DNA from: Lucinisca nassula
Lineage: Eukaryota > Mollusca > Bivalvia > Lucinida > Lucinidae
Reading direction: 5' to 3'
Length of the DNA: 64,000 nucleotides
Assembly: GCA_963580285.1 (NCBI GenBank)
Contig: OY757011.1
Location: 119,479,874 to 119,543,873, forward strand
Made by a program: the position numbers and the translations under genes. Positions 1-64,000 of this stretch are shown in pieces; within the stretch, counting starts at the first letter, position 1; every line of letters begins with the position of its first letter. The notes below the pieces were generated by a model that saw only the letters and a list, made by a program, of their open reading frames with translations, had not been told where the DNA came from and searched no databases.

Positions 1-281
1 CGGGGCTTGAAGAAATAGATGGGCTGCATGATGCTTCCACGCAGAGCTGAAACCAACCCGCCCGCTAAGGAGTACTGGTAAACAGCTTAGAGGAGGCAAA
101 GCGGTGCGAATCGGCCCGTCCATGCTTATAAACCCTATTGGTTTCATTGGGAGACAGGGCTTGAGATGTCATTTCATCTCAATGTCGGGTAAAAGTCCCA
201 CAAAATTGGAAGCAACGTCTCCAAAATGACTTATACAGTGTAAACCTCAAATCAAACAAACAAACAAACAAACAAACAAAC
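1..281 (+). mobile_element. SINE-A copy, cut by window start
   Basis: Starts at CGGGGCTTGAAGAAATAGAT, runs through the family body (CTTCCACGCAGAGCTGAAAC, CCTATTGGTTTCATTGGG, CACAAAATTGGAAGCAACG) and ends in CCTCAAATCAAA plus a (CAAA)n tail. The usual CCCCCGCCCAT head would lie just before base 1. The tail abuts the left arm of a D1 MITE. No open reading frame or tRNA-like head is seen. Confidence 0.85.
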
Positions 282-534
282 ACCTATATAATTTTGACTT
301 CATGAGCCCCACATTTATATAGTAAAACTGGGGTTTACAGGGGTAAACCTTATAATTCTTATTTCAGCTGTAAAAAATAGATTTTGGATACTCGTAAGAA
401 CCGCCTCGATGAGGCGGTTCTAACGAGTACCCACAATCAGAAATACGAAAAAATATCATATTTTTTCATCTTAAAATTTTCATTCTTTTTTCGGCGATAA
501 ATTTATTTGTATAGGCGTGTTTTCATAATGAGGA
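282..534. mobile_element. D1 palindromic MITE
   Basis: Left arm CCTATATAATTTTGAC then AAACTGGGGTTTACAGGGG; central hairpin at 392-431 (GAACCGCCTCGATGAGGCGG type); right arm ends GTATAGGCGTGTTTTCATAA. The arms match the other D1 copies in the window. It is non-autonomous with no coding capacity. The outermost left terminus is missing where SINE-A abuts. Confidence 0.8.
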
Positions 535-606
535 GCGAACACAAAAGTGCTCAGGATCAGACTGCGCGCATGCGCAGTGTGATCTGTATCTTTAGTGTTC
601 GCAAAG
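535..606. repeat. Short fold-back repeat (Q type)
   Basis: Inverted ends GCGAACAC and GTGTTCGC enclose the hairpin ATCAGACTGCGCGCATGCGC. The same type of core recurs at 11515, 30583, 41450 and inside the F MITEs, so it is a mobile or propagating hairpin module. Confidence 0.55.
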
Positions 607-913
607 CACAAATCGGATCTTCTCATGACATGGCTCATGGTCAAAAACTGACCACTCATAAGAAAGACAAAAGACATTTTCAAGTTTGGATAATGGTCCG
701 CGCCGTTTTTATAAAACAAGAGATTGGGCGTTGTCTGCTAAATGGAAAGAGAAGACAAAGATCAGACTGGCCGTGGCGCACATGATATTTTGAGCATTTC
801 TTTGTGGTCGTTTTCGTATTATTTTCTTGAGGACTATTTAAGTGCCGAACGAACAAAAGCACTTATGCATAACAAGAAGTAAATGTAAGACATTATCTCT
901 AAACATTTGTTTA

Positions 914-1392
914 GAGTTGAACGGCACAGTAAACACTATTTAGATCATATAGAGCGGGTCAGTTTACCTAATCGCACTACGGCCCCCGCCCGTCGGGGTT
1001 GAAGAAATAGATGGGCTGCATGATGCTTCCACGCATAGCTGAAACCGACCCGCACACGGATACTGGTAAACCGCTTAGAGGATCTAAGCCTGCCCAGGCA
1101 AAGCGGTGCGTGTCGGCCCTTCCATGCTAATAAACCCTATTGATTTCATTGGGCGGCAGGGCTTTTCAGGTCATTTCATCTGAAGGTCGGGTAAAAGTCC
1201 CACAAAATTGGAAGCAACGTCTCCAAAATGACCTCAACAGTGTTGACGGGGACGTTAAACCTCAAATCAAACAAAAACAAACCTAATCGCACTTTCCTGG
1301 GCAAGCTTATTCATAAGCAGTTAACGGATACAGTACACATTCTTTCGCCGAAAACTGACAATTGACTGTCCTCCTAAATTAGCGGAATGGTA
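914..1392 (-). mobile_element. SINE-B fragment, split by SINE-A
   Basis: Minus-strand SINE-B 3' half: ACACTATTTAGATCAT and GGTCAGTTTACC before the interruption, CAGTTAACGGATACAGTACA and CATTCTTTCGCC after it. SINE-A at 979-1280 interrupts it with a 13-bp direct repeat, so this copy is older than that SINE-A. The tRNA-like head is not present. Confidence 0.7.
979..1280 (+). mobile_element. SINE-A copy with 13-bp TSD
   Basis: Near full-length SINE-A, from ACGGCCCCCGCCCGTCGGGG to CCTCAAATCAAAC and an A-rich tail. It is flanked by ACCTAATCGCACT at 966-978 and 1281-1293, a perfect target-site duplication. This is the signature of target-primed reverse transcription. Confidence 0.9.
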
Positions 1393-1759
1393 TCCCTGTA
1401 AACCCTTTTTTTGATAGAAACGTAGGACGTACAATGTACAAGGCTCATACATTATTTCTTTAAGTCTTACTTGAATAGTTTTGCTTATAACAACATAAGA
1501 GTGTGTATTCTCGTCAGAAAACCTCCATGAGGCGAAGGCGCATTATCAATGTTTGGGACAAAAATGAGAAACCTGGATGGAAAATTAAACTAACATATGC
1601 ACCTGCCCATTACAAACTGAAGGTTTCACTTATCTGAGTATCGGCAAACTACCTCGGTGAATCTCGAGGCCATTTCTGGGGATGTGTCTTTTTTTTGTTG
1701 TTTTGTGTTGGTTTTACAGCCCTTTCAAGATGATTTCACTTTTTTCGAGTTTATCGTTA

Positions 1760-2426
1760 TTCAGAGATTGGCGAAAACCGGAGTAGTGGAAGTACATTGT
1801 CAAGAGCCGTGCACATTGATGTTGAAGCCAATGTCAGGGTTGCTAAAGTTAGTGCAGCAGTTGGACGACTACGTGGAACTGTTTGGATCGAATTGGAATC
1901 ATGCTTGACACAAAGCTGAAAGTCTACAGAGCTGTGGTGCTGCCAACACTATAATATGCCTGCGAAACATTGAGAGTTTACTAACGCCAAAGGACTGAAA
2001 AACTTCCATACAATCTGTCATAGATATAAGAAAACTCTTACAGATTAAGTGACAAGACAAGATTCAAGACACAGAAGTCCAGAAAAGGTCAGGGATGCAG
2101 TGTGTACATACTCTTCTGAAACTGGCACAGTTAAGATGGACAGGCCATTTCACCAGAATTGCCAAAGAAAAAAGACTATGGAGGATCAGAAATGGACAAA
2201 CTCCCCCATGGGGTCATAAGAAGCGATACAAGGACACCCTACGCTCAAAGCCTCCCTGAAGGACTTCAGCATACCAACAGAGTCGTGGGAACAGATTGCA
2301 CAGGACCGAGCATCATCATAAGAGGTGCTTGTGAATATGAAGCAAACAGAATCAGCGGGTGCACAGCGCAAAGTCACAGCTAAGGCATCACCAACAGAGC
2401 TGTCTTCCTCTGACCTCTGTCGCTCT
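1760..2426 (+). pseudogene. LINE ORF2 C-terminal remnant
   Basis: Conceptual translation gives TKLKVYRAVVLPTL, a stop, then YACETLRVY (from about 1911), LAQLRWTGHFTRIA (about 2120-2164), GHKKRYKDTL, and a last piece KASPTELSSSDL (2382-2420). This is the region downstream of the reverse transcriptase palm in a widespread animal non-LTR retrotransposon family; the order of the pieces and the WTGH and KKRYKD motifs are diagnostic. At least one in-frame stop (TAA after LPTL) and frame changes after KKRYKD make it dead. The clade (RTE, L2 or Jockey-like) cannot be settled from this piece. Confidence 0.75.
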
Positions 2427-2985
2427 ATAAAATTGTATTATATCATTTAATGCTTCAAAAACACAAATTCTCAACTAATTAGCTCATTTTCCTAGGAAGA
2501 AGGGAGTTTAATTAAACGATGAATATTCGAAAATCTCTTGGACACTTATGTGAAACATGCTTGTTTTGCCAACCAAATAAAAGAGGTACTCAAACATCGC
2601 ATGGCCCGTAGCTACTGCACGACCAGTAGCTAAGCCGGCGAGCCGAATTGCTGAGTGTGCACTATATCACCGATGGTTAGAACTGGTATCTGAAAGGTTT
2701 TTTTTTTGCGGGTTGTGCGCCTTAGCTTAAGTTTATTGGTTTCATCAGCCATCTTAGAACATACAAACAGTAGCATTTCTCGCATGTGATTAAGATTGGT
2801 CATTGTCAGTAATAACAGGCGAACAATTATTCACTTAGAATATTTTGATAATGTTGGCATGCAGACTAAACATATTGACAAAACAGAACCAACACAATTG
2901 ACAAATGCCAGATTTCGTTAAAAAATAGTTATAAATAGAATCGTCGAGACAAAAATGCGAACATATGATAATCACCATTACGCAT

Positions 2986-3208
2986 AAAGGGACTGGATAC
3001 AGCTTCCAGGGAGGCAACTCCTGCAAACGAATTTTGGTCGGGTCAACTCTTAAAGGAAAGAATTTGCTCCTGAGCAGCAAATTCTTACCTTTAAGAGTGG
3101 ACCCCTTTTTCAGTGGGACACGGCTTATAGAAAAGCGAACAGGAAGTCACGAAAGTTGTCTCCCTTTGAAAAATGGCGGAAAAATCTGCCATGTGTTCCC
3201 ATTCCCCT
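2986..3208. mobile_element. E MITE (TTAA type, left end decayed)
   Basis: Right end CCCATTCCCC is followed by TTAA (3209-3212). The left end AAGGGACTGGATACA is preceded by ATAA instead of TTAA. The middle is a long hairpin of AACTCTTAAAGGAAAGAATT with its complement. Similar but not identical CAAATGCCAGATTT segments lie on both sides (2902 and 3281). Confidence 0.75.
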
Positions 3209-3441
3209 TAAACCGTAGGAATAATTTGCAATATCAGGCAAATTGACAGATGCTGATAAGACCTGACCGGTGTAATATTCAAATGCCAGATTTGTTTATA
3301 AATAGCCTCGCCGAAGCAAACTTGTAAAACTAATGAAACTGTTGATAATGTGTGGCAGACTAGATCGGTATCGCGTTATATCATGGGTATAATAATGTGG
3401 GTTTTGCAACCTATATATATATAGCGTAAGCTGATTAGGCC

Positions 3442-3867
3442 TAAAAAAATAGCCGTGTTTCCGCTAACCCGACCGACCCTGCTTCAGACCCCCGACTCTA
3501 TTATTTTTTATCAATAAAAGTAAAATACCGACCCTACCATTGTCTATTTCCGACCCTACCCAGTGTCGTTTTTGCATTTTCCCATTGTAATTTCGTGTTT
3601 TAAGTACATTTTTGTAGTTTTTGGCATTTAGTACCTCCCAAAATACAGAGATGTCATTTTTTGAGCATCTAAAATGAATTATTATAGACAGTGCTAGTCT
3701 CAACATGACAATTTTATTAACGAAAACATGTATAACAACAAAAATTCATAAAAAATACAGGTCCGACCAAATTTTTTTTCGGGGGAAAAATAAAATAATA
3801 AAAAAAGTTTCTCCTACGTACCGACCAAACTTTTTTTCAGCATGTTAGCTGAAGCACAGCTATTTTT
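3442..3867. mobile_element. Unnamed fold-back element with ~28-bp inverted ends
   Basis: Left end AAAAAAATAGCCGTG and, reading inward, TTTCCGCTAACC; right end is the imperfect complement (GTTAGCTGAAGCACAGCTAT). GCCT flanks both ends. The interior has poly-pyrimidine CCGACCCT repeats on the left and the complementary-like CCGACCAAA on the right. No transposase reading frame is present; superfamily unknown. Confidence 0.5.
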
Positions 3868-3903
3868 TACGCCTTATGGAAAGATATTTCCAGCTGGTAT
3901 TAC

Positions 3904-4138
3904 ATCACGTGAACAAGTCCATGAAACGAACACCCCCTAAACCCAAATTTATATAGAGAAAACTGGGGTTTACGGCGGTATACATTATTCTTATTTTTGC
4001 TCAAAAACATATATAGACTCTGGGTACTCGTTAGCCGAGGCGATTCTAATTTGAGCAGAAATTTGAACAAACATCAGGAATTCATTTTTGGTGGTAAAAT
4101 TTAACCAATATAGTTGAATAGGCGTGTTCTTGTAATGA
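3904..4138. mobile_element. D2/D1 hybrid palindromic MITE
   Basis: The left arm is of D2 type (ACATCACGTGAACAAGTCC, AAACTGGGGTTTACGGCGG) and the right arm of D1 type (TTGAATAGGCGTGTTCTTGT). The central hairpin is half deleted (CTCGTTAGCCGAGGCGATTC). A second decayed relative follows at 4163-4332 with ACTCATCAGAACCGCGTCAG as its core. Confidence 0.6.
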
Positions 4139-4706
4139 GTACATGGGTTTGGCTTGATTTCTTCGTACTAAAATGTCCGTGAAATGATCAACCACTTTAT
4201 ATAAGGAAAACTGTGTTGAAAAGAGAATAAATTATTTTATCACAGATTAAAGCACTCATCAGAACCGCGTCAGTTAGGCGGTTTTAACGAGCACATGCAA
4301 TCAATATTTTTGCAGAAATATAAAAAAATGAACATGAAATTGTCTTGTAAAGGCACGAAAATGAGAAACCATGGTTAAGGCCTCTCACTTAAAATTTCAG
4401 CTTTACCGACACTAAAACTAAATTAGAAAATCAAACTCAATAAAACTACGGGATGGCAGAAATAAAACAGGCTGTGTAAATGGTTTATTGTGATGTTAAA
4501 CTAATAAAGATCCATGTAAATTATCAACAAGAATTGTTAGAAGACAACATAGCTCACCTTTTGAGCCTAAGTTGGATGAGGATAAGTTATCTGAAATGAA
4601 ATTTCCTTCTGTACAAAAAAGGGGGAACCAGATGCATGTAGCACCCCTAAGAACCACTGAAGAAAAAATCTTGTTTGAAGTGTTTTTATTGAAAATACAA
4701 TTCCAC

Positions 4707-4845
4707 TATTTAGGTCAATTCTAGCCGGTCAGTTAACCTCCCCGCACTTTTCCCTGACATGTTTATAAATAAGCGGTTAACAAGTACAGAGCACTTTTCC
4801 ATGGCATAAGTCGACAACTGCCCTTCTAAAATTACAATTATGTAC
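4707..4845 (-). mobile_element. SINE-B 3' fragment
   Basis: CACTATTTAGGTCAATTCTA, GCCGGTCAGTTAACC and AAGCGGTTAACAAGTACAGA match the complement of the SINE-B 3' half. Neither the tRNA head nor the CAAA tail is retained. Confidence 0.6.
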
Positions 4846-4896
4846 AAAAGAAATATAAAAAGAATAACAATTTTCGCATTTCGACTCTGAAATCTG

Positions 4897-5044
4897 AAAG
4901 ACGTCTGTCAATAACATTTTTACCGAGTTTGTGCTGTTGACAAACGTCTGTCAATAGCATTTTTACCGAGTTTGTGCTATTGACAAACGTTTGTCAATAG
5001 CATTTTTACCGACTTTGTGCTATTGACAAACGTTTGTCAATAGA
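4897..5044. repeat. 43-bp tandem repeat with palindromic unit ends
   Basis: About 3.3 copies, phased at 4901, 4944, 4987 and 5030, of a unit containing GTCAATAGCATTTTTACCGA. The junctions form TATTGACAAAC plus its exact complement, a 22-bp perfect palindrome at 4980-5001 region and again at 5023-5044. The copies differ at few positions, suggesting recent expansion. Confidence 0.8.
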
Positions 5045-5380
5045 CTCTTCCAAATATATTTACAATGCATCCGTAATAATCAGATAATGCTGTGTTTCTT
5101 GACTGTAACAAGTGCATTTTTCTAACAATTCAATGGAAGGTTGTTGGTTGAAATATTGTCAAAATAATGTCAATAAAAGGGCACTACAAGACCATGTTTA
5201 CGTGATGAAAATGAAATTTTATAAAAACTAGCCAATATTGTTTGTAGAAATGGCGAGTCACTTGATATGGCACTTTGTGTCAGATCTTTTCTTGTTACGG
5301 TATGTTTCAACCGTAGTTTCAAGTTTTAAAAGCTGGGCTACAGTTAAACACCCCCGAAAACTTACCTACACAATTGACAT

Positions 5381-5580
5381 CAGGTTAACAAGTCCGTGAA
5401 ATGAAAACCCATCTTAACCCCATTTTTATAGAAAAAAGTCGGTTTACGGGAGGTGTTCACAATTGTCCTTATTTTTGGCTCAAAAAATAGCTTGTTGATA
5501 CTCAACAAGCTATTTTTTGAGCCAAAAATAGCTTGTTGATACTCGTTAGAACCGCATCATTGACAGGCACTCACAATTTA
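5381..5580. mobile_element. D2 MITE with internal rearrangement
   Basis: The left arm GTTAACAAGTCCGTGAAATG and GAAAAAAGTCGGTTTACGGG is of D2 type. The expected central GGCGGTTCTAACG hairpin is reduced to CTCGTTAGAACCGCATCATT. In its place a new perfect inverted duplication sits at 5472-5528. Confidence 0.6.
5472..5528. repeat. Perfect 27+3+27 inverted duplication
   Basis: Arm 5472-5498 (begins TTTTTGGCTCAAAAAATAGC) is the exact complement of 5502-5528 across a TAC spacer. The arm sequence then repeats once more in the normal direction. This is the product expected of a replication template switch inside the D2 MITE. Confidence 0.8.
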
Positions 5581-6044
5581 TATTTGGACTAGATATAAGA
5601 AAAATATCAAACATTTTCGAAAATGTTAGTTCTAGAGATAAGAGACGCCATTTTAGCGCACGGGTATGTTAACGTAATGAATGACCTAGGAATGGCGTTT
5701 TTCATGTGGATTTGAATACGCTCGTCCTTTTTGGGGCGATAGCCCCAGAGTATTGAACAGTGATTTGGCATTACTTTTTGCATGAGTGCATACGACCTAA
5801 TCACCACCAAGAGACACCGCGAGAAAATATAGCGCAATTTTCGAAACAGTTTCATAAGTTCCTCATTAAATGAAACAGCCGATGGAAATAAATATTTTAA
5901 TTTGAATGCTCTATAAATGTATCCATAACGTTTTTCGTGACAGGGATTCACTGAGGGATTCTCCGTGTAAAAAACGTGAATGAAAACAATGTAGGCTAAT
6001 ACTCAATTCAGCGTCTTTTTATAGATTAGTACAATTAGCCCATT

Positions 6045-6560
6045 TAACTGCTCATTTTGTACCGGAAATTCCAAAAACTGGCAACTGGCAAACAGCGCAG
6101 GCCCAGATTAGATACCACAGAATGCGGAGTCTCATTAGGGCATACACTGCATGTTTGTGAAAGGTTCAGCATTTCCAGATAAAATTTAAAGAAGCCACAA
6201 CCAGACATCCCTAAATTGAAATGGACTCGTCTCATACTGATATAAGCTTGGGTTAAAAGTATGCAGTGTGGGTCTTTGTGTCATTAACTCATATCTCCCA
6301 GTTAATAAGTTTGGAGTGGTCAATGGCCAATTGTAGTGGAGGCAGGTTTGTATTGTAAGGAGTAAATTTTGCAAAAATTGTATGTACTTTCAGCAAACAG
6401 TTTAGACACAGATGAGACGCCAGGTGTTGCGGTGCCTGATCTTGGCCCGCAATGTTTGCAAATGTCCCCACAAAAGGCTGCTAGGCATACATGGGTAAAT
6501 GGAGGCGTTTATATAAATAACGAGGAAGTCATTTTGTTTTCAGGGACCTAATGGTTAAGT
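6045..6560. mobile_element. Two decayed G-type MITEs
   Basis: The first (about 6045-6180) has CAAACAGCGCAGGCCCAGAT and a decayed partner arm. The second (about 6288-6520) has AGCAAACAGTTTAGACACAG and GCCTGATCTTGGCCCGCAAT, then GCTGCTAGGCATACATGGGT near its right end. Both match the CAAACAGTGTAGAYCCAGAT hairpin core of the TTAA-flanked G family seen intact at 27174, 29298 and 38976. Confidence 0.55.
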
Positions 6561-6582
6561 GTTAGCCCCCTAAGCATGTGAA

Positions 6583-7205
6583 CGGCCTCGGTAGCTCTGT
6601 CGGATGCGCGACTGACTAATGATCAGGAGGCCGCGGATTCGATACCAGCCGGAGTCGGCAATATGTTTCTTGGAGATTGATCATGAAATCTTTTCCACAG
6701 TGATTATCTGCCTTTTGCTGATTCACTGATTCACGAAGGGCAGTTGGAAGTTTCTTGTTTGGTTGTTTGTATTGGAGTTAAAGGCCCAGTCAACACTATT
6801 TAGGTCATTTTTGAGCCGCTCAGACTGCTCAGTTTACCTATCAACACTTTTCCTGGACATGCTTATACGAAAGCGATTAACCAGTACAGTACCCATTCTT
6901 TCGCCAGAGACTGACAACTGCCCGTCTTGAATCAGCGGAAGGGAAAGAATGACCCTAGAAAATATTTCATGATCAATCTCCACGAAAGAATGTTGCCGAC
7001 CCCGGCAGGTATCGAACCCGCGTCTTCCTGATCACCTTTCTGATCACCAGTCAAGACGCGTATCCGATTGAGTTACAGAGGCCGGCTGGAAGTTTCTGGT
7101 GGAAGAATGTGCACTGTACTGGTTTACCGTTTACGTAGGAGAAGTGTGGCTTGGTAAACTGACCAGCTCAAAAGTGACCTGAAATGTGTTGACTTGGTCG
7201 TTACA
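6583..7205 (+). mobile_element. SINE-B, split by another SINE-B
   Basis: The 5' half at 6583-6755 has the tRNA-like head: A-box-like TAGCTCTGTCGGATGCGC and B-box-like GGATTCGATACC. The 3' half resumes at 7098 with GGTGGAAGAATGTGCACTGT and ends near GTGTTGACTTGGTCGTTA. The interruption is an opposite-strand SINE-B with an 11-bp target-site duplication. Confidence 0.85.
6756..7086 (-). mobile_element. SINE-B nested inside SINE-B
   Basis: A full-length minus-strand copy. Its tRNA-like head lies at the right (complement of GGTATCGAACCC, with the A-box region GATTGAGTTACAGAGGCCGG) and its tail at the left (TGTTTGTATTGGAGTTAAAG). It is flanked by TGGAAGTTTCT at 6745-6755 and 7087-7097. Confidence 0.88.
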
Positions 7206-7447
7206 CACCAATATAAATTTATTCAGCTTGAATACTTGCTAGACATTTTTCCGAAAATTTAAAATAATTAAAAGAAACAAGAACAACAGTGAAAAAAAAA
7301 AAAAAAAAAACAATCGGTGAAAAAACTGTCCCTTTTTATCAGGCGTAGTACATGTATATGTCTTCTGTAAAGGTTTATGCTCTGGATAAAAAGGAACTTC
7401 CCACAAGGAATTAAAACATCGAGTGGTCAAGTTTTCTACACCAGATT

Positions 7448-7616
7448 AGAAGCCTCCGTGGTGCAGTGGTTACGCTACTCGCCTTGTAAACCAGGGATCG
7501 CAGGATCGATCCCGGGCTTCTCCAGACTTTCGGATGAGTATTTAAACCGAGGTCCCGTCTCCGTATGACCTAAGCTGTTGGTGGGACGTAAAACTAAAAC
7601 TCACTCACTCACTCAT
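7448..7616 (+). mobile_element. SINE-C, tRNA-derived, CTCA tail
   Basis: Head GAAGCCTCCGTGGTGCAGTG, with an A-box-like GTGGTGCAGTGGTTACG and a B-box-like GGATCGATCCC about 35 bp apart, as in a Pol III type 2 promoter. The body contains CCGAGGTCCCGTCTCC. The 3' end ATGACCTAAGCTGTTGGTGG, GACGTAAAAC is followed by (ACTC)n. It shares the 3' module with SINE-A and SINE-B. Confidence 0.85.
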
Positions 7617-7619
7617 TCT

Positions 7620-8600
7620 ACACCAGATTAGCTAGTTTCGCCAAAGTAGGCCTCATAAGCCACCTTCCAATATATTCAAGCCCCATCTGAACAATTAAAG
7701 GGATCATCCATAGTTTTTCATGAATAACATTTGCAGGATTCCAAAGAAGCTGTCTGAATATCTTCGAGGGACCAGACAAATGTTATTGCACTGAAATAAA
7801 CATACATGGTCGTCATTCTTGCATTTCCTACGGCAAATTGTGACGAAAACGCCCCACAACTCATATCACCTCTTCAGACGCGATGGCATGGCGGCTAGTT
7901 CAAAACGTTGCAACACTTAAAAATGCTGCTTTCACTGGGACAACGTTACCTCGCTCTAACGTGCAACGTAAACAAAGTAAGGTCCATTTTTGATATCCAA
8001 AGATCAAAACTGTTTCAACAGAATTTCAACATGGGGTTTGTTGCGTTAACAGGACTTCTGGCCCAGAATAGCTTCAAACAGCAGTATGTTAATTGGATTT
8101 TAATACCAACCAGACGCTAAAATTGCCTAACCCTATCCATTGAACGCAAGCTATCGCCCCATCAGCACTCTCAGTGCTTTGATTATTTCTGTAGACACAA
8201 CAAAATGACGTGTTGTTTATTTTCATTATTTATTATTCTTTTTAACAATACGTCTTAAATGCAAGCTGCATGTTTCGTCATAACGTGGGTGGCATGTTAT
8301 GCAGATATAAACCCATGTAGGCAGTGCATGCTTTTTTCTGTAAATGGCTTTATTTAATAAGCAAATGGGCTTGCCCATGAGAAAAGGATATCGCATGCTC
8401 GCCACAGCCTTTGCTGGTCGTTCTGCGCATGCTCGCCAGAGTCTTTGCTGGTCGCATACATGTAGCAGCTTCATGCATTAAGTCATCCTTCAGGCTATAT
8501 CAATTTGCTGCGCAACAGCATTTGAAGAAAGCGAAGAACCATTTTCATTCACTTTTCCAAAGGATTAGCTGTACGGATACACAAAAATAAGAGGTCCCTA
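7620..8600. other. No gene or known repeat recognised
   Basis: Mostly unique-looking AT-rich sequence. The only structure noted is a ~32-bp tandem duplication at 8391-8458 (CGCATGCTCGCCACAGCCTT and CGCATGCTCGCCAGAGTCTT). Open frames here are short and lack splice context or recognisable domains. Confidence 0.5.
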
Positions 8601-8602
8601 TG

Positions 8603-8612
8603 ATGAAAGAAG

Positions 8613-8642
<30 letters not shown>
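8603..8642. repeat. (GAA)n microsatellite
   Basis: About 13 uninterrupted GAA/AGA triplets. Confidence 0.95.
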
Positions 8643-8643
<1 letters not shown>

Positions 8644-8884
8644 GCTTTACCACCACTTTTAACAAATCCGTCATGTGGGACAATTATTACCCACTAAGTT
8701 ACCTGTGTCCGATTAAACGACAAACTATATAGAAGTTTATAAGGAACATGTTTCTATGACATATTTTTTTTTTTTTTTTTGCATTACTACGCTAGATACC
8801 GAAAATTTGTTTAAGATCATAAACATTCAATATTTTACCGTTAATTTGAATATAATTTTATGATATATATACTTCATCAAATTA

Positions 8885-9165
8885 AGATTGGTCAAGACTG
8901 CAAACTGTTGGAGGTGTTGCGGAGACAAGAACCTCTGTCGATAGACAGAGTGACATAACTCCGGTAAAAATCAGGATAAAATATGATAATCTTCATGTCA
9001 TGGGAACAATAACTGGAAAATTTCATCGAAGTCCCTCGAAAACTGTAGGAGGAGTTCCGGAGACAAGATTGTGTGTACGAACGGACGGACTGATGGACGG
9101 ACGGACGGACGGACGAACCCATTACTATAGTCCCCTTAACTAACATCGGGGGCAATGAAAAGGGA
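8885..9165 (+). repeat. Bivalve-type repeat with GGAC microsatellite end
   Basis: The body has two similar halves: GGAGGTGTTGCGGAGACAAG at 8911 and GGAGGAGTTCCGGAGACAAG at 9049. Then comes (GGAC)n at 9086-9113 and an ending ACTATAGTCCCC. This organisation (short internal repeat, GGAC run, near-terminal ATAG) is common in bivalve interspersed repeats. No coding potential. Confidence 0.5.
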
Positions 9166-9210
9166 TGTTACCTAATGACGTCGGGTTTCCGACAGTATAT
9201 CGTAGGATAT

Positions 9211-9660
9211 ATTTAAGAAATAGATCAGCTCTAACTGTGATTTGTTGAGTAATAAATCACAGTTTGGTAGCGCGCGTGATTTGTCTACTTACATCTGACC
9301 GACAAACTGCGATTTATTGCTCAACAAATCACATACTAGAGATGGTCTATTCCGATTCTAACACGCTGAAAATCGGCAATAATGTTGTTGTTTCCTTCAA
9401 AATCTCACAACGTTTCGCCATTGTTAGAAGAAATCCCGCTAAAATTATCGACTGAAACACATGCATTTATATCCTTTTCTAACGTTTTCGATGCGAGAAA
9501 ATGACGTTACACCGTCTAAAGTCAAGGAAATCGACTAGTGACGTCATAAATTGGCAGTTTTTTAATGACGTCACTCGTCACGCTCTTCCTTGTCGTGATT
9601 TGTGGTATAATAAAACACAGCTATTTTCCATTGCCTATATAGGCGCGCTGTGTTAGAATA
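9211..9660 (+). mobile_element. L element, copy 1
   Basis: Begins TTTAAGAAATAGATCAGCTC and ends GCGCTGTGTTAGAATA. It is collinear with 13470-13951 but lacks part of the hairpin loop region (left arm AAAGTAGACAAATCACGAGC absent). It contains inverted CTGTGATTTGTTGAG / TGCTCAACAAATCAC arms. No open reading frame. Confidence 0.75.
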
Positions 9661-10089
9661 TGTCGCAAAATTTTGACGTTATCCAATCAAACCTCGCGTT
9701 ACATACGCAAGTGCATTAGACTTGACAACAGGCGTGGCCCTGCGGCCTGCGGGGCTCTCTTCTCCACTCGTACAACTCAGTACAAAACTACTGCAAGTTA
9801 CTGAGGACAGTCATTTGTCATGCAGTTGAAAATCCCAAGCATGGGTGGTAAAGAACATAGCTTTTATATCCTAATGATCGTTAAAATGGCATTTACTCAT
9901 TCACGGATGGAAGAGCGCCAAACTATTAGCCACTTAATGTGAATGTACCCATATTTTAAGCACCATTTCTTACACATGTTACGGGATAATTATTAGATCA
10001 AACGTGCACATCATAGTCTAGCTGAATTTGATATCCTTAAAACGGTTGCAAGTTAGAAGGTCGTAAAATAATGTCTTTTACCAGCTATT

Positions 10090-10275
10090 TTGGTTCTCAG
10101 ATGTCAACCACCTTAACAAATTTTGTACCAAATGGAATCTTCATCCTTGTATTTCAAAATTTAGGGCAGACAAGTTGTGTTTAAAAATCTGGTTTGAAAA
10201 ACAGTGTAGGCCCTGATCAGACGCCGCGTTCTGTGGCGTCTGATCTGGGCCTACCCGTTTGGTGTTACCAGAAAA
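10090..10275. mobile_element. Decayed G-type MITE
   Basis: CTTAACAAATTTTGTACCAA on the left matches the start of the 38976 copy. The hairpin at 10203-10258 (GTAGGCCCTGATCAGACGCC and its partner) is well kept. The right end is lost. A lone G hairpin also stands at 10640-10705. Confidence 0.6.
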
Positions 10276-10290
10276 AAATCATGGAAAGAC

Positions 10291-10486
10291 CTGGGGCCAA
10301 CTGTTCAAAACTAACGACGTCGGTAGTTAACAAAACGTTTAAACTTTGATCATTTACCAGAGCAAATATAGTTTTACGTTTGCTGAAAAAAACCCCAAAA
10401 AACCCTGAATTTTAGATATTGTATACTTGCTAGAAAAGTAAATAATTTGACAACTAACGAGCTCTTTTAAACAACAGGAGCATCGT
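10291..10486. mobile_element. H MITE, right end truncated
   Basis: Left end GGGGCCAACTGTTCAAAACT, then AACGACGTCGGTAGTTAAC, a loop with TTTACGTTTGCTGAAAAAAA, and right-arm CTAACGAGCTC. It matches the complete H copy at 42556-42785. Confidence 0.65.
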
Positions 10487-10982
10487 TTTGCACAGGACTG
10501 GTAAGGCTGCGTATCTCCGGAGTTTATGAAGTTTTCACTGTAAACATTAAGAATCAAAGCACTGAGAGCACTGATGTGAGGCTTGTCTCTGACTGTAGGC
10601 TAACTTACACTATTTCGCTTAACACTTAAAGGCATGTTCTGTAGCAAACAGTGTAGACCCAGATCAGGCATTATGCGGCGTCTGATCTGGGTCTAAACTG
10701 ATTGCCAAATCCAACACACGATTCCAGTCCAGATTCTATAAATAACACTCTGACGTCACAACGATAAGAATAACACGGTTATTTTCTATAAGTAACCGTT
10801 AACTGGATTTCCAACAAATCAGTGAACGCAGACACCAACAAAGAAAAGCTACTGTGCTTAGTGACTTTGAGTCGACTGACAATCGACCCCAACAGGGACC
10901 TGGACAATGAAGAATTTGAACAGACTGTGTAGGTGCGGAGTCTGAAATGAGTCATTCCAGGTGAAAACAACAGTCGAACTCG

Positions 10983-11215
10983 CCGATCGGGGCATGGTGC
11001 TTGCGCACGGAGCTGAAACCGACCGAACTTTAGAGTAGGCTACTAGTAAACCGCATAGAAGGTCTAATCCTCCCCAGAAAAAATAGTGCGAGTCCGACCG
11101 TCCTTTAAACTATGACGGTTTCTTTGGGTGGTAGGGCCTGTGATGTTACAAATTACTAGTTAACCGCTTAAAGACGGTCTAAGCCTGTCCAGGAACTGTG
11201 AAGGTAACTGACCTG
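10983..11215 (+). mobile_element. Degenerate SINE-A
   Basis: ATCGGGGCATGGTGCTTGCG, GAGCTGAAACCGACCGAAC, CTAGTAAACCGCATAGAAGG and GGTTTCTTTGGGTGGTAGGG follow the SINE-A order with many substitutions. A second partial segment (TAACCGCTTAAAGACGG) follows. An isolated minus-strand SINE-A tail is at 11323-11351. Confidence 0.6.
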
Positions 11216-11514
11216 CCCGATATGATCAGCCGTAAAACCACACCACAACACAACCTAGATTGAAGTCTTCATGTAGGTTCAGCCTTGCATTGGCGTAATT
11301 AAATAAGAAATCCCTGCTTTGTTTGTTTTGTTTGATTTGAGGTTTAACGAATTCTGTCTTCGTGGATCCGTTCAAGATTATAAGCGTAAGTGCATTGGGT
11401 GGACAGCCCAGAAAAAGTAAGCATCGAGTTATTCATCGAATCCCGATGGATGATAGTTGTAAACTGAAACGTAATAATTTTGCCGCGCCAAGTGAAGAGG
11501 GCTCTTCTGGCATG

Positions 11515-11582
11515 TGCGCCCAGTGAGGGCTCAGATCAGATTATGCGCAGTCTGATCTGAGTCTTCGCTGTTCGCTATTTAG
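11515..11582. repeat. Short fold-back repeat (Q type)
   Basis: CTCAGATCAGATTATGCGCA and its complement CTGATCTGAGTC form a hairpin, with CTTCGCTGTTCGC on the right. A relative of the hairpin at 535-606. Confidence 0.5.
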
Positions 11583-11702
11583 AAGCCAGTTGACCGCAGA
11601 GAGTGACGGCTGATTGAGTAGGTAAACAGGCCTGTTTTTGTCTTCACCTAGCGTAAATGCTCCTTTATGCTTGACGTGGCCCATGTTAAATATAAGCCAC
11701 GG

Positions 11703-11983
11703 CATCACGAGAACACACCTATATAATTTTGACCACCTTGAACCCCACTTTTATATAGTAAAACTGGGGTTTCTGGGGGTAGACCTTATTTTTCTTATTT
11801 CTGCTCTAAAATATAGATTATGGGTACTCGTTAGAACCGCCTCATTGAGGCGGTTCTAACGAGTGCCCACAATCTATATTTTGAGCAGAAATAAGAAAAA
11901 TATCACAATTTTTCATCATAAAATTGTCATTTTTTTCGGCGATAAAGGTGGCAATGTATTTGTATAGGCGTGTTTTCGTAATG
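11703..11983. mobile_element. D1 palindromic MITE, complete
   Basis: Ends CATCACGAGAACACACCTAT and TAGGCGTGTTTTCGTAATG are imperfect inverted repeats. Central hairpin at 11826-11863 (GAACCGCCTCATTGAGGCGG). The flanking arms CTGGGGTTTCTGGGGG and GAGCAGAAATAAGAAAAAT are typical of the family. Non-coding. Confidence 0.85.
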
Positions 11984-12302
11984 GCAAGCGAAAATGTATA
12001 AAAGACAGAGATCAGATTAACTTGCCTATCCGCTCAGTCATAATATGAACTTCTGCGTAATGTAGGACGCTAGGTTCTGAAACGGAAGGTGTTTTTTTCT
12101 CCGGGTACTCCAGTTATCGCTCATCTCTGGTAAACTAAGTGAAATAACTTTGAAAGAAACCAATAATAATAAGCCAATTAATCGACTTCATTTGCATGAA
12201 GAAATCTGGAGTCTCTGGTTATCATCTAATGCACATGAAAGACTCGTATGCATAGGCTGATCTGAGTCTTCGGTGTGCGCAAATGCTCTAAGGCGATTAC
12301 AC

Positions 12303-12600
12303 TTGCCCCCCCCCCCCCCAACAGGACATTTGCACCCCCCTCCCCCAATGAAAAAATGTATTAACGGACATTCGCCCCCAAGTTGAAAATACAACCTAGA
12401 CATTCGCACCCCCGTCCCCCAATGAAAAATGTATGACCGGACATTTGCACCCCCCCCCACCCCGGTGGAAAATACAACCTAGACATTTGCCCCCCCCCCC
12501 CCCCACTCCCCCACTGCTTATTTCTGGTATGGACATTTGCCCCCAGTGCTTATTTCAGAAAGGGACAATTGTCCCCCACCCCTCCACCCCCTCCCCCTCC
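12303..12600. repeat. C-rich minisatellite
   Basis: Irregular ~50-60-bp units of GACATTTGCCCCCC, AATGAAAAATGTAT and GTGGAAAATACAACCTAG separated by long C runs (12306-12319, 12491-12504). Related units in the opposite orientation lie at 13978-14165. The C runs could form i-motif or G-quadruplex structures. Confidence 0.8.
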
Positions 12601-12645
12601 AGATTCTCCCTGGCTGAAAACCAAGAAGAAACAAAAAAAGTCTAT

Positions 12646-13020
12646 TTATTCATTTATACTTATTAGCAAAAAAGTGTTATCAGCAATGAATTTGACTCCA
12701 GATATGTCCCCGGATTGAAAGATGAAAAATGCCAGTTCCACAGATTTTAAAGCTGCCGTTATAGCACACAGATGTGTTGTCACAATGGATACAATGGGGT
12801 TTTCAATGGTGTTTATTTTACTTATTTTGCACAAAATATACACGTAAGTTGCGTGTACCCCTAGAAACCACCTCAATGAGGTAATGTTAGAGCCAAAAAA
12901 TCCATCAACATTACCATGATAACTGCCAATGCTTATGCTGTCAATATACACAATCAAATTTTTGTGAAGTAGATAAAATTCAGGGGACTTAGTGAAGCCA
13001 ATTAAACAGGTACATGTATG
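12646..13020. other. No gene recognised; long minus-strand open frame
   Basis: A minus-strand frame is open from inside the neighbouring E MITE (13098) to 12646. Its last third reads GDISGVKFIADNTFLLISIN. It matches no family I recognise, has no clear splice signals, and its start lies in transposon sequence. I treat it as non-coding by default. Confidence 0.3.
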
Positions 13021-13025
13021 GTTAA

Positions 13026-13259
13026 GGGGAATGGGTACACCTTCAGGGGAGGCAACTCCTGCAAAAGTATTTTTGCCTCCCATGTCAATAGGGGTCAACT
13101 CTTAAAGGAAAGAATTTGCTCCAGAGGAGCAAATTCTTTCCTTTAAGAGTTGACCCCTTTTTCAGTGGGACAGGGCTTATAGAAAGGCGAACAGGAGGTC
13201 CCGAAAGTTGTCTCCCTTTGAAAAATGGCGGAAAAATATGCCAGGTGTTCCCATTCCCC
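13026..13259. mobile_element. E MITE, complete, TTAA-flanked
   Basis: TTAA at 13022-13025 and 13260-13263 flank GGGGAATGGGTACACC and GGTGTTCCCATTCCCC inverted ends. The interior hairpin GTCAACTCTTAAAGGAAAGA / CCTTTAAGAGTTGACCCC is near perfect around GCTCCAGAGGAGC. The TTAA duplication plus G/C-rich ends suggest a piggyBac-type transposase acting in trans. Confidence 0.85.
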
Positions 13260-13469
13260 TTAAATTCCAACAATTGTGTTAATTGAATATAATCAAGTCA
13301 AGACAAGTCAAAGTAAATTTATTCAGGCACAAACATATTAAAAGTCCATTGCCCCCATCCAGATTGTCAAAGGCCAAACACACTTATCCTACAATGAATG
13401 GAAAGAATGAAAGTGTGAGTTGATAAATAGTAAGATTAAATATGTACTGATTTGTTACTCTTAATCATT

Positions 13470-13951
13470 ATTTAAGAAATAGATCAGCTCTAGCTGTGAT
13501 TTTTTGAGTAATAAATCACAGTTTGGAGGTCAGTTGTAAAGTAGACAAATCACGAGCGCGTAGCGCGCGTGATTTGTCTACTTACAACTGACCGACAAAC
13601 TGTGATTTATTACCTAACAAATCACTGGCTAGAGCTGATCTATTTCGATTCTAACACGCTGAAACTCGGCAATAATGCTGTTGTTTCCTTCAAATTCTCA
13701 CAACTTGTCGCCATTGTTAAAAGAAATCCCGCTAAAATTATCGACTGAAACACACGCATTTGTATCCTTTTCTAACATTTTCGATGCGAGAAAATGACGC
13801 TACACCGTCTAACGTCAAGGAAATCGACTAGTGACGTAATAAATTTGCAGTTTGTAATGACGTCACTCGTTACGCTCTTCCGAGCTGTGATTTGTTGCGG
13901 AATAAACCACGGTTATTTTCCATTGCCTATATAGGCGTGCTGTGTTAGAAT
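13470..13951 (+). mobile_element. L element, copy 2 (fuller)
   Basis: Collinear with 9211-9660 at high identity. Holds a long hairpin at about 13532-13590: GTAGACAAATCACGAGCGCG with its complement CGCGTGATTTGTCTAC. TTCTAACAC at 13649 and GTGTTAGAA at 13942 are an internal/terminal inverted pair. No coding potential; family not recognised. Confidence 0.75.
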
Positions 13952-13977
13952 ACAATGTAAAAGCCTTTGATCATCAT

Positions 13978-14165
13978 TTTACTGGGGGACCAATGTCCGT
14001 CCGCAAATAAGCACTGGGGGACAGATGTCCATACCAAAAATAAGCTCGGGTGGGGGCATATGTCCGGGTCGCATTTTCAACTGGGGTTGGGGGGTGGGGG
14101 GCAAATGTCCATCAATGCATTTTTTCATTGTGGGGATTGGAGTTCGGGTGGGGGGGGGGGGGGGC
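13978..14165. repeat. G-rich minisatellite, inverted relative of 12303-12600
   Basis: Units CTGGGGGACAGATGTCC, GGGGGCATATGTCCGGG and GGGGGGCAAATGTCCATC, with a G run at 14151-14164. The units are the complement of those at 12303-12600, so the two blocks form a large inverted pair. The block ends about 45 bp from the splice donor of the exon at 14219-14474. Confidence 0.75.
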
Positions 14166-14218
14166 AAACGTCCGGAGACCCTCTAAGACACGTCTTATCT
14201 CGGAGCGGTTCTACTTAC

Positions 14219-14474
14219 CCCTTTTTACAGCGTTGTTTCTTCCGTTTTGTTGTGTGATCTTTATGTTTGCTTAATTTGGAAGAGGATTTCGTTGGATCTT
14301 TCCCTGACATAGAATCACTTTTGTCATATTTTGAGTATTTACTGCCTGACCCCCCTTGCATAGCTTTTGGGTCCTCTATCTGTAGCTCGTATATAGAGGT
14401 GTTCATTTTTTCTTCTATGTATCTATATTCTTTGTATTCCTCTTCGGATAATGCTATATCCCCAGAAAACGCGT
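14219..14474 (-). CDS. Candidate internal coding exon, unknown protein
   Basis: Seen: on the minus strand a pyrimidine-rich tract ends TTTCTCATTTCAG just before 14474, and GTAAGT follows 14219. The frame between them is open for 84 whole codons, with two bases at each end (exon begins at the second codon base, ends after the second base of a Gly codon). The peptide starts AFSGDIALSEEEYKEYRYIE, continues EKMNTSIYELQIEDPKAM, and becomes Ser/Lys/Asp-rich (KSDSMSGKDPTKSSSKLSKH) ending in the basic KRKKQRCKK, a possible nuclear-localisation stretch. Inference: a real internal exon of a minus-strand host gene, from splice signals, balanced composition and lack of repeat match. No family recognised. 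Flanking exons were not found in the window; an AAT microsatellite lies just upstream in the intron. Confidence 0.5.
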
Positions 14475-14492
14475 CTGAAATGAGAAAATGAA

Positions 14493-14497
14493 ATAAT

Positions 14498-14536
<39 letters not shown>
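14493..14536. repeat. (AAT)n microsatellite
   Basis: About 14 AAT units immediately upstream (minus-strand sense) of the candidate exon's acceptor. Confidence 0.95.
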
Positions 14537-14937
14537 TCGGCCTTAACGCCTGGACGATTCCAGAACGGTCTTGTGCAAGGTAGGAATATTCTCACCTTGC
14601 CCAACAAAGTGAAAATTCCTACTTTGCGCAAGACAATTCCGGAATTGTACCGATTTCAGCTTTGCGCAGAACATATACATCCAAAATTCCGACTTAGGCA
14701 AGCCCAAGAAAACCGGATGTATAAATCCTTTTATAATTTGGAGCAATATACGTTATCAAAGCACTGAGAGTGCTGATGGGGCGATTATGTGTGATGTTTG
14801 GATTGTCCATTGATGTTGTATATTCTTATTATGTTCGATTTGACATGTGTTTATATTTCTTTATACTTTCTTGGAAGTATATCAGCCTGAGTAAATTTGT
14901 TAATGATTTCTTTATATTTACAAGAATACTATCATGT

Positions 14938-15511
14938 GTCGATACCTGCCGGGGTCGGCATCATTCTTTCGTGGAGATTGATCATGAAATCTTTTCTACG
15001 GTCATTCTCTCCCTTCCGGTTATTCAAGAAGGACAGTTGTCAGTTTCTGGCGAAAGAATGTGCACTGTACTGGTTAACCGCTTACGTATAAGCCGGCTTG
15101 AAGAAATATATGGGCTGCATGATGCTTCCACGCAGAGCTGAATCCGGCCCGCACACTAGTACTGGTAAACCGCTTAGAGGATTTAAGCCTGTCCAGGAAC
15201 GAGGCGGACCGTCCATGCTAATAAACCCTATTGGTTTCATTGGGCGACAGGGCTTGAGATGTCATTTCATCTCAATGTCGGGTAAATGTCCCACAAAATT
15301 GGAAGCAACGTCTCCAAAATGACCTTTACAGTGTTGATGGGGACGTTAAACCTCAAATCAAACAAACAAAACAAAACGTATAAGCCTGCCGATAGGTAAA
15401 CTGACCGACTCAAAAATGACTCCTAAATAGTGTCGACTGGGCCGTTTAACTCCAATACAAACAAACAAACAAACAAACAAACAAACAAACAAACAAACAA
15501 ACAAACAAACA
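14938..15511 (+). mobile_element. SINE-B, split by SINE-A, long CAAA tail
   Basis: Starts inside the tRNA-like head (TCGATACCTGCCGGGGTCGG), so the A box is missing. The body CATTCTTTCGTGGAGATTGA continues to 15094, resumes at 15376, and ends CTCCAATACAAAC followed by (CAAA)n to 15511. SINE-A occupies 15095-15375. Confidence 0.88.
15095..15375 (+). mobile_element. SINE-A nested in SINE-B, 11-bp TSD
   Basis: Begins GGCTTGAAGAAATATATGGG (slightly 5'-truncated) and ends CCTCAAATCAAACAAACAAA. ACGTATAAGCC at 15084-15094 and 15376-15386 is the duplicated target, which lies inside SINE-B. Confidence 0.92.
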
Positions 15512-15623
15512 ATATATCATGTGAGGATTTATAAACAAAACCATCAATATATGTTGTAACAAGAAATATCTTTAAAAAAGATATGCGGCGTAGATTTAAT
15601 TGGAAGGTGGTTTAGAAACCAGA

Positions 15624-16717
15624 GCTTCAGCTGAAGTGCACGACCCGCCGGATGCTTTTAGCTTTATGAGTGTTACCATATATGGGTATGGCGGCCATTT
15701 TGGTCATGTGACCTGGACCTAAAACGGTTCCCCCAATAAATGCGCCTTATCGTAAGGAGCAAAAATATATCTAATACTTTAGTACTGTATTCTGAATCGT
15801 TTGCAGGATAAAATGAATTCTCACTTTTCCAATACAAAAGCATATGTGTCAAAGTTTGACCTAGGCACAAAGAAGGTCAAGGTCAACCCAGGGTCACCAT
15901 TTTAGCAATTTATGATGGGCCTACGTCCCAGATGTTATTTATCAAGTTTCGTGGAAATCTGCCAAGTGGTTCTGGAGAACACTATTTTGAAGGGTTTTTT
16001 TACCATATATGGCTTGGCGGCCATTTTGGTCATGTGACCTGGACCCCATGAGCAAATTTTGGTTTCCTCCATCCCATAGAGGCTCCATATGAAATTTCAC
16101 CTTAATCGGCCCAACGGTTTCCGAGGAGAATCAGTTCGAAAATTTTCACATTTTTCGCCTCGGCGAGGCTATACTAAATGGAATGTAATATTTCGCAAGT
16201 TCATTGGTTAGACCTCATTGATACTATCAGTATGCCAAAAATTGTTTAAATATTCCAAGCGGTTAAGTCACTATCACCAATTTTCACAAACGGGTTACGG
16301 ACGGACAGACAGACAGACCATATATGGCTTGGCGGCCATTTGGGTCATGTGACCTGGACCCCATGAGCAAATTTTGGTTTCCCCCATCCCTTAGAGGCTC
16401 CATATGAAATTTGACTTCAATCGGCCCAACGGTTTCCGAGGAGAAGCAGTTCGAAAATTTTCACATTTTTCGCCTCGGCGAGGCTATACCAAATGGAATG
16501 TAATATTTCGTAAGTTCATTGGTTAGATCTCATTGATATCTATCAGTATGCCAAAATTGTTTAAATATTCCAAGCGGTTACATGTAAGTCACTATCACCA
16601 ATTTTCACAAACGGGTTACGGACGGACAGACAGACTGACAGAATGACACGGTGATTTTAGGGCACTCTTAGAAAATCAACCGACTTCAGTCGGTCGCTTT
16701 TTCTACGGGTCGTGCAA
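15624..16717 (+). mobile_element. K element 1, Helentron-like non-autonomous
   Basis: The left end has a palindrome CTTCAGCTGAAG followed by TGCACGACCC; the right end has the hairpin CCGACTTCAGTCGG, a T run, then GGGTCGTGCA, the complement of the left terminal motif. The interior has direct repeats starting ACCATATATGG at 15675, 16002 and 16317 (period about 315 bp), with a GGACAGACAGAC microsatellite between units. Tandem core plus microsatellite plus 3' hairpin is the layout of Helentron-associated elements of bivalves. No Rep/helicase frame. Confidence 0.65.
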
Positions 16718-16789
16718 TATGAGCTACAATAGTGACAGCAACAATTGTCTAGCTATGAACTGGTTTACTGTATCCAAACAATTCAGATG

Positions 16790-17070
16790 TCACGCGAGGA
16801 AAAATAGCTTTGCAGAGGGCGGTGTCCCGCCTGTTTGAGCTAAGGTCAATGTAAAAGGTCAAGGTTAAAAACATGACCTCATTTCAAGAGCATATGATCT
16901 CAAGTATATGCACAACAAATAAGAAAACGTTATCATTTACTGTTTTTTGAACACAAATTCTAGGGTTAACATTTAGGGTTGTCGCTATGGTGAACGTAAA
17001 CGCATAGGCGGACGAACAAACGGACGAGCAGACAAACGGACGGAAACTTGATCTTATGTGCACCTAATTA
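16790..17070 (+). repeat. GGAC-tailed bivalve repeat
   Basis: GGTCAATGTAAAAGGTCAAG and GTTAAAAACATGACCTCATT lead to GGCGGACGAACAAACGGACG and a final CTTGATCTTATGTGCACCTA. A body followed by a degenerate GGACGAAC run, as at 8885-9165. Non-coding. Confidence 0.45.
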
Positions 17071-17268
17071 AAACTCAAATTACACTTATTCCTTTTCAGA
17101 ATTTATATAATATTAATGATATTCGAAAATGTCCATTTTGTGTTAAAATGGAGGACATAAAGTATGCTGAAGACAAATGATACACTGCAAATTTTATTTA
17201 GCATATATTGTAAATTAAACATCTGTCAATTTGTAATGCGATTATTACATGATTTTGTCATGCTATAT

Positions 17269-17413
17269 CTCTTTATTGGTTTCATTGGGCAACAGGGCTT
17301 GGGGTGTCATTTCATCTCAATGTCGGGTAAAAGTCCCACAAACTTGGAAGCAACGTCTCCAAAATGACCTACACAGTGTTGATGGGGACGTTAAACCTCA
17401 AAACAAACAAACA
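17269..17413 (+). mobile_element. SINE-A 3' fragment
   Basis: Starts at TATTGGTTTCATTGGGCAAC and keeps the whole 3' half to CCTCAAAACAAACAAACAA. 5'-truncated by about 155 bp. Confidence 0.85.
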
Positions 17414-17882
17414 ATTCCTTTCGCAGAAAATTCTTCCTTTCGCGAAAGGAACCTTCCTCTCGCGAAATGGTTCATTTCGCTATATAGACCAACCACGTGA
17501 AATTAGGTCAAAATAGCTATTCACCGCAGCAGTTACAGAATTCACTAGAAACACAATTGTACATATATGACGTATGGTCATCAAAGGACAAGACAACTGT
17601 ATATATTTTTCATTCATGTCTCACATATAAAACGAAACATTTCCTAGGTTGAAACTTCAGTAAACTGTCGTATTTTTTAGTAGATTTATTTATGCAAATC
17701 ATTGACCAATGAAATGGTCATCTCCTTGGACATATGGTTTTATTGACCAACGGAATAACGAAAAATGTAGGACAAAAGCAAAACCATAACGGCTACGCCG
17801 TAAAAAGATTCTACTCAATAGTGGTATCTAATTAACAACAGTATCAATAAAATGGTTGTAATTTAATTCTCAGTTTCCGAAA

Positions 17883-18153
17883 ACGAAAACACGCCTATTC
17901 CAATACATTGTAAAATTGACCGCCGAAAAACGAATATTTTCGGATGAAAAATTGTGATATTTTTCTAATTGCTGCTCAAAATATAGATTGTGAGTACTCG
18001 CGATCGTTAGATCGAGGCGGTTCTAACGAGTACCCACAATCTATATTTTTGAGCAGAAATAAGAAAAATAAGGTTTACCCCTGTAAACCCCAGTTTTACT
18101 ATATAAAAGTCGGGTTCAAGGGGGGAAAATTATATAGGCGTGTTTTCGTGATG
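17883..18153. mobile_element. D1 palindromic MITE, inverted orientation
   Basis: Ends ACGAAAACACGCCTATTCCA and ATATAGGCGTGTTTTCGTGA. The central hairpin around 17996-18033 is slightly disrupted on its left side (CTCGCGATCGTTAGATCGAG). Arms GTAAACCCCAGTTTTACTAT and GAAAAACGAATATTTTCGG as in other D1 copies. Confidence 0.82.
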
Positions 18154-18659
18154 TCGGCTAAGAAAACCAACACAGATTAACTGCGGGAAATTGCATCCGA
18201 GGACGAATCGTCCTGGGTTTGTTAAAGTTTGGGGCGAAACGTCCTCCATTACCGCGGTAGTCAGGGGTTTTACCCTCACCCGCAACGCCATCGATATTTT
18301 AGTATGGTCTCATAACGCTAATGCGACTTCACGACTGTGTATCAAAATCTAGAACGGAGAGCCAGTCAGTTTTGTGTCGACCGTCAAAGACTGTTTGGAT
18401 TGCAAGAAATATATTTTCTAAAACCAAAATAACTTCTTTATTTATATAAAAACCCAATTTGGCGATGTACTGTAATTGAACAGCTATTCGTACATGTAAT
18501 ATGCTTCGCACTCGAGAAAATGTCTGATGATTTCAGCATACTCGATGAAATACATGTATGTTTCCACCACATTCGATGAAATATTAGTATTTATCGAAAA
18601 ACAATATCTTTATTTACCAAAGAAGTAGTTCAGACTGCAAATGTGAAATGCAGGAATTT

Positions 18660-18978
18660 CGGCCCCCGCCCATCAGGGCTTGATGATGGACTACATGATG
18701 CTTCCACGCAGAGCTGAAACCGACCGAACACGTGTACTGGTAAGACGCTTAGATGATCTAAAATAGAAGTGATGACAATGGTAACCCCGCCCAGTCAAAG
18801 CGGTGCGAGTCGGACCGTCCATGCTTATAAACCCTATTGGTTTCATTGGGAGACAGGGCTTGAGATGTCATTTCATCATAATGTCGGGTAAAAGTCCCAC
18901 AAAACTGGAAGCACCGTCTCCAAGATGACCTATACAGTGTTGACGGGGACGTTAAACCTCAAATCAAACAAAAAAGTA
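18660..18978 (+). mobile_element. SINE-A with 9-bp TSD
   Basis: Full-length head GGCCCCCGCCCATCAGGGCT to CCTCAAATCAAAC. CAGGAATTT occurs at 18651-18659 and 18979-18987. A ~25-bp insertion around 18755-18785 (AAAATAGAAGTGATGACAAT) is not in other copies. Confidence 0.88.
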
Positions 18979-19126
18979 CAGGAATTTAACTGTTAAACCA
19001 ATCAGACAGATCTAATCAGACAGGTCTAAGCCCCCGCTCAGGACCGTTTTCCAAGCCTACGGAACTAGAGCCGAAGAAGCATTTTGGTCCTTTCTGTATT
19101 ATCATGTGCACATTTTGGCAGATGCA

Positions 19127-19376
19127 GCGCGAAAACACACCTATATAATTTTGACCCCTTTGAACCCCACTTTTATATAGTAAAACTGAGGTTTACACGG
19201 GTAAACCCTTATTTTTCTTATTTCTGCTCTAAATGTATATATTGTGGGTACTCGTTAGAACCGCCTCGATGAGGCGGTTCTAACGAGTACCGACAATCTA
19301 TATTTTGAGCAGAAATAAGACAAATGTCGATTTTTTTCATTTGACAATGTATTTGAATAGGCGTGTTTTCGTAATG
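19127..19376. mobile_element. D1 palindromic MITE
   Basis: Ends GCGAAAACACACCTATATAA and AATAGGCGTGTTTTCGTAAT. Perfect core hairpin at 19250-19291 (ACTCGTTAGAACCGCCTCGA and its complement). Confidence 0.85.
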
Positions 19377-19530
19377 ACAGTAAGGAGAAAATGGAGTTCG
19401 TACAGAATTCTTTCCATAGCTCCAGATAATCGCGTATATTTAGAAAAAAAATATTGAGTTTTTCCAGATTTTAGTATATTAACACTCGATCTGGGGCTAT
19501 GCTAGGCCTTTTTATCTTGAAACGGTATAC

Positions 19531-19585
19531 TGTGTGTATTCATTAGAATCGCCTCATTGAGGCGATTCTAATGAATACACACAAC
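19531..19585. repeat. D-type core hairpin in unrelated arms
   Basis: GTGTATTCATTAGAATCGCC and its exact complement form a 26-bp-arm hairpin. It carries the D core with GAATCGCCTC instead of GAACCGCCTC. The flanking arms do not match D1 or D2. Confidence 0.7.
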
Positions 19586-19660
19586 ATTCTCTCTTTTTAA
19601 AGATGCTCGAAAAGATACACTGTACATGTATCCTTAAGTCATCCCCATCATGCACCATTA

Positions 19661-19960
19661 TCATGTTAAAAAGTCAGTGTAATGGACACCCCTCTAAACC
19701 CCACTTTATATAGAGAAAACTGGGGTTTACAGGGTATACATTATTTTTTTTTATAATTTCTACTCTAAGACATAGGTTGTCGTTACTCGTTAGAACCGCC
19801 TCATTGAGGGTGTTCTAACGAGCGCCCACAACGTATGTTTGGAGTACAAAAAAAAAAGGAAAGAAAAAAGATCACTTAGTATCACCAGAAAAGTCACCGA
19901 TTGAGGAAATATGAATGAATCCACTATGTCGCAAGGATGTGTTACCGTAATTTGATCTAA
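19661..19960. mobile_element. D2 palindromic MITE
   Basis: Left end CATGTTAAAAAGTCAGTGTA, then CACCCCTCTAAACCCCACTT and GGGGTTTACAGGGTATACA; core ACTCGTTAGAACCGCCTCAT with a damaged partner arm; right end AAGGATGTGTTACCGTAATT. Confidence 0.75.
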
Positions 19961-20054
19961 GGCTGTGATCAACCCTCAGTCATTCTAACTACCCCTATCT
20001 CGAACAAACTGCCACGGTCTCAAAGAACTTCGAGCTATAGCTCTTGCACAGGAA

Positions 20055-20250
20055 AAGTAGTATGGGTCCGTTCGTCCGTCCCTTAAACCCTAGCGGTTTC
20101 TTTGGGCGGTAGGCCTTGAGATGACATTTCATCTCAATTTCGGTTAAAAGCCGCCCCCCCCCCCCCCCAAAAAAAAAAATCGGAAGCAACGTCTCCAAAA
20201 TGACCTAAATAGTGTTAACGGGGACGTTGAAACTCACACACAAGCAAACA
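20055..20250 (+). mobile_element. SINE-A, 5'-truncated, with C/A runs
   Basis: CCGTTCGTCCGTCCCTTAAA, then GGCGGTAGGCCTTGAGATGA to GTGTTAACGGGGACGTTGAA. The AAAAGTCCCACAAAATT segment has become a C run plus an A run (20153-20179). Confidence 0.75.
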
Positions 20251-20278
20251 AAGAAATTCTTCGAACCACTGAAGTTCG

Positions 20279-20564
20279 CATCACGCAAACATGCCTATAT
20301 AGTTCTGACTCCCTTGAACCCCACTTTTATATAGTAAAACTAGGTTTTACAGGGGTAAACCTTATTTTTCTTATGTCTGCCTCGGGTCCGAGTGTCTGCT
20401 CTAAAATATAGATTGTGATTACTCGTTAGAACCGCCTCGATGAGGCGGTTACAACGAGTAACCACAATCTATATTTTGAGGAGCAAATTTTCATCTGAAA
20501 ATTTCTGGGTTTTTTTTTCGGCGTTAAATTTACAATGTATTTGTATAAGCGTGTTTTCGTAATG
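20279..20564. mobile_element. D1 palindromic MITE
   Basis: Ends CATCACGCAAACATGCCTAT and GTATAAGCGTGTTTTCGTAA. Core at 20424-20461. An extra GCCTCGGGTCCGAGTGTCT segment sits in the left arm at 20380. Confidence 0.8.
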
Positions 20565-20952
20565 AACTGTAAAGAGTTGATTCAGCCCAAAATGTGATCA
20601 ATGGAATTTTGTGACGAAACGTTGCGACAACGTGATGTGTCTGATTTAGATCTACTGATTCTCTCGTGCATTACACCAAACCTAGATATAGTTTAGAAAG
20701 TGTGTTACTGAAAGTGCATTTCATTATTTTTCCAGACACTGCACAGTATGCCAAAATGCAGCTATTTTTGTAAATCTCAAAGCGCGTGCATCCCTGAAAT
20801 TTGTTTTATTTTCGTTTTATATACTGTGATCTGACAAATTGGCAAAATCGTTCTGACAGATACGGTTACTGAAAAGGAAAACAATGAATTCCTCTTATAG
20901 AGGATCTTACACTCGTGGTCATTTCATATGAAATTTATGAAACGAGCCTTCG

Positions 20953-21112
20953 GCGCACGAGTCGGACCGTCCATGCTTATAAACCCTATTGGTTTCATTG
21001 GGCGACAGAAATGAAATGTTCATCTCAATCTCAATGTCGGGTAAAAGTCCCACAAAATTGGAAGTGACCTTTACAGTGTTGACGGGGACGTAACACCACA
21101 CACCAAACAAAA
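20953..21112 (+). mobile_element. SINE-A 3' half, rearranged
   Basis: CGGACCGTCCATGCTTATAA to GTTGACGGGGACGT. The GGAAGCAACGTCTCCAAAATG segment is shortened to GGAAGTGACCTTT. 5'-truncated. Confidence 0.75.
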
Positions 21113-21585
21113 AAATAAGGTTGAAAATTGAAAATGGAGTCCGCTGAAAACGTGAAGAATATATTTGGTTGAACCGCAATAAAACATTTCTAGATGCACA
21201 AGTTAAATCCAATGATGACATACGATCTCCTCCCCAATCAACATGCTCATTTGGACGGAACGTCTTCATTCGGAGGACCGGAAGCGTGAAATGAATTGCA
21301 CACTTCGCTTCGGAAAAACAATCGATTCCCAGTCAAAACATGCCGGTGTCCGAGGCATACTAATGCAGCGTAAAGAATCCATAATGGTCACTTGCTGGGG
21401 AGACGGTCAAGCTTGTTAAATGTGATGTATGCTAATTTTCTTTACACACTGTAACAGCTTGACACACGGGGACGATATCTGGGGAAAGCTCGAGGCCTGT
21501 CACTCAAAATCATAACTCGTTTGGTATGCCATAAGTTAACACTCACTCCATCAGTCATCTTCATCATCATCATCGCCATCACCAT

Positions 21586-21662
21586 CATAATCAGCAGCAG
21601 CAGTAGTAGCAACAGTAGCAGCAACAATTGCTGTGCTGTTGCTACTGTTGCTGCTGCTACAA
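21586..21662. repeat. AGC-rich imperfect hairpin
   Basis: GTAGCAACAGTAGCAGCAAC pairs with GTTGCTACTGTTGCTGCTGC around CAATTGCTGTGC. A CAT/CAG trinucleotide region (21555-21605) adjoins it. Probable microsatellite-derived fold-back. Confidence 0.7.
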
Positions 21663-22107
21663 ATGAGGAATTTCTCCGTAAATCGTACTTGCTGGTTAGC
21701 GTCATGTCGAGCCGCCAATTTCCTGGTACAGTGTATCAACATAAGACGTCGTCAATATAAAAATGCTTTATCCGAAATTACATAGATTTGAGAGATCGTC
21801 GAAGGAGATGAAGAACGTGACGCGGTACTGAACGAGCCTAGTCACATAAAATATGGTCAAAGTCTGAGGCCCGGGTGTCTCAATAATTCTCGTAAAATCC
21901 CGATTGTCCTCGAATCACTTCGTCCATCCATTGGTTTGTTCCATGTTTGAAATATTACTCGTAACCCTCATGTTAAATTTGAACTTGAATCACACAAGAA
22001 CGCACGCGCACACACATTTAAGTAATTATCACAGGTGGCTATAGACTTACAAAATCTGCCATTCATTTTTGATGACCCAGTGCGAATGTCGGGTTGTACG
22101 CACCCGG

Positions 22108-22401
22108 ATTTTGGCCCTCGCGCATCGGGGCTTGAAGAAATAGATCGCGCTGCATGATGCTTCCACGCAGAGCTGAAATTGACCGCGCATGGGTATTGGT
22201 AAACCGTTTAGAGGGTCTAAGCCTGCCCGAGTCGGACCATCCATGCATATAAACCCTATAAGTTTCATTGGACGGCAGGGCTCGAGATGCCGTTTCATCT
22301 CTATGTAGGGTAAAAGTCCCACAAAATTGGAAGCAACGTCTGCAAAATGACCTAAATATGTGTTGACGGGGACGTTAAACCCCAGATCAAACAAACAAAC
22401 A
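22108..22401 (+). mobile_element. SINE-A with 7-bp TSD
   Basis: Head GGCCCTCGCGCATCGGGGCT to GGGGACGTTAAACCCCAGAT, AAACAAACAAACA. CACCCGG at 22101-22107 and 22402-22408. Confidence 0.8.
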
Positions 22402-22613
22402 CACCCGGGTTGTGTTGTCTGTGACGGCGAAGTAGAGATTCCCAATTTGGAATCTTTACCAGACTTATAATTACCGGATGACGCGGTGGAAGAGAAATCT
22501 TGTCAGCCTTGACCTGCCACCTCGGAGGCCTTCGTACTTAGATTGGATCTCTGTTTGTATTATGCTCTTACGCCATACATGTGTGTAGCCTGAGTTTTAA
22601 TTGAATGAAGTTT

Positions 22614-22886
22614 CACCACGAGAACACGCCTATATAATTCTGACCCCCTTAAACCCCACTTTTATTATAAAACTAGGGTTTACAGTGGTGTACATTTTTT
22701 TCTTATTTCTGCTCAAAAACATAGGTTGTGGGTACTCGTTAGAACCGCCTCGCCGAGGCGGTTCTAACGAGTACCCACAATCTAAATGTTGAGCAAAAAT
22801 GCAAAATATCAGAATTTATCATCTGAAACCAATCAGTTTTGGTGATAAAATTTTCAATATATTTGAATAGGCGTGTTTTCGCAATG
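22614..22886. mobile_element. D1 palindromic MITE
   Basis: Ends CACCACGAGAACACGCCTAT and AATAGGCGTGTTTTCGCAAT. Perfect core hairpin at 22728-22782 (GTACTCGTTAGAACCGCCTC around GCCG). Confidence 0.85.
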
Positions 22887-22957
22887 GGTACTGTCAGAAA
22901 AGCTGTGGATGAAGACAGATTTCAAACAGATACCATGGTTACGATTGGTATTTGGTG

Positions 22958-23207
22958 CTTCCACGCAAAGATGAAACCAACCGGACATGAGTACTGGTAA
23001 ACCGCTTAGAAGGTTTAAGCCTGCCCAGGCGAAGTGGAGCGGCGAGTCGGACCGTCATTGCATATAATAGCTATTGGTTTGTTGGGCAGTAGGGCCTGAG
23101 ATGTCATTTAATCTCAATGTTGAGTAAAAGTCCCACAAAATTGAAAGTAATGTCTCCGAAATGACCTAAATAGTGTTGACGGGCACGTAAAACCTCAATT
23201 TAAACAA
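22958..23207 (+). mobile_element. SINE-A, 5'-truncated, 17-bp TSD
   Basis: Starts at CTTCCACGCAAAGATGAAAC and ends CCTCAATTTAAACAA. The target ACGATTGGTATTTGGTG at 22941-22957 recurs at 23208-23224 with one change. The truncation point falls within 10 bp of that of the neighbouring copy at 23366. Confidence 0.88.
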
Positions 23208-23365
23208 ACGATTTGTATTTGGTGATAACAGCATGGAAATTTATGTAGATACTCCATACAATTATATGATGTGGGACCTCGGTGATGTGGTTTTAATGAC
23301 TGCCCACAACATACGTTTATGTGGATACTTAAATAAAAATATCCTTCAGTTATCTCCAAAGCTTC

Positions 23366-23611
23366 CACGCAGAGCTGAAATTCCACCGCACACGAGTACT
23401 GGCAAACCGCTTAGAGGACCTAAGCCTGCCCAGGCAAAGCGGTGCGAGTCGGGCCGTCCATTCTTATAAACCCTATTGGTTTCATTGGGTGACAGGGCTT
23501 GAGATGTCATTTCATCTCAACTTCGGGTGAAAGTCCCACAAAATTGGAAGCAACGTTTCCAAAATGACCTATACAGTGCTTACGGGGACGTTAAACCTCA
23601 AATCAAACAGA
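23366..23611 (+). mobile_element. SINE-A, 5'-truncated, 14-bp TSD
   Basis: Starts CACGCAGAGCTGAAATTCCA and ends CCTCAAATCAAACAGA. ATCTCCAAAGCTTC at 23352-23365 and 23612-23625 is a perfect duplication. Confidence 0.9.
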
Positions 23612-23840
23612 ATCTCCAAAGCTTCACCTAATCTGTTGTTATGGGCTAAAGAAACCAAAATATGTTGTCTGTTGGATGTCCGTTAGACGAAGGCGGGTTA
23701 ACCTTTCGCTGAAAACCCGGCCCTCTTCGGGGACCCATACGACAGACGGAAAACTTGGCAGCAAAAAAAAAAAAAAAAAAAAACGGGTCACGTTCTAGAG
23801 ACCTCGATTCTCACTTCTTACCTACGTCTGTCAAATGCAC

Positions 23841-24141
23841 AGCCCCCGCCCATAGGGGCTTGAAGAAATAGATGGGCTGCATGATGATTCCACGCAGAGC
23901 TGAAACCGAACGCACACAAGTACTCGTAAGCCGCTTAGAGATCTAAGCCTGCCCAGGCAAAGCGTAGCGAGTCGGACCGTCCATGCTTATAAGCCCCATT
24001 GGTTTCAATGGGCGACAGGGCTTGAGATGTCATTTCATCTAAGTGTCGGGTAAAAATCCCACAAAATTGGAAGCAACGTCTCCAAAATGACCTTTACAGT
24101 GTTGACGGGGACGTTAAACCTCAAAACAAACAAACAAACAA
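23841..24141 (+). mobile_element. SINE-A, full length
   Basis: AGCCCCCGCCCATAGGGGCT to CCTCAAAACAAACAAACAAA. Close to the family consensus throughout. No clear TSD found by eye. A poly-A run (23763-23783) lies upstream. Confidence 0.88.
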
Positions 24142-24466
24142 GTAAGAGAGTGGAGAAACAAATTCTAGCATGGGCTAGGAATCACTCGTATATGCTTTGT
24201 ATGCCACCCTAAAATTGTGTCTAGTAGGACTGCAGTAGTTTTACTTAGTCGTCGCATATTGAGCTCAGTGTTTAATTTCAGCACTATTATTGCAGTCATC
24301 TGAGTGATTCCCATAAATATGTCATCAGAGACGCTTGCCGGACAATATAGTTACAACTGGTAGACAATAAACGGAAAATAGAAAGAAAACGTTGATGAAG
24401 TTGGAGTCATAATCGATGAAGGCGACAAACTGATTACTGTTCTTAAAATTTAACATTCTTATTTTT

Positions 24467-24541
24467 GTATAGATCGATATACTGTAGGTATTCGATAGGA
24501 TCGCCTCTGTGAGGCGATCCTATCGAGTACCTACAGTATAT
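24467..24541. repeat. D-type core hairpin
   Basis: TACTGTAGGTATTCGATAGG ATCGCCTC and its complement GAGGCGATCCTATCGAGTAC make a hairpin of about 35-bp arms. The GCCTC..GAGGC centre is shared with D MITEs, the flanks are not. Confidence 0.65.
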
Positions 24542-24544
24542 GCT

Positions 24545-25360
24545 TATATGACCAAATATGGCAAATATGTCTTACTTATCTTTGGAAAAGGGACTTTGTC
24601 TGTAACTCTGGAACGGTGTCGTAATACGGTCAATAAGAACGACTTACTACATGATAGAACTAATTTCAGCGTGATGTTATCTGATTGTTTTGTCTGAAAG
24701 ATGCATCTGGTATTTTAGGAAAATAAGTTCGAATTTAGAAAAAAAAATGTAACATTTCCTTTCTTTATAAAACTATTGGTTCATATGGTAGCAGACAGAA
24801 ATCTGTGCGGTTTGCCCTGGTTTCCAACTCGTGATCACTGAGCATATTTCGGGGTCCTTCTACTCTGGTCGTTGACCTCCCCCTGTGATGTGTACATCGC
24901 ATCTCTAGGGGATTTGAATTCTGTGTGGCTCTCATTTTGGTTGAGTGGACTGTCTACCTTAATAACAAACACCCCTGCCTCTGAAGACCACCCACGCCCA
25001 TCCAAAACTCAACGTAGGGGATTGGGAAGCCCTAGCTTGGCAAGCCATCTGATGCTTCTGCTCACTGGGTCTGATATTTAATGATTCCAGCCAATGAAAA
25101 AAGGGGAAACTTGAACCAGTCTTGTGTTTCTTTCCAATACAGAACATATAAAAAGAACCGATCAGATGAGAACACATCATAAAGGAGGAGGAGTCTATTT
25201 TCAAGCATGCCAATGACTGTTTAAATGCATAAATAGCCTGTTGCAAGTTTTTCTTTGGCTGAATAAATGTAAAAAAAGTGTGCAGTTAGTGTAGAAAATC
25301 ATACCAATGAGTTCTGGTTATGTGTATATGTTTACGTATGCAAGAAATACATGTAGAGTG
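24545..25360. other. No gene or repeat recognised
   Basis: Unique-looking sequence. Short open frames at 24872-25081 (plus) and 24959-25246 (minus) overlap on opposite strands and show no domain or splice context that I can support. Confidence 0.4.
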
Positions 25361-25686
25361 TTGAAAGTGTATCCATGGCTATGCAAATGTATGAAACAGC
25401 ATGCTCAGATTGTGTCTGTGGCTGTAAGAATGAATGAATCAATATATGAATAGTGCGATGATAGTGTATCCATGGCTTTGACAGTGTATAAACTTTAGTG
25501 CGTTGATAGTATGACAGCATAAGTATATGGAGGTGTGTGACGGCTATAGAAATGTATAATGCAGTGATACGATAGTGTGTTCATGAGTGCATAACTATAC
25601 AAAGTAGTATGCTGATAGTGTGTTCATGGCTAAAGTGTGCTGATAGTGTGTTCATGGCCAATGTGTGGTGAAAGTTTGTCCATGAC

Positions 25687-25975
25687 TGTTTGCTTGTTTG
25701 TATTGGAGTTTAACGGCCCAGTCAATACTATTGTAGGTCATTTTTGAGCCGGTCAGTTTAGCTATCCACACGTTTCCTGGGCAGTACAGTGTGCATTCTT
25801 TCGCCAGAAACTGACAACTGCCCTTCTTGAATCAACGGAAGGGAGAGAATGACGGCAGAAAAGATTTCATGATCAGTCTTCACGAAAAAATGCTGCCGAC
25901 CCCGGCAGGTATCGAACCCATGAACCCCTAATCACCAGTCAGACGCGTACCCAACTGAGCTACCGAGGCCGGTGC
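25687..25975 (-). mobile_element. SINE-B, full length, best tRNA-like head
   Basis: On the minus strand the head reads GGCCTCGGTAGCTCAGTTGG, with A box TAGCTCAGTTGG and B box GGTTCGATACC about 40 bp downstream, both near the Pol III consensus. The body has CATTCTCTCCCTTCCGTTGA and TTTCTGGCGAAAGAATG; the tail is CGTTAAACTCCAATACAAAC. This copy defines the family as tRNA-derived. Confidence 0.92.
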
Positions 25976-26047
25976 GTTGACAGTGTGTCCATAAGTGTAC
26001 TGATAGCGTAAGTATATGGAGTTGTGTGTGTAATACGGTGAATTGAC

Positions 26048-26343
26048 CCGCCCCCGCCCATTGGGGCTTGAAGAAATATATGGGCTGCATGATGCTTCCA
26101 CGCAGAGCTGAATCCGTCCCGCACACTAGTACTGGTAAACCGCTTGGAGGATCTAAGCCTGTCCAGGAACTGCGGTGCGAGGCGGACTGTCCATGCTAAT
26201 AAACCCTATTGGTTTCATTGGGCGACAGGGCTTGAGAAGTCATTTCATCTCAATGTCGGGTAAAAGTCCCACAAAATTGGAAGCAACGTCTCCAAAATGA
26301 CCTTTACAGTGTTGACGGGGACGTTAAACCTCAAATCAAACAA
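26048..26343 (+). mobile_element. SINE-A, full length, 13-bp TSD
   Basis: CCGCCCCCGCCCATTGGGGC to CCTCAAATCAAAC. Perfect duplication ACGGTGAATTGAC at 26035-26047 and 26344-26356. Good reference copy for the full-length element (296 bp). Confidence 0.93.
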
Positions 26344-26559
26344 ACGGTGAATTGACTGCATAACTGTACAAAGTAGTGTGCTGAAAGTGTGTTCGTGGCT
26401 AAAGTGGGCAGATAGTATGTCCATGGCTAATGTGTGGTGAAAGTTTGTCCATGACTGTATTAATGTATAAAGAAGTGTATGGATAGTGAGACCATGGATG
26501 TATCAATTTGTAAAGCATAAAAAAACAGGGAGACTTTTCTGATTTTATCTAGGAAACAA

Positions 26560-26567
26560 CCACAACC

Positions 26568-26602
<35 letters not shown>
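26560..26602. repeat. (CAA)n microsatellite
   Basis: About 13 ACA/CAA triplets. Confidence 0.9.
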
Positions 26603-26603
<1 letters not shown>

Positions 26604-26754
26604 GCATCAACAACATACAAACAAACAATGTTGTATACTCTCAATGTGACGATACTATTGGTACACACGCTACACCTTCACGACACAGAAACTCGAAAAG
26701 ATATCCTCATTATGTCCCGACCCCTATCTAACATTGCGTTATATTAAAACCTTA

Positions 26755-27012
26755 CATCACGTTAAAAAGTCCGTGAAATAAACACCCCTCTAAACCCCAC
26801 TTTATATATATAGAAAACTGTGGCTTACAAGGGTATACATTATTTTTCTTACTTCTGCTCCGAGACATAGGTTGTGGGTACTCATTAGAGCCGCCTCGTT
26901 GAGGCCGTTCTAACGAGCTCCCACAGCCTATGTTCGGAATATAAATGAGAAAAATATCATATTTTTTATCAGAAAAGTTACCGTTTTGGACACAGGAGTG
27001 TGTTATCGTAAA
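26755..27012. mobile_element. D2 palindromic MITE
   Basis: Left end CATCACGTTAAAAAGTCCGT; arm CACCCCTCTAAACCCCACTT; core ACTCATTAGAGCCGCCTCGT with partner GAGGCCGTTCTAACGAGCTC; right end CAGGAGTGTGTTATCGTAA. Confidence 0.8.
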
Positions 27013-27173
27013 AAGTGGCTCGATCTCATCTTGTCTCAAACAAATTATTTTGTCCCGTTAGTGTTTGAGCCAACAGAGTTCGACTATATGTATGCTCTGT
27101 AACAACACTTAGTGCCCAGACGACGTTTAGTGTCCCTATGAACACTAAGCGTTGCGCTAAGTGTCCATGTTAA

Positions 27174-27394
27174 CCCATATATGACAATGGAATATTCCAC
27201 CTAATGAATTTAGAGTGATCCATTTCGAATTATAGGGATGTCAGGTTTGTTTTTGTTTGTAGCAAATTAAACAGAAATGAATATTATTTGAGCAAACAGT
27301 GTAGAACCAGATCAGACGCCGCGTTCTGCGGCGTCTGATCTGGATCTGCACTGTTTGTAAAGGTCCCAGAAAAGGGCCGCTAGGCATATATGGG
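27174..27394. mobile_element. G MITE, complete, TTAA-flanked
   Basis: TTAA at 27170-27173 and 27395-27398; ends CCCATATATGACAATGG and GCTAGGCATATATGGG. Hairpin CAGATCAGACGCCGCGTTCT at 27309-27346. piggyBac-like target and end structure. Confidence 0.85.
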
Positions 27395-27544
27395 TTAATA
27401 TGTGCGATCCCAGAGCTTATTGTGTTCACCATGTCTTTCTAACTTCAAACCTGGGTTCAGTAGTCGTTCCCAAAATATGACTGCTTTCTGAGGAGTGGCA
27501 GTAGACATACGAAACTTTTGGGAAAAGAAAATAGCACCTTGGTG

Positions 27545-27875
27545 CTTTGTTTTTGTTTGATTTAAGGTTTAACGTCCCCGTCAACACTGTATAGGTCATT
27601 TTGGAGACGTTGCTTCCAATTTTGTGGGACTTATACCAGACATTGAGATGTAATGACAGCTTAAGCCCTGTCGCCCAATAAATCCAATACGGTAAATCCA
27701 ATAGGGTTTATAAGCATGGGCGGTCCGACTCGCACAGCTTTACTCGCACAGCTTTGCCTGGGCAGGCTAAGATCCTCTAAGCGGTTTACCAGTACTCGTG
27801 TACGGTCGGTTTCAGCTCTGGGGGGAAGCATCATGCAGCTCATCTATTTCTTCAAGCCCCGATGGGCGAGGCCAA
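27545..27875 (-). mobile_element. SINE-A, minus strand
   Basis: TTTGTTTGATTTAAGGTTTA to CTTCAAGCCCCGATGGGCGA. CACCTTGGTG at 27535-27544 recurs as CACCTTGCTG at 27876-27885. Two small internal duplications (AATAAATCCAATACGGTAAA and the CGCACAGCTTT doublet). Confidence 0.88.
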
Positions 27876-28397
27876 CACCTTGCTGAATAATTTCTAAGTT
27901 AAAATGACAAGGTGAACAATAAGCAATGGGATCGCACATATTATTGATAGTCGTGACGCTTAGTTTCCATAAGAACACTAAGCGTTGGACACCAAGCACC
28001 AAGCGTTGCAACGCTTAGTGTTCATAATGACACTACGTCGTGTGGACACTAAGCGTTTTAACTCTCATCTTCAAATATGTGATAATGTTGACATTCTACG
28101 GTGTTCAATGCATTTTGCAACCTAAATATTTCAATTTAAGATTTCTTTTAAAGTTCATCTACATGTAGTATGAAGCTGCGTTTTCACCGTTAGATACGAG
28201 GAACTGTTTCACTAAATTACAGTTTCCAGAAAACTGATATAAACTGCAGACAGCGATTTACTGATTTTCATAATTTGTAACTTTCAACACACACTTATAG
28301 CTTATCAATTTCAATTAAAGTGAGAAGCAGTTATGATAGACAGAGAGAGCAGTACGATAAGACTCAGGTGTTTTCATATTCTAGAAATGGGTAGTTT

Positions 28398-28682
28398 TTG
28401 TTTGTTTGATTTGAGGTTTAATGTCCCCGTCAACACTATAAAGGTCATTTTGGAGACGCTGCTTCCAATTTTGTGGGACTATTACCCGACATAGAGATGA
28501 TATGACATATCAAGCCATGTCGCCCAATCAAACCAATAGGGTTTATAAGCATGGACGGGCCGACTCGCACCGCTTCCTGGGCAGACTTAGCTCCTCTAAG
28601 CAGTTCACCAGTACTCGTGTACGATCGGTTTCAGCTCTGCGTGGAAGCATCATGCAGCCCATATATTTCTTCAAGCCCCGGT
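28398..28682 (-). mobile_element. SINE-A, minus strand
   Basis: GTTTGTTTGATTTGAGGTTT to ATATATTTCTTCAAGCCCCG. A G run with GTGT repeats (28681-28712) follows the 5' end. Confidence 0.87.
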
Positions 28683-28784
28683 GTGTGTGTGTGTTGGGGG
28701 GGGGGGGGGGGCGTAGAAATGGCTGGGCTTTCGGATAGTTTTTTCTTATTTTACTTCCAATAATATACTGTGGCTGCTCTTTAT

Positions 28785-29060
28785 GACCGTCTTAATTAGG
28801 CGGTTCTAACGAGTACCCATAATCTATGTTTGCGAGCAAAATAAGGAAAATAATGTCAACATCTGTGCACACTTTTCTCTGTATAAAGTGGGGTTTACAG
28901 AGATGTTCATTGCACGGTCCCAGTAATGTGACGAATCTGGGGCCAGTTGTCCAAAGCATCGTTAGCTTAACGAGCTCGTTTGTGGTCAAATTGTTCACTG
29001 CTCTAGCAAGTACAATATCTAATTCTCTGGTATTTTTGTTCCAAAATGTGAGTAGCTTTT
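28785..29060. mobile_element. Partial D2 MITE joined to partial H MITE
   Basis: 28785-28932 is a right half of D2 (AGGCGGTTCTAACGAGTACC, AAGTGGGGTTTACAGAGATG). From 28939, GGGGCCAGTTGTCCAAAGCA, TCGTTAGCTTAACGAGCTCG and CACTGCTCTAGCAAGTACAA are the left half of H. Both are truncated. Confidence 0.6.
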
Positions 29061-29297
29061 GCATTTGCATTATATAATAATGGGGGAAAGACTCAGAATC
29101 ATCAACATGACAAACATTAAGCTGGAAGGATAAACTAACTAAAAATGAACAACCAAAAAGATGGAAGAATCAGAATAATCAAAGTAACAACATATAAATC
29201 TTTTATAGCACACATAAACAACAGCTGGGTTAAGGGACGGTTTAGTCACCGTAAAATCATTGCCATGTCTTTCATCATAGTGTAGATTTTGTTTTAA

Positions 29298-29502
29298 CCC
29301 TTATCTTGCTGTTCACGACAACCCCTATCTTTGCAAACAGTGTAGATCCAGATCAGATGGCTTCTGAAGAAGCCATCTGATCAGGATCTACACTGTTTGA
29401 CATTCAGTTTATGAATTTGTAGCAATAAATTACATCAAGTAATTTGATTGGTTGATAGACAGAAATGGGTGTGGCTTAAATGAATATTCAGCAAGATAAG
29501 GG
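29298..29502. mobile_element. G MITE subtype, complete, TTAA-flanked
   Basis: TTAA at 29294-29297 and 29503-29506. Ends CCCTTATCTTGCTG and CAGCAAGATAAGGG are exact inverted repeats. The hairpin GTGTAGATCCAGATCAGATG GCTTCTGAAG lies off-centre at 29337-29400. Cleanest piggyBac-like MITE in the window. Confidence 0.9.
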
Positions 29503-29751
29503 TTAAGTGCTTTGGAATCATTGATTCCATTGACGAACTTTGAAGCTATGAAGGTCACTGATGATTAAGTTCGAAAGTAGGTTTGATACTCTAACAGTTT
29601 TCAGATGTTTGGTTTATTTCTTGCCGCTAAAGGATACACATTTTTATTGAAAATGCATCAGTGAACACCAATGGTCTAATAACTATCGAAATAATTAGTC
29701 ATTTAAACCTAAGGTAACAGTTTTCGACTAGACATATATATGTCAAGCAGT

Positions 29752-29933
29752 TTCTCTATCGTGAATGAATTGTACTAAAAGTTTGTCGGTGAACCGTCTT
29801 CTCTATCGTGAATGAATTGTACTATAAGTTTGTCGGTGAGCCGTCTTCAACTATGTTGGCCAATTGTCTTCAAATGTGTCGGTGAACTGTCTTTAAAAAG
29901 CCTGTCGGTGAACTGTCGTGTCGGTGAACTGTC
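29752..29933. repeat. Short tandem repeats of GTCGGTGAACTGTC
   Basis: A 48-bp duplication (TCTATCGTGAATGAATTGTA at 29757 and 29803) is followed by four GTCGGTGAACTGTC-like units. Irregular minisatellite. Confidence 0.75.
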
Positions 29934-30582
29934 CTGCCGACACCGGCAGTCACGGGTTTTGCACACGAATCAGATATATTCTTCCGCAACTTCATCTGTG
30001 TAAAAATTATAATTAATGAAAAGTAGACAGAAGGCCATGTGCGTTCATGATCATGAAATAAATTGATAGAACATACAAGTAATTATATTTTTATGTAGTT
30101 TTATCGACACTTTTTTGTAGAACTTTCGGAACTGTTTTGAACATGCAGCAATATTTTCTCACGGATTTTCTTGGTAGTGATTGGGCTAGTTGAATTAAGG
30201 TCAGATTTCAATATACTGTTCACTTAGGGGCAATTGTTGATAACACTCGCCCAAATAAACCACGACAGACGAACCGCATTGGAACGGTCAGTAAAAAGTA
30301 ATAATCTTAATATTTTAAAGCGATTACAAGTAAAACGAAGAATTTAGGACAATTAAAGTGTATGTTTCATGAATCATGAGAAAAAAGATTTGCATTGAAA
30401 CAATCCACAAACATGAAAGTGGTTGTTTTATACCCAGCAACTGCAAATTACAGGTGGTGTCTAAAGATTTAAGTCACGGAAAATAGCATTACAGTTGCCT
30501 GCGTGACGAGACGAGCAAAAAGTTGTTTTCGGGTATGGGCGCTGGTTTAGATTCAAATCAGACTGTGTACCCGCTACCCTAT

Positions 30583-30649
30583 AGCACACAACTAAGACTC
30601 TGATCAGTCTGCGCGGATGCGCAGGCTGATCAGTCTTTGTTTTGTGCAC
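30583..30649. repeat. Short fold-back repeat (Q type)
   Basis: GCACACAACTAAGACTCTGA and its imperfect complement TCAGTCTTTGTTTTGTGCAC enclose CAGTCTGCGCGGATGCGCAG. Confidence 0.6.
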
Positions 30650-30984
30650 ATACCTGAATACAAACTTTCCTTTGTTTTGGCTGATATATACGTACAATGT
30701 CTTATAATGATACACATGCATGCATGCTGTTATTTTGTTTGTATCCCAGAATGCATCTGCTGTTGCGATCTTCTAAGCATGCCTGACATAGTGTGAGCCA
30801 GGCTTTGATAAAAACAAACAAATACACTCACATTATGCGAACTGCTTACCTGTGATAAAATTCTTCACCCTCATCCAGTAATTGCTAATTGTGTTCCCTA
30901 CTAATTAGACGAGTCAGACTATGTTAACGCACATGCTTGTTTGGCTCTGTGCTGTTTGCGCAAGACTCGGATAGCAAATACATC

Positions 30985-31145
30985 ACGGTCTCGTTATAAC
31001 ACGGCCCGTTTTTAACACGGTTTTGATATAATACGGTTTCAAGATGAATCTCAAAAATGTATAGATTATATAGAAAAATGGCCATAAATGGTCATTTTTC
31101 TATATAATCTATACATTTTTGTTTGGATATAACACGGTTGTTTAA
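30985..31145. repeat. AT-rich fold-back with TATAACACGG flanks
   Basis: Hairpin 31053-31120: AAAAATGTATAGATTATATA continues to GAAAAATG and is matched by its exact complement, arms at least 28 bp. Around it lie TATAACACGG (30995, 31129) and TATAATACGG (31027). Probably a non-autonomous DNA element. Confidence 0.65.
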
Positions 31146-32000
31146 CTAACATGATTTCTGCTTTGTACCCCATATGTAGTGATATAAAGAGGTTGTGGTG
31201 TACTCAGTACAGACTAGGCATGCACTCAGTGAGTGCATGACCTTCCCCGTCCGTCGGAAGAATCTTTGGACCATTCTTTATTCTAAGTGTGCCTAGCGAA
31301 TGATCTGAATTCTCGTCTGGCGTACATATAGCAAGACATTTTTTTTCGCATGACATGGCCTAGATAATATAATCTTTTCATCTCATTGGTATTATTACGC
31401 TGCTAAAATCATCATTATCATTGTGACTAAGTGCGAATCGACAAAGTATTTATCCCGGTTAAACTGGTGAAATTAATTAGCTTTTCAGTTAAATCTGAAA
31501 ATGGTCACAGTCGAACCCGAGACACGTGTTTCACAAGTGGAAATTGATAAAAAATAAGATAGTACCAGCCCTAAAATTCGCATGAACCCCGCTTGACCTA
31601 CATGCAACAATGTTTTGTCAGTAAGCATTTTTCATTTTAAAGATACAATCATCGTTATTGTTATTATAAAGGCGCTATGAGCAAGTGTTGTTGTTGCCCA
31701 TGCCTTGCTTTTACGCAGGTAAATCAGGATATATTTTGGACAGATAAAGATGATCTGCTTCTAAAAACCATATGTTGTGGGTACTTTTTAAAATCGCCTC
31801 GTTTATAAATTGGTTAATGAAGAAATATCAAAATATATATAAAAAAATATTCTTGCACTATGGTGTAGTATTCCATGGGCTATTGTCAAAGGAATAGCCT
31901 GGTATCAGTCTGTTAAAAAGGGCAGTTTCATAAAACAAATTTACTTTTAAACTGCAAAACATATACGCTAATATAATGGTCTCAGGTAATGTCTAATTTA
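31145..32000. other. No gene or clear repeat recognised
   Basis: Apart from a half D-like segment at 31765-31805 (ACCATATGTTGTGGGTACTT, AAATCGCCTC) nothing is recognised. Confidence 0.4.
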
Positions 32001-32002
32001 AC

Positions 32003-32082
32003 TAGTTTACCAGTACTCATGTGCGGTCGGTTTCAGATCTGCGTGGCAGCACTATTCAGCCCAATCTGTTTCTTCAAGCCCC
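32003..32082 (-). mobile_element. SINE-A 5' fragment
   Basis: AGTTTACCAGTACTCATGTG, CGGTCGGTTTCAGATCTGCG and TTTCTTCAAGCCCC. Only the 5' third is present. Confidence 0.7.
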
Positions 32083-32222
32083 AAGCTGAACACTGTTAAC
32101 GTCGGATACTTAAGCAAAACTTTGCATACAGGCTCCAATGAACAGCACAGGTAGATCTCTTAAAAAGCATTTTAGTAACCTTGGCTCAAGGGAGCTTGAT
32201 AAGCTTGTGGTATAATGTATTT

Positions 32223-32458
32223 GGGCCCCGTCAAGCGATTTTGGTACTTATCGCCAATGCGAGCAGCGAAGGTTCAGGCGAGCCTGCGCATCCGCACAGT
32301 CTCGCCAGAACCTTCGCTGCTCGCTCGTACAAGCAGTGAATCAAGAGGACCCTTTAGATAGAAAGCCATATCCCTGGCCCCTCTGAATAGCTGGGCATGC
32401 GCAGTTAAAATTTGTCATGACGGAATGCTCGAAGACACAAATTTGCTTGGCGCGGCTC
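32223..32458. mobile_element. F MITE with ATTT duplication
   Basis: Ends GGGCCCCGTCAAGCGATTTT and AAATTTGCTTGGCGCGGCTC, flanked by ATTT at 32219-32222 and 32459-32462. Internal hairpin GCGAGCAGCGAAGGTTCAGG with its complement around TGCGCATCCGCACAG. Confidence 0.85.
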
Positions 32459-32463
32459 ATTTA

Positions 32464-32830
32464 ACCATTAACCCATTGTTTGTAGGAAGCCCCTAAATGG
32501 GTACCCTGGCAAACAGTGTAGACCCAGACACGGACGTCTGACGTTACATCAATGCAATAAAACGGCTGATCAAAAGGGCTAAACGCCCTATTTGTGCATA
32601 TGGCGAGCTATGCTCGCTGACAGGCATTTTGGGTTTGGTTGGTAACTTTTCTTTAAAGTATTGTATGTGCTCTGATTGAATCTCAGAGGCACGTGACACA
32701 GATCAGGCGCCGCATAACGCGGAGTCTGATTAGGGCCTGCACTATTTGCTCACAAAATTTTCCATTAAAAATAGGACTGACACCCCTTATATGACAAATG
32801 GATTTGTCTATCATATAACAATGGAAGAGT
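32464..32830. mobile_element. G MITE split by ~130 bp
   Basis: CAAACAGTGTAGACCCAGAC at 32512 is one hairpin half; CAGATCAGGCGCCGCATAAC and GGCCTGCACTATTTGCTCAC at 32699-32755 are the other. CCATTAACCCATTGTTTGTA lies at the left end. The middle (32540-32695) is unassigned. Confidence 0.5.
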
Positions 32831-33059
32831 CAACAAGTATACAATGGGCTAATGTCATAAACGTTAAAAACTCTTGTAGCTAAATGACAGAACGAACATA
32901 TCCCTTTTGTATCCAAAAGTCATATTCCAATGCCAAAACATGTTCAGGAATATCATAATTCTGACCGTAGAAGTCCATTTTTACAATCTATTGATCCTTA
33001 GAGGTTTGATCTGTTGGTGACCAAACTCATTCTATCTAAATGCAGTCGGCCCTTGCTCT

Positions 33060-33228
33060 TAATTTGGATACGATTTCGGGTCGCGGTTAGAGCCTCACTG
33101 GTTACGGTCATCATTTCCCCTACAAATTCTATGAACTGGCTAACCACTTACGAATATGTTAAATTAAACTGACTGGCTCGGTATGACCTAGAATAATTTG
33201 ACTGGGTCGGTAATCTCCAAAACAACTA
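33060..33228 (+). mobile_element. Degenerate SINE-B 3' half
   Basis: CTGGCTAACCACTTACGAAT, AAACTGACTGGCTCGGTATG and TTGACTGGGTCGGTAATCTC follow the SINE-B 3' order with many substitutions. Confidence 0.55.
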
Positions 33229-33235
33229 GTCTTTG

Positions 33236-33534
33236 TTGGTTTGTTTGATTGAGGTCTAACGTCCACGTCAACACTATTTAGGTCCTTTTGGAGACGTGTC
33301 TTCCAATTTTGTGTGACTTTTACCCGCATTGAGATGAAATGACATCTCAATCCCTGCCGCCCAATAAAACCAATAGGCTTTATATGCACTGGACGGTCTG
33401 ACTCGCATCACTTTGCCTGGACAGGCTTAGTCCATCTTAGCGGTTTACCAGTGCTCATGTGTGGTCAGTTTCACATCTGCGTGGAAGCATCGTGTTGCTG
33501 AGTCTATTTCTCCAAGCCCCGATGGGCGGGGGCC
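33236..33534 (-). mobile_element. SINE-A, minus strand
   Basis: GTTGGTTTGTTTGATTGAGG to CTCCAAGCCCCGATGGGCGG. Diverged from the other copies. TSD not obvious. Confidence 0.82.
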
Positions 33535-33599
33535 AACAATCAATCTGCAGCCTACAGATGTAAATGGCAACTTTAAATATCGCATCACCATTAGTGTTT

Positions 33600-33692
33600 T
33601 GGTGGTGGACGAGGGTTGTGGATGGGGGAGAGAAAAAGGAAGGAGCGGTTGTGGGGGTGGGGGTGGGAGTTGGGATGGGGGGGGGGGGGGGT
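33600..33692. repeat. G-rich tract
   Basis: GGTTGTGGGGGTGGGGGTGG, then GGGATGGGGGGGGG: many G runs of 4 or more on the plus strand, able in principle to form G-quadruplexes. Confidence 0.8.
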
Positions 33693-34045
33693 AGTTTCCT
33701 TGATTCTTAGTTTATATTATGAAGTGACGCATGTTTGTATTAACACATCTCACTTCTTGGCAAATTCACAAAATTTACGTAGGTCATCAAACTTGCTTTA
33801 ATCTTTATAACCGTAAATCATTTTAGACGTATGTGCAAATTACATCTGTTGGTGGGTTCACCAAGTGTACTGATGTACTGATTGCAATGAGGCGGAGACG
33901 GACATAAGATCATGTGTACGCTCTGCTGGCACGAATAGGTCAACATATCGGTTTATGAGTCGCAACGTAAGAAAAACAGTCTTCTGGAAGATACAAACCG
34001 TGCTGCTCAACCATTTATCCGTGAAGGACTGATATTTTTTCTTAT

Positions 34046-34142
34046 TACCGCACAAAAAGTATGTTATGGGTTCTCATTAGAAGCGCCTCGGCGAGGCGCT
34101 TCTAATGAGTACCCACAACATGCTTTCATGCACAAATAAGAT
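34046..34142. mobile_element. D-type MITE core
   Basis: Hairpin GTTCTCATTAGAAGCGCCTC and its complement GAGGCGCTTCTAATGAGTAC, arms continuing into TATGTTATGGG and CCCACAACATG. GAAGCGCCTC variant of the D core. Confidence 0.65.
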
Positions 34143-34153
34143 AAATACCTCCA

Positions 34154-36632
34154 GTTGACCTGTCTAATGATCTGCGTCGGTCGGTGTGTGCTCGGAGGGG
34201 GTGTGCTGTATTTGCCGGGACTTGTCCATCATCCGTTTCGGTTTCAGAACTTTGGGTTTGAGACACACTGATGAAGATTAAATATCAGAATGGTCTCTGT
34301 GTCGCTAAATTTGGTATAATTACGCCTTAATTGCAACCACTGGTCGGTATCTATGCTGGCGGATGATTCGTTCGTCCCCGAGGGTATCATCAGCTCAGTA
34401 TCAGTTCCTCAGTGCTGAGGTTGATACTGCGGAGTTGACGTCAGTACTCAGCTACTGATTTAAATAACTATGTTATATCTTTAACTTTTGCAGCATAAAA
34501 TTCTAATTTTTCTAAAACTGAGACTGACTTGTCAGGTGAGACATGTATCTTAGCGGATTTGGTTGCCACTTTTTGTTATATTTTAAAATTTTGCAAGTCT
34601 CGCTACTTTGGACATCTCCTTCCTGATGCCCGGGACTTCCGCAGAGTGTAGGCCATGTTTGCTGATGTTGGCTCGGTGGGGGACGCCTATTAGTCTCGAT
34701 GTAGGCGTCTCTTGCCTGATGCCTCCATGGCAGTTGACCTGTCTCATGATCTGCGTCGGTCGGTGTGTGCTCGGAGTGGGTGTGCTGTATTTGCCGCGAC
34801 TTGTCCATCATCCGTTTCGGTTTCAGAACTTTGGGTTTGAGACACACTGATGAAGATTAAATATCAGAATGGTCTCTGTGTGGCTAAATTTGGTATAATT
34901 ACGCCTTAATTGCAACCACTGGGTCGGTATCTCTGCTGGCGGATGATTCGTTCGTCCCCGAGGGTATCATCAGCTCAGTATCAGTTCCTCAGTGCCGAGG
35001 TTGATACTGCGGAGTTGACGTCAGTACTCAGCTACTGATTTAAATAACTATATTATATCTTTAGTTTTTGCAGCATAAAATTCTAATTCTTCTAAAACTA
35101 AGACTGACTTGCCAGGTGAGACATGTATCTTAGCGGATTTGGTTGCCACATTTTGTTATATTTTAAAATTTTGCAAGTCTCGCTACTTTGGACATCTCCT
35201 TCCTGATGCCCGGGACTTCCGCAGAGTGTAGCCATATTTGCTGATGTTGGCTCGGTGGGGGACGCCTATTAGTCTCGATGTAGGCGTCTCTTACCTGATG
35301 CCTCCGGTTGACCTGTCTCATGATCTGCGTCGGTCGGTGTGTGCTCGGAGGGGGATGTACTGTGTTTGCCGGGACTTGTCCATCATCCGTTTCGGTTTCA
35401 GAACTTTGGGGTTGAGACATACTGATGAAGATTAAATATCAGAAAGGCCTCTGTGTCACTAAATTTGGTATAGTTACGCCTTAATTGCAACAACTGGGTC
35501 GGTATCTCTGCTGGTGGATGATTCGTTCGTCCCCGAGGGTATCATCAGCTCAGTATCAGTTCCTCAGTGCTGAGGTTGATACTGCGGTGTTGACGTCAGT
35601 ACTCAGCTACTGATATAAATAACTATATTATATCTTTAATTTTTGCAGCATAAAATTCTATTTTTTCTAAAACTAAGACTGACTTGTCAGGTGAGACATG
35701 TATCTTAGCGGATTTGGTTGCCACTTTTTGTTATATTTTAAAATTTTGCAAGTCTCGCTACTTTGGACTTCTCCTTCCTGATGCCCGGGACTTCTGTGGA
35801 GTGTGCCATGTTTGTTGATGTTGGCTCGGTGGGGGACGCCTATTAGTCCTGATGTAGGCGTCTTTGGCCTGATGCCCCAAGTTCACCTGTCTCATGATCT
35901 GCGTCGGTCGGTGTGTGCTCGGAGGGGGTGTGCTGTGTTTGCCGGGACTTGTCCATCATCCGTTTCGGTTTCAGAACTTTGGGGTTGAGACATACTGATG
36001 AAGATTAAATATCAGAAAGGCCTCTGTGTCACTAAATTTGGTATAGTTACGCCTTTATTGCAACAACTGGGTCGGTATCTCTGCTGGTGGATGATTCGTT
36101 CGTCCCCGAGGGTATCATCAGCTCAGTATCAGTTCCTCAGTGCTGAGGTTGATACTGCGGTGTTGATGTCAGTACTCAGCTACTGATTTAAATTACTATA
36201 TTATATCTTTAATTTTTGCAGCATAAAATTCTAATTTTTCTAAAACTAAGACTGACTTGTCAGGTGAGACATGTATCTTAGCGGATTTGGTTGCCACTGT
36301 TTGTTATATTTTAAAATTTTGCAAGTCTCGCTACTTTGGACATCTCCTTCCTGATGCCCAGGACTTCCGTGGAGTGTGGGCCATGTTTGCTGATGTTTGC
36401 TCGGTGGGGGAAGCCTGTTAGTCCTGATGTAGGCGTCTCTTGCCTGATGCCTCCAGATGACCCGTCTCATGATCTGCGTCGGTCGGTGTGTGCTCGGAGG
36501 GGGATGTGCAGTGTTTGCCGGGACTTGTCCGTCATCCGTTTCGGGTTTCAGAACTTTGGGGTTGAGACACACTGATGAAGATTAAGTATCAGAAAGGCCT
36601 CTGTGTCACTAAATTTGGTACAGTTACGCCTT
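34154..36632. repeat. Tandem array, ~575-bp unit, ~4.3 copies
   Basis: Unit starts at GTTGACCTGTCTCATGATCT occur at 34154, 34733, 35307, 35881 and 36456, spacing 574-579 bp. Copies are highly alike. Each unit holds GATGATTCGTTCGTCCCCGA, a hairpin CAGTATCAGTTCCTCAG / CTGAGGTTGATACTG, and TTTGCAAGTCTCGCTACTTT. Frames on both strands (for example minus 34512-34847 and 36246-36572) recur but shift frame from copy to copy, so a coding role is not supported. The unit length exceeds usual mollusc satellites. Origin unknown. Confidence 0.85.
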
Positions 36633-36709
36633 AACAAATAATATTTGAATATTTCCTTCGAAAAGCGACGGGGAAAAAGCAAAAGCCAACGACTGTTGGC
36701 ATTTTATTT

Positions 36710-36945
36710 GAGCCCCGCCAAGCGAATTTGGGTCTTCGAGCATTCCGTCATAACAAATTTTAACTGCGCATGCCCAGCCATTCAGAGGGGCCAGGGATAT
36801 GGCTTTATGTCTGAAGGTTCCTCTTGATTCACTGCTTGTATGAGCGAGCAGCGAAGGTTCTGGCGAGACTGCGCGGTTGCGCAGGCTCGCCTGAACCTTC
36901 GCTGCTCGCATAGGCGATAAGTACCAAAATCGCTTGACGGGGCCC
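36710..36945. mobile_element. F MITE with ATTT duplication
   Basis: Ends GAGCCCCGCCAAGCGAATTT and AAATCGCTTGACGGGGCCC, flanked by ATTT at 36706-36709 and 36946-36949. Hairpin GCGAGCAGCGAAGGTTCTGG around TGCGCGGTTGCGCA. Opposite orientation to the 32223 copy. Confidence 0.88.
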
Positions 36946-36965
36946 ATTTTATGAGCAGGATAAAA

Positions 36966-38880
36966 TCACGCTCCAGTGAGTTGAGCTTATTTCAGCTCAA
37001 CTGTCACGTAAGTGAGCTTTTGGAATCACCTTTTGTCCGTCGTTCGTCGTGCGTGCGTGCGTACGTCCGTAAACAATTTCTTCAAACGATATCTCATCCT
37101 AAACCACTGGTCGGATTTTGACCAAACTGCGCAGGAATGATGCTTAGGTGGTCCCCTTTCATAGTGGTTCAAATGGTTCCGGTCCGGTCCGTTGCACATC
37201 TAGGTCACAGGAGCCAAAAATATATTTTTTTTACTGAAAACTTAAAAAAAATCTTCTTCTCTGAAACCGGACGGCCCAGGTCTTTGATATTTGGTATGAA
37301 GCTTCATCTAGTGGACCTCTACCAAGATTGTTCAAATTAGAGCCCTTGTGCCAAATGCCCCCGCCCCGAGACCCTTTGGTTTTACATTGACTTAAATAGA
37401 GAAAATCTTAAAAAAATACTTCTTCTCTGAAACCGCAAGGCCCAGGTCTTTGATATTTTGTCTGAAGCTTCATCTAGGCGGCCTCTATCAAGATTGTTCA
37501 AATTACAGCCCTGGGACCAAAAATCCTCCCACCCGGGGCCCTTTAGTTTTACATTGGCTTATATAGGAACAGTCTTTAAAAGTCTTCTTCTCTGCAACAG
37601 CAAGGCCCTGGTCTTTGATATTTGGTGTGAAGCTTTATCTAGTGGACCTCTTTCAAGATTGTTCAAATTATAGCTTGAGACCAAAAATGCCCCGGCCCCA
37701 GGGCCCTTTGGTTTTACATAGACGAATATAGGGGAAATCTTTACAAATCTTCATCTCTGAAACCAAAAGGCCCAGGTCTTTGATATTTAATATGAAGCTT
37801 CGCTTAGTGGACCTCTATTAAGATTGTTCAAATTATAGCCCTGGCGCAAAAAATGCCCATTCACCGGGGCCCACTGGTTTTACATAGACTTATATAGGGA
37901 AAATCTTTATAAATCTTCTTGCCGTAAACAAGAAGGCTCAGTTCTTTGATATTTGGTATGAAGCTTTGTCTAGTGGACCTGGACCAAGATTGTTCAAATT
38001 ATAGCCATGGACCCAGTAAATGGCTCCGCCCCAGGGCCCACAGGTATTACATAGATTCAAATAGGGCAAACCTTTAAATATCCTCTTGCCTGAAACCAGA
38101 AGGTCTTTGATATTTGGTATGACGCTTCATCTTGTGGACCTCTAACAAGATTGTTCAAATTATAGTTCAGGGACCAAAATGGCCCCTCCTCGGGGTCCAC
38201 TGGTTTTACATAGACTTATATAGGGAAAAATTTCAAACATCTTCTTGTCTGAAATCACAAGGCCTAGGTCTTTGATATTTAGTATGAAGCTTTGTCTAGC
38301 AGACCTCTACCAAGACTGTTCAAATTATAGCCCTGGGGCCAAAAATGGGCCCACCCCGGTGTCCAATGGTTTTAGATAGACTTATATAGGGAAAACCTTT
38401 GAAAATGTTCTTGTTTGAAACCAGAAATCCAAGGTCTTTGATATTTGGTAAGACGCTTCATCTAGTGGACCTGACCCTGGGGCCAAAAAAGGGCCCACCC
38501 CGGGGCCCATTTACTTTACATAAACTTATATTGGGAGAACCTTTGAAAATCTGATTGTCTGAAACCTGATGGCCAAGGTCTTTGATATTTTGTTTGAAAC
38601 CTGATTGCCAAGGTCTTTGATATTTGGTTTGAAGGCTCGTCTTGTTGATTTCTACCAAGAATGTTCGAATTATAGCCCGTGGGCCAAACATTGCCCCGTC
38701 CCGGGGCCGTCAGGTTTTATATAAACTTATATGAGGAAAACCTTTAAAAATCTTCTTTTCTGAAACCCGAAGGCTCCGATCTTTGATATTTGGTATGAAG
38801 CTTCACCTTTTAGACCCCCTCGAGATTATAGCCCTGGGGGCAATAATGGCCCTCCCTGGGGCCCACTTATTACACTATGG
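36966..38880 (+). mobile_element. Repeat element with ~165-bp tandem core
   Basis: A lead segment (36966-37260) with CACCTTTTGTCCGTCGTTCG, a GTGCGTGC run and CTGGTCGGATTTTGACCAAA is followed by about 10 units of TCTTTGATATTTGGTATGAA, TAGTGGACCTCTACCAAGAT, TGTTCAAATTATAGCCCTGG and CATAGACTTATATAGGG. TCTTTGATAT starts fall at 37281, 37447, 37612, 37777, 37943, 38104, 38269, 38435, 38579 and 38780. Resembles pearl/Helentron-type bivalve elements with variable tandem cores. No coding frame conserved. Confidence 0.75.
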
Positions 38881-38975
38881 ATCAGGAAAGCGATGCAGGG
38901 ACATCATGGCCCTCTTGATTTAAAACCTCGACTCTTTTAGTTACCTGTATAAATGGATATACTTGGCCCTTTTAA

Positions 38976-39196
38976 CCCTTTTTGTACCTAATGGAATCGT
39001 CCTCCTTATATAAAGCAGGAGTCCATTCCAAACTTTAGGGGTGTCAAGTTGAGTTTTCTTCCAAATTGATTTGGAAAATGACTGAAGATTTAGCAAACAG
39101 TGGAGGCCCTGATCAGACGCCGCGTTATGCGGCGTCTGATCTGGGCCTGCACTGTTTGCCAGGGTATCCCTTTTGGGGTTTCCGGAACAAAGTGGG
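38976..39196. mobile_element. G MITE, complete, TTAA-flanked
   Basis: TTAA at 38972-38975 and 39197-39200; ends CCCTTTTTGTACC and AACAAAGTGGG. Hairpin GGCCCTGATCAGACGCCGCG with its complement at 39105-39165. Confidence 0.85.
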
Positions 39197-39565
39197 TTAA
39201 ATATGAGTTACGAAAAATGACTCGTTGTGACGATGATAATGTCAACGTATTACATTTCAAACAGTCTGGTCGATTTTAATGGTGTCAGCGCAATAAAAAC
39301 ATCTTATACTGGATGAAACATGGAGAAGATGTAATTAAAATCAGTTTAAATCTCGGTTCAAAGCTCTTGTAGACAGGACATAGCAAACCTGAGCAAATAT
39401 AACCTATAAACAAAGTGTATATTTGTAGCTAATATGATTTATAGCATTCGAGTATTTACCTATGTATATTTGGGGTGGTTGGGTGTATCTTACGTCACCG
39501 GGGCCCCCAACTGATATTTACTTGCACTTGGACAAGGTCTGTTGTCTTTGCAGCAGGTACATGTA

Positions 39566-39780
39566 CGTTTGTTTGTTTGATCTGAGGTTTAACGTCCCCG
39601 TCAACACTGTAAAAGTCATGTTTGAGACGTTGCTTCCAGTTTTGTGGAACTTTTACCCGACATTGAGATGAAATGACATCGCTAGCCCTGTCGCCAAATG
39701 AAACCAATAGGGTTTATAAGCATGGCCGGTCCAACTCGCACCGCTTTGCCTGGGCTGGCTTGGATCCTCTAAGCGGTTTA
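39566..39780 (-). mobile_element. SINE-A, 5'-truncated, 10-bp TSD
   Basis: CGTTTGTTTGATCTGAGGTT to CCTCTAAGCGGTTTA. GGTACATGTA at 39556-39565 and 39781-39790. Truncated about 85 bp from the 5' end. Confidence 0.9.
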
Positions 39781-39900
39781 GGTACATGTAAGGGTAGAGG
39801 GGTGGGGTGTTTATTTCTTCTGTTCATTTTCCTCCTCTTTCCCACCAGGGTTGACGTGTCATTAAACCCCTACACAATCATTCAATGACCTATGTATATT

Positions 39901-40156
39901 TTGTTTGTTTGATTTGAGGTTTAGCGTCCCCGTCAACACTGTATAGGTCATTTTGGAGACGTTGCTTCCAATTTTGTGGGTCTTTTACCCGACGAGATGA
40001 AATGACATATCAAGCCCCGTCTCGCGACGAAACCAATAGGAGCATGAACGGTCTGACTCGTACCGCTTTGCCTGGGCAGGCTTAAATGTACTCGTGTGTG
40101 GTTGGGTTCAGCTCTGCGTGGAAGCATCATGCAGCCCATCTATTTCTTCAAGCCCT
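39901..40156 (-). mobile_element. SINE-A, minus strand, 14-bp TSD
   Basis: TTGTTTGTTTGATTTGAGGT to TATTTCTTCAAGCCCT. GACCTATGTATATT at 39887-39900 recurs at 40157-40170 with one change. Internal deletion of the region near CTTAGAGGATCTAAG. Confidence 0.87.
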
Positions 40157-40399
40157 GACCTATATATATTAAGCAATTTCAATCCTGTAGTCTGGTATAG
40201 ATAACTATGCAAACAGTGTAGATCCAGAGACGGCTCATTCTTATCATATTCTGCTCTGTTTGCCATCAGTCAATTATTGTGACTAAATCCATATTTATAA
40301 GAATTCAAGGCAGAAACTCAGGGGTGAAAGTGTTGGGCACGCAACAAGCGTCAGCACAACCTGATCAGAGCCTTCCGTGTATACAAAGGACTTCTATGA

Positions 40400-40542
40400 A
40401 CCACAGGCACACGTCGCAAAGGCAACGTCAAATCAACGCCGGTGCAAGACGTTGCACCGACCTTGATGTGACGTTGAATAAACGTCACGACGTTGTATCG
40501 ACGTTGATGTGACGTCACAATTACGTCACGTGCCTGCTGGGT
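40400..40542. mobile_element. J MITE, partial (ACGT-rich)
   Basis: Repeated GACGTTG / CAACGTC motifs, a local hairpin GGTGCAAGACGTTGCACC at 40440-40457 and right end CGTGCCTGCTGGG. Matches the end of the J copy at 48122-48230. Confidence 0.6.
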
Positions 40543-40782
40543 ACCGTTTGGAAAGTATTGGTGGCTCCTGTCATAAATATGCCACTCTCCTCCTAGATTT
40601 TCAGCCATTTCAGTTTTTACCATGGGTTAAGAAGTATAATGGAAAACAGTATAGATCCTGAACAGCTGGCTTCCAACTTGTCTGGATCAATATTGTTTTC
40701 ATAGAAGGGTAATCCGTTTAGTCGTATTAAAGTCTGAGGACCACCGAGCCATAGAGACCCGGCACGAAAAATACCATCTACC

Positions 40783-41440
40783 CATCACCAAAACACGCCT
40801 ATTTAATTTTGACCCCCTTGAACCTCACTTTCATATCGTAAAACTGGGGTTTTAATACAGGCGTAAACCATATTTATCCTATCCCTGCTGTATAATATAG
40901 ATTGCGGGTACTCGTTAGAACCGCCTCGATGCTGAGGCGGTTCTAACGAGTACCCTCAATCTATATTTTGAGCAATGATAAGACAAATATCACAATTTTT
41001 CAACTTACAATTTTCTTTTTTTTTTTTGGGGGGGGGGGGGGGGCGGTAAAATTTACTATGTATTTGTATAGGCGTGTTTTCATTATGTGGGGTTTGCGGT
41101 ACCTACAGACAAGCAAGCGTCTTGGAGTTTTAGATGATTATAGAAACTAGCGATATTGTTCCAATATAATTTGGACCCCATTAAACCCAACTTTTATATA
41201 GTAAAACTGGGGTTTACAGGGGGTAAACAATATTTATCATATCTCTGCTTTAAAATATATTTTGAGCAGAAATAAGAAAATTATCACAATTTTTCATCGT
41301 AAAATGTTCGTTTTTTTCGGCGGTAAAATTTACGATGTATTTGTATAGGCGTGTTTTCGTAATGCGGGTTTGCGATACCTGCAGACTAGAAAGCGTCTTG
41401 GAGTTTTAGATGATTATAGAAACTAGCGATATTGTTCCAT
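40783..41440. mobile_element. Tandemly duplicated D1 MITE plus flank
   Basis: The first D1 copy (40783-41087) is followed by a 75-bp flank GTCTTGGAGTTTTAGATGAT TATAGAAACTAGCG. The second D1 copy (41160-41364), which lost its core hairpin, is followed by the same flank at 41394-41437. The order MITE-flank-MITE-flank shows a segmental duplication, not two insertions. A T/G run at 41017-41043 is in the first copy only. Confidence 0.75.
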
Positions 41441-41679
41441 ACCAACGGCGAACACTAGAGGTACTAGGATGCTGATCAGACTGCCCTAATGTGCAGTCTG
41501 GTGCAGTCTGGTGATATGCATTTATATTTGTCATAAAAAGCAAAAAACGATGTTTTTATGACGAGGCGAATCCGAGCCAGAGCATGACAAAAACTTCAAA
41601 ACGAATGCGCGACCTGCGAAAACACAGATGGGCCTTTATAACAAATTCGGTTTATTTTAGTTACTTGAGTCTTGATTGT

Positions 41680-41856
41680 TTGAGTTTTACGTCTCACCAA
41701 CAGCTAAGCACATACGGAGACGGGACCTAGCTAAGCACATACGGAGACGGGACCTAAGTTTAAAGACTCATCCAAAAGTCAGGAGAAGCCCGGGATCGAT
41801 CCTGCGACCCCTGCATGGTTTACATGGCTTGTAGCATAACCACTACACCACGGATG
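41680..41856 (-). mobile_element. SINE-C, minus strand
   Basis: Complement of the 7448 copy: GTTTTACGTCTCACCAACAG (3' end), GCCCGGGATCGATCCTGCGA (B box) and CATAACCACTACACCACGGA (A box). A 26-bp segment CTAAGCACATACGGAGACGG is tandemly duplicated. Confidence 0.85.
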
Positions 41857-42255
41857 TTTCTTATTATTTTAGTTAATGAACAGCCGATATGCGAACAGCG
41901 AAGACTCTGATGAGTCTGTGCGGATGGTCGCATCGGTATTTTTATATGTACTGTCGTGCAGCAGCTGATGTTTTCTCGTGTCACGACTGATTTTTGTAAG
42001 ACTTCCGTGTCCGAGCTTGTTTACTATGAAACCCTAAGAAGCTTAACCCATTTTATACTAGAAACGGGACAAGGACTCTGACAGCCCTGCGTTTCGATAA
42101 AGACACAGTAGGCAGCTCCTCTTCAGAACAAATTGCGTCACCTTATTTTTCAAGCATCAAAAGTGCTGCACACTTTTCGATAAGTCCTACTGGCATGACA
42201 ACCCCACAGAGGTAAGGCAAAGTAAAGAAAGAGATGGGGCGTCATTAACTTTTTG

Positions 42256-42555
42256 ATGACCGGGTCCTACATAATTATTCAGAACTAACGATGTCTTTAG
42301 TGAACATATCGCCAAAGATTTTGATCATTTTCTACAGCAAAAAAGTACCCAATTTGCCAAATTTTCAGCAAACATACCAGGGTCCATTTGTTAAAAGCAT
42401 CGTTAGACTGTGCTTTAAGCAAACAGTGTAGGTCCATATCTGATCGGGATCTACACTGCTTGTCAATGTCCAAAAAAAGGGCCAACAAATTCGTTTATGA
42501 GGTCGTTAGTGGTCAACTTGTTCACTGTTCTAGCAAGTGCAATGTCTAAACTTCT
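42256..42555. mobile_element. H MITE split by a G MITE remnant
   Basis: CAGAACTAACGATGTCTTTA and CCATTTGTTAAAAGCATCGT on the left, GTGGTCAACTTGTTCACTGT TCTAGCAAGT on the right. The interruption at about 42412-42505 holds CAAACAGTGTAGGTCCATAT and GATCTACACTGCTTGTC of the G family. Confidence 0.5.
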
Positions 42556-42785
42556 GGGGCCAGTTGTTCAAAACTAACGACGTCTTTAGCTAACGTATCG
42601 TTAAAACTTTGATCATTCAATATTGTGAAAATACTAACATTTTTGCTGAAAAAAATGTGAGCAGGTTTTGCTCACATTTTGTCAGCAAAAATAACAAAAT
42701 TTTACATATTCTCGTTGCTAGAATGGTTAATAATTTGACCAATAACGAGCTCGTTAAGCTAACTAGGCTTTGAACAACTGGACCC
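42556..42785. mobile_element. H MITE, complete
   Basis: Inverted ends GGGGCCAGTTGTTCAAA and TTTGAACAACTGGACCC. Inner arms AACTAACGACGTCTTTAGCT and AACGAGCTCGTTAAGCTAAC. Central hairpin CAAAATGTGAGC / GCTCACATTTTG around AGGTTTT. Non-coding. Confidence 0.8.
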
Positions 42786-42800
42786 TGTCATTTAGGCTAA

Positions 42801-42860
42801 AAAAAAAAAAACAAAAAAAAAAAAAAAAACAAAAAAAAAAAAAAAAAAAAAAACAACAAC
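42801..42860. repeat. Poly-A tract
   Basis: About 55 A residues with a few C interruptions. Confidence 0.95.
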
Positions 42861-43194
42861 ATCTGCGAGTAGCTTTTTTGCTGATGAAAGCTTTAACAAT
42901 TTGTAATTAACGGTGTCGGTATTTTTGAATGACCTGTCCCAAAGTATTTATTACATATGGATATATAGAACAGTTATAACATTAACAGTTAGACCACTAC
43001 CAATCTCGTTGAGCTGCATTGTAATGCTTTGAACCTGGGAATTTGAAGTAAAGAAAGATCTGACTGAACCAGAAACCTTTTTATTCACTTATCGTTACAC
43101 CCATTTAGGCCGGTACGACCTATGCAGATATTTCAGCCGTCTCATCAGGATCTACACTGTTTTCCACCCTGTAAATGACTTTGATTTCACAATA

Positions 43195-43544
43195 CAGTCG
43201 AACTTCAATGGCTCGAACACCTTTGGGACCATGAAAACCTGTTCGAGACAGGGGTAGTTCGAGCCACTGAGGGCTAATACCAGGGGGCATAACGACATAC
43301 CTTAGGACATCTTTTTCTGGGTTCTATAATGAAAAATGTATGCTGTGTGTACTCATTAGAATCGCCTCATCGAGGCGATTCTAATGAGTACACACAGCAT
43401 ACATTTGCAAGATAAAAGACGAAAATATCCTAATTTTAGCCCTCCCTATTTCTTATGTACAGAAATTCCCTAGGGACTCAAAAACGGGTTCGACTCAGCC
43501 ATGGTAAACGAGCCATCGGTGTTCGAGCCATTGAAGTTCTACTG
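43195..43544. mobile_element. I element, TA-flanked CAGT ends (pogo/Tigger-like MITE)
   Basis: TA at 43193-43194 and 43545-43546. Ends CAGTCGAACTTCAATGGCTC and GAGCCATTGAAGTTCTACTG, about 27 bp inverted. A D-type hairpin (GTGTACTCATTAGAATCGCC) sits inside at 43340-43405. CAGT ends with a TA target indicate a Tc1/mariner-pogo transposase in trans. Confidence 0.75.
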
Positions 43545-43659
43545 TATTTTCAAGAACGTATACGGTTGTAAAACAAAAGAAGTCCATTCTATAAACACCG
43601 GAGTGAAATGGTTAAAACTTAGATGTTATCTTGTGCAACGAACAGCTAAGGGTAGCCGT

Positions 43660-43905
43660 GTGACAGGGTGTGTGACATAGTGCATTTTTTTCACATCTCC
43701 AAAATGGCTACAATTCCGATGAAAATCCATGACATTTGCTCTTATTTATACTACAAACATAGGTTGTGGGCACTCTAACGAGTACCCGCAACCTTTGCCT
43801 TGGAGCAGAAATAAGAAAAATAATGTATACCCTCATAAACCACAAATTTCTCTATAGAAAGTGGGGTTTAGGGGTATTCATTCCATGGACTTGTTCACGT
43901 GATGA
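43660..43905. mobile_element. D2 palindromic MITE, core deleted
   Basis: GTGTGACATAGTGCATTTTT on the left; ACAAACATAGGTTGTGGGCA joins directly to CTCTAACGAGTACCCGCAAC, so half of the core hairpin is gone. Right end CATGGACTTGTTCACGTGAT. Confidence 0.72.
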
Positions 43906-44352
43906 TATTCACAGTCTGGTCTTATCTATGGACAATAGTATAAGTGAATGAAGAGGACTTCTAAGCAGTGAAACTCTGTGTTAACAGCTTGGATGCGAGC
44001 GGGCTGATCAGTCTTTGAAAATGATTGTGGAGACATTGTTATGTCCCGGCTACCAGACGCAGGTAAAAGCCAGCACAGGCGAAACAGTTTGTGCGTGCGA
44101 ATAATGTATGTGGGATTCGTGCCTACTCAAATTCGACCCCTCACTACATGTATATACTTTTTCAGACACTTACTGATTTATGAAAAGCGATTACACTGGT
44201 AAATCTGCGCATATTCGCAGTCACACCAGTATCTTCATTGTTCAAAGAATAGCAAAAAGACCTTTTTTCTCACAGACCGGCATATTTATAGACAAACTCA
44301 AGAGGCTGTCTGACATTAACAACATCTCAATTGTCATAGAAAAATTACTTAC

Positions 44353-44509
44353 AAGCTTTACATGGATCCATGTAAATATCATTTGATGTTTTATGTGGAT
44401 ACGTTCCATATCTTGGAGAGTTTTCGATAAGTCCAACTTTTGCACGCCTTTCACAGTATACACACACAAATCCTTGAAAAAGCAAAAATATCCAAGTTCT
44501 TTGTGACAT
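44353..44509 (-). CDS. Candidate first coding exon with signal peptide
   Basis: Seen: on the minus strand ATG at 44509 opens a frame of 52 codons plus one base, ending at a GTAAGT donor (GTAAGT follows 44353). The N-terminus MSQRTWIFLLFQGFVCVYC has a polar start, a hydrophobic core and a small/Cys end, as in a cleaved signal peptide. The following part (ERRAKVGLIENSPRYGTYPH) is hydrophilic and ends MDPCKA. No in-frame stop until just past the donor (TAA two codons on). Inference: exon 1 of a secreted or type I membrane protein. The family is not recognised and exon 2 was not located downstream. Chance ORFs of this size are common, so the support is the coincidence of signal peptide, reading-frame end and consensus donor. 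Confidence 0.4.
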
Positions 44510-44987
44510 TCTGTTGAAAATTAATTTAACTCCAGCTAAAATACACACACTTTACATCAGATAGCTTTTTTCTCCTTTTCTTATTTTTAATCCTAAACCT
44601 TAGCACTTGTATAACAATAATAATAAATTGGACGGACTATTTGTTAGAGCGTAAATCTCCGTAGTTCACAATACGATCGGCTTTGAGTGAATGATTCGGT
44701 CCGCTTTAAGTCAGTCTGTTTTACAATGTGCGCTAAAAGGATTTATTGGCGCATGCTAGTTTTATCGTCAAACTATCATATTTTTCAGTTTTTCGTCTTT
44801 GTGCCATCTCCTATCAGGTTTAAATGATACAATACTTGTCAAGCACAAAATCCAATGCACTTAAGGCAAATGGATACATTTGACACATTTCCCGCCATAT
44901 TTTACAAGGAAGACCACTCTCGGGACTCCATCTCGTCAGCCCATAAATTGCCCCCCCCCCCCCCTCTTAGAAACGGTTTAATCTTAA

Positions 44988-45187
44988 GGGGAATGGGAAC
45001 ACCTGGCAGATTTTTCCGCAATTTTTCAAATCTTCCTGTTCGCTTTTCTATAAGCCGCCGAAAAATGGGTTAACTCTTAATGGAAAGAATTTGCTCCTAA
45101 TCCTTTAAGAGTTGACCCCTATTGACATGGGAGCGGACAAAAATACTTTTGAAGGAGTTGCCTCCCCTGATAGTGTTCCCATTCCCC
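44988..45187. mobile_element. E MITE, TTAA-flanked, internally shortened
   Basis: TTAA at 44984-44987 and 45188-45191. Ends GGGGAATGGGAACACC and GTGTTCCCATTCCCC. The core hairpin has lost part of its right-hand AAATTCTTTCC arm. Confidence 0.85.
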
Positions 45188-45191
45188 TTAA

Positions 45192-46275
45192 AAGAAAAAT
45201 CTTAAGGGAAGAAGCAAAGGAGCAAATCCTTTCCTTTAAGAGCCAACACTTATTGATGAAGGTGACAGAATGTGTTTCCTATATCGTCTTTCATCAGACC
45301 TGTTATTCTTTTCCCGGTTATCCCCCATGTAAAAACGTCGGGAATGCGCTAGGTGACTTAAATTAAGAGCACGGCGGGTGCGTGAGATTTTTTTTAATTA
45401 TGTAGCACGCGCCATCGAGATAGTATTATTTACAAGAAATCGCAGAGAAATTCACATAATACAATGTAAATATTTATAATGAAAATCTCCGATATGAGAT
45501 ATCTGGTTATCTTTCCTTTATCCTGGCTACAATAATTATTCAAACATTATATAACTGTCTATATATCAGTAGTTTCAACGGCAATTTACTGGATATTAAT
45601 AATATTCAAGATTTTCCGATACCTTTTATACCTGGATGTTGACATATATTTGAGTACACATTTCGAAATGCTTTAAAGTGAAAGTAGCTTTTTGTTAAAG
45701 GCTCATTAAAATTTGTTTATGGATGCAACATGTCTATCCTTTAGTATACTGCTATAATTATTTTTCAAAAGATTGATATAAAGATGTATACGTCCTGATG
45801 CACTCCCAAACTTATCCCTTTCAGAGTGCGAAATAAAAGTTATTATATAAAATTATACGAGTTATATGGTAATAATTCAAAGTTGGGAAGGATAAGTGGC
45901 TCCTTAGCGACCCCTTGCAGTGTGTGAAGGATATGATCCAGTTTTGAAAGCCGCGTGATGGTTGGTGCTCTTGTCCTTCAACAGTTTTAAGTGCAAAACA
46001 TGATGAAAAAATGCACCCAAAGGCATGAAGAGCAATGTTTTAATCCTATAAGCATCCCACTATAAAGATAAAGAAAGTCCCGTCCATAGTTACTTCCTGT
46101 TTTCAAACGTTTTCTCCGTTGAAAACCGACGGGATTATTTTATGTGTGTATGTGAATGCCAAAGTGCATGTATATGTGTGTATACGGCATATCTTGAGCA
46201 ACGTTTCCTAATTATTTAAGGGGCTTCTCGATGCACGACGGCCTTATTATAAAAAAGAAAACATATGATCGTGTC
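45192..46275. other. No gene or repeat recognised
   Basis: Over 1 kb of AT-rich, unique-looking DNA. A weak second E-like segment (AGGAGCAAATCCTTTCCTTT) lies at 45219-45245. No frame longer than about 80 codons with recognisable content. Confidence 0.5.
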
Positions 46276-46279
46276 TTAA

Positions 46280-46512
46280 GAGGAATGGATACACCTTTAG
46301 GGGAGGAAACTCCTGCAAAAGTATTTTGTCTCCCATGTCAATAGTGGTCAACTCTTGCAGGAAAGAATTTGCTCTTGAGGTGCAAATTCTTTCCTTTAAG
46401 AGTAGACCCCTTATTCGGTGGGACTGAGCCAATCGAAAAGCGAACAGGAAGTCCCGGAAGTTGTCTCCCTTTGAAAAATTGCGGGAAAATGTGTTAGGTA
46501 TTCCCATTCCCC
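46280..46512. mobile_element. E MITE, complete, TTAA-flanked
   Basis: TTAA at 46276-46279 and 46513-46516. Ends GAGGAATGGATACACC and GGTATTCCCATTCCCC. Hairpin AGGAAAGAATTTGCTC / GTGCAAATTCTTTCC kept. Confidence 0.85.
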
Positions 46513-46919
46513 TTAAGCTCAGAACTTTCCTGTTCTCTGCATACAGTGCCATATACGGTGAAATTTCAATGGCTCGAAACATTTCGATACATTTTTTAAT
46601 TTTTCGGGAGAGGGGAGCTGTGGGTTAACTGTATCGATTCCTGTTCATTGCCTTCACTTCTATTCTGAAGCACCGAGGATCGGAATACGGACATATTTTC
46701 GATTTTCTTTGGTTTAAACAATATTTATTTCAAATTTGATTCATTTACAATATATATATATAATACGATATGGCTAAAGGATCTGACAGTAAGCCTTGTG
46801 GCTTATAGACGTCATCTCCTTGGAACAACATAGTGTGTGCAATATTTGAGTAGCAAGACTGTAAATATTGAAATAAAGTAGCTGTGTGTGACATACATAC
46901 ATATATACGTTCAAACATA

Positions 46920-47007
46920 CATGCATACAGACGGACAGACAGACGGACAGACAGACATACACAGACAGACACAGACAGACAAATTCAGATGAGTAACTGT
47001 GACATAC

Positions 47008-47094
<87 letters not shown>
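46920..47094. repeat. Compound microsatellite, (ACAG/ACGG)n then (GA)n
   Basis: ACAGACGGACAGACAGACGG units to 46980, then a pure (GA)n run of about 84 bp at 47011-47094. The long dinucleotide run is likely length-variable. Confidence 0.95.
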
Positions 47095-47096
<2 letters not shown>

Positions 47097-47217
47097 TTTG
47101 ACTGAACACCTACATAAAACTTACATGGGAAACTATAAAAATAGACTTCTACCAGAGCTGAGAAATTTACGTTATAATGTATTGTTGGCTAGGCTAGGCT
47201 GTCTTAACCCTTATTTT

Positions 47218-47382
47218 GCTGAATGTTCAATTAAGTCACACCCATTCCCATTTCTGACTTAAACAAATGAGATTGCTTGATTTAATTTGTTCTTACAAAT
47301 TCAGAAACTGACTCGCAAACATGGTAGATCCTGGTCAGATGGCTTCTGATCTGGATCTACACTGTTTGCAGAAGGATACGGA
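47218..47382. mobile_element. G MITE subtype, right end decayed
   Basis: TTAA at 47214-47217 and 47383-47386. Left end CCCTTATTTTGCTGAATG matches the 29298 copy read from its right end. Hairpin GTAGATCCTGGTCAGATGGC. The right end AAGGATACGGA is degenerate. It abuts the 3' end of the LINE remnant. Confidence 0.7.
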
Positions 47383-48118
47383 TTAAACAAATCTTCCGGA
47401 TTTGACAATGAAGTCTTGCACTTTTAGGAATAGCGATTGGTTCTCATGTGGTGCAAGGTTGGTTTTTCCAAACAATAGATCGCTGAGAGTAAAATTGTTT
47501 AGGTCACGTGGTAAGTATATTTCCCTGGCAACTGAATAGTTAGCACATGAGAACAGAAAATGTTTTGCACTATCAAACTCTCCGCAATGACAAGATGGGC
47601 TTGAAACAATATTTTTACGATACAGATCGGAATTAAGTGAACTACAACCCATTCTTAGTCTAGCATGAAGAATTTGACCAATACGCGCACCAGTATTAAA
47701 ATATTTAGGAGGCACTGTGGCGTTTCTGTTTAAGGCGCGTTTGAAAGAAGCTACAGATGTCGCTTCTTTTACATCGTTGGGAAGGTTGTTCCAGGCACGT
47801 ATTGTCGACGGAAAAAAAGAATCCAGGAATAGGCTTGTTTTAGCTCTATAAGTTAGGATATGATCAGAATTTCGAAGATTCTTGAAGAGTAGCAGGGACC
47901 AAGTCAAAGAGATATTCTGGTGCGATACCGTGTAGAGCTTTGTAAAACACTACCAATTTATGCTTGTTCCGACGACTTTGGAGAGACTCCCAACATAGTT
48001 CTGAGAATAGTTTTTCAACACTGCATAATTTGGTTGCTCCTGTTATTATTCGAGCAGCTTCGACATGAATTGCATCGATTTTCTTTAAAATAAAGATTTG
48101 TAAATGTGTGACTTCATC
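47383..48118 (-). pseudogene. LINE ORF2 C-terminal fragment
   Basis: The upstream frame (48148-47864) gives DAIHVEAARIITGATKLCSV and RRNKHKLVVFYKALHGIAPE YL; the downstream frame (47907-47383) gives FFPSTIRAWNNLPNDVKEAT, ASFKRALNR and a Cys/His cluster CHCGEFDSAKHFLFSC. This is the standard region after the reverse transcriptase domain of animal non-LTR elements, ending in a CCHC-type knuckle. The two frames differ by one base in the overlap, so the copy is frameshifted. The 5' side is cut by the J MITE at 48122; endonuclease and RT domains are absent. Confidence 0.75.
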
Positions 48119-48121
48119 AAG

Positions 48122-48230
48122 CCCAGCGGGCAAATGACGTCTAAGCAACGTCTAAGCACCGTCGATTCAACGACATGACGTTGCATCGACGTTTATATGA
48201 CGTTGCAAACATGTTGTGTGACCCGCTGGG
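48122..48230. mobile_element. J MITE, complete, 109 bp
   Basis: Ends CCCAGCGGGCAAATGACG and TGTGACCCGCTGGG. Interior of ACGTCTAAGC and GACGTTGCATCGACG repeats. It separates the LINE remnant from a half D-type hairpin (AGGCGATTCTAATGAGTACA). Confidence 0.75.
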
Positions 48231-48317
48231 AGGCGATTCTAATGAGTACACACAACATACATTTTATAGAGAAAACAAGAAAGAACTCTCTTAGTTATCC
48301 TAAATATACTGATATCT

Positions 48318-48724
48318 GGACCCAGTTGTTCAAAGCCTCGTTAGCTTATCGAGCTCGATAGTGATCAAATGAGCCCCGCCAAGCTAATTTGTGTCTTCGA
48401 GCATTCCGTCATGACAGATTTTAACTGCGCATGCCCAGCCATTCAGAGGGGCCAGGGATATGGCTTTCTGTCTGAAGGTTCCTCTTGATTCACTGCTTGT
48501 ATGAGCGAGCAGCGAAGGTTCTGGCGAGACTGCGCGGATGCGCAGGCTCGCCTGAACCTTCGCTGCTCGCATAGGCGATAAGTACCAAAATCGCTTGAGG
48601 GGGCCCAAATTGTTAACTATTCTAGCAAGTTGAATACCCCAAAATGTGTTGTTTTTGCTGAAAAATAAGCATATATGCCATATTAAACTAATGACGTCGA
48701 TATAGTTTTGAACAACTGGCCCCT
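48318..48724. mobile_element. H MITE hosting an F MITE
   Basis: Ends GGACCCAGTTGTTCAAA and TTTTGAACAACTGGCCCC. The arm GATCAAAT|TGTTAACTATTC is interrupted at 48371-48606 by F with an AAAT duplication. Without F, H is about 167 bp. Confidence 0.8.
48371..48606. mobile_element. F MITE with AAAT duplication
   Basis: Ends GAGCCCCGCCAAGCTAATTT and AAATCGCTTGAGGGGGCCC, flanked by AAAT at 48367-48370 and 48607-48610. Hairpin GCGAGCAGCGAAGGTTCTGG around TGCGCGGATGCGCA. Confidence 0.88.
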
Positions 48725-48784
48725 GGAGTTTTGGGGCATCAGAACCAGTCATCAGTGTTGGTGTCATTGGAGTTTCACTATGCA

Positions 48785-49083
48785 TTCGACCCCGCCCATC
48801 GGGGGTGGAGAAATAGATCGGGCTGCATGACGCTTCCACACAGAGCTGAAACTGACCACAATTGAGTACTGGTTAACCGCTTAGAAGGACTGAGCCTGCC
48901 CAGGCAAAGTGGTGTGAGTTAGACCATCAAATGCATATAACCTTTTGGTTTCATTGGATGGCAGGGCTTGAGATGCCATTTCATCTCAATGTCGGGTAAA
49001 AAGTCCCACACAATTGGAAGCAACGTCTCCAAAATGACCTAAATAGTGTTGATGGGGACGTTAAACCTCAATTCAGTCTATCA
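48785..49083 (+). mobile_element. SINE-A with 11-bp TSD
   Basis: TTCGACCCCGCCCATCGGGG to GGGGACGTTAAACCTCAATT. TTCACTATGCA at 48774-48784 and 49084-49094. The tail is short and lacks the CAAA run. Confidence 0.9.
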
Positions 49084-49229
49084 TTCACTATGCAGTTTTA
49101 CAATGCACAGGATTAACCGTCTGCTGGAAAGGCGAAGAAAAAGAAAGCTTGGGGTCTGATTTAGAAAAACTTGTTTGCATTAACATTTTGCCTTATGTGT
49201 AAAGAGTGCATTACAGATTGACAAATAAT

Positions 49230-49563
49230 TCAATGGAAATTTTAAGTTGCCATCGCAACAAAACTAACGAGCCGAATTTCATAAAAAAACACAAATCCTG
49301 TTTGGCAGATACGGAAGCTTCAGCCTCATAGAGCATATGGTTTCTGAGGAGATGATTTTTAAGTATTTTTTCTGTTTCTTTTTTTTTCATTTTGGTTTCC
49401 ATGGCAACCAGTAAGAATGAGCAGTAAGCCTAAATATGACAGAAAGTAGATTGCATAAGGGACATTTCTATGAAAGTTTTGTCAAAATATCTGCAAAGAC
49501 TTGGCATTTATTGCCATCATTATAAGTCTATGGAATCTCTTAGTTGCATAGCAACCAAAGTAC

Positions 49564-49620
<57 letters not shown>

Positions 49621-49810
49621 TAATAATAATAATAAAACACGCACAAATTTTCAATCCCCAAGCCCAAGGATGCTACATATAGAATTTGAGATCAATCGGC
49701 CCATGCAGTGGCCGTTTAAAAGTGTTGACGCACGACGAGGGACGACGACGACGGACAGCTGTGTTTCCGTTAAGCGCCCGGAGCCGTTGGCTCTGTTGAG
49801 GTAAAAACCT
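49230..49810 (+). repeat. Bivalve-type repeat with AAT run and GACGACG end
   Basis: GTTGCCATCGCAAC at 49249 and GTTGCATAGCAACC at 49542 mark two related blocks. An (AAT)n run occupies 49565-49634. Then TTTGAGATCAATCGGCCCAT, a GACGACGACGACGGACAG run and a final GTTGGCTCTGTTGAGGTAAA. Non-coding interspersed repeat, boundaries approximate. Confidence 0.5.
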
Positions 49811-49826
49811 GCACATTTTTATCAGG

Positions 49827-50150
49827 CATCATGTTAACAAGTGCGTGATATGAGCACCCCTCTAAAGCCCACTTTATATAGAGCAAACTGGGGTTTACAG
49901 AGCTATACTTTATTTTGCTTATTTCTGCTTATTTCTTCCCAAGACATAGATTTTGGGTACTCGTTAGAATATTGAGGCGGTTGTGACGAGCACCACAGCC
50001 TATGTGATGAGTTTAAATAAGAAAAATGTCACAAAATACCATCAGAAAAGAAGCCATTTGGGGATATGAAAGAATGCACTATAACCCACGGGCGGGTTGT
50101 CGTAGTGAATCCATTTTGGAGTCATGAAAGAATGCATGATGTTACACGGG
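49827..50150. mobile_element. D2 MITE with duplicated right end
   Basis: Left end GCATCATGTTAACAAGTGCG, arm CAAACTGGGGTTTACAGAGC. The core is reduced to ACTCGTTAGAATATTGAGGC. The right end ATGAAAGAATGCACTATAAC occurs again at 50118-50150 (ATGAAAGAATGCATGATGTT). A further D-like hairpin (GCACCGCCCCACCGGC) is at 50300-50355. Confidence 0.65.
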
Positions 50151-51000
50151 TGTGCTAACAACCACCTTTTTTGTAATTATTTTTTATTACTTGGGTTGCT
50201 GTGTAACTAAAAGTTTCCATATAATTAACAACCCGACAAACTCTACTAAAACGGGGAACAGCAAGGTATATAAGTTTTTGAACTTATTTCTCAGGTGTAA
50301 ATTATGGGTATTTGTTAGCACCGCCCCACCGGCTCCACCGGGGCAGTTCTAATGAAAACCTTTAATCTATATAAGAGCGTACAAAAAGACAAAAAGATCG
50401 CAAATTGATGTGCCAAAAGCTATGATATTGTTTTGCATACGTGTGATACACCGTATCATACAGAAAGAGCGAAGAAAATGAAAACATTCTGAGACATGCG
50501 CAGAGAGGTCTGTTAAATCACGTTTCACGAAAAACAAATCACGAGTTTCATTAACAAAAAAACACATTCTGTTGATATACCCAAGTAAAATGTTCTGCGT
50601 GTGCATGGACACGTTCACACCGTGAAAACATCTCCTCACAAGTACGGATTTTACAAAAAAACACACCTAAAGATGTCGTCTGCTTATGTCGTCTGCTGAA
50701 TATTTTTACAAACTTTTTAAAAATATTTTTGCATACAGGCAAACAGTATGGATCCTGATCAGACGGCTCCTGGGACCACAATGTTTGCAAAAAAAAACTA
50801 ATTTTAAAGTACTTGGCAGACGACAAAGCAGACGACAAGTGTCGTGATTGGCATTTTATGGGTCAATAAAAATCATTAAATCTAATAATTATTGTGAATA
50901 TAGTATGACCGTTTTACTTTATAATGTTCTGTCTATGAAGAGGACTTAAACAGACCTGAAAACGGCAGCACGTGATAATAATTTCACGTTTCATAAGGTC

Positions 51001-51289
51001 TTTTGTTTGTTTGATTTGAGGTTTAACGTCCCCGTCAACACTGTCAAGGTCATTTTGGAGACGTTGCTTCCAATTTTGTGGGACTTTTACCCGGCATTGA
51101 GATGAAATGACATCTCAAGCTCTGTCGCCCAATGAAACCAATATGGTTTATCAACATGGACGGTCCGCCTCGCACCGCGGTTCCTGGACAGGCTTAGATC
51201 CTCCAAGCGGTTTACCAGTACTAGTGTGCGGGCCGGATTCAGCTCTGCGTGGAAGCATCATGCAGCCCATATATTTCTTCAAGCCCCTA
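51001..51289 (-). mobile_element. SINE-A, full length, 11-bp TSD
   Basis: TTTTGTTTGTTTGATTTGAG to TATATTTCTTCAAGCCCC. TTCATAAGGTC at 50990-51000 and 51290-51300. Closely resembles the 26048 copy, including TCCAAGCGGTTTACCAGTAC. Confidence 0.92.
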
Positions 51290-51310
51290 TTCATAAGGTC
51301 AATAATATTT

Positions 51311-51560
51311 TCCACGATCTTTACAAGGCCGTGTAATAAACAACCGGGAAAATCCCACTTAATATAAAAGTGAGATTTACATGGGTATGCCTTATTTTCT
51401 TTATATACGCTAAAACAAATATTGTGGGTACTCGTTAGAACCGCCTCAACGAGGCGGTTCTAAAGAGTACCGACAGTCTATGTTTGGAGCAGAAATAAGA
51501 AAATAAAATCCTGTTATTACATGGGGAAACTGTATCTTGAGCATGAAAGACAGAACTGTA
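51311..51560. mobile_element. D2 palindromic MITE
   Basis: Arm CCCACTTAATATAAAAGTGA, core GTACTCGTTAGAACCGCCTC and its partner at 51425-51470, then GGAGCAGAAATAAGAAAATA. Another decayed D2 follows at 51640-51790 (GCCCGTTAGAACCGCCTCAT). Confidence 0.7.
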
Positions 51561-51805
51561 TCAAATCCGTAATGCGTGATACAAGATTTTGTTGACATAA
51601 AGCTTAATTTACTGAGTTTAAAACTTTTTATTCCAATGGAAAATGAGTTATATTTTTCTTATCGTTCCCCCAAACATAGATTGAGGGTGCCCGTTAGAAC
51701 CGCCTCATCGAAGCGGGGTTGACATGACGAATCCCGAAAATCTATGTTTTGAGCTGAAAAAAAAAAGACAACCTATAGGTTGTAAACCCAATTTTTTCTC
51801 TTTAA

Positions 51806-52043
51806 GTGGAATCGGAACACCTTCAGGGGAGGTAACTTCTGCAAAAGCATTTTTGTGTCCCATGTCAATAGGATTCAACACTTAAATTTAGGAAAGAATT
51901 TGCTCCCGAAGAGCAAATTCTTTCCTTTAAGAGTAGACCCCTTTTTCAGTGGGACAGGGCTTATTGAAAAGCGAACAGGACGTCCCGAAAGTTGTCTCCC
52001 TTTGAAAAATGGTGAAAAAATCTGCCAGGTGTTCCCATTCCCC
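51806..52043. mobile_element. E MITE, complete, TTAA-flanked
   Basis: TTAA at 51802-51805 and 52044-52047. Ends GTGGAATCGGAACACC and GGTGTTCCCATTCCCC. Hairpin AGGAAAGAATTTGCTCCCGA and its partner kept. Confidence 0.85.
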
Positions 52044-52584
52044 TTAACTTAAATCATAACATTGAACGAAGACTAATCAGGCCAAAACCTTTAGAAATCC
52101 ATGCAGTTTGTTTGTTTGAATTGAGGGCTTGCGTCCCTGTCAACACCATTTAATTTTAGGTTATTTTGGAGACCTTACTTAAAATTTTGTTGGACTTATA
52201 CCCGACATTGAGATGAAATGACATCTCAAGCCTTACCGACCAAACACACCCATATAATGTATACAGGGACGATCTGACTCGCACTACTTTGCCTGGGTTG
52301 ACCGGTTGACCGGTTTACCAGTACTCATGTGCGGTCGATTTCAGCTCTTCGTGGTAGCATCATGCAACAAAATCTAATTTTTTTCCGAGCTCCGCGGCCC
52401 CCGCCCATAGGGGCTTGAGGAAATATATGGGCTACATGATGCTTCCACACAGAGCTGAATCCTGCCCGCACACTAGTACTGGTAAACAGCTTAGAGGATC
52501 TAAGCCTGTCCAGGAACCGCGGTGCGAGTCGGACCGCCAATGCTAATAAACCCTATTGGTTTCATTGGGCGACCGGGCTTGAGA

Positions 52585-52843
52585 AATCAGAAATAAATTA
52601 TTAGTTTAGACTCATTCTAGACAGGTTTTTAATTATTTGGACCCCATTTTGATTTATATCAGTCATTGAATCGACTGCTTATTCAAAATTCGTAAAATTG
52701 CAGTGTGTTTCCTCTGGCTTTCTTTGCCGGATCATTACAGGGTCACTGATGAGGCTTCATTAGCCGAAACTACGTAGTATGGCCCATCTTCTTTCTTATG
52801 AATGTTTTCATTGCTCTTAAAGGAACTCATTTTTGATTTTTAT
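52585..52843 (+). mobile_element. Ribozyme-bearing insert (retrozyme or Penelope-like fragment)
   Basis: A 259-bp segment foreign to SINE-A, bounded by TTGAGA at 52579-52584 and 52844-52849. It carries one hammerhead ribozyme core at 52740-52785. No open reading frame. In animals such ribozymes are known from Penelope-like element pseudo-LTRs and from small non-autonomous retrozymes; which applies cannot be told from one copy. A 5'-truncated Penelope-like copy or a solo retrozyme monomer would both fit. Confidence 0.6.
52740..52785 (+). ncRNA. Type I hammerhead ribozyme
   Basis: All conserved parts are present and pair. Stem I GGGTCA (52740-52745) pairs with TGGCCC (52780-52785), six pairs with one wobble. 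Core CTGATGA at 52746-52752. Stem II GGCT (52753-52756) / AGCC (52762-52765) with loop TCATT. Core GAAA at 52766-52769. Stem III is minimal, C52770-G52777 with a TACGTA segment, then U52778 A52779; cleavage is expected after A52779. A very short stem III is typical of hammerheads in metazoan retroelements. Self-cleavage is inferred from the fold, not shown. Confidence 0.85.
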
Positions 52844-53025
52844 TTGAGATGCCATTTCATCTCAATGTCGGACAATGTTGACGGGGACTTTAAATCAAAC
52901 AAAATCTCCGAGCTCCGATGGGCGGAGCCCTGAAATCTATGCTTCTTTTCAAGATTGACACAGTAAAACTTTTTTGACAAAATATCGCTGAATTCATTTG
53001 TCCACGTGTACGAGTATAGCATTTA

Positions 53026-53624
53026 CAGTAGAATTCCGCTAATAAGACAAATTCTGCTTAAAAAAACTTATTTAGTAGGTTGCAGTTATTCTTCCTTTGT
53101 GTTTTCTGCATATACTGTCCACTGGTCAGAGACCATATTTGGGACTCCTTTTGAACAGTCTCAAAGGTGGTCTTAAATAAATTGTATATCTGAGGCATGA
53201 AGGTGTTGGTTTATACAAGTTTCATCAGATTATCAAAAGTCCGTTTATAACGACCTTGTTAAACCCACACTATTGATTTGTGGTTTTCGTCCCTGTCAAC
53301 ACTATTTAGGTCATCTTGGAGACATTGCTTCCAATTTAGTGGTACTTTAATAGATAGAATCTGTCGTTAAAAATAATGTACAAAGTTTTAATGAAGTTCG
53401 TAAGAAAAATAATCAAATGCAGTACAATTCCACCATTAAAACCAACAAAAATTAATACTAATTCTGCTTTTTAAGGCATATTTACGAATCTGAAGTTATT
53501 CTTTTTTATGGTTTCTCCACCCAGTGTTCTCTAGTAAAAGACAACCTTTAAGACTTTTCAAAAGTGTTCTTAAAGACCACTTTTGAATAGTCCAAAAGGT
53601 GGTCTTTATATAGGAATTTTACTG
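53026..53624. mobile_element. I element, TA-flanked CAGT ends, with SINE-A fragment
   Basis: TA at 53024-53025 and 53625-53626. Ends CAGTAGAATTCC and GGAATTTTACTG, with related internal GGTGGTCTTAAATAA and AAAGGTGGTCTTTATATAGG. A minus-strand SINE-A 3' fragment (GTCCCTGTCAACACTATTTA) lies at 53272-53350. No transposase frame. Confidence 0.65.
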
Positions 53625-53814
53625 TATCCATGGCCAATGCAAAACTAACAAATCCAACTCCTGGAACCACAGATAAAATTCGGAAGAACCTCGTTTCCGA
53701 CAAATCGAGTTTGGAGTTTCTCTGTTTGCATGGACACCGATGTGAGACCATTTCATCTCATATGGGCGTGCTGCGCGTAGCCAAAACCACCCAGTAGCAG
53801 AAAGGTACAAAATA

Positions 53815-54049
53815 TAGATTTGCAGACCTATATGATTTCATAATTTATTCATTAGAGCCAAGTTTTTCATCAAAACAATGTTATTTATCATTCTTAGAGA
53901 CATTCCCGCCCAGCTTGAACCCATTATATTTTGACGTGTGTAGGAATCACTGGGACAAAAATGAGTTGTGGCAGTGTAATTATTCCAGTTTAACCAATGA
54001 AATTATTAGATTTTTAGCTCATATTTGTGTGGAAAGTATTGCAGATTAC

Positions 54050-54080
<31 letters not shown>

Positions 54081-54800
54081 CGGCCGGTATGAGAAAGATC
54101 ACTTATGCTAATTAAAAATTGTCATATTTCTGCGACAGACAAAGATCGCGAGTACTCGTTAGAACCGTTTCTCAATGAGACGGTTCTAACGAGCACTCAG
54201 AATCTATTTACTATGTTGAAAATAATGTAAGTGCTTGTAGACCTCACTTTTCCCCAAATAATATTGGATATTCTCTCTGGAACTTTTTGATGTGATGTCA
54301 TCAACGGGTCTGAGACCTCAGATTGAAGATAAGGGGATTTTTCTTTTTGATTTTGGTTTGACGAGCCTCTCAAGGGTATTTCATATATAACGAACCGGTC
54401 GTGTTAATCAGAGTTGGGCAAAACCATAGTACCCGAAAAACACAAACATCAAAACAACAACAACGAAAAAACGAAAAAAAAAAAAAAACAAAAAAAAAAA
54501 AACACGTTCTTGCGTTGCGTAACTTGGTGTCTCTCTCACATGAAATCCAAACGAGGATGGAAACCATGGCAGTGCCGTAGAATGCAATAAGATATAATTT
54601 GCTATTATTTTTCTACTTGCACAGATTTGGATGCTCACTGTGCGGCCCACATCTATGGTGTGAGCAAGAATAAAGGTCCGTGGGGAATATAGTGTAAGTA
54701 TTCTTTCATAGACCAAAAACAGACATTTTTTCTAATAAAAAATCCTTATTTTTGCATCAAACCTATACAAATTATGAATGCTCGATAGACGGTTCTTTGA
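53815..54800. other. No gene recognised; D-type hairpin inside
   Basis: A D-type core hairpin (AGTACTCGTTAGAACCGTTT around CTCAATGAG) at 54150-54197, a C run plus (CA)n at 54050-54080, and a poly-A tract at 54474-54502. The remainder is unassigned. Confidence 0.5.
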
Positions 54801-54809
54801 GTACTTGTA

Positions 54810-56147
54810 CGAGGACTGTTCAAATATGAATGCAACTAAGCACATAAAAATGATTCCGTGATAGATTTCGATGAAAAATTTATTTTGTCCCCTCAAAGTA
54901 TTCCCCTTTAACAGATATACAAACTTTCAGTCTTCTGATCCAATCATTGAATGCATTTTGGTAGTCTTTTCGAGGTATACTATGAAGGCACTGGAATATT
55001 GCAGAACCGAGGTGTTTGCGCTGTACAAATTTCGACCAGAAAGGTATTTTTTCAGCCGCGGGAACAAAAAAAAGTCACCCGGGGCAAGGTCAGGGGAATA
55101 CGGGGGGTGAGGGAGTTCAACAACCTTTTCCTGCTTCAGATAGTCTTGCACAATGAACGCCTTGTGCGATGACGCATTGTCATGTAGCAATCTGACATTG
55201 GTCAAACCAGTTGCGGGTCTTCGTTCTTTGAAATATTTCTTCAATTTTCGAAGAACTTTATTCTTGTAAAACTTCGCATTTACAGATTTGCCTTTAGGCA
55301 CAGCAACCTGAATAGCAGGGCCCTGATTTGAAAAGAATATGGCATACATTACCTTCTTGACGCTCATGGTCCGCTTTGCAATGCATGGTCTTTTGCAATA
55401 CTTTGTTGCCCATATTTTGTTCTGAATCTTTCGTTTTGGCTAAAAAAGTGAACCCATGTCTCGTCACCTGTGACGACATTAGCGAAAGACCGTGCATTGT
55501 AATTTGGAAACTTTTTAAGCAACTTCTTGGCGCAGTGAACGCGTGTCTTTTTCTGCTCATCTGTCAACAGATGGGGAACCCATCTAGCACAGATCTTTCT
55601 CATTTTCAAATCCCGTTTCAGAATTGTATGAGCTGCTCCTAATGAGATGCCAACCATACTAGCTATTTGCCTAGTGGTGTATCGTGCATAGGTAGCAACT
55701 ATTTCTTTCACTCTAGCAACCATCTTGGCAAATGTTGCTCTTTTCTGCCGACGATCATATGGTGCATCTTCTGTTGAGCCTAGCACACAGCTGGATTTCT
55801 TACACTAACGAAAAACTGTCGGAAAAGACATTTCATTATGCCCATAAACCGAACATATTTCATCAAAAATGTCTTTGCACCGTATACCAAGAATACAACG
55901 ATTCTTAATATAGGACCGTATTTCAACGGCGTACTCTGACCTTCTTCCAACCATGTTTTGTATTAGTATACAAGAGTAGACAGTGTTAATCGAACAATAT
56001 ACATGGCTAAAGTGTACGGATTTTAACAGGTTTGGTATCAATGTATAGGTAAAATGTTTTTCTACGCTGTGATATTTATTTCCAGGTGATTTTCGCATTA
56101 GTGCATGAGAAAACGTTCTACTTGCATTCATATTTGAACAGTCCTCG
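54810..56147 (-). mobile_element. mariner transposon, 1338 bp, near-intact
   Basis: Perfect 26-bp terminal inverted repeats starting CGAGGACTGTTCAAATATGA, with TA on each side (54808-54809 and 56148-56149). Length and organisation are those of a mariner element with one transposase gene on the minus strand. It is inserted into a D2-type MITE: joining GAGTACTTG to TACCCACAATCTAGG restores the D core. Confidence 0.93.
54880..55954 (-). pseudogene. mariner transposase, one stop and two frameshifts
   Basis: Start ATG at 55954 (MVGRRSEYAVEIRSYIKN), stop TAA at 54880-54882; about 358 codons when gaps are allowed for, as in mariner transposases. The N-terminal region carries helix-turn-helix DNA-binding motifs, including TTRQIASMVGISLGAAHTIL. 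Then WVPHLLTDEQK, the catalytic motif VTGDETWVHFF (first Asp), LLHDNASSH (second Asp) and PPYSPDLAPGDFF (third Asp), with 34 residues between second and third: a DD34D enzyme. Lesions: in-frame TAG at 55805-55807 after FPTVFR; a 1-base deletion near 55441 just after WVHFF; a 1-base deletion near 55022 after GRNLYS. The catalytic residues are intact, so the copy is only recently dead. Confidence 0.92.
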
Positions 56148-56149
56148 TA

Positions 56150-56369
56150 CCCACAATCTAGGTTTGTTAGCAAAAATTAGGAAAATAATGTATATCCCTG
56201 TGAGACGGTTCTTCGAGTACTAGTACCCACAATCTAGGTTTGTTAGCAAAAATAAGGAAACGAATAAATATCCCTGTGACTACACTTTTCTCTGTATAAA
56301 ATGGGATTTAAAGGGGTATGCATTTCACGAACGCGTCGAAATAATGTCATGTACACCACTGCATATTTC
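56150..56369. mobile_element. D2-type MITE remnants around the mariner and fold-back insertions
   Basis: CCCACAATCTAGGTTTGTTA at 56150 and again at 56223, GAGACGGTTCTTCGAGTACT at 56200, then AAAATGGGATTTAAAGGGGT and CATTTCACGAACGCGTCGAA. Two overlapping D2 right halves. GCATATTTC at 56361-56369 is the left target copy of the giant fold-back element. Confidence 0.6.
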
Positions 56370-56479
56370 ACGAGTGTTAAGTTGGTTCCTTATTCCTTAT
56401 TCCTTGTTCCTTATTCCTTATTCCTTGTTCCTTATTCCTTATTCCTTGTTCCTTATTCCTTATTCCTTATTCCTTATTC

Positions 56480-58435
56480 GATTTTCAACTTCATAGTACT
56501 TTGCCACGCGGTGTAACAGAACATTTGCGTATGCCCTAATCATCATCATTTTTACTTCTAAGCATGATGGTATAGGTTTCGAAATCCAGCAGGTATCAAC
56601 GGCGAATAAGGAATAAGGAACAAATCCAAATTTTCCTTATACCTTATTCGATTTTCAACTTCATAGTACTTTGCCACGTGGTGTAACAGAACATTTGCGT
56701 ATGTCCTAATCATCATCATTTTTACTTCTAAGCATGATGGTATAGGTTTCGAATTCCAGCAGGTATCAACGGCGAATAAGGAATAAGGAACAAATCCAAA
56801 TTTTCCTTATTCCATATTCGATTTTCAACTTCACAGTACTTTGCCACGCGGTGTAACAGAACATTTGCGTATGTCCTAATCATTATCATTTTTACTTCTA
56901 AAAAATGATGGTATAGGTTTCAAAATCCAGCAAGTATCAACTGCGAATAAGGAATAAGGAACAAATCATCCAAATTTTCCTTATTCCTTATTCGATTTTC
57001 AACTTCATAGTACTTTGCCACGCGGTGTAACAGGACATTTGCGTATGTCCTAATCATCATCATTTTTACTTCTAAGCATGATGGTATAGGTTTCGAAATC
57101 AAGCAAGTATCAACTGCGAATAAGGAATAAGGAACAAATCTAAATTTTCCTTATTCCTTATTCGATTTTCAACTTCATTGTACTTTGCCACGCGGTGTAA
57201 CAGAACATTTGCGTATGTCCTAATCATCACCATTTTTACTTCTAAGCATGATGGTATAGGTTTCGAAATCCAGCAGGTATCAACGGCGAATAAGGAATAA
57301 GGAACAAATCCAAATTTTCCTTATTCCTTATTCGATTTTCAACTTCACAGTACTTTGCCACGCGGTGTAACAGAACATTTGCGTATGTCCTAATCATCAT
57401 CATTTTTACTTCTAAGCATGATGGTATAGGTTTCAAAATCCAGCAGATATAAACTGCGAAAAGGAATAAGGAACAAATCCAAATTTTCCTTATTCCTTAT
57501 TCGATTTTCAACTTCATAGTACTTTGCCACGCGGTGTAACAGGACATTTGCGTAAGTCCTAATCATCATCATTTTACTCCTAAGCATGATGGTATAGGTT
57601 TCGAAATCCAGCAAGTATCAACTGCGAATAAGGAATAAGGAACAAATCCAAATTTTCCTTATTCCTTATTCGATTAGGACATACGCAAATGTTCTGTTAC
57701 AGTACTTTGCCACGCGGTGTAACAGAACATTTGCGTATGTCCTAATCATCACCATTTTTACTTCTAAGCATGATGGTATAGGTTTCGAAATCCAGCAAGT
57801 ATCAACTGCGAATAAGGAATAAGGAACAAATCCAAATTTTCCTTATTCCTTATTCGATTTTCAACTTCACAGTACTTTGCCACGCGGTGTAACAGAACAT
57901 TAGCGTATGTCCTAATCATCATCATTTTTACTTCTAAGCATGATGGTATAGGTTTCGAAATCCAGCAGGTATCAACGGCGAATAAGGAACAAATCCAAAT
58001 TTTCCTTATTCCTTATTCGATTTTCAACTTCACAGTACTTTACCACGCGGTGTAACAGAACATTTGCGTATGTCCTAATCATCATCATTTTTACTTCTAA
58101 GCATGATGGTATAGGTTTCAAAATCCAGCAGATATAAACTGCGAATAAGGAATAAGGAACAAATCCAAATTTTCCTTATTCCTTATTCGATTTTCAACTT
58201 CATAGTACTTTGCCACGCGGTGTAACAGGACATTTGCGTATGTCCTAATCATCATCATTTTTACTTCTAAGCATGATGGTATAGGTTTCGAAATCCAGCA
58301 AGTATCAACTGCGAATAAGGAATAAGGAACAAATCCAAATTTTCCTTATTCCTTATTCGATTTTCAACTTCATAGTACTTTGCCACGCGGTGTAACAGAA
58401 CATTTGCGTATGTCCTAATCATCATCATTTTTACT
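56480..58435 (+). repeat. Left satellite arm, ~170-bp units
   Basis: The unit contains TACTTTGCCACGCGGTGTAA, CAGAACATTTGCGTATGTCC, TAATCATCATCATTTTTACT, GCATGATGGTATAGGTTTCG and GCGAATAAGGAATAAGGAAC. ATGATGG starts at 56564, 56734 and 56905 fix the period at 170-171 bp. A local micro-inversion is at 57672-57747. Confidence 0.92.
57672..57747. repeat. 30-bp micro-inversion hairpin in the array
   Basis: Arm 57672-57701 (GATTAGGACATACGCAAATG onward) is the exact complement of 57718-57747, with a 16-base loop GTACTTTGCCACGCGG. It replaces the normal TTTTCAACTTCA segment. Confidence 0.9.
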
Positions 58436-58466
58436 GGATTTCGAAACCTATACCATCATGCTTAGA

Positions 58467-61257
58467 AGTAAAAATGATGATGATTAGGACATACGCAAAT
58501 GTTCTGTTACACCGCGTGGCAAAGTACTATGAAGTTGAAAATCGAATAAGGAATAAGGAAAATTTGGATTTGTTCCTTATTCCTTATTCGCAGTTGATAC
58601 TTGCTGGATTTCGAAACCTATACCATCATGCTTAGGAGTAAAAATGATGATGATTAGGACAAACGCAAATGTCCTGTTACACCGCGTGGCAAAGTACTAT
58701 GAAGTTGAAAATCGAATAAGGAATAAGGAAAATTTGGATTTGTTCCTTATTCCTTTTCGCAGTTTATATCTGCTGGATTTTGAATCCTATACCATCATGC
58801 TTAGAAGTAAAAATGATGATGATTAAGACAAACGCAAATGTTCTGTTACACCGCGTGGCAAAGTACTGTGAAGTTGAAAATCGAATAATGAATAAGGAAA
58901 ATTTGGATTTGTTCCTTATTCCTTATTCGCCGTTGATACCTGCTGGATTTCGAAACCTATACAATCATGCTTAGAAGTAAAAATGATGATGATTAGGACA
59001 TACGCAAATGTTCTTTTACACCGCGTTGCAAAGTACTGTGAAGTTGAAAATCGAATAAGGAATAAGGAAAATTTAGATTTGTTCCTTATTCCTTATTCGC
59101 AGTTGATATTTGCTTGATTTCGAAACCTATACCATCATGCTTAGAAGTAAAAATGATGATGATTAGGACATACGCAAATGTTCTGTTACACCGCGTGGCA
59201 AAGTACTATGAAGTTGAAAATCGAATAAGGAATAAGGAAAATTTGGATTTGTTCCTTATTCCTTATTCGCAGTTGATACTTGCTGGATTTCGAAACCTAT
59301 ACCATCATGCTCAGAAGTAAAAATGATGATGATTAGGACATACGCAAATGTCCTGTTACACCGCGTGGCAAAGTACTATGAAGTTGAAAATCGAATAAGG
59401 AATAAGGAAAATTTGGATTTGTTCCTTATTCCTTATTCGCAGTTTATATCTGCTGGATTTTGAAACCTATACCATCATGCTTAGAAGTAAAAATGATGAT
59501 GATTAGGACATACGCAAATGTTCTGTTACACCGCGTGGCAAAGTACTGTGAAGTTGAAAATCGAATAAGGAATAAGGAAAATTTGGATTTGTTCCTTATT
59601 CGCCGTTGATACCTGCTGGATTTCGAAACCTATACCATCATGCTTAGAAGTAAAAATGATGATGATTAGGACATACGCTAATGTTCTGTTACACCGCGTG
59701 GCAAAGTACTGTGAAGTTGAAAATCGAATAAGGAATAAGGAAAATTTGGATTTGTTCCTTATTCCTTATTCGCAGTTGATACTTGCCTGATTTCGAAACC
59801 TATACCATCATGCTTAGAAGTAAAAATGATGATGATTAGGACATACGCAAATGTCCTGTTACACCGCGTGGCAAAGTACTGTGAAGTTGAAAATCGAATA
59901 AGGAATAAGGAAAATTTGGATTTGTTCCTTATTCCTTATTCGCCGTTGATACCTGCTGGATTTCGAAACCTATACCATCATGCTTAGAAGTAAAAATGAT
60001 GATGATTAGGACATACGCAAATGTTCTGTTACACCGCGTGGCAAAGCTCTATGAAGTTGAAAATCGAATAAGGAATAAGGAAAATTTGGATTTGTTCCTT
60101 ATTCCTTATTCGCCGTTGATACCTGCTGGATTTCGAAACCTATACCATCATGCTTAGAAGTAAAAATGATGATGATTAGGACATACGCAAATGTCCTGTT
60201 ACACCGCGTGACAAAGTACTATGAAGTTGAAAATCGAATAAGGAATAATGAAAATTTGGATTTGTTCCTTATTCCTTATTCGCAGTTTATATCTGCTGGA
60301 TTTTGAAACCTATACCATCATGCTTAGAAGTAAAAATGATGATGATTAGGACATACGCAAATGTTCTGTTACACCGCGTGGCAAAGTACTGTGAAGTTGA
60401 AAATCGAATAAGGAATAAGGAAAATTTGGATTTGTTCCTTATTCCTTATTCGCCGTTGATACCTGCTGGATTTCGAAACCTATACCATCATGCTTAGAAG
60501 TAAAAATGATGATGATTAGGATATACGCAAATGTTCTGTAAAACCGCTTGGCAAAGTACTATGAAGTTGAAAATCGAATAAGGAATAAGGAAAATTTGGA
60601 TTTGTTCCTTATTCCTTATTCGCAGTTGATACTTGCTGGATTTCGAAACCTATACCATCATGCTTAGAAATAAAAATGATGATGATTAGGACATACGCAA
60701 ATGTCCTGTTACACCGCGTGGCAAAGTACTATGAAGTTGAAAATCGAATACGGAATAAGGAAAATTTGGATTCGTTCTTTATTCCTTATTCGCAGTTTAT
60801 ATCTGCTGGATTTTGAAACCTATACCATCATGCTTAGAAGTAAAAATAATGATGATTAGGACATACGCAAATGTTCTGTTACACCGCGTGGCAAAGTACT
60901 GTGATGTTGAAAATCGAATAAGGAATAAGGAAAATTTGGATTTGTTCCTTATTCCTTATTCGCCGTTGTTACCTGCTGGATTTCGAAACCTATACCATCA
61001 TGCTTAGAAGTAAAAATGATGATGATTAGGACATACACAAATGTTCTGTTACACCGCGTGGCAAAGTACTATGAAGTTGAAAATCGAATAAGGAATAAGG
61101 AAAATTTGGATTTGTTCCTTATTCCTTATTCGCCGTTGATACCTGCTGGATTTCGAAACCTATACCATCATGCTTAGAAGTAAAAATGATGATGATTAGG
61201 ACATACGCAAATGTTCTGTTACACCGCGTGGCAAAGTACTATGAAGTTGAAAATCGA
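58467..61257 (-). repeat. Right satellite arm, ~170-bp units, inverted
   Basis: The same unit as the left arm, in reverse complement, about 17 copies. Unit variants include a GCAGTTGATACTTGC versus GCCGTTGATACCTGC class and a TTTATATCTGC class; runs of variants occur in an order that mirrors part of the left arm. Confidence 0.92.
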
Positions 61258-61559
61258 ACAAGGAATAAGGAATAAGGAATAAGGAACAAGGAATAAGGAA
61301 TAAGGAATAAGGAATAAGGAACAAGGAATAAGGAATAAGGAATAAGGAACAAGGAATAAGGAATAAGGAATAAGGAACCAACTTAACACTCGTGCATATT
61401 TCACTTTTCTCGGTTAACCGTGATACAATTTGTGACACGGATTTTTTTAGTCATGTGAGGACTGTTTTTGAAGGGCATTCACTGTCCAGATTGTGGGTAA
61501 GCATTAGAAACTAAGTGATTTTGAGAAAGAAGTAAATAAGCATGTAAACATACTCATTT

Positions 61560-61855
61560 CAAATGGCATTCTCTTTATCATTACGAAAACACACCCGTGT
61601 GATATAGTGTTCTCTTTCATACCTCCAAACTGGCTACTTTTCCGGTGAAAATTTGTGATTTCTTTCTTATTTCACTTCAAACATAGGTTGTGGGTGCTCG
61701 TTAGAACTGCCTCATTGAGGTGGTTCTAATGAGTACCCACAATCTATGTCTAGGAGAAATAAGCAACATAATGTATACCCCTGTAAACCCCGGTTTTCTC
61801 AATACAAACTGTGGTTTAGACGGGTGTTCATTTCACGGACATGTTATCATAATGT
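61560..61855. mobile_element. D2 palindromic MITE, inverted orientation
   Basis: Left end TTACGAAAACACACCCGTGT; AAACATAGGTTGTGGGTGCT; core GTTAGAACTGCCTCATTGAG; arm TGTAAACCCCGGTTTTCTCA; right end CACGGACATGTTATCATAAT. Confidence 0.8.
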
Positions 61856-62040
61856 TCTTGGAATAAAAAGTACATGACAAAACAATCGAAGCAAGTCCAT
61901 GCACATGTTCGCAGATAATCCATTTGTTTTATTCGGATTTATTGGATTATTATTCAGCAAAAGAGCTGAATATGACATACCCATTGAAACAACGATAGAT
62001 GATTTTGTACGTCTGAGAAAAAGTACCTTTCACACCAGAT

Positions 62041-62250
62041 AAGGGGAATGGATACACCTTCAAGGGAGGCAACTCTTGCAAAATTATTTTTGTCTCTCAT
62101 GTCAATAGGGGTCTACTCTTAAAGAAAATTTGGTCTTTGGAGTAAATTCTTTCCTTCAAGAGTCGACCCCTTTTTCAGTGGGACAGGGCTTTTAAAAAAG
62201 CGAACAGGAAGTCCTGAAAGTTGTCTTCCTTTGAAAAATGACGGAAAAAT
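62041..62250. mobile_element. E MITE, right end lost
   Basis: Left end AAGGGGAATGGATACACCTT. The hairpin TCTACTCTTAAAGAAAATTT and its partner are degenerate. The right inverted end is missing after TTTGAAAAATGACGGAAAAA. Confidence 0.7.
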
Positions 62251-62346
62251 CGATAACATTTGCCGAAATGCTCGAATCTAAAAACATAAATAATGGTAAA
62301 AAAAATAAAATAAAATAAATTAAATAAAATAATAAAAATAACCAGT

Positions 62347-63455
62347 GCTTCAGCTGAAGTGCACGACCCGCCGGATGCTTTTAGCTTTATGAGTGTTACC
62401 ATATATGGGTATGGCGGCTATTTTGGTCATGTGACCTGGACCTAAAACGGTTCCCCCAATAACTGCGCCTTATCGTAAGGAGCAATATATCTTATACTTT
62501 AGTACTGTATTCTGAATCGTTTGCAGGATAAAATGAATTCTCACTTTTCCAATACAAAAGCATATGTGTCAAAGTTTGACCTAGGCACGAAGAAGGTCAA
62601 AGTCAACCCAGGGTCACAATTTAGCAATTTATGATGGGCCTACATCCCAGATGCTATTTATCAAGTTTCGTGGAAATCTGCCCAGTGGTTCTGGAGAAGG
62701 GTCTTTACCATATATTGCTTGGCGGCCATTTTGGTCATGTGACCTGGACCCCATGATCAAACTTTGGTTTCCCCCATCCAGTAGAGGCTCCATATGAAAT
62801 TTGACTTCAATCGGCCCAACGGTTTCCGAGGAGAAGCAGTTCGAAAATTTTCACATTTTTCGCCTCGGCGAGGCTATACTAAATGGAATGTAATATTTCG
62901 CAAGTTCATTGGTTAGATCTCATTGATATCTATATGTATGTCAAAAATTGTTTAAATATTCCAAGCGGTTAAGTCACTATCACCAATTTTCACAAACGGG
63001 TTACGGACCGTACATACACACAGACCATATATGGCTTGGCGGCCATTTTGGTCATGTGACCTAGACCCCATGAGCAAATTTTGGTTCCCCCAATCCCATA
63101 GAGGCTTCATATGAAATTTGACTTCAATCGGCCCAACGGTTTCCGAGGAGAAGCAGTTCGAAAATTTTCACACTTTTCGCCTCGGCGAGGTTATACTAAA
63201 TGGAATGTAATATTTGGCAAGTTCATTGGTCAGATCTCGTTGATATCTATCAGTATGCCAAAAATTGTTTAAATATTCCAAGCGGTTAAGTCACTATCAC
63301 CAATTTTCACAAACGGGATACGCCGGGACGGACGGACAGACTGACAGACTGACAGAATGACAGAATGACCGATTGACAGAATGACCCGGTGATTTTAGGG
63401 CACTCTTAGAAATCAACCGACTTCAGTCGGTTGCTTTTTTCTGCAGGTCGTGCAA
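62347..63455 (+). mobile_element. K element 2, Helentron-like non-autonomous
   Basis: Collinear with 15624-16717: GCTTCAGCTGAAGTGCACGA at the left; direct repeats from ACCATATAT at 62399, 62708 and 63024; a GGACGGACAGACTGACAGAC run; 3' hairpin CCGACTTCAGTCGG; end CAGGTCGTGCA. It differs from copy 1 by small indels and a longer GACAGAATGAC run. Confidence 0.65.
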
Positions 63456-64000
63456 TCCGGCCCAATGTTTGTGATTTCTATACATGTACAAAACCAGTCG
63501 TGCAGATTTAATCATTTTGTTTTCCACACGTTCTACAAACAAACTTATGTCAATCATATGAAAAGTGTACCTTAAAGTATAACAAGATCTGTCACAAGAC
63601 AGGGTAGCTCGCCTACACCGTAGTTAGTTCAACAGCTTTCCTTTTCTTTCGGGCAAACGGGCTAAAATGCGAGTTATTCTCAATGAAGGGTCAAATTAAA
63701 GGCTCGAAAACGTCCCAAAATAGAAGTGAAGGCAATGATCAGGACTCGATACAAGTATTTTTTAACTCACAGCTCCCGGCAGTGACACCAAAGGGAAAGA
63801 AACAAAAACATAAAATTACTAGACCCTAATGGAAACATCAATAGCGGAAAGCCAAAAGGATAGTTACTTTCCCACAAAATGGCCAACTGGCTATCCAAAA
63901 CAAAATAATGTAAGCGAAACACGCACTCAAAGACAAACCATAACAAAAATAAACCGCGACAGAAGAACCCCCCCCCCAAAAATTGCACTTTGGGTGGGTG
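63456..64000. other. Unassigned; possible repeat from about 63640
   Basis: No gene recognised. From about 63760 the sequence (CACAGCTCCCGGCAGTGACA, AAAGGGAAAGAAACAAAAAC, ACTAGACCCTAATGGAAACA) has the look of a dispersed repeat, but there is no second copy in the window to define it. Confidence 0.35.

Follow-up and report, generated by a model that had tools for sequence, protein, structure and literature searches.

Satellite arrays as the arms of a probable fold-back-type DNA transposon family in the bivalve Lucinisca nassula

How a satellite spreads to many places of a genome while its copies stay alike is a long-standing question, and it is raised in concrete form by a block in the window, i.e., the whole analysed stretch of 64,000 nucleotides, in which a 170-bp satellite turns back on itself between inverted ends. 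Is this block an array that happened to invert, or the body of a mobile element, and do such arrays travel? The block consists of the following features:

56361..56369, + strand: left copy of the 9-bp target-site duplication, GCATATTTC
56370..56385, + strand: left terminus, 16-mer ACGAGTGTTAAGTTGG
56386..56479, + strand: left subterminal heptamer array, (TTCCTTA)n (Tandem Repeats Finder)
56463..58435, + strand: left arm, 170-bp satellite, forward (Tandem Repeats Finder; 12 matches to the unit probe)
58434..58466, no strand: hinge, where forward satellite passes directly into inverted satellite
58434..61272, - strand: right arm, 170-bp satellite, inverted (Tandem Repeats Finder; 17 matches to the unit probe)
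61256..61377, - strand: right subterminal heptamer array (Tandem Repeats Finder)
61378..61393, - strand: right terminus, the left terminus in exact reverse complement
61394..61402, + strand: right copy of the 9-bp target-site duplication, GCATATTTC

The element proper is 5,024 bp long (window 56370-61393), and its arms are the 170-bp satellite in opposed orientations. The inverted array, the exactly inverted outer ends and the flanking 9-bp direct repeat, all proposed earlier in a sequence-only reading, were borne out. That reading also placed the change of orientation at 58436-58466 and took these bases for a 31-base spacer; the switch is real, but the bases are ordinary satellite in right-arm orientation. 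The left array ends in CATTTTTACT and the inverted array starts at another part of the monomer. Because the arms are therefore out of register at the hinge, about 31 bases would be left unpaired if they paired.

The window element is one of hundreds of copies, with 445 occurrences of the 16-mer terminus in the 2.93-Gb assembly. A 20-mer of the terminus gave 211 + 211 exact matches in the genome, whereas its reversed control gave 0 + 0, and different 9-mers are duplicated at other loci, thus the combination of terminus and duplication is not a product of chance. On contigs C1-C15, where the list of termini is complete, 309 termini form 111 inward-facing pairs within the pairing limit of 150 kb, while neighbours in other orientations number 13 (6 ++, 4 -+, 3 --). 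These pairs fall on 12 of the contigs and measure from 244 bp to 106 kb. The remaining 87 of the 309 termini have no partner within 150 kb, which counts against the explanation that we favour. As the window block and the paired copies are bounded by mobile-element ends, they are not stand-alone satellite arrays.

Other copies of the terminus with 9-bp duplications, which the sequence-only reading had suggested searching for, are indeed present: an exact duplication was found in 32 of the 42 pairs read, against none of 1,722 mismatched (cross) pairs, and its sequence differs from locus to locus. The other ten of the 42 weigh against the favoured explanation: two pairs carry duplications with one mismatch, two with a one-base indel, and two further pairs have 2 and 3 mismatches, respectively; no recognisable duplication was seen at L015, L021, L025 and the 46-kb pair C3:82210161-82256445. 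For the uninserted state, the flanks of an element were joined with a single 9-mer and aligned to repeat copies across the junction. Gap-free alignments spanning the junction were obtained for L022 (45/51), L029 (48/53), L013 (12/48) and L009 (3/17), and at these paralogous sites the 9-mer is present once. The spanning alignments of L018 and L031 were gapped and supported no uninserted paralogue, and none was found in the assembly for seven other elements, including the window element, whose joined flanks match only themselves.

The fold-back class is marked by long inverted arms with tandem repeats, by target duplications of constant length at scattered insertions and by uninserted sites in which the duplicated bases stand once. 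All three are seen here, the last at paralogous sites of four elements. The suggestion of a fold-back-like element with arms of full satellite units is thus supported by the paired termini, the 9-bp duplications and the uninserted paralogous sites. We consider it very probable that the window block belongs to a dispersed, apparently non-autonomous family of cut-and-paste DNA transposons of the fold-back type with satellite arms.

The kinship of the family with Mutator is less clear. Its 9-bp duplication lies within the range of 8-11 bp given for MULEs (PMC6446971), and this length is the one feature that points to Mutator. The label 'MULE-related' from the sequence-only reading was not supported: comparison of core reading frames with Pfam revealed no transposase or other helper, a further point against the favoured explanation. 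The MULE domain (PF10551) has 130 matches in the assembly among the 150 of 295 candidates that were scored; on C1-C15, none of 93 such matches falls between paired termini, and the closest is at a distance of 283 kb. A helper with different ends may nonetheless exist. Twenty core frames gave no Pfam match over the cut-off; six came from L021, which has 17 listed frames, and 14 from L026, which has 48 listed at 35 aa or more. The best was a FLYWCH finger in the minus-strand frame L026:1009-1299 (E 0.011), which we take as a chance match, because the same 20 frames gave unrelated families at E 0.033, 0.091 and 0.12. A binding-site role of the heptamers received no support from the conservation of the heptamer blocks, which ranked 31st of 170 circular shifts.

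The arms and cores of other copies bear on how such arrays arise. The satellite arms contain higher-order repeats and are of unequal length, and a second satellite of 105 bp is present in three elements sampled. Among the monomer types, the three-unit higher-order repeat 'ade' occurs 27 times, compared with a shuffled mean of 3.8 and maximum of 10. L021 and L025 have 12,028 bp in common at 99.8%, a stretch that takes in a left arm of 18 units and a core of 8.1 kb, but their right arms consist of 6 and 37 units, respectively. A 3.2-kb core is common to L017 and L027 at 98%, with both junctions identical and the unit numbers differing. Co-evolution of the two arms of an element was considered and rejected (P 0.02 for 13 elements, some arms being clipped by the 10-kb stretch; P 0.22 without L020). 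The lower value comes from L020, both arms of which consist of one monomer type.

Several alternatives to a mobile satellite-armed element have to be weighed. A 170-bp unit with higher-order repeats resembles any satellite, and an ordinary array could have inverted between 9-mers that match by coincidence; the repeated terminus, the 111 inward pairs and the exact duplications in 32 of 42 pairs refute this for the pairs examined and leave it with a negligible probability. Long perfect palindromes are a known class of assembly artefact, arising from mis-joined or chimeric reads, yet here the outer flanks differ and are joined by a locus-specific 9-bp duplication, the hinges vary among copies, and within an element the two arms do not mirror each other, either in the number of units or in the order of their types, which makes an artefact very unlikely, if slightly less so than coincidence. 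It is improbable, to a lesser degree, that the longest pairs are composites of two elements or single elements invaded by other DNA. Such an origin would suit the duplication-less 46-kb pair and the 106-kb pair, in which 300-bp samples taken every 5 kb revealed long stretches that belong to neither of the two satellites (170 and 105 bp), and units bounded by fold-back elements have a precedent in the Drosophila TE (Ising) (PMC6431247). Against it, 11 of the 12 pairs of at least 30 kb have an exact 9-bp duplication. Samples from a 49.8-kb element gave forward satellite on the left (4/4), family core in the middle (2/2) and inverted satellite on the right (4/4), and the 106-kb element itself has the 105-bp satellite oppositely oriented near both ends and family core near its middle.

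A much more serious competitor is that only short elements transpose and that arms of tens of kilobases grow later in place by unequal exchange, transposition seeding the arrays without moving them; to this we give a substantial chance, if not quite an even one. A duplication marks an insertion and not the size of what was inserted; higher-order repeats show block amplification in place, two same-core copies have arms on one side that are 31 units apart in length, and the arm lengths of one element are uncorrelated (Spearman 0.13, P 0.67 for 13 elements, some arms clipped by the 10-kb stretch). On the other hand, the 18-unit arm (~3 kb) with its 8.1-kb core recurs at two loci and starts exactly at the terminus, neither copy having a duplication; since L021 and L025 share it at 99.8%, arrays of at least 18 units were copied to a new place together with the core. 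Furthermore, five-unit words of monomer types are common to arms of different elements above the level of shuffles (0.031 vs 0.009, maximum 0.012). Hence, of the idea that the satellite is seeded and moved by transposition, the part placing arrays inside transposed units holds, while movement at full size and growth in place both stand.

Returning to the satellite-armed transposon, satellite arrays in this genome sit inside mobile elements and probably travel as such. We propose that a transposase supplied in trans would recognise the terminus and probably also the subterminal heptamer repeats. Insertions and duplications are directly visible at the loci, and they suggest an enzyme that makes a 9-bp staggered cut. 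The ancestral plan may have been terminus, heptamer array, 170-bp satellite arm and central core, followed by inverted satellite arm, heptamer array and terminus. The higher-order repeats and the same-core copies with different arm lengths suggest that arms grow and shrink in place, blocks of one to many units being duplicated in tandem or exchanged unequally, and exchange between arms of different elements could occasionally produce copies without duplication. We hypothesize, tentatively and at somewhat under even odds, that the satellite family is the body of the transposon. A trans-acting transposase would move arrays of tens of kilobases to ~100 kb, each as one non-coding unit, and unequal exchange in the arms would both multiply old monomers and incorporate new satellites. 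If true, transposition would act jointly with tandem amplification to spread a homogeneous satellite library through the chromosome arms. Large arrays that moved intact would be among the largest non-coding cut-and-paste units and could be a way in which satellite or heterochromatin becomes established at new sites.

P elements are not known to make 9-bp target duplications, and Helentrons are rolling-circle elements that are not known to have target duplications or inverted satellite arms. The family described here has inverted termini and a 9-bp duplication; the Helentrons of the Pacific oyster resemble it in the satellite-like arrays dispersed within a mobile element (PMC7492417). Galileo of Drosophila, assigned to the P superfamily and with arms of ~1 kb, likewise has long, internally repetitive inverted repeats, and the additional transposase binding sites in them provide a model for the heptamers (PMC3688188). 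Rehavkus, among other fold-back and Mutator-like elements, combines inverted ends, a 9-bp duplication and a minisatellite within the element, and the family here likewise combines a 9-bp duplication with tandem repeats; Rehavkus is listed from arthropods and annelids and described with a PHD-finger transposase and inverted repeats of 26-400 bp, whereas no transposase, and no recognisable coding sequence, was found in our cores (PMC6446971). Tm1, a Mutator/fold-back family of root-knot nematodes, is similar in its composite inverted repeats with redundant motifs, its short derivatives, its mostly 9-bp duplications (45/53 with 8-10 bp) and the crossover suggested for a duplication-less copy; it differs in having ~14-bp motifs instead of satellite units and an encoded transposase known in the family (PMC3169594).

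The nearest precedent is Tetris of Drosophila virilis, a fold-back transposon described from this species and D. americana, whose inverted arms contain internal tandem repeats (~220 bp) that became building blocks of a satellite (PMC4079207). As there described, Tetris is non-coding, has duplications of 8-10 bp, compared with 9 bp here, and occurs in modular or rearranged copies whose autonomous partner was not found. Compared by description, its arms reach at most 1,735 bp, only three copies are structurally complete, and its long satellite arrays are presented as amplified arm repeats (PMC4079207). In our family, pairs reach 106 kb, arms of tens of kilobases lie within the duplication, the unit is 170 bp and a second satellite is present. 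That satellite repeats can derive from fold-back transposons had already been proposed for the short-armed Tetris; here, paired ends with exact duplications place satellite arrays of 30-106 kb within the limits of single insertions, and the arms contain a second satellite as well. Among the papers listed in literature searches, no title or opening of an abstract describes a fold-back element whose satellite arms reach such a size, and three letter strings from the satellite or terminus matched no paper.

Core-less palindromes like that of the window may have arisen repeatedly, the core being lost by an inverted switch between the arms, often inside a monomer hairpin. Twelve core-less copies have 8 different switch junctions, and five of the hinges lie in an inverted repeat within the monomer that can fold into a hairpin (z -4.9). 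A single origin of these copies found no support, as the five hairpin hinges are only 93-96.5% identical pairwise. The switch points differ, and under the mechanism of switching that we suggest, these recurrent, differing hinge junctions would preserve the natural traces of inverted template switches made at hairpins.

In an assembly of 2,926,205,003 bases in 696 contigs, the window belongs to contig C2, and its element (56370-61393) has exact inverted termini and an exact 9-bp duplication, GCATATTTC, at each side, as the sequence-only reading of an inverted satellite array with exact inverted ends and a 9-bp direct repeat had held. Just inside the ends lie heptamer (TTCCTTA) arrays, followed by two opposed 170-bp satellite arms; the left array ends after CATTTTTACT, the inverted one begins elsewhere in the monomer, and the 31 bases formerly described as a spacer read as satellite in right-arm orientation. 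No uninserted paralogue of this insertion site was found in the assembly. The wider family shows insertion at dispersed sites with duplication of 9 bp; its members share their termini, vary in arm length and carry several kinds of core and of hinge, the point at which orientation switches.

Searching with 700 bases taken from the left end gave 1,081 candidate places, 40 of which were scored, and the matches mostly start within 1-2 bases of the terminus (window 56370). The terminal 20-mer has 211 + 211 exact genome matches against 0 + 0 for the reversed control, and the 16-mer terminus occurs 445 times (preceded by A in 98, C in 121, G in 154 and T in 72). Pairing was counted on contigs C1-C15, for which the list of termini is complete, with pairs defined as neighbours at most 150 kb apart. 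Among the 309 termini there, inward-facing (+ then -) neighbour pairs numbered 111, compared with 6 ++, 4 -+ and 3 --, and 87 of the 309 were unpaired. Pairs on these contigs span 244-106,429 bp, with a median of 6.3 kb; 41 of them reach at least 10 kb and 11 at least 30 kb. Three short pairs of 1.15-1.43 kb, about 100 kb apart at C9:94440610-94656096, are perhaps a segmental duplication carrying one insertion.

Both flanks were examined for 42 pairs, including 3 small, 10 long, 10 short and 7 further long ones, L021 and L025, and ten loci taken whole or as 10-kb stretches (the window, L009, L011, L012, L013, L015, L017, L018, L022 and L024). The suggested search for other terminus copies with 9-bp duplications found them, the duplication being exact in 32 of the 42; two more had one mismatch, two a one-base indel, one two mismatches and one three, and no recognisable duplication was present in four (L015, a 46-kb pair on C3, L021 and L025). 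Exactness held in 16 of 18 pairs of at least 14 kb and in 11 of 12 of at least 30 kb, and left and right 9-mers compared across loci agreed exactly in 0 of 1,722 cases and with at most one mismatch in 4. The duplications are 66% A+T, with G as first base in 17 of 32. For 13 elements, the flanks and a single 9-mer were joined and aligned to uninserted copies of the target repeat; gap-free passage across the junction was found in 45 of 51 spanning alignments for L022, 48 of 53 for L029, 12 of 48 for L013 and 3 of 17 for L009; overlap among some fetched loci means that these figures count alignments and not separate loci. The figure was 0 of 73 for L018, where the duplication itself carries a one-base indel, and 0 of 1 for L031, and the other seven elements gave no alignment spanning an uninserted repeat copy.

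The smallest copy, L029 (244 bp; duplication ATAGAAATG), consists of a terminus at each end, heptamers and a partial satellite unit. Among the long elements, a 49.8-kb element (C1:209940425-209990269; duplication GCATAAAGA) gave forward satellite in 4 of 4 samples at 2-16 kb, family core in both samples at 21 and 26 kb and inverted satellite in 4 of 4 at 31-46 kb. A 92-kb element on C15, whose duplication GTTTTTTTC is a low-complexity word, gave inverted satellite in all five spot samples (15, 30, 45, 60 and 75 kb). The inner arms of a 33-kb element on C3 and a 32-kb element on C2 are a second, GC-rich 105-bp satellite, and a sample near the middle of the former (L105) contains its orientation switch. 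In the 106-kb element (duplication GATGAAATG), each end is 170-bp satellite and adjoins 105-bp satellite, which runs in opposite orientations on the two sides; deeper inside come other repetitive stretches, with family core close to the middle. Of 20 samples from this element, many fit neither satellite nor core, so its interior is only partly explained. Near its right end, L093 1-2866 (C1:43116026-43119025) holds two copies of a ~1.3-kb composite repeat, each with two stretches of 105-bp satellite separated by ~0.4 kb of different sequence and then 170-bp satellite. As to the proposal that transposition seeds and moves a satellite, satellite arrays do lie within 9-bp duplications that bound units of up to 106 kb; the big arrays may have jumped at full size or grown after insertion.

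Among 696 units taken from arms of the window and 20 loci, the mean difference is 2.8% for units of the same arm, 3.1% for units in opposite arms of an element and 3.2% for units of different elements, and the closest relative of a unit often sits in a different element. There are five common monomer types, set by a few linked sites; a three-unit higher-order repeat of types a-d-e occurs 27 times against a shuffle average of 3.8, and the arms of L019 and L020 are almost purely one type. The arms thus show the behaviour of satellites, with amplification block by block, while a common unit pool is spread between elements.

A core separates the arms in some larger copies. L017 and L027, at different places, have a common shortened 3.2-kb core, 98% alike with identical junctions at both ends and unequal unit numbers. 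In L021 (12.1 kb) the core measures 8.1 kb and is mostly other repeats, including a 22-bp palindromic tandem repeat, and no reading frame tested in it had a Pfam match above cut-off; arrays of this 22-bp unit, TATCTCGTTATAACGAGATAGC, together with a 1-kb inverted repeat at 85% (L021 4010-12115, with L112), are probably nested elements. Over 12,028 bp that begin at the left terminus and take in the 18-unit left arm and the core, L021 and L025 are 99.8% alike; their right arms then have 6 versus 37 units, and neither has a duplication. We infer that right-arm sequence was exchanged with that of a different element, which would account for both the arm difference and the missing duplication.

The arms meet directly in 12 copies. 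In five of them the orientation switches within an inverted repeat of the monomer itself, GGAATAAGGAA...TTCCTTATTCC; the remaining seven each switch at a place of their own. The monomer folds into a hairpin better than its shuffles do (z -4.9; 1 of 200 equally good). On the simplest reading, the core was lost repeatedly through switching between the two arms. A single origin of the five shared hinges is unsupported, since their similarity of 93-96.5% does not exceed that of random units.

The family would be moved by a trans-acting transposase, presumably by cut-and-paste; unequal exchange would change arm lengths, and template switching may also take part. In Galileo (PMC3688188) the transposase is bound by repeats within the arms, and by analogy the heptamers, arrayed at element ends with four more in each monomer, may be subterminal transposase binding sites, so that longer arms would carry more of them; a conservation test of the heptamers did not support this role. 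The 9-bp duplication fits Mutator-like and Rehavkus elements (PMC6446971), and to that extent agrees with the suggested MULE relationship, but on C1-C15 none of 93 MULE-domain matches lay within a terminus pair or closer than 283 kb to a terminus. Four such matches at C6:155057844-155089512, in open frames of 993 aa spaced by about 10.5 kb, lie on strands + + - - and form an inverted cluster of transposase genes.

Tetris from Drosophila virilis (PMC4079207) already unites fold-back structure, ~220-bp arm repeats and an emerging satellite. Compared with Tetris, the Lucinisca family is new in its higher copy number, in arms that run from a fraction of a unit up to tens of kilobases, in the 9-bp duplications that flank units as long as 106 kb, in the presence of more than one arm satellite and in its record of hinge events.

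Other features of the window are as follows.
54927-55786, minus strand: broken mariner-like transposase in two overlapping reading frames, ~600 bp from the element; the matches of the downstream frame to Pfam DDE_3 (E 9e-6) and to Transposase_1 (E 1.3e-4) each fall a little short of the cut-off.
47383-47907, minus strand: 174-aa reading frame resembling, by eye, the end of a non-LTR reverse transcriptase, with no Pfam match at E 0.001.
37247-38472: tandem array of ~166 bp, 7.4 copies, by inspection unrelated to the element.
16002-16639 and 62707-63322: at each place a two-copy tandem repeat of ~315 bp, the two consensus units being similar.
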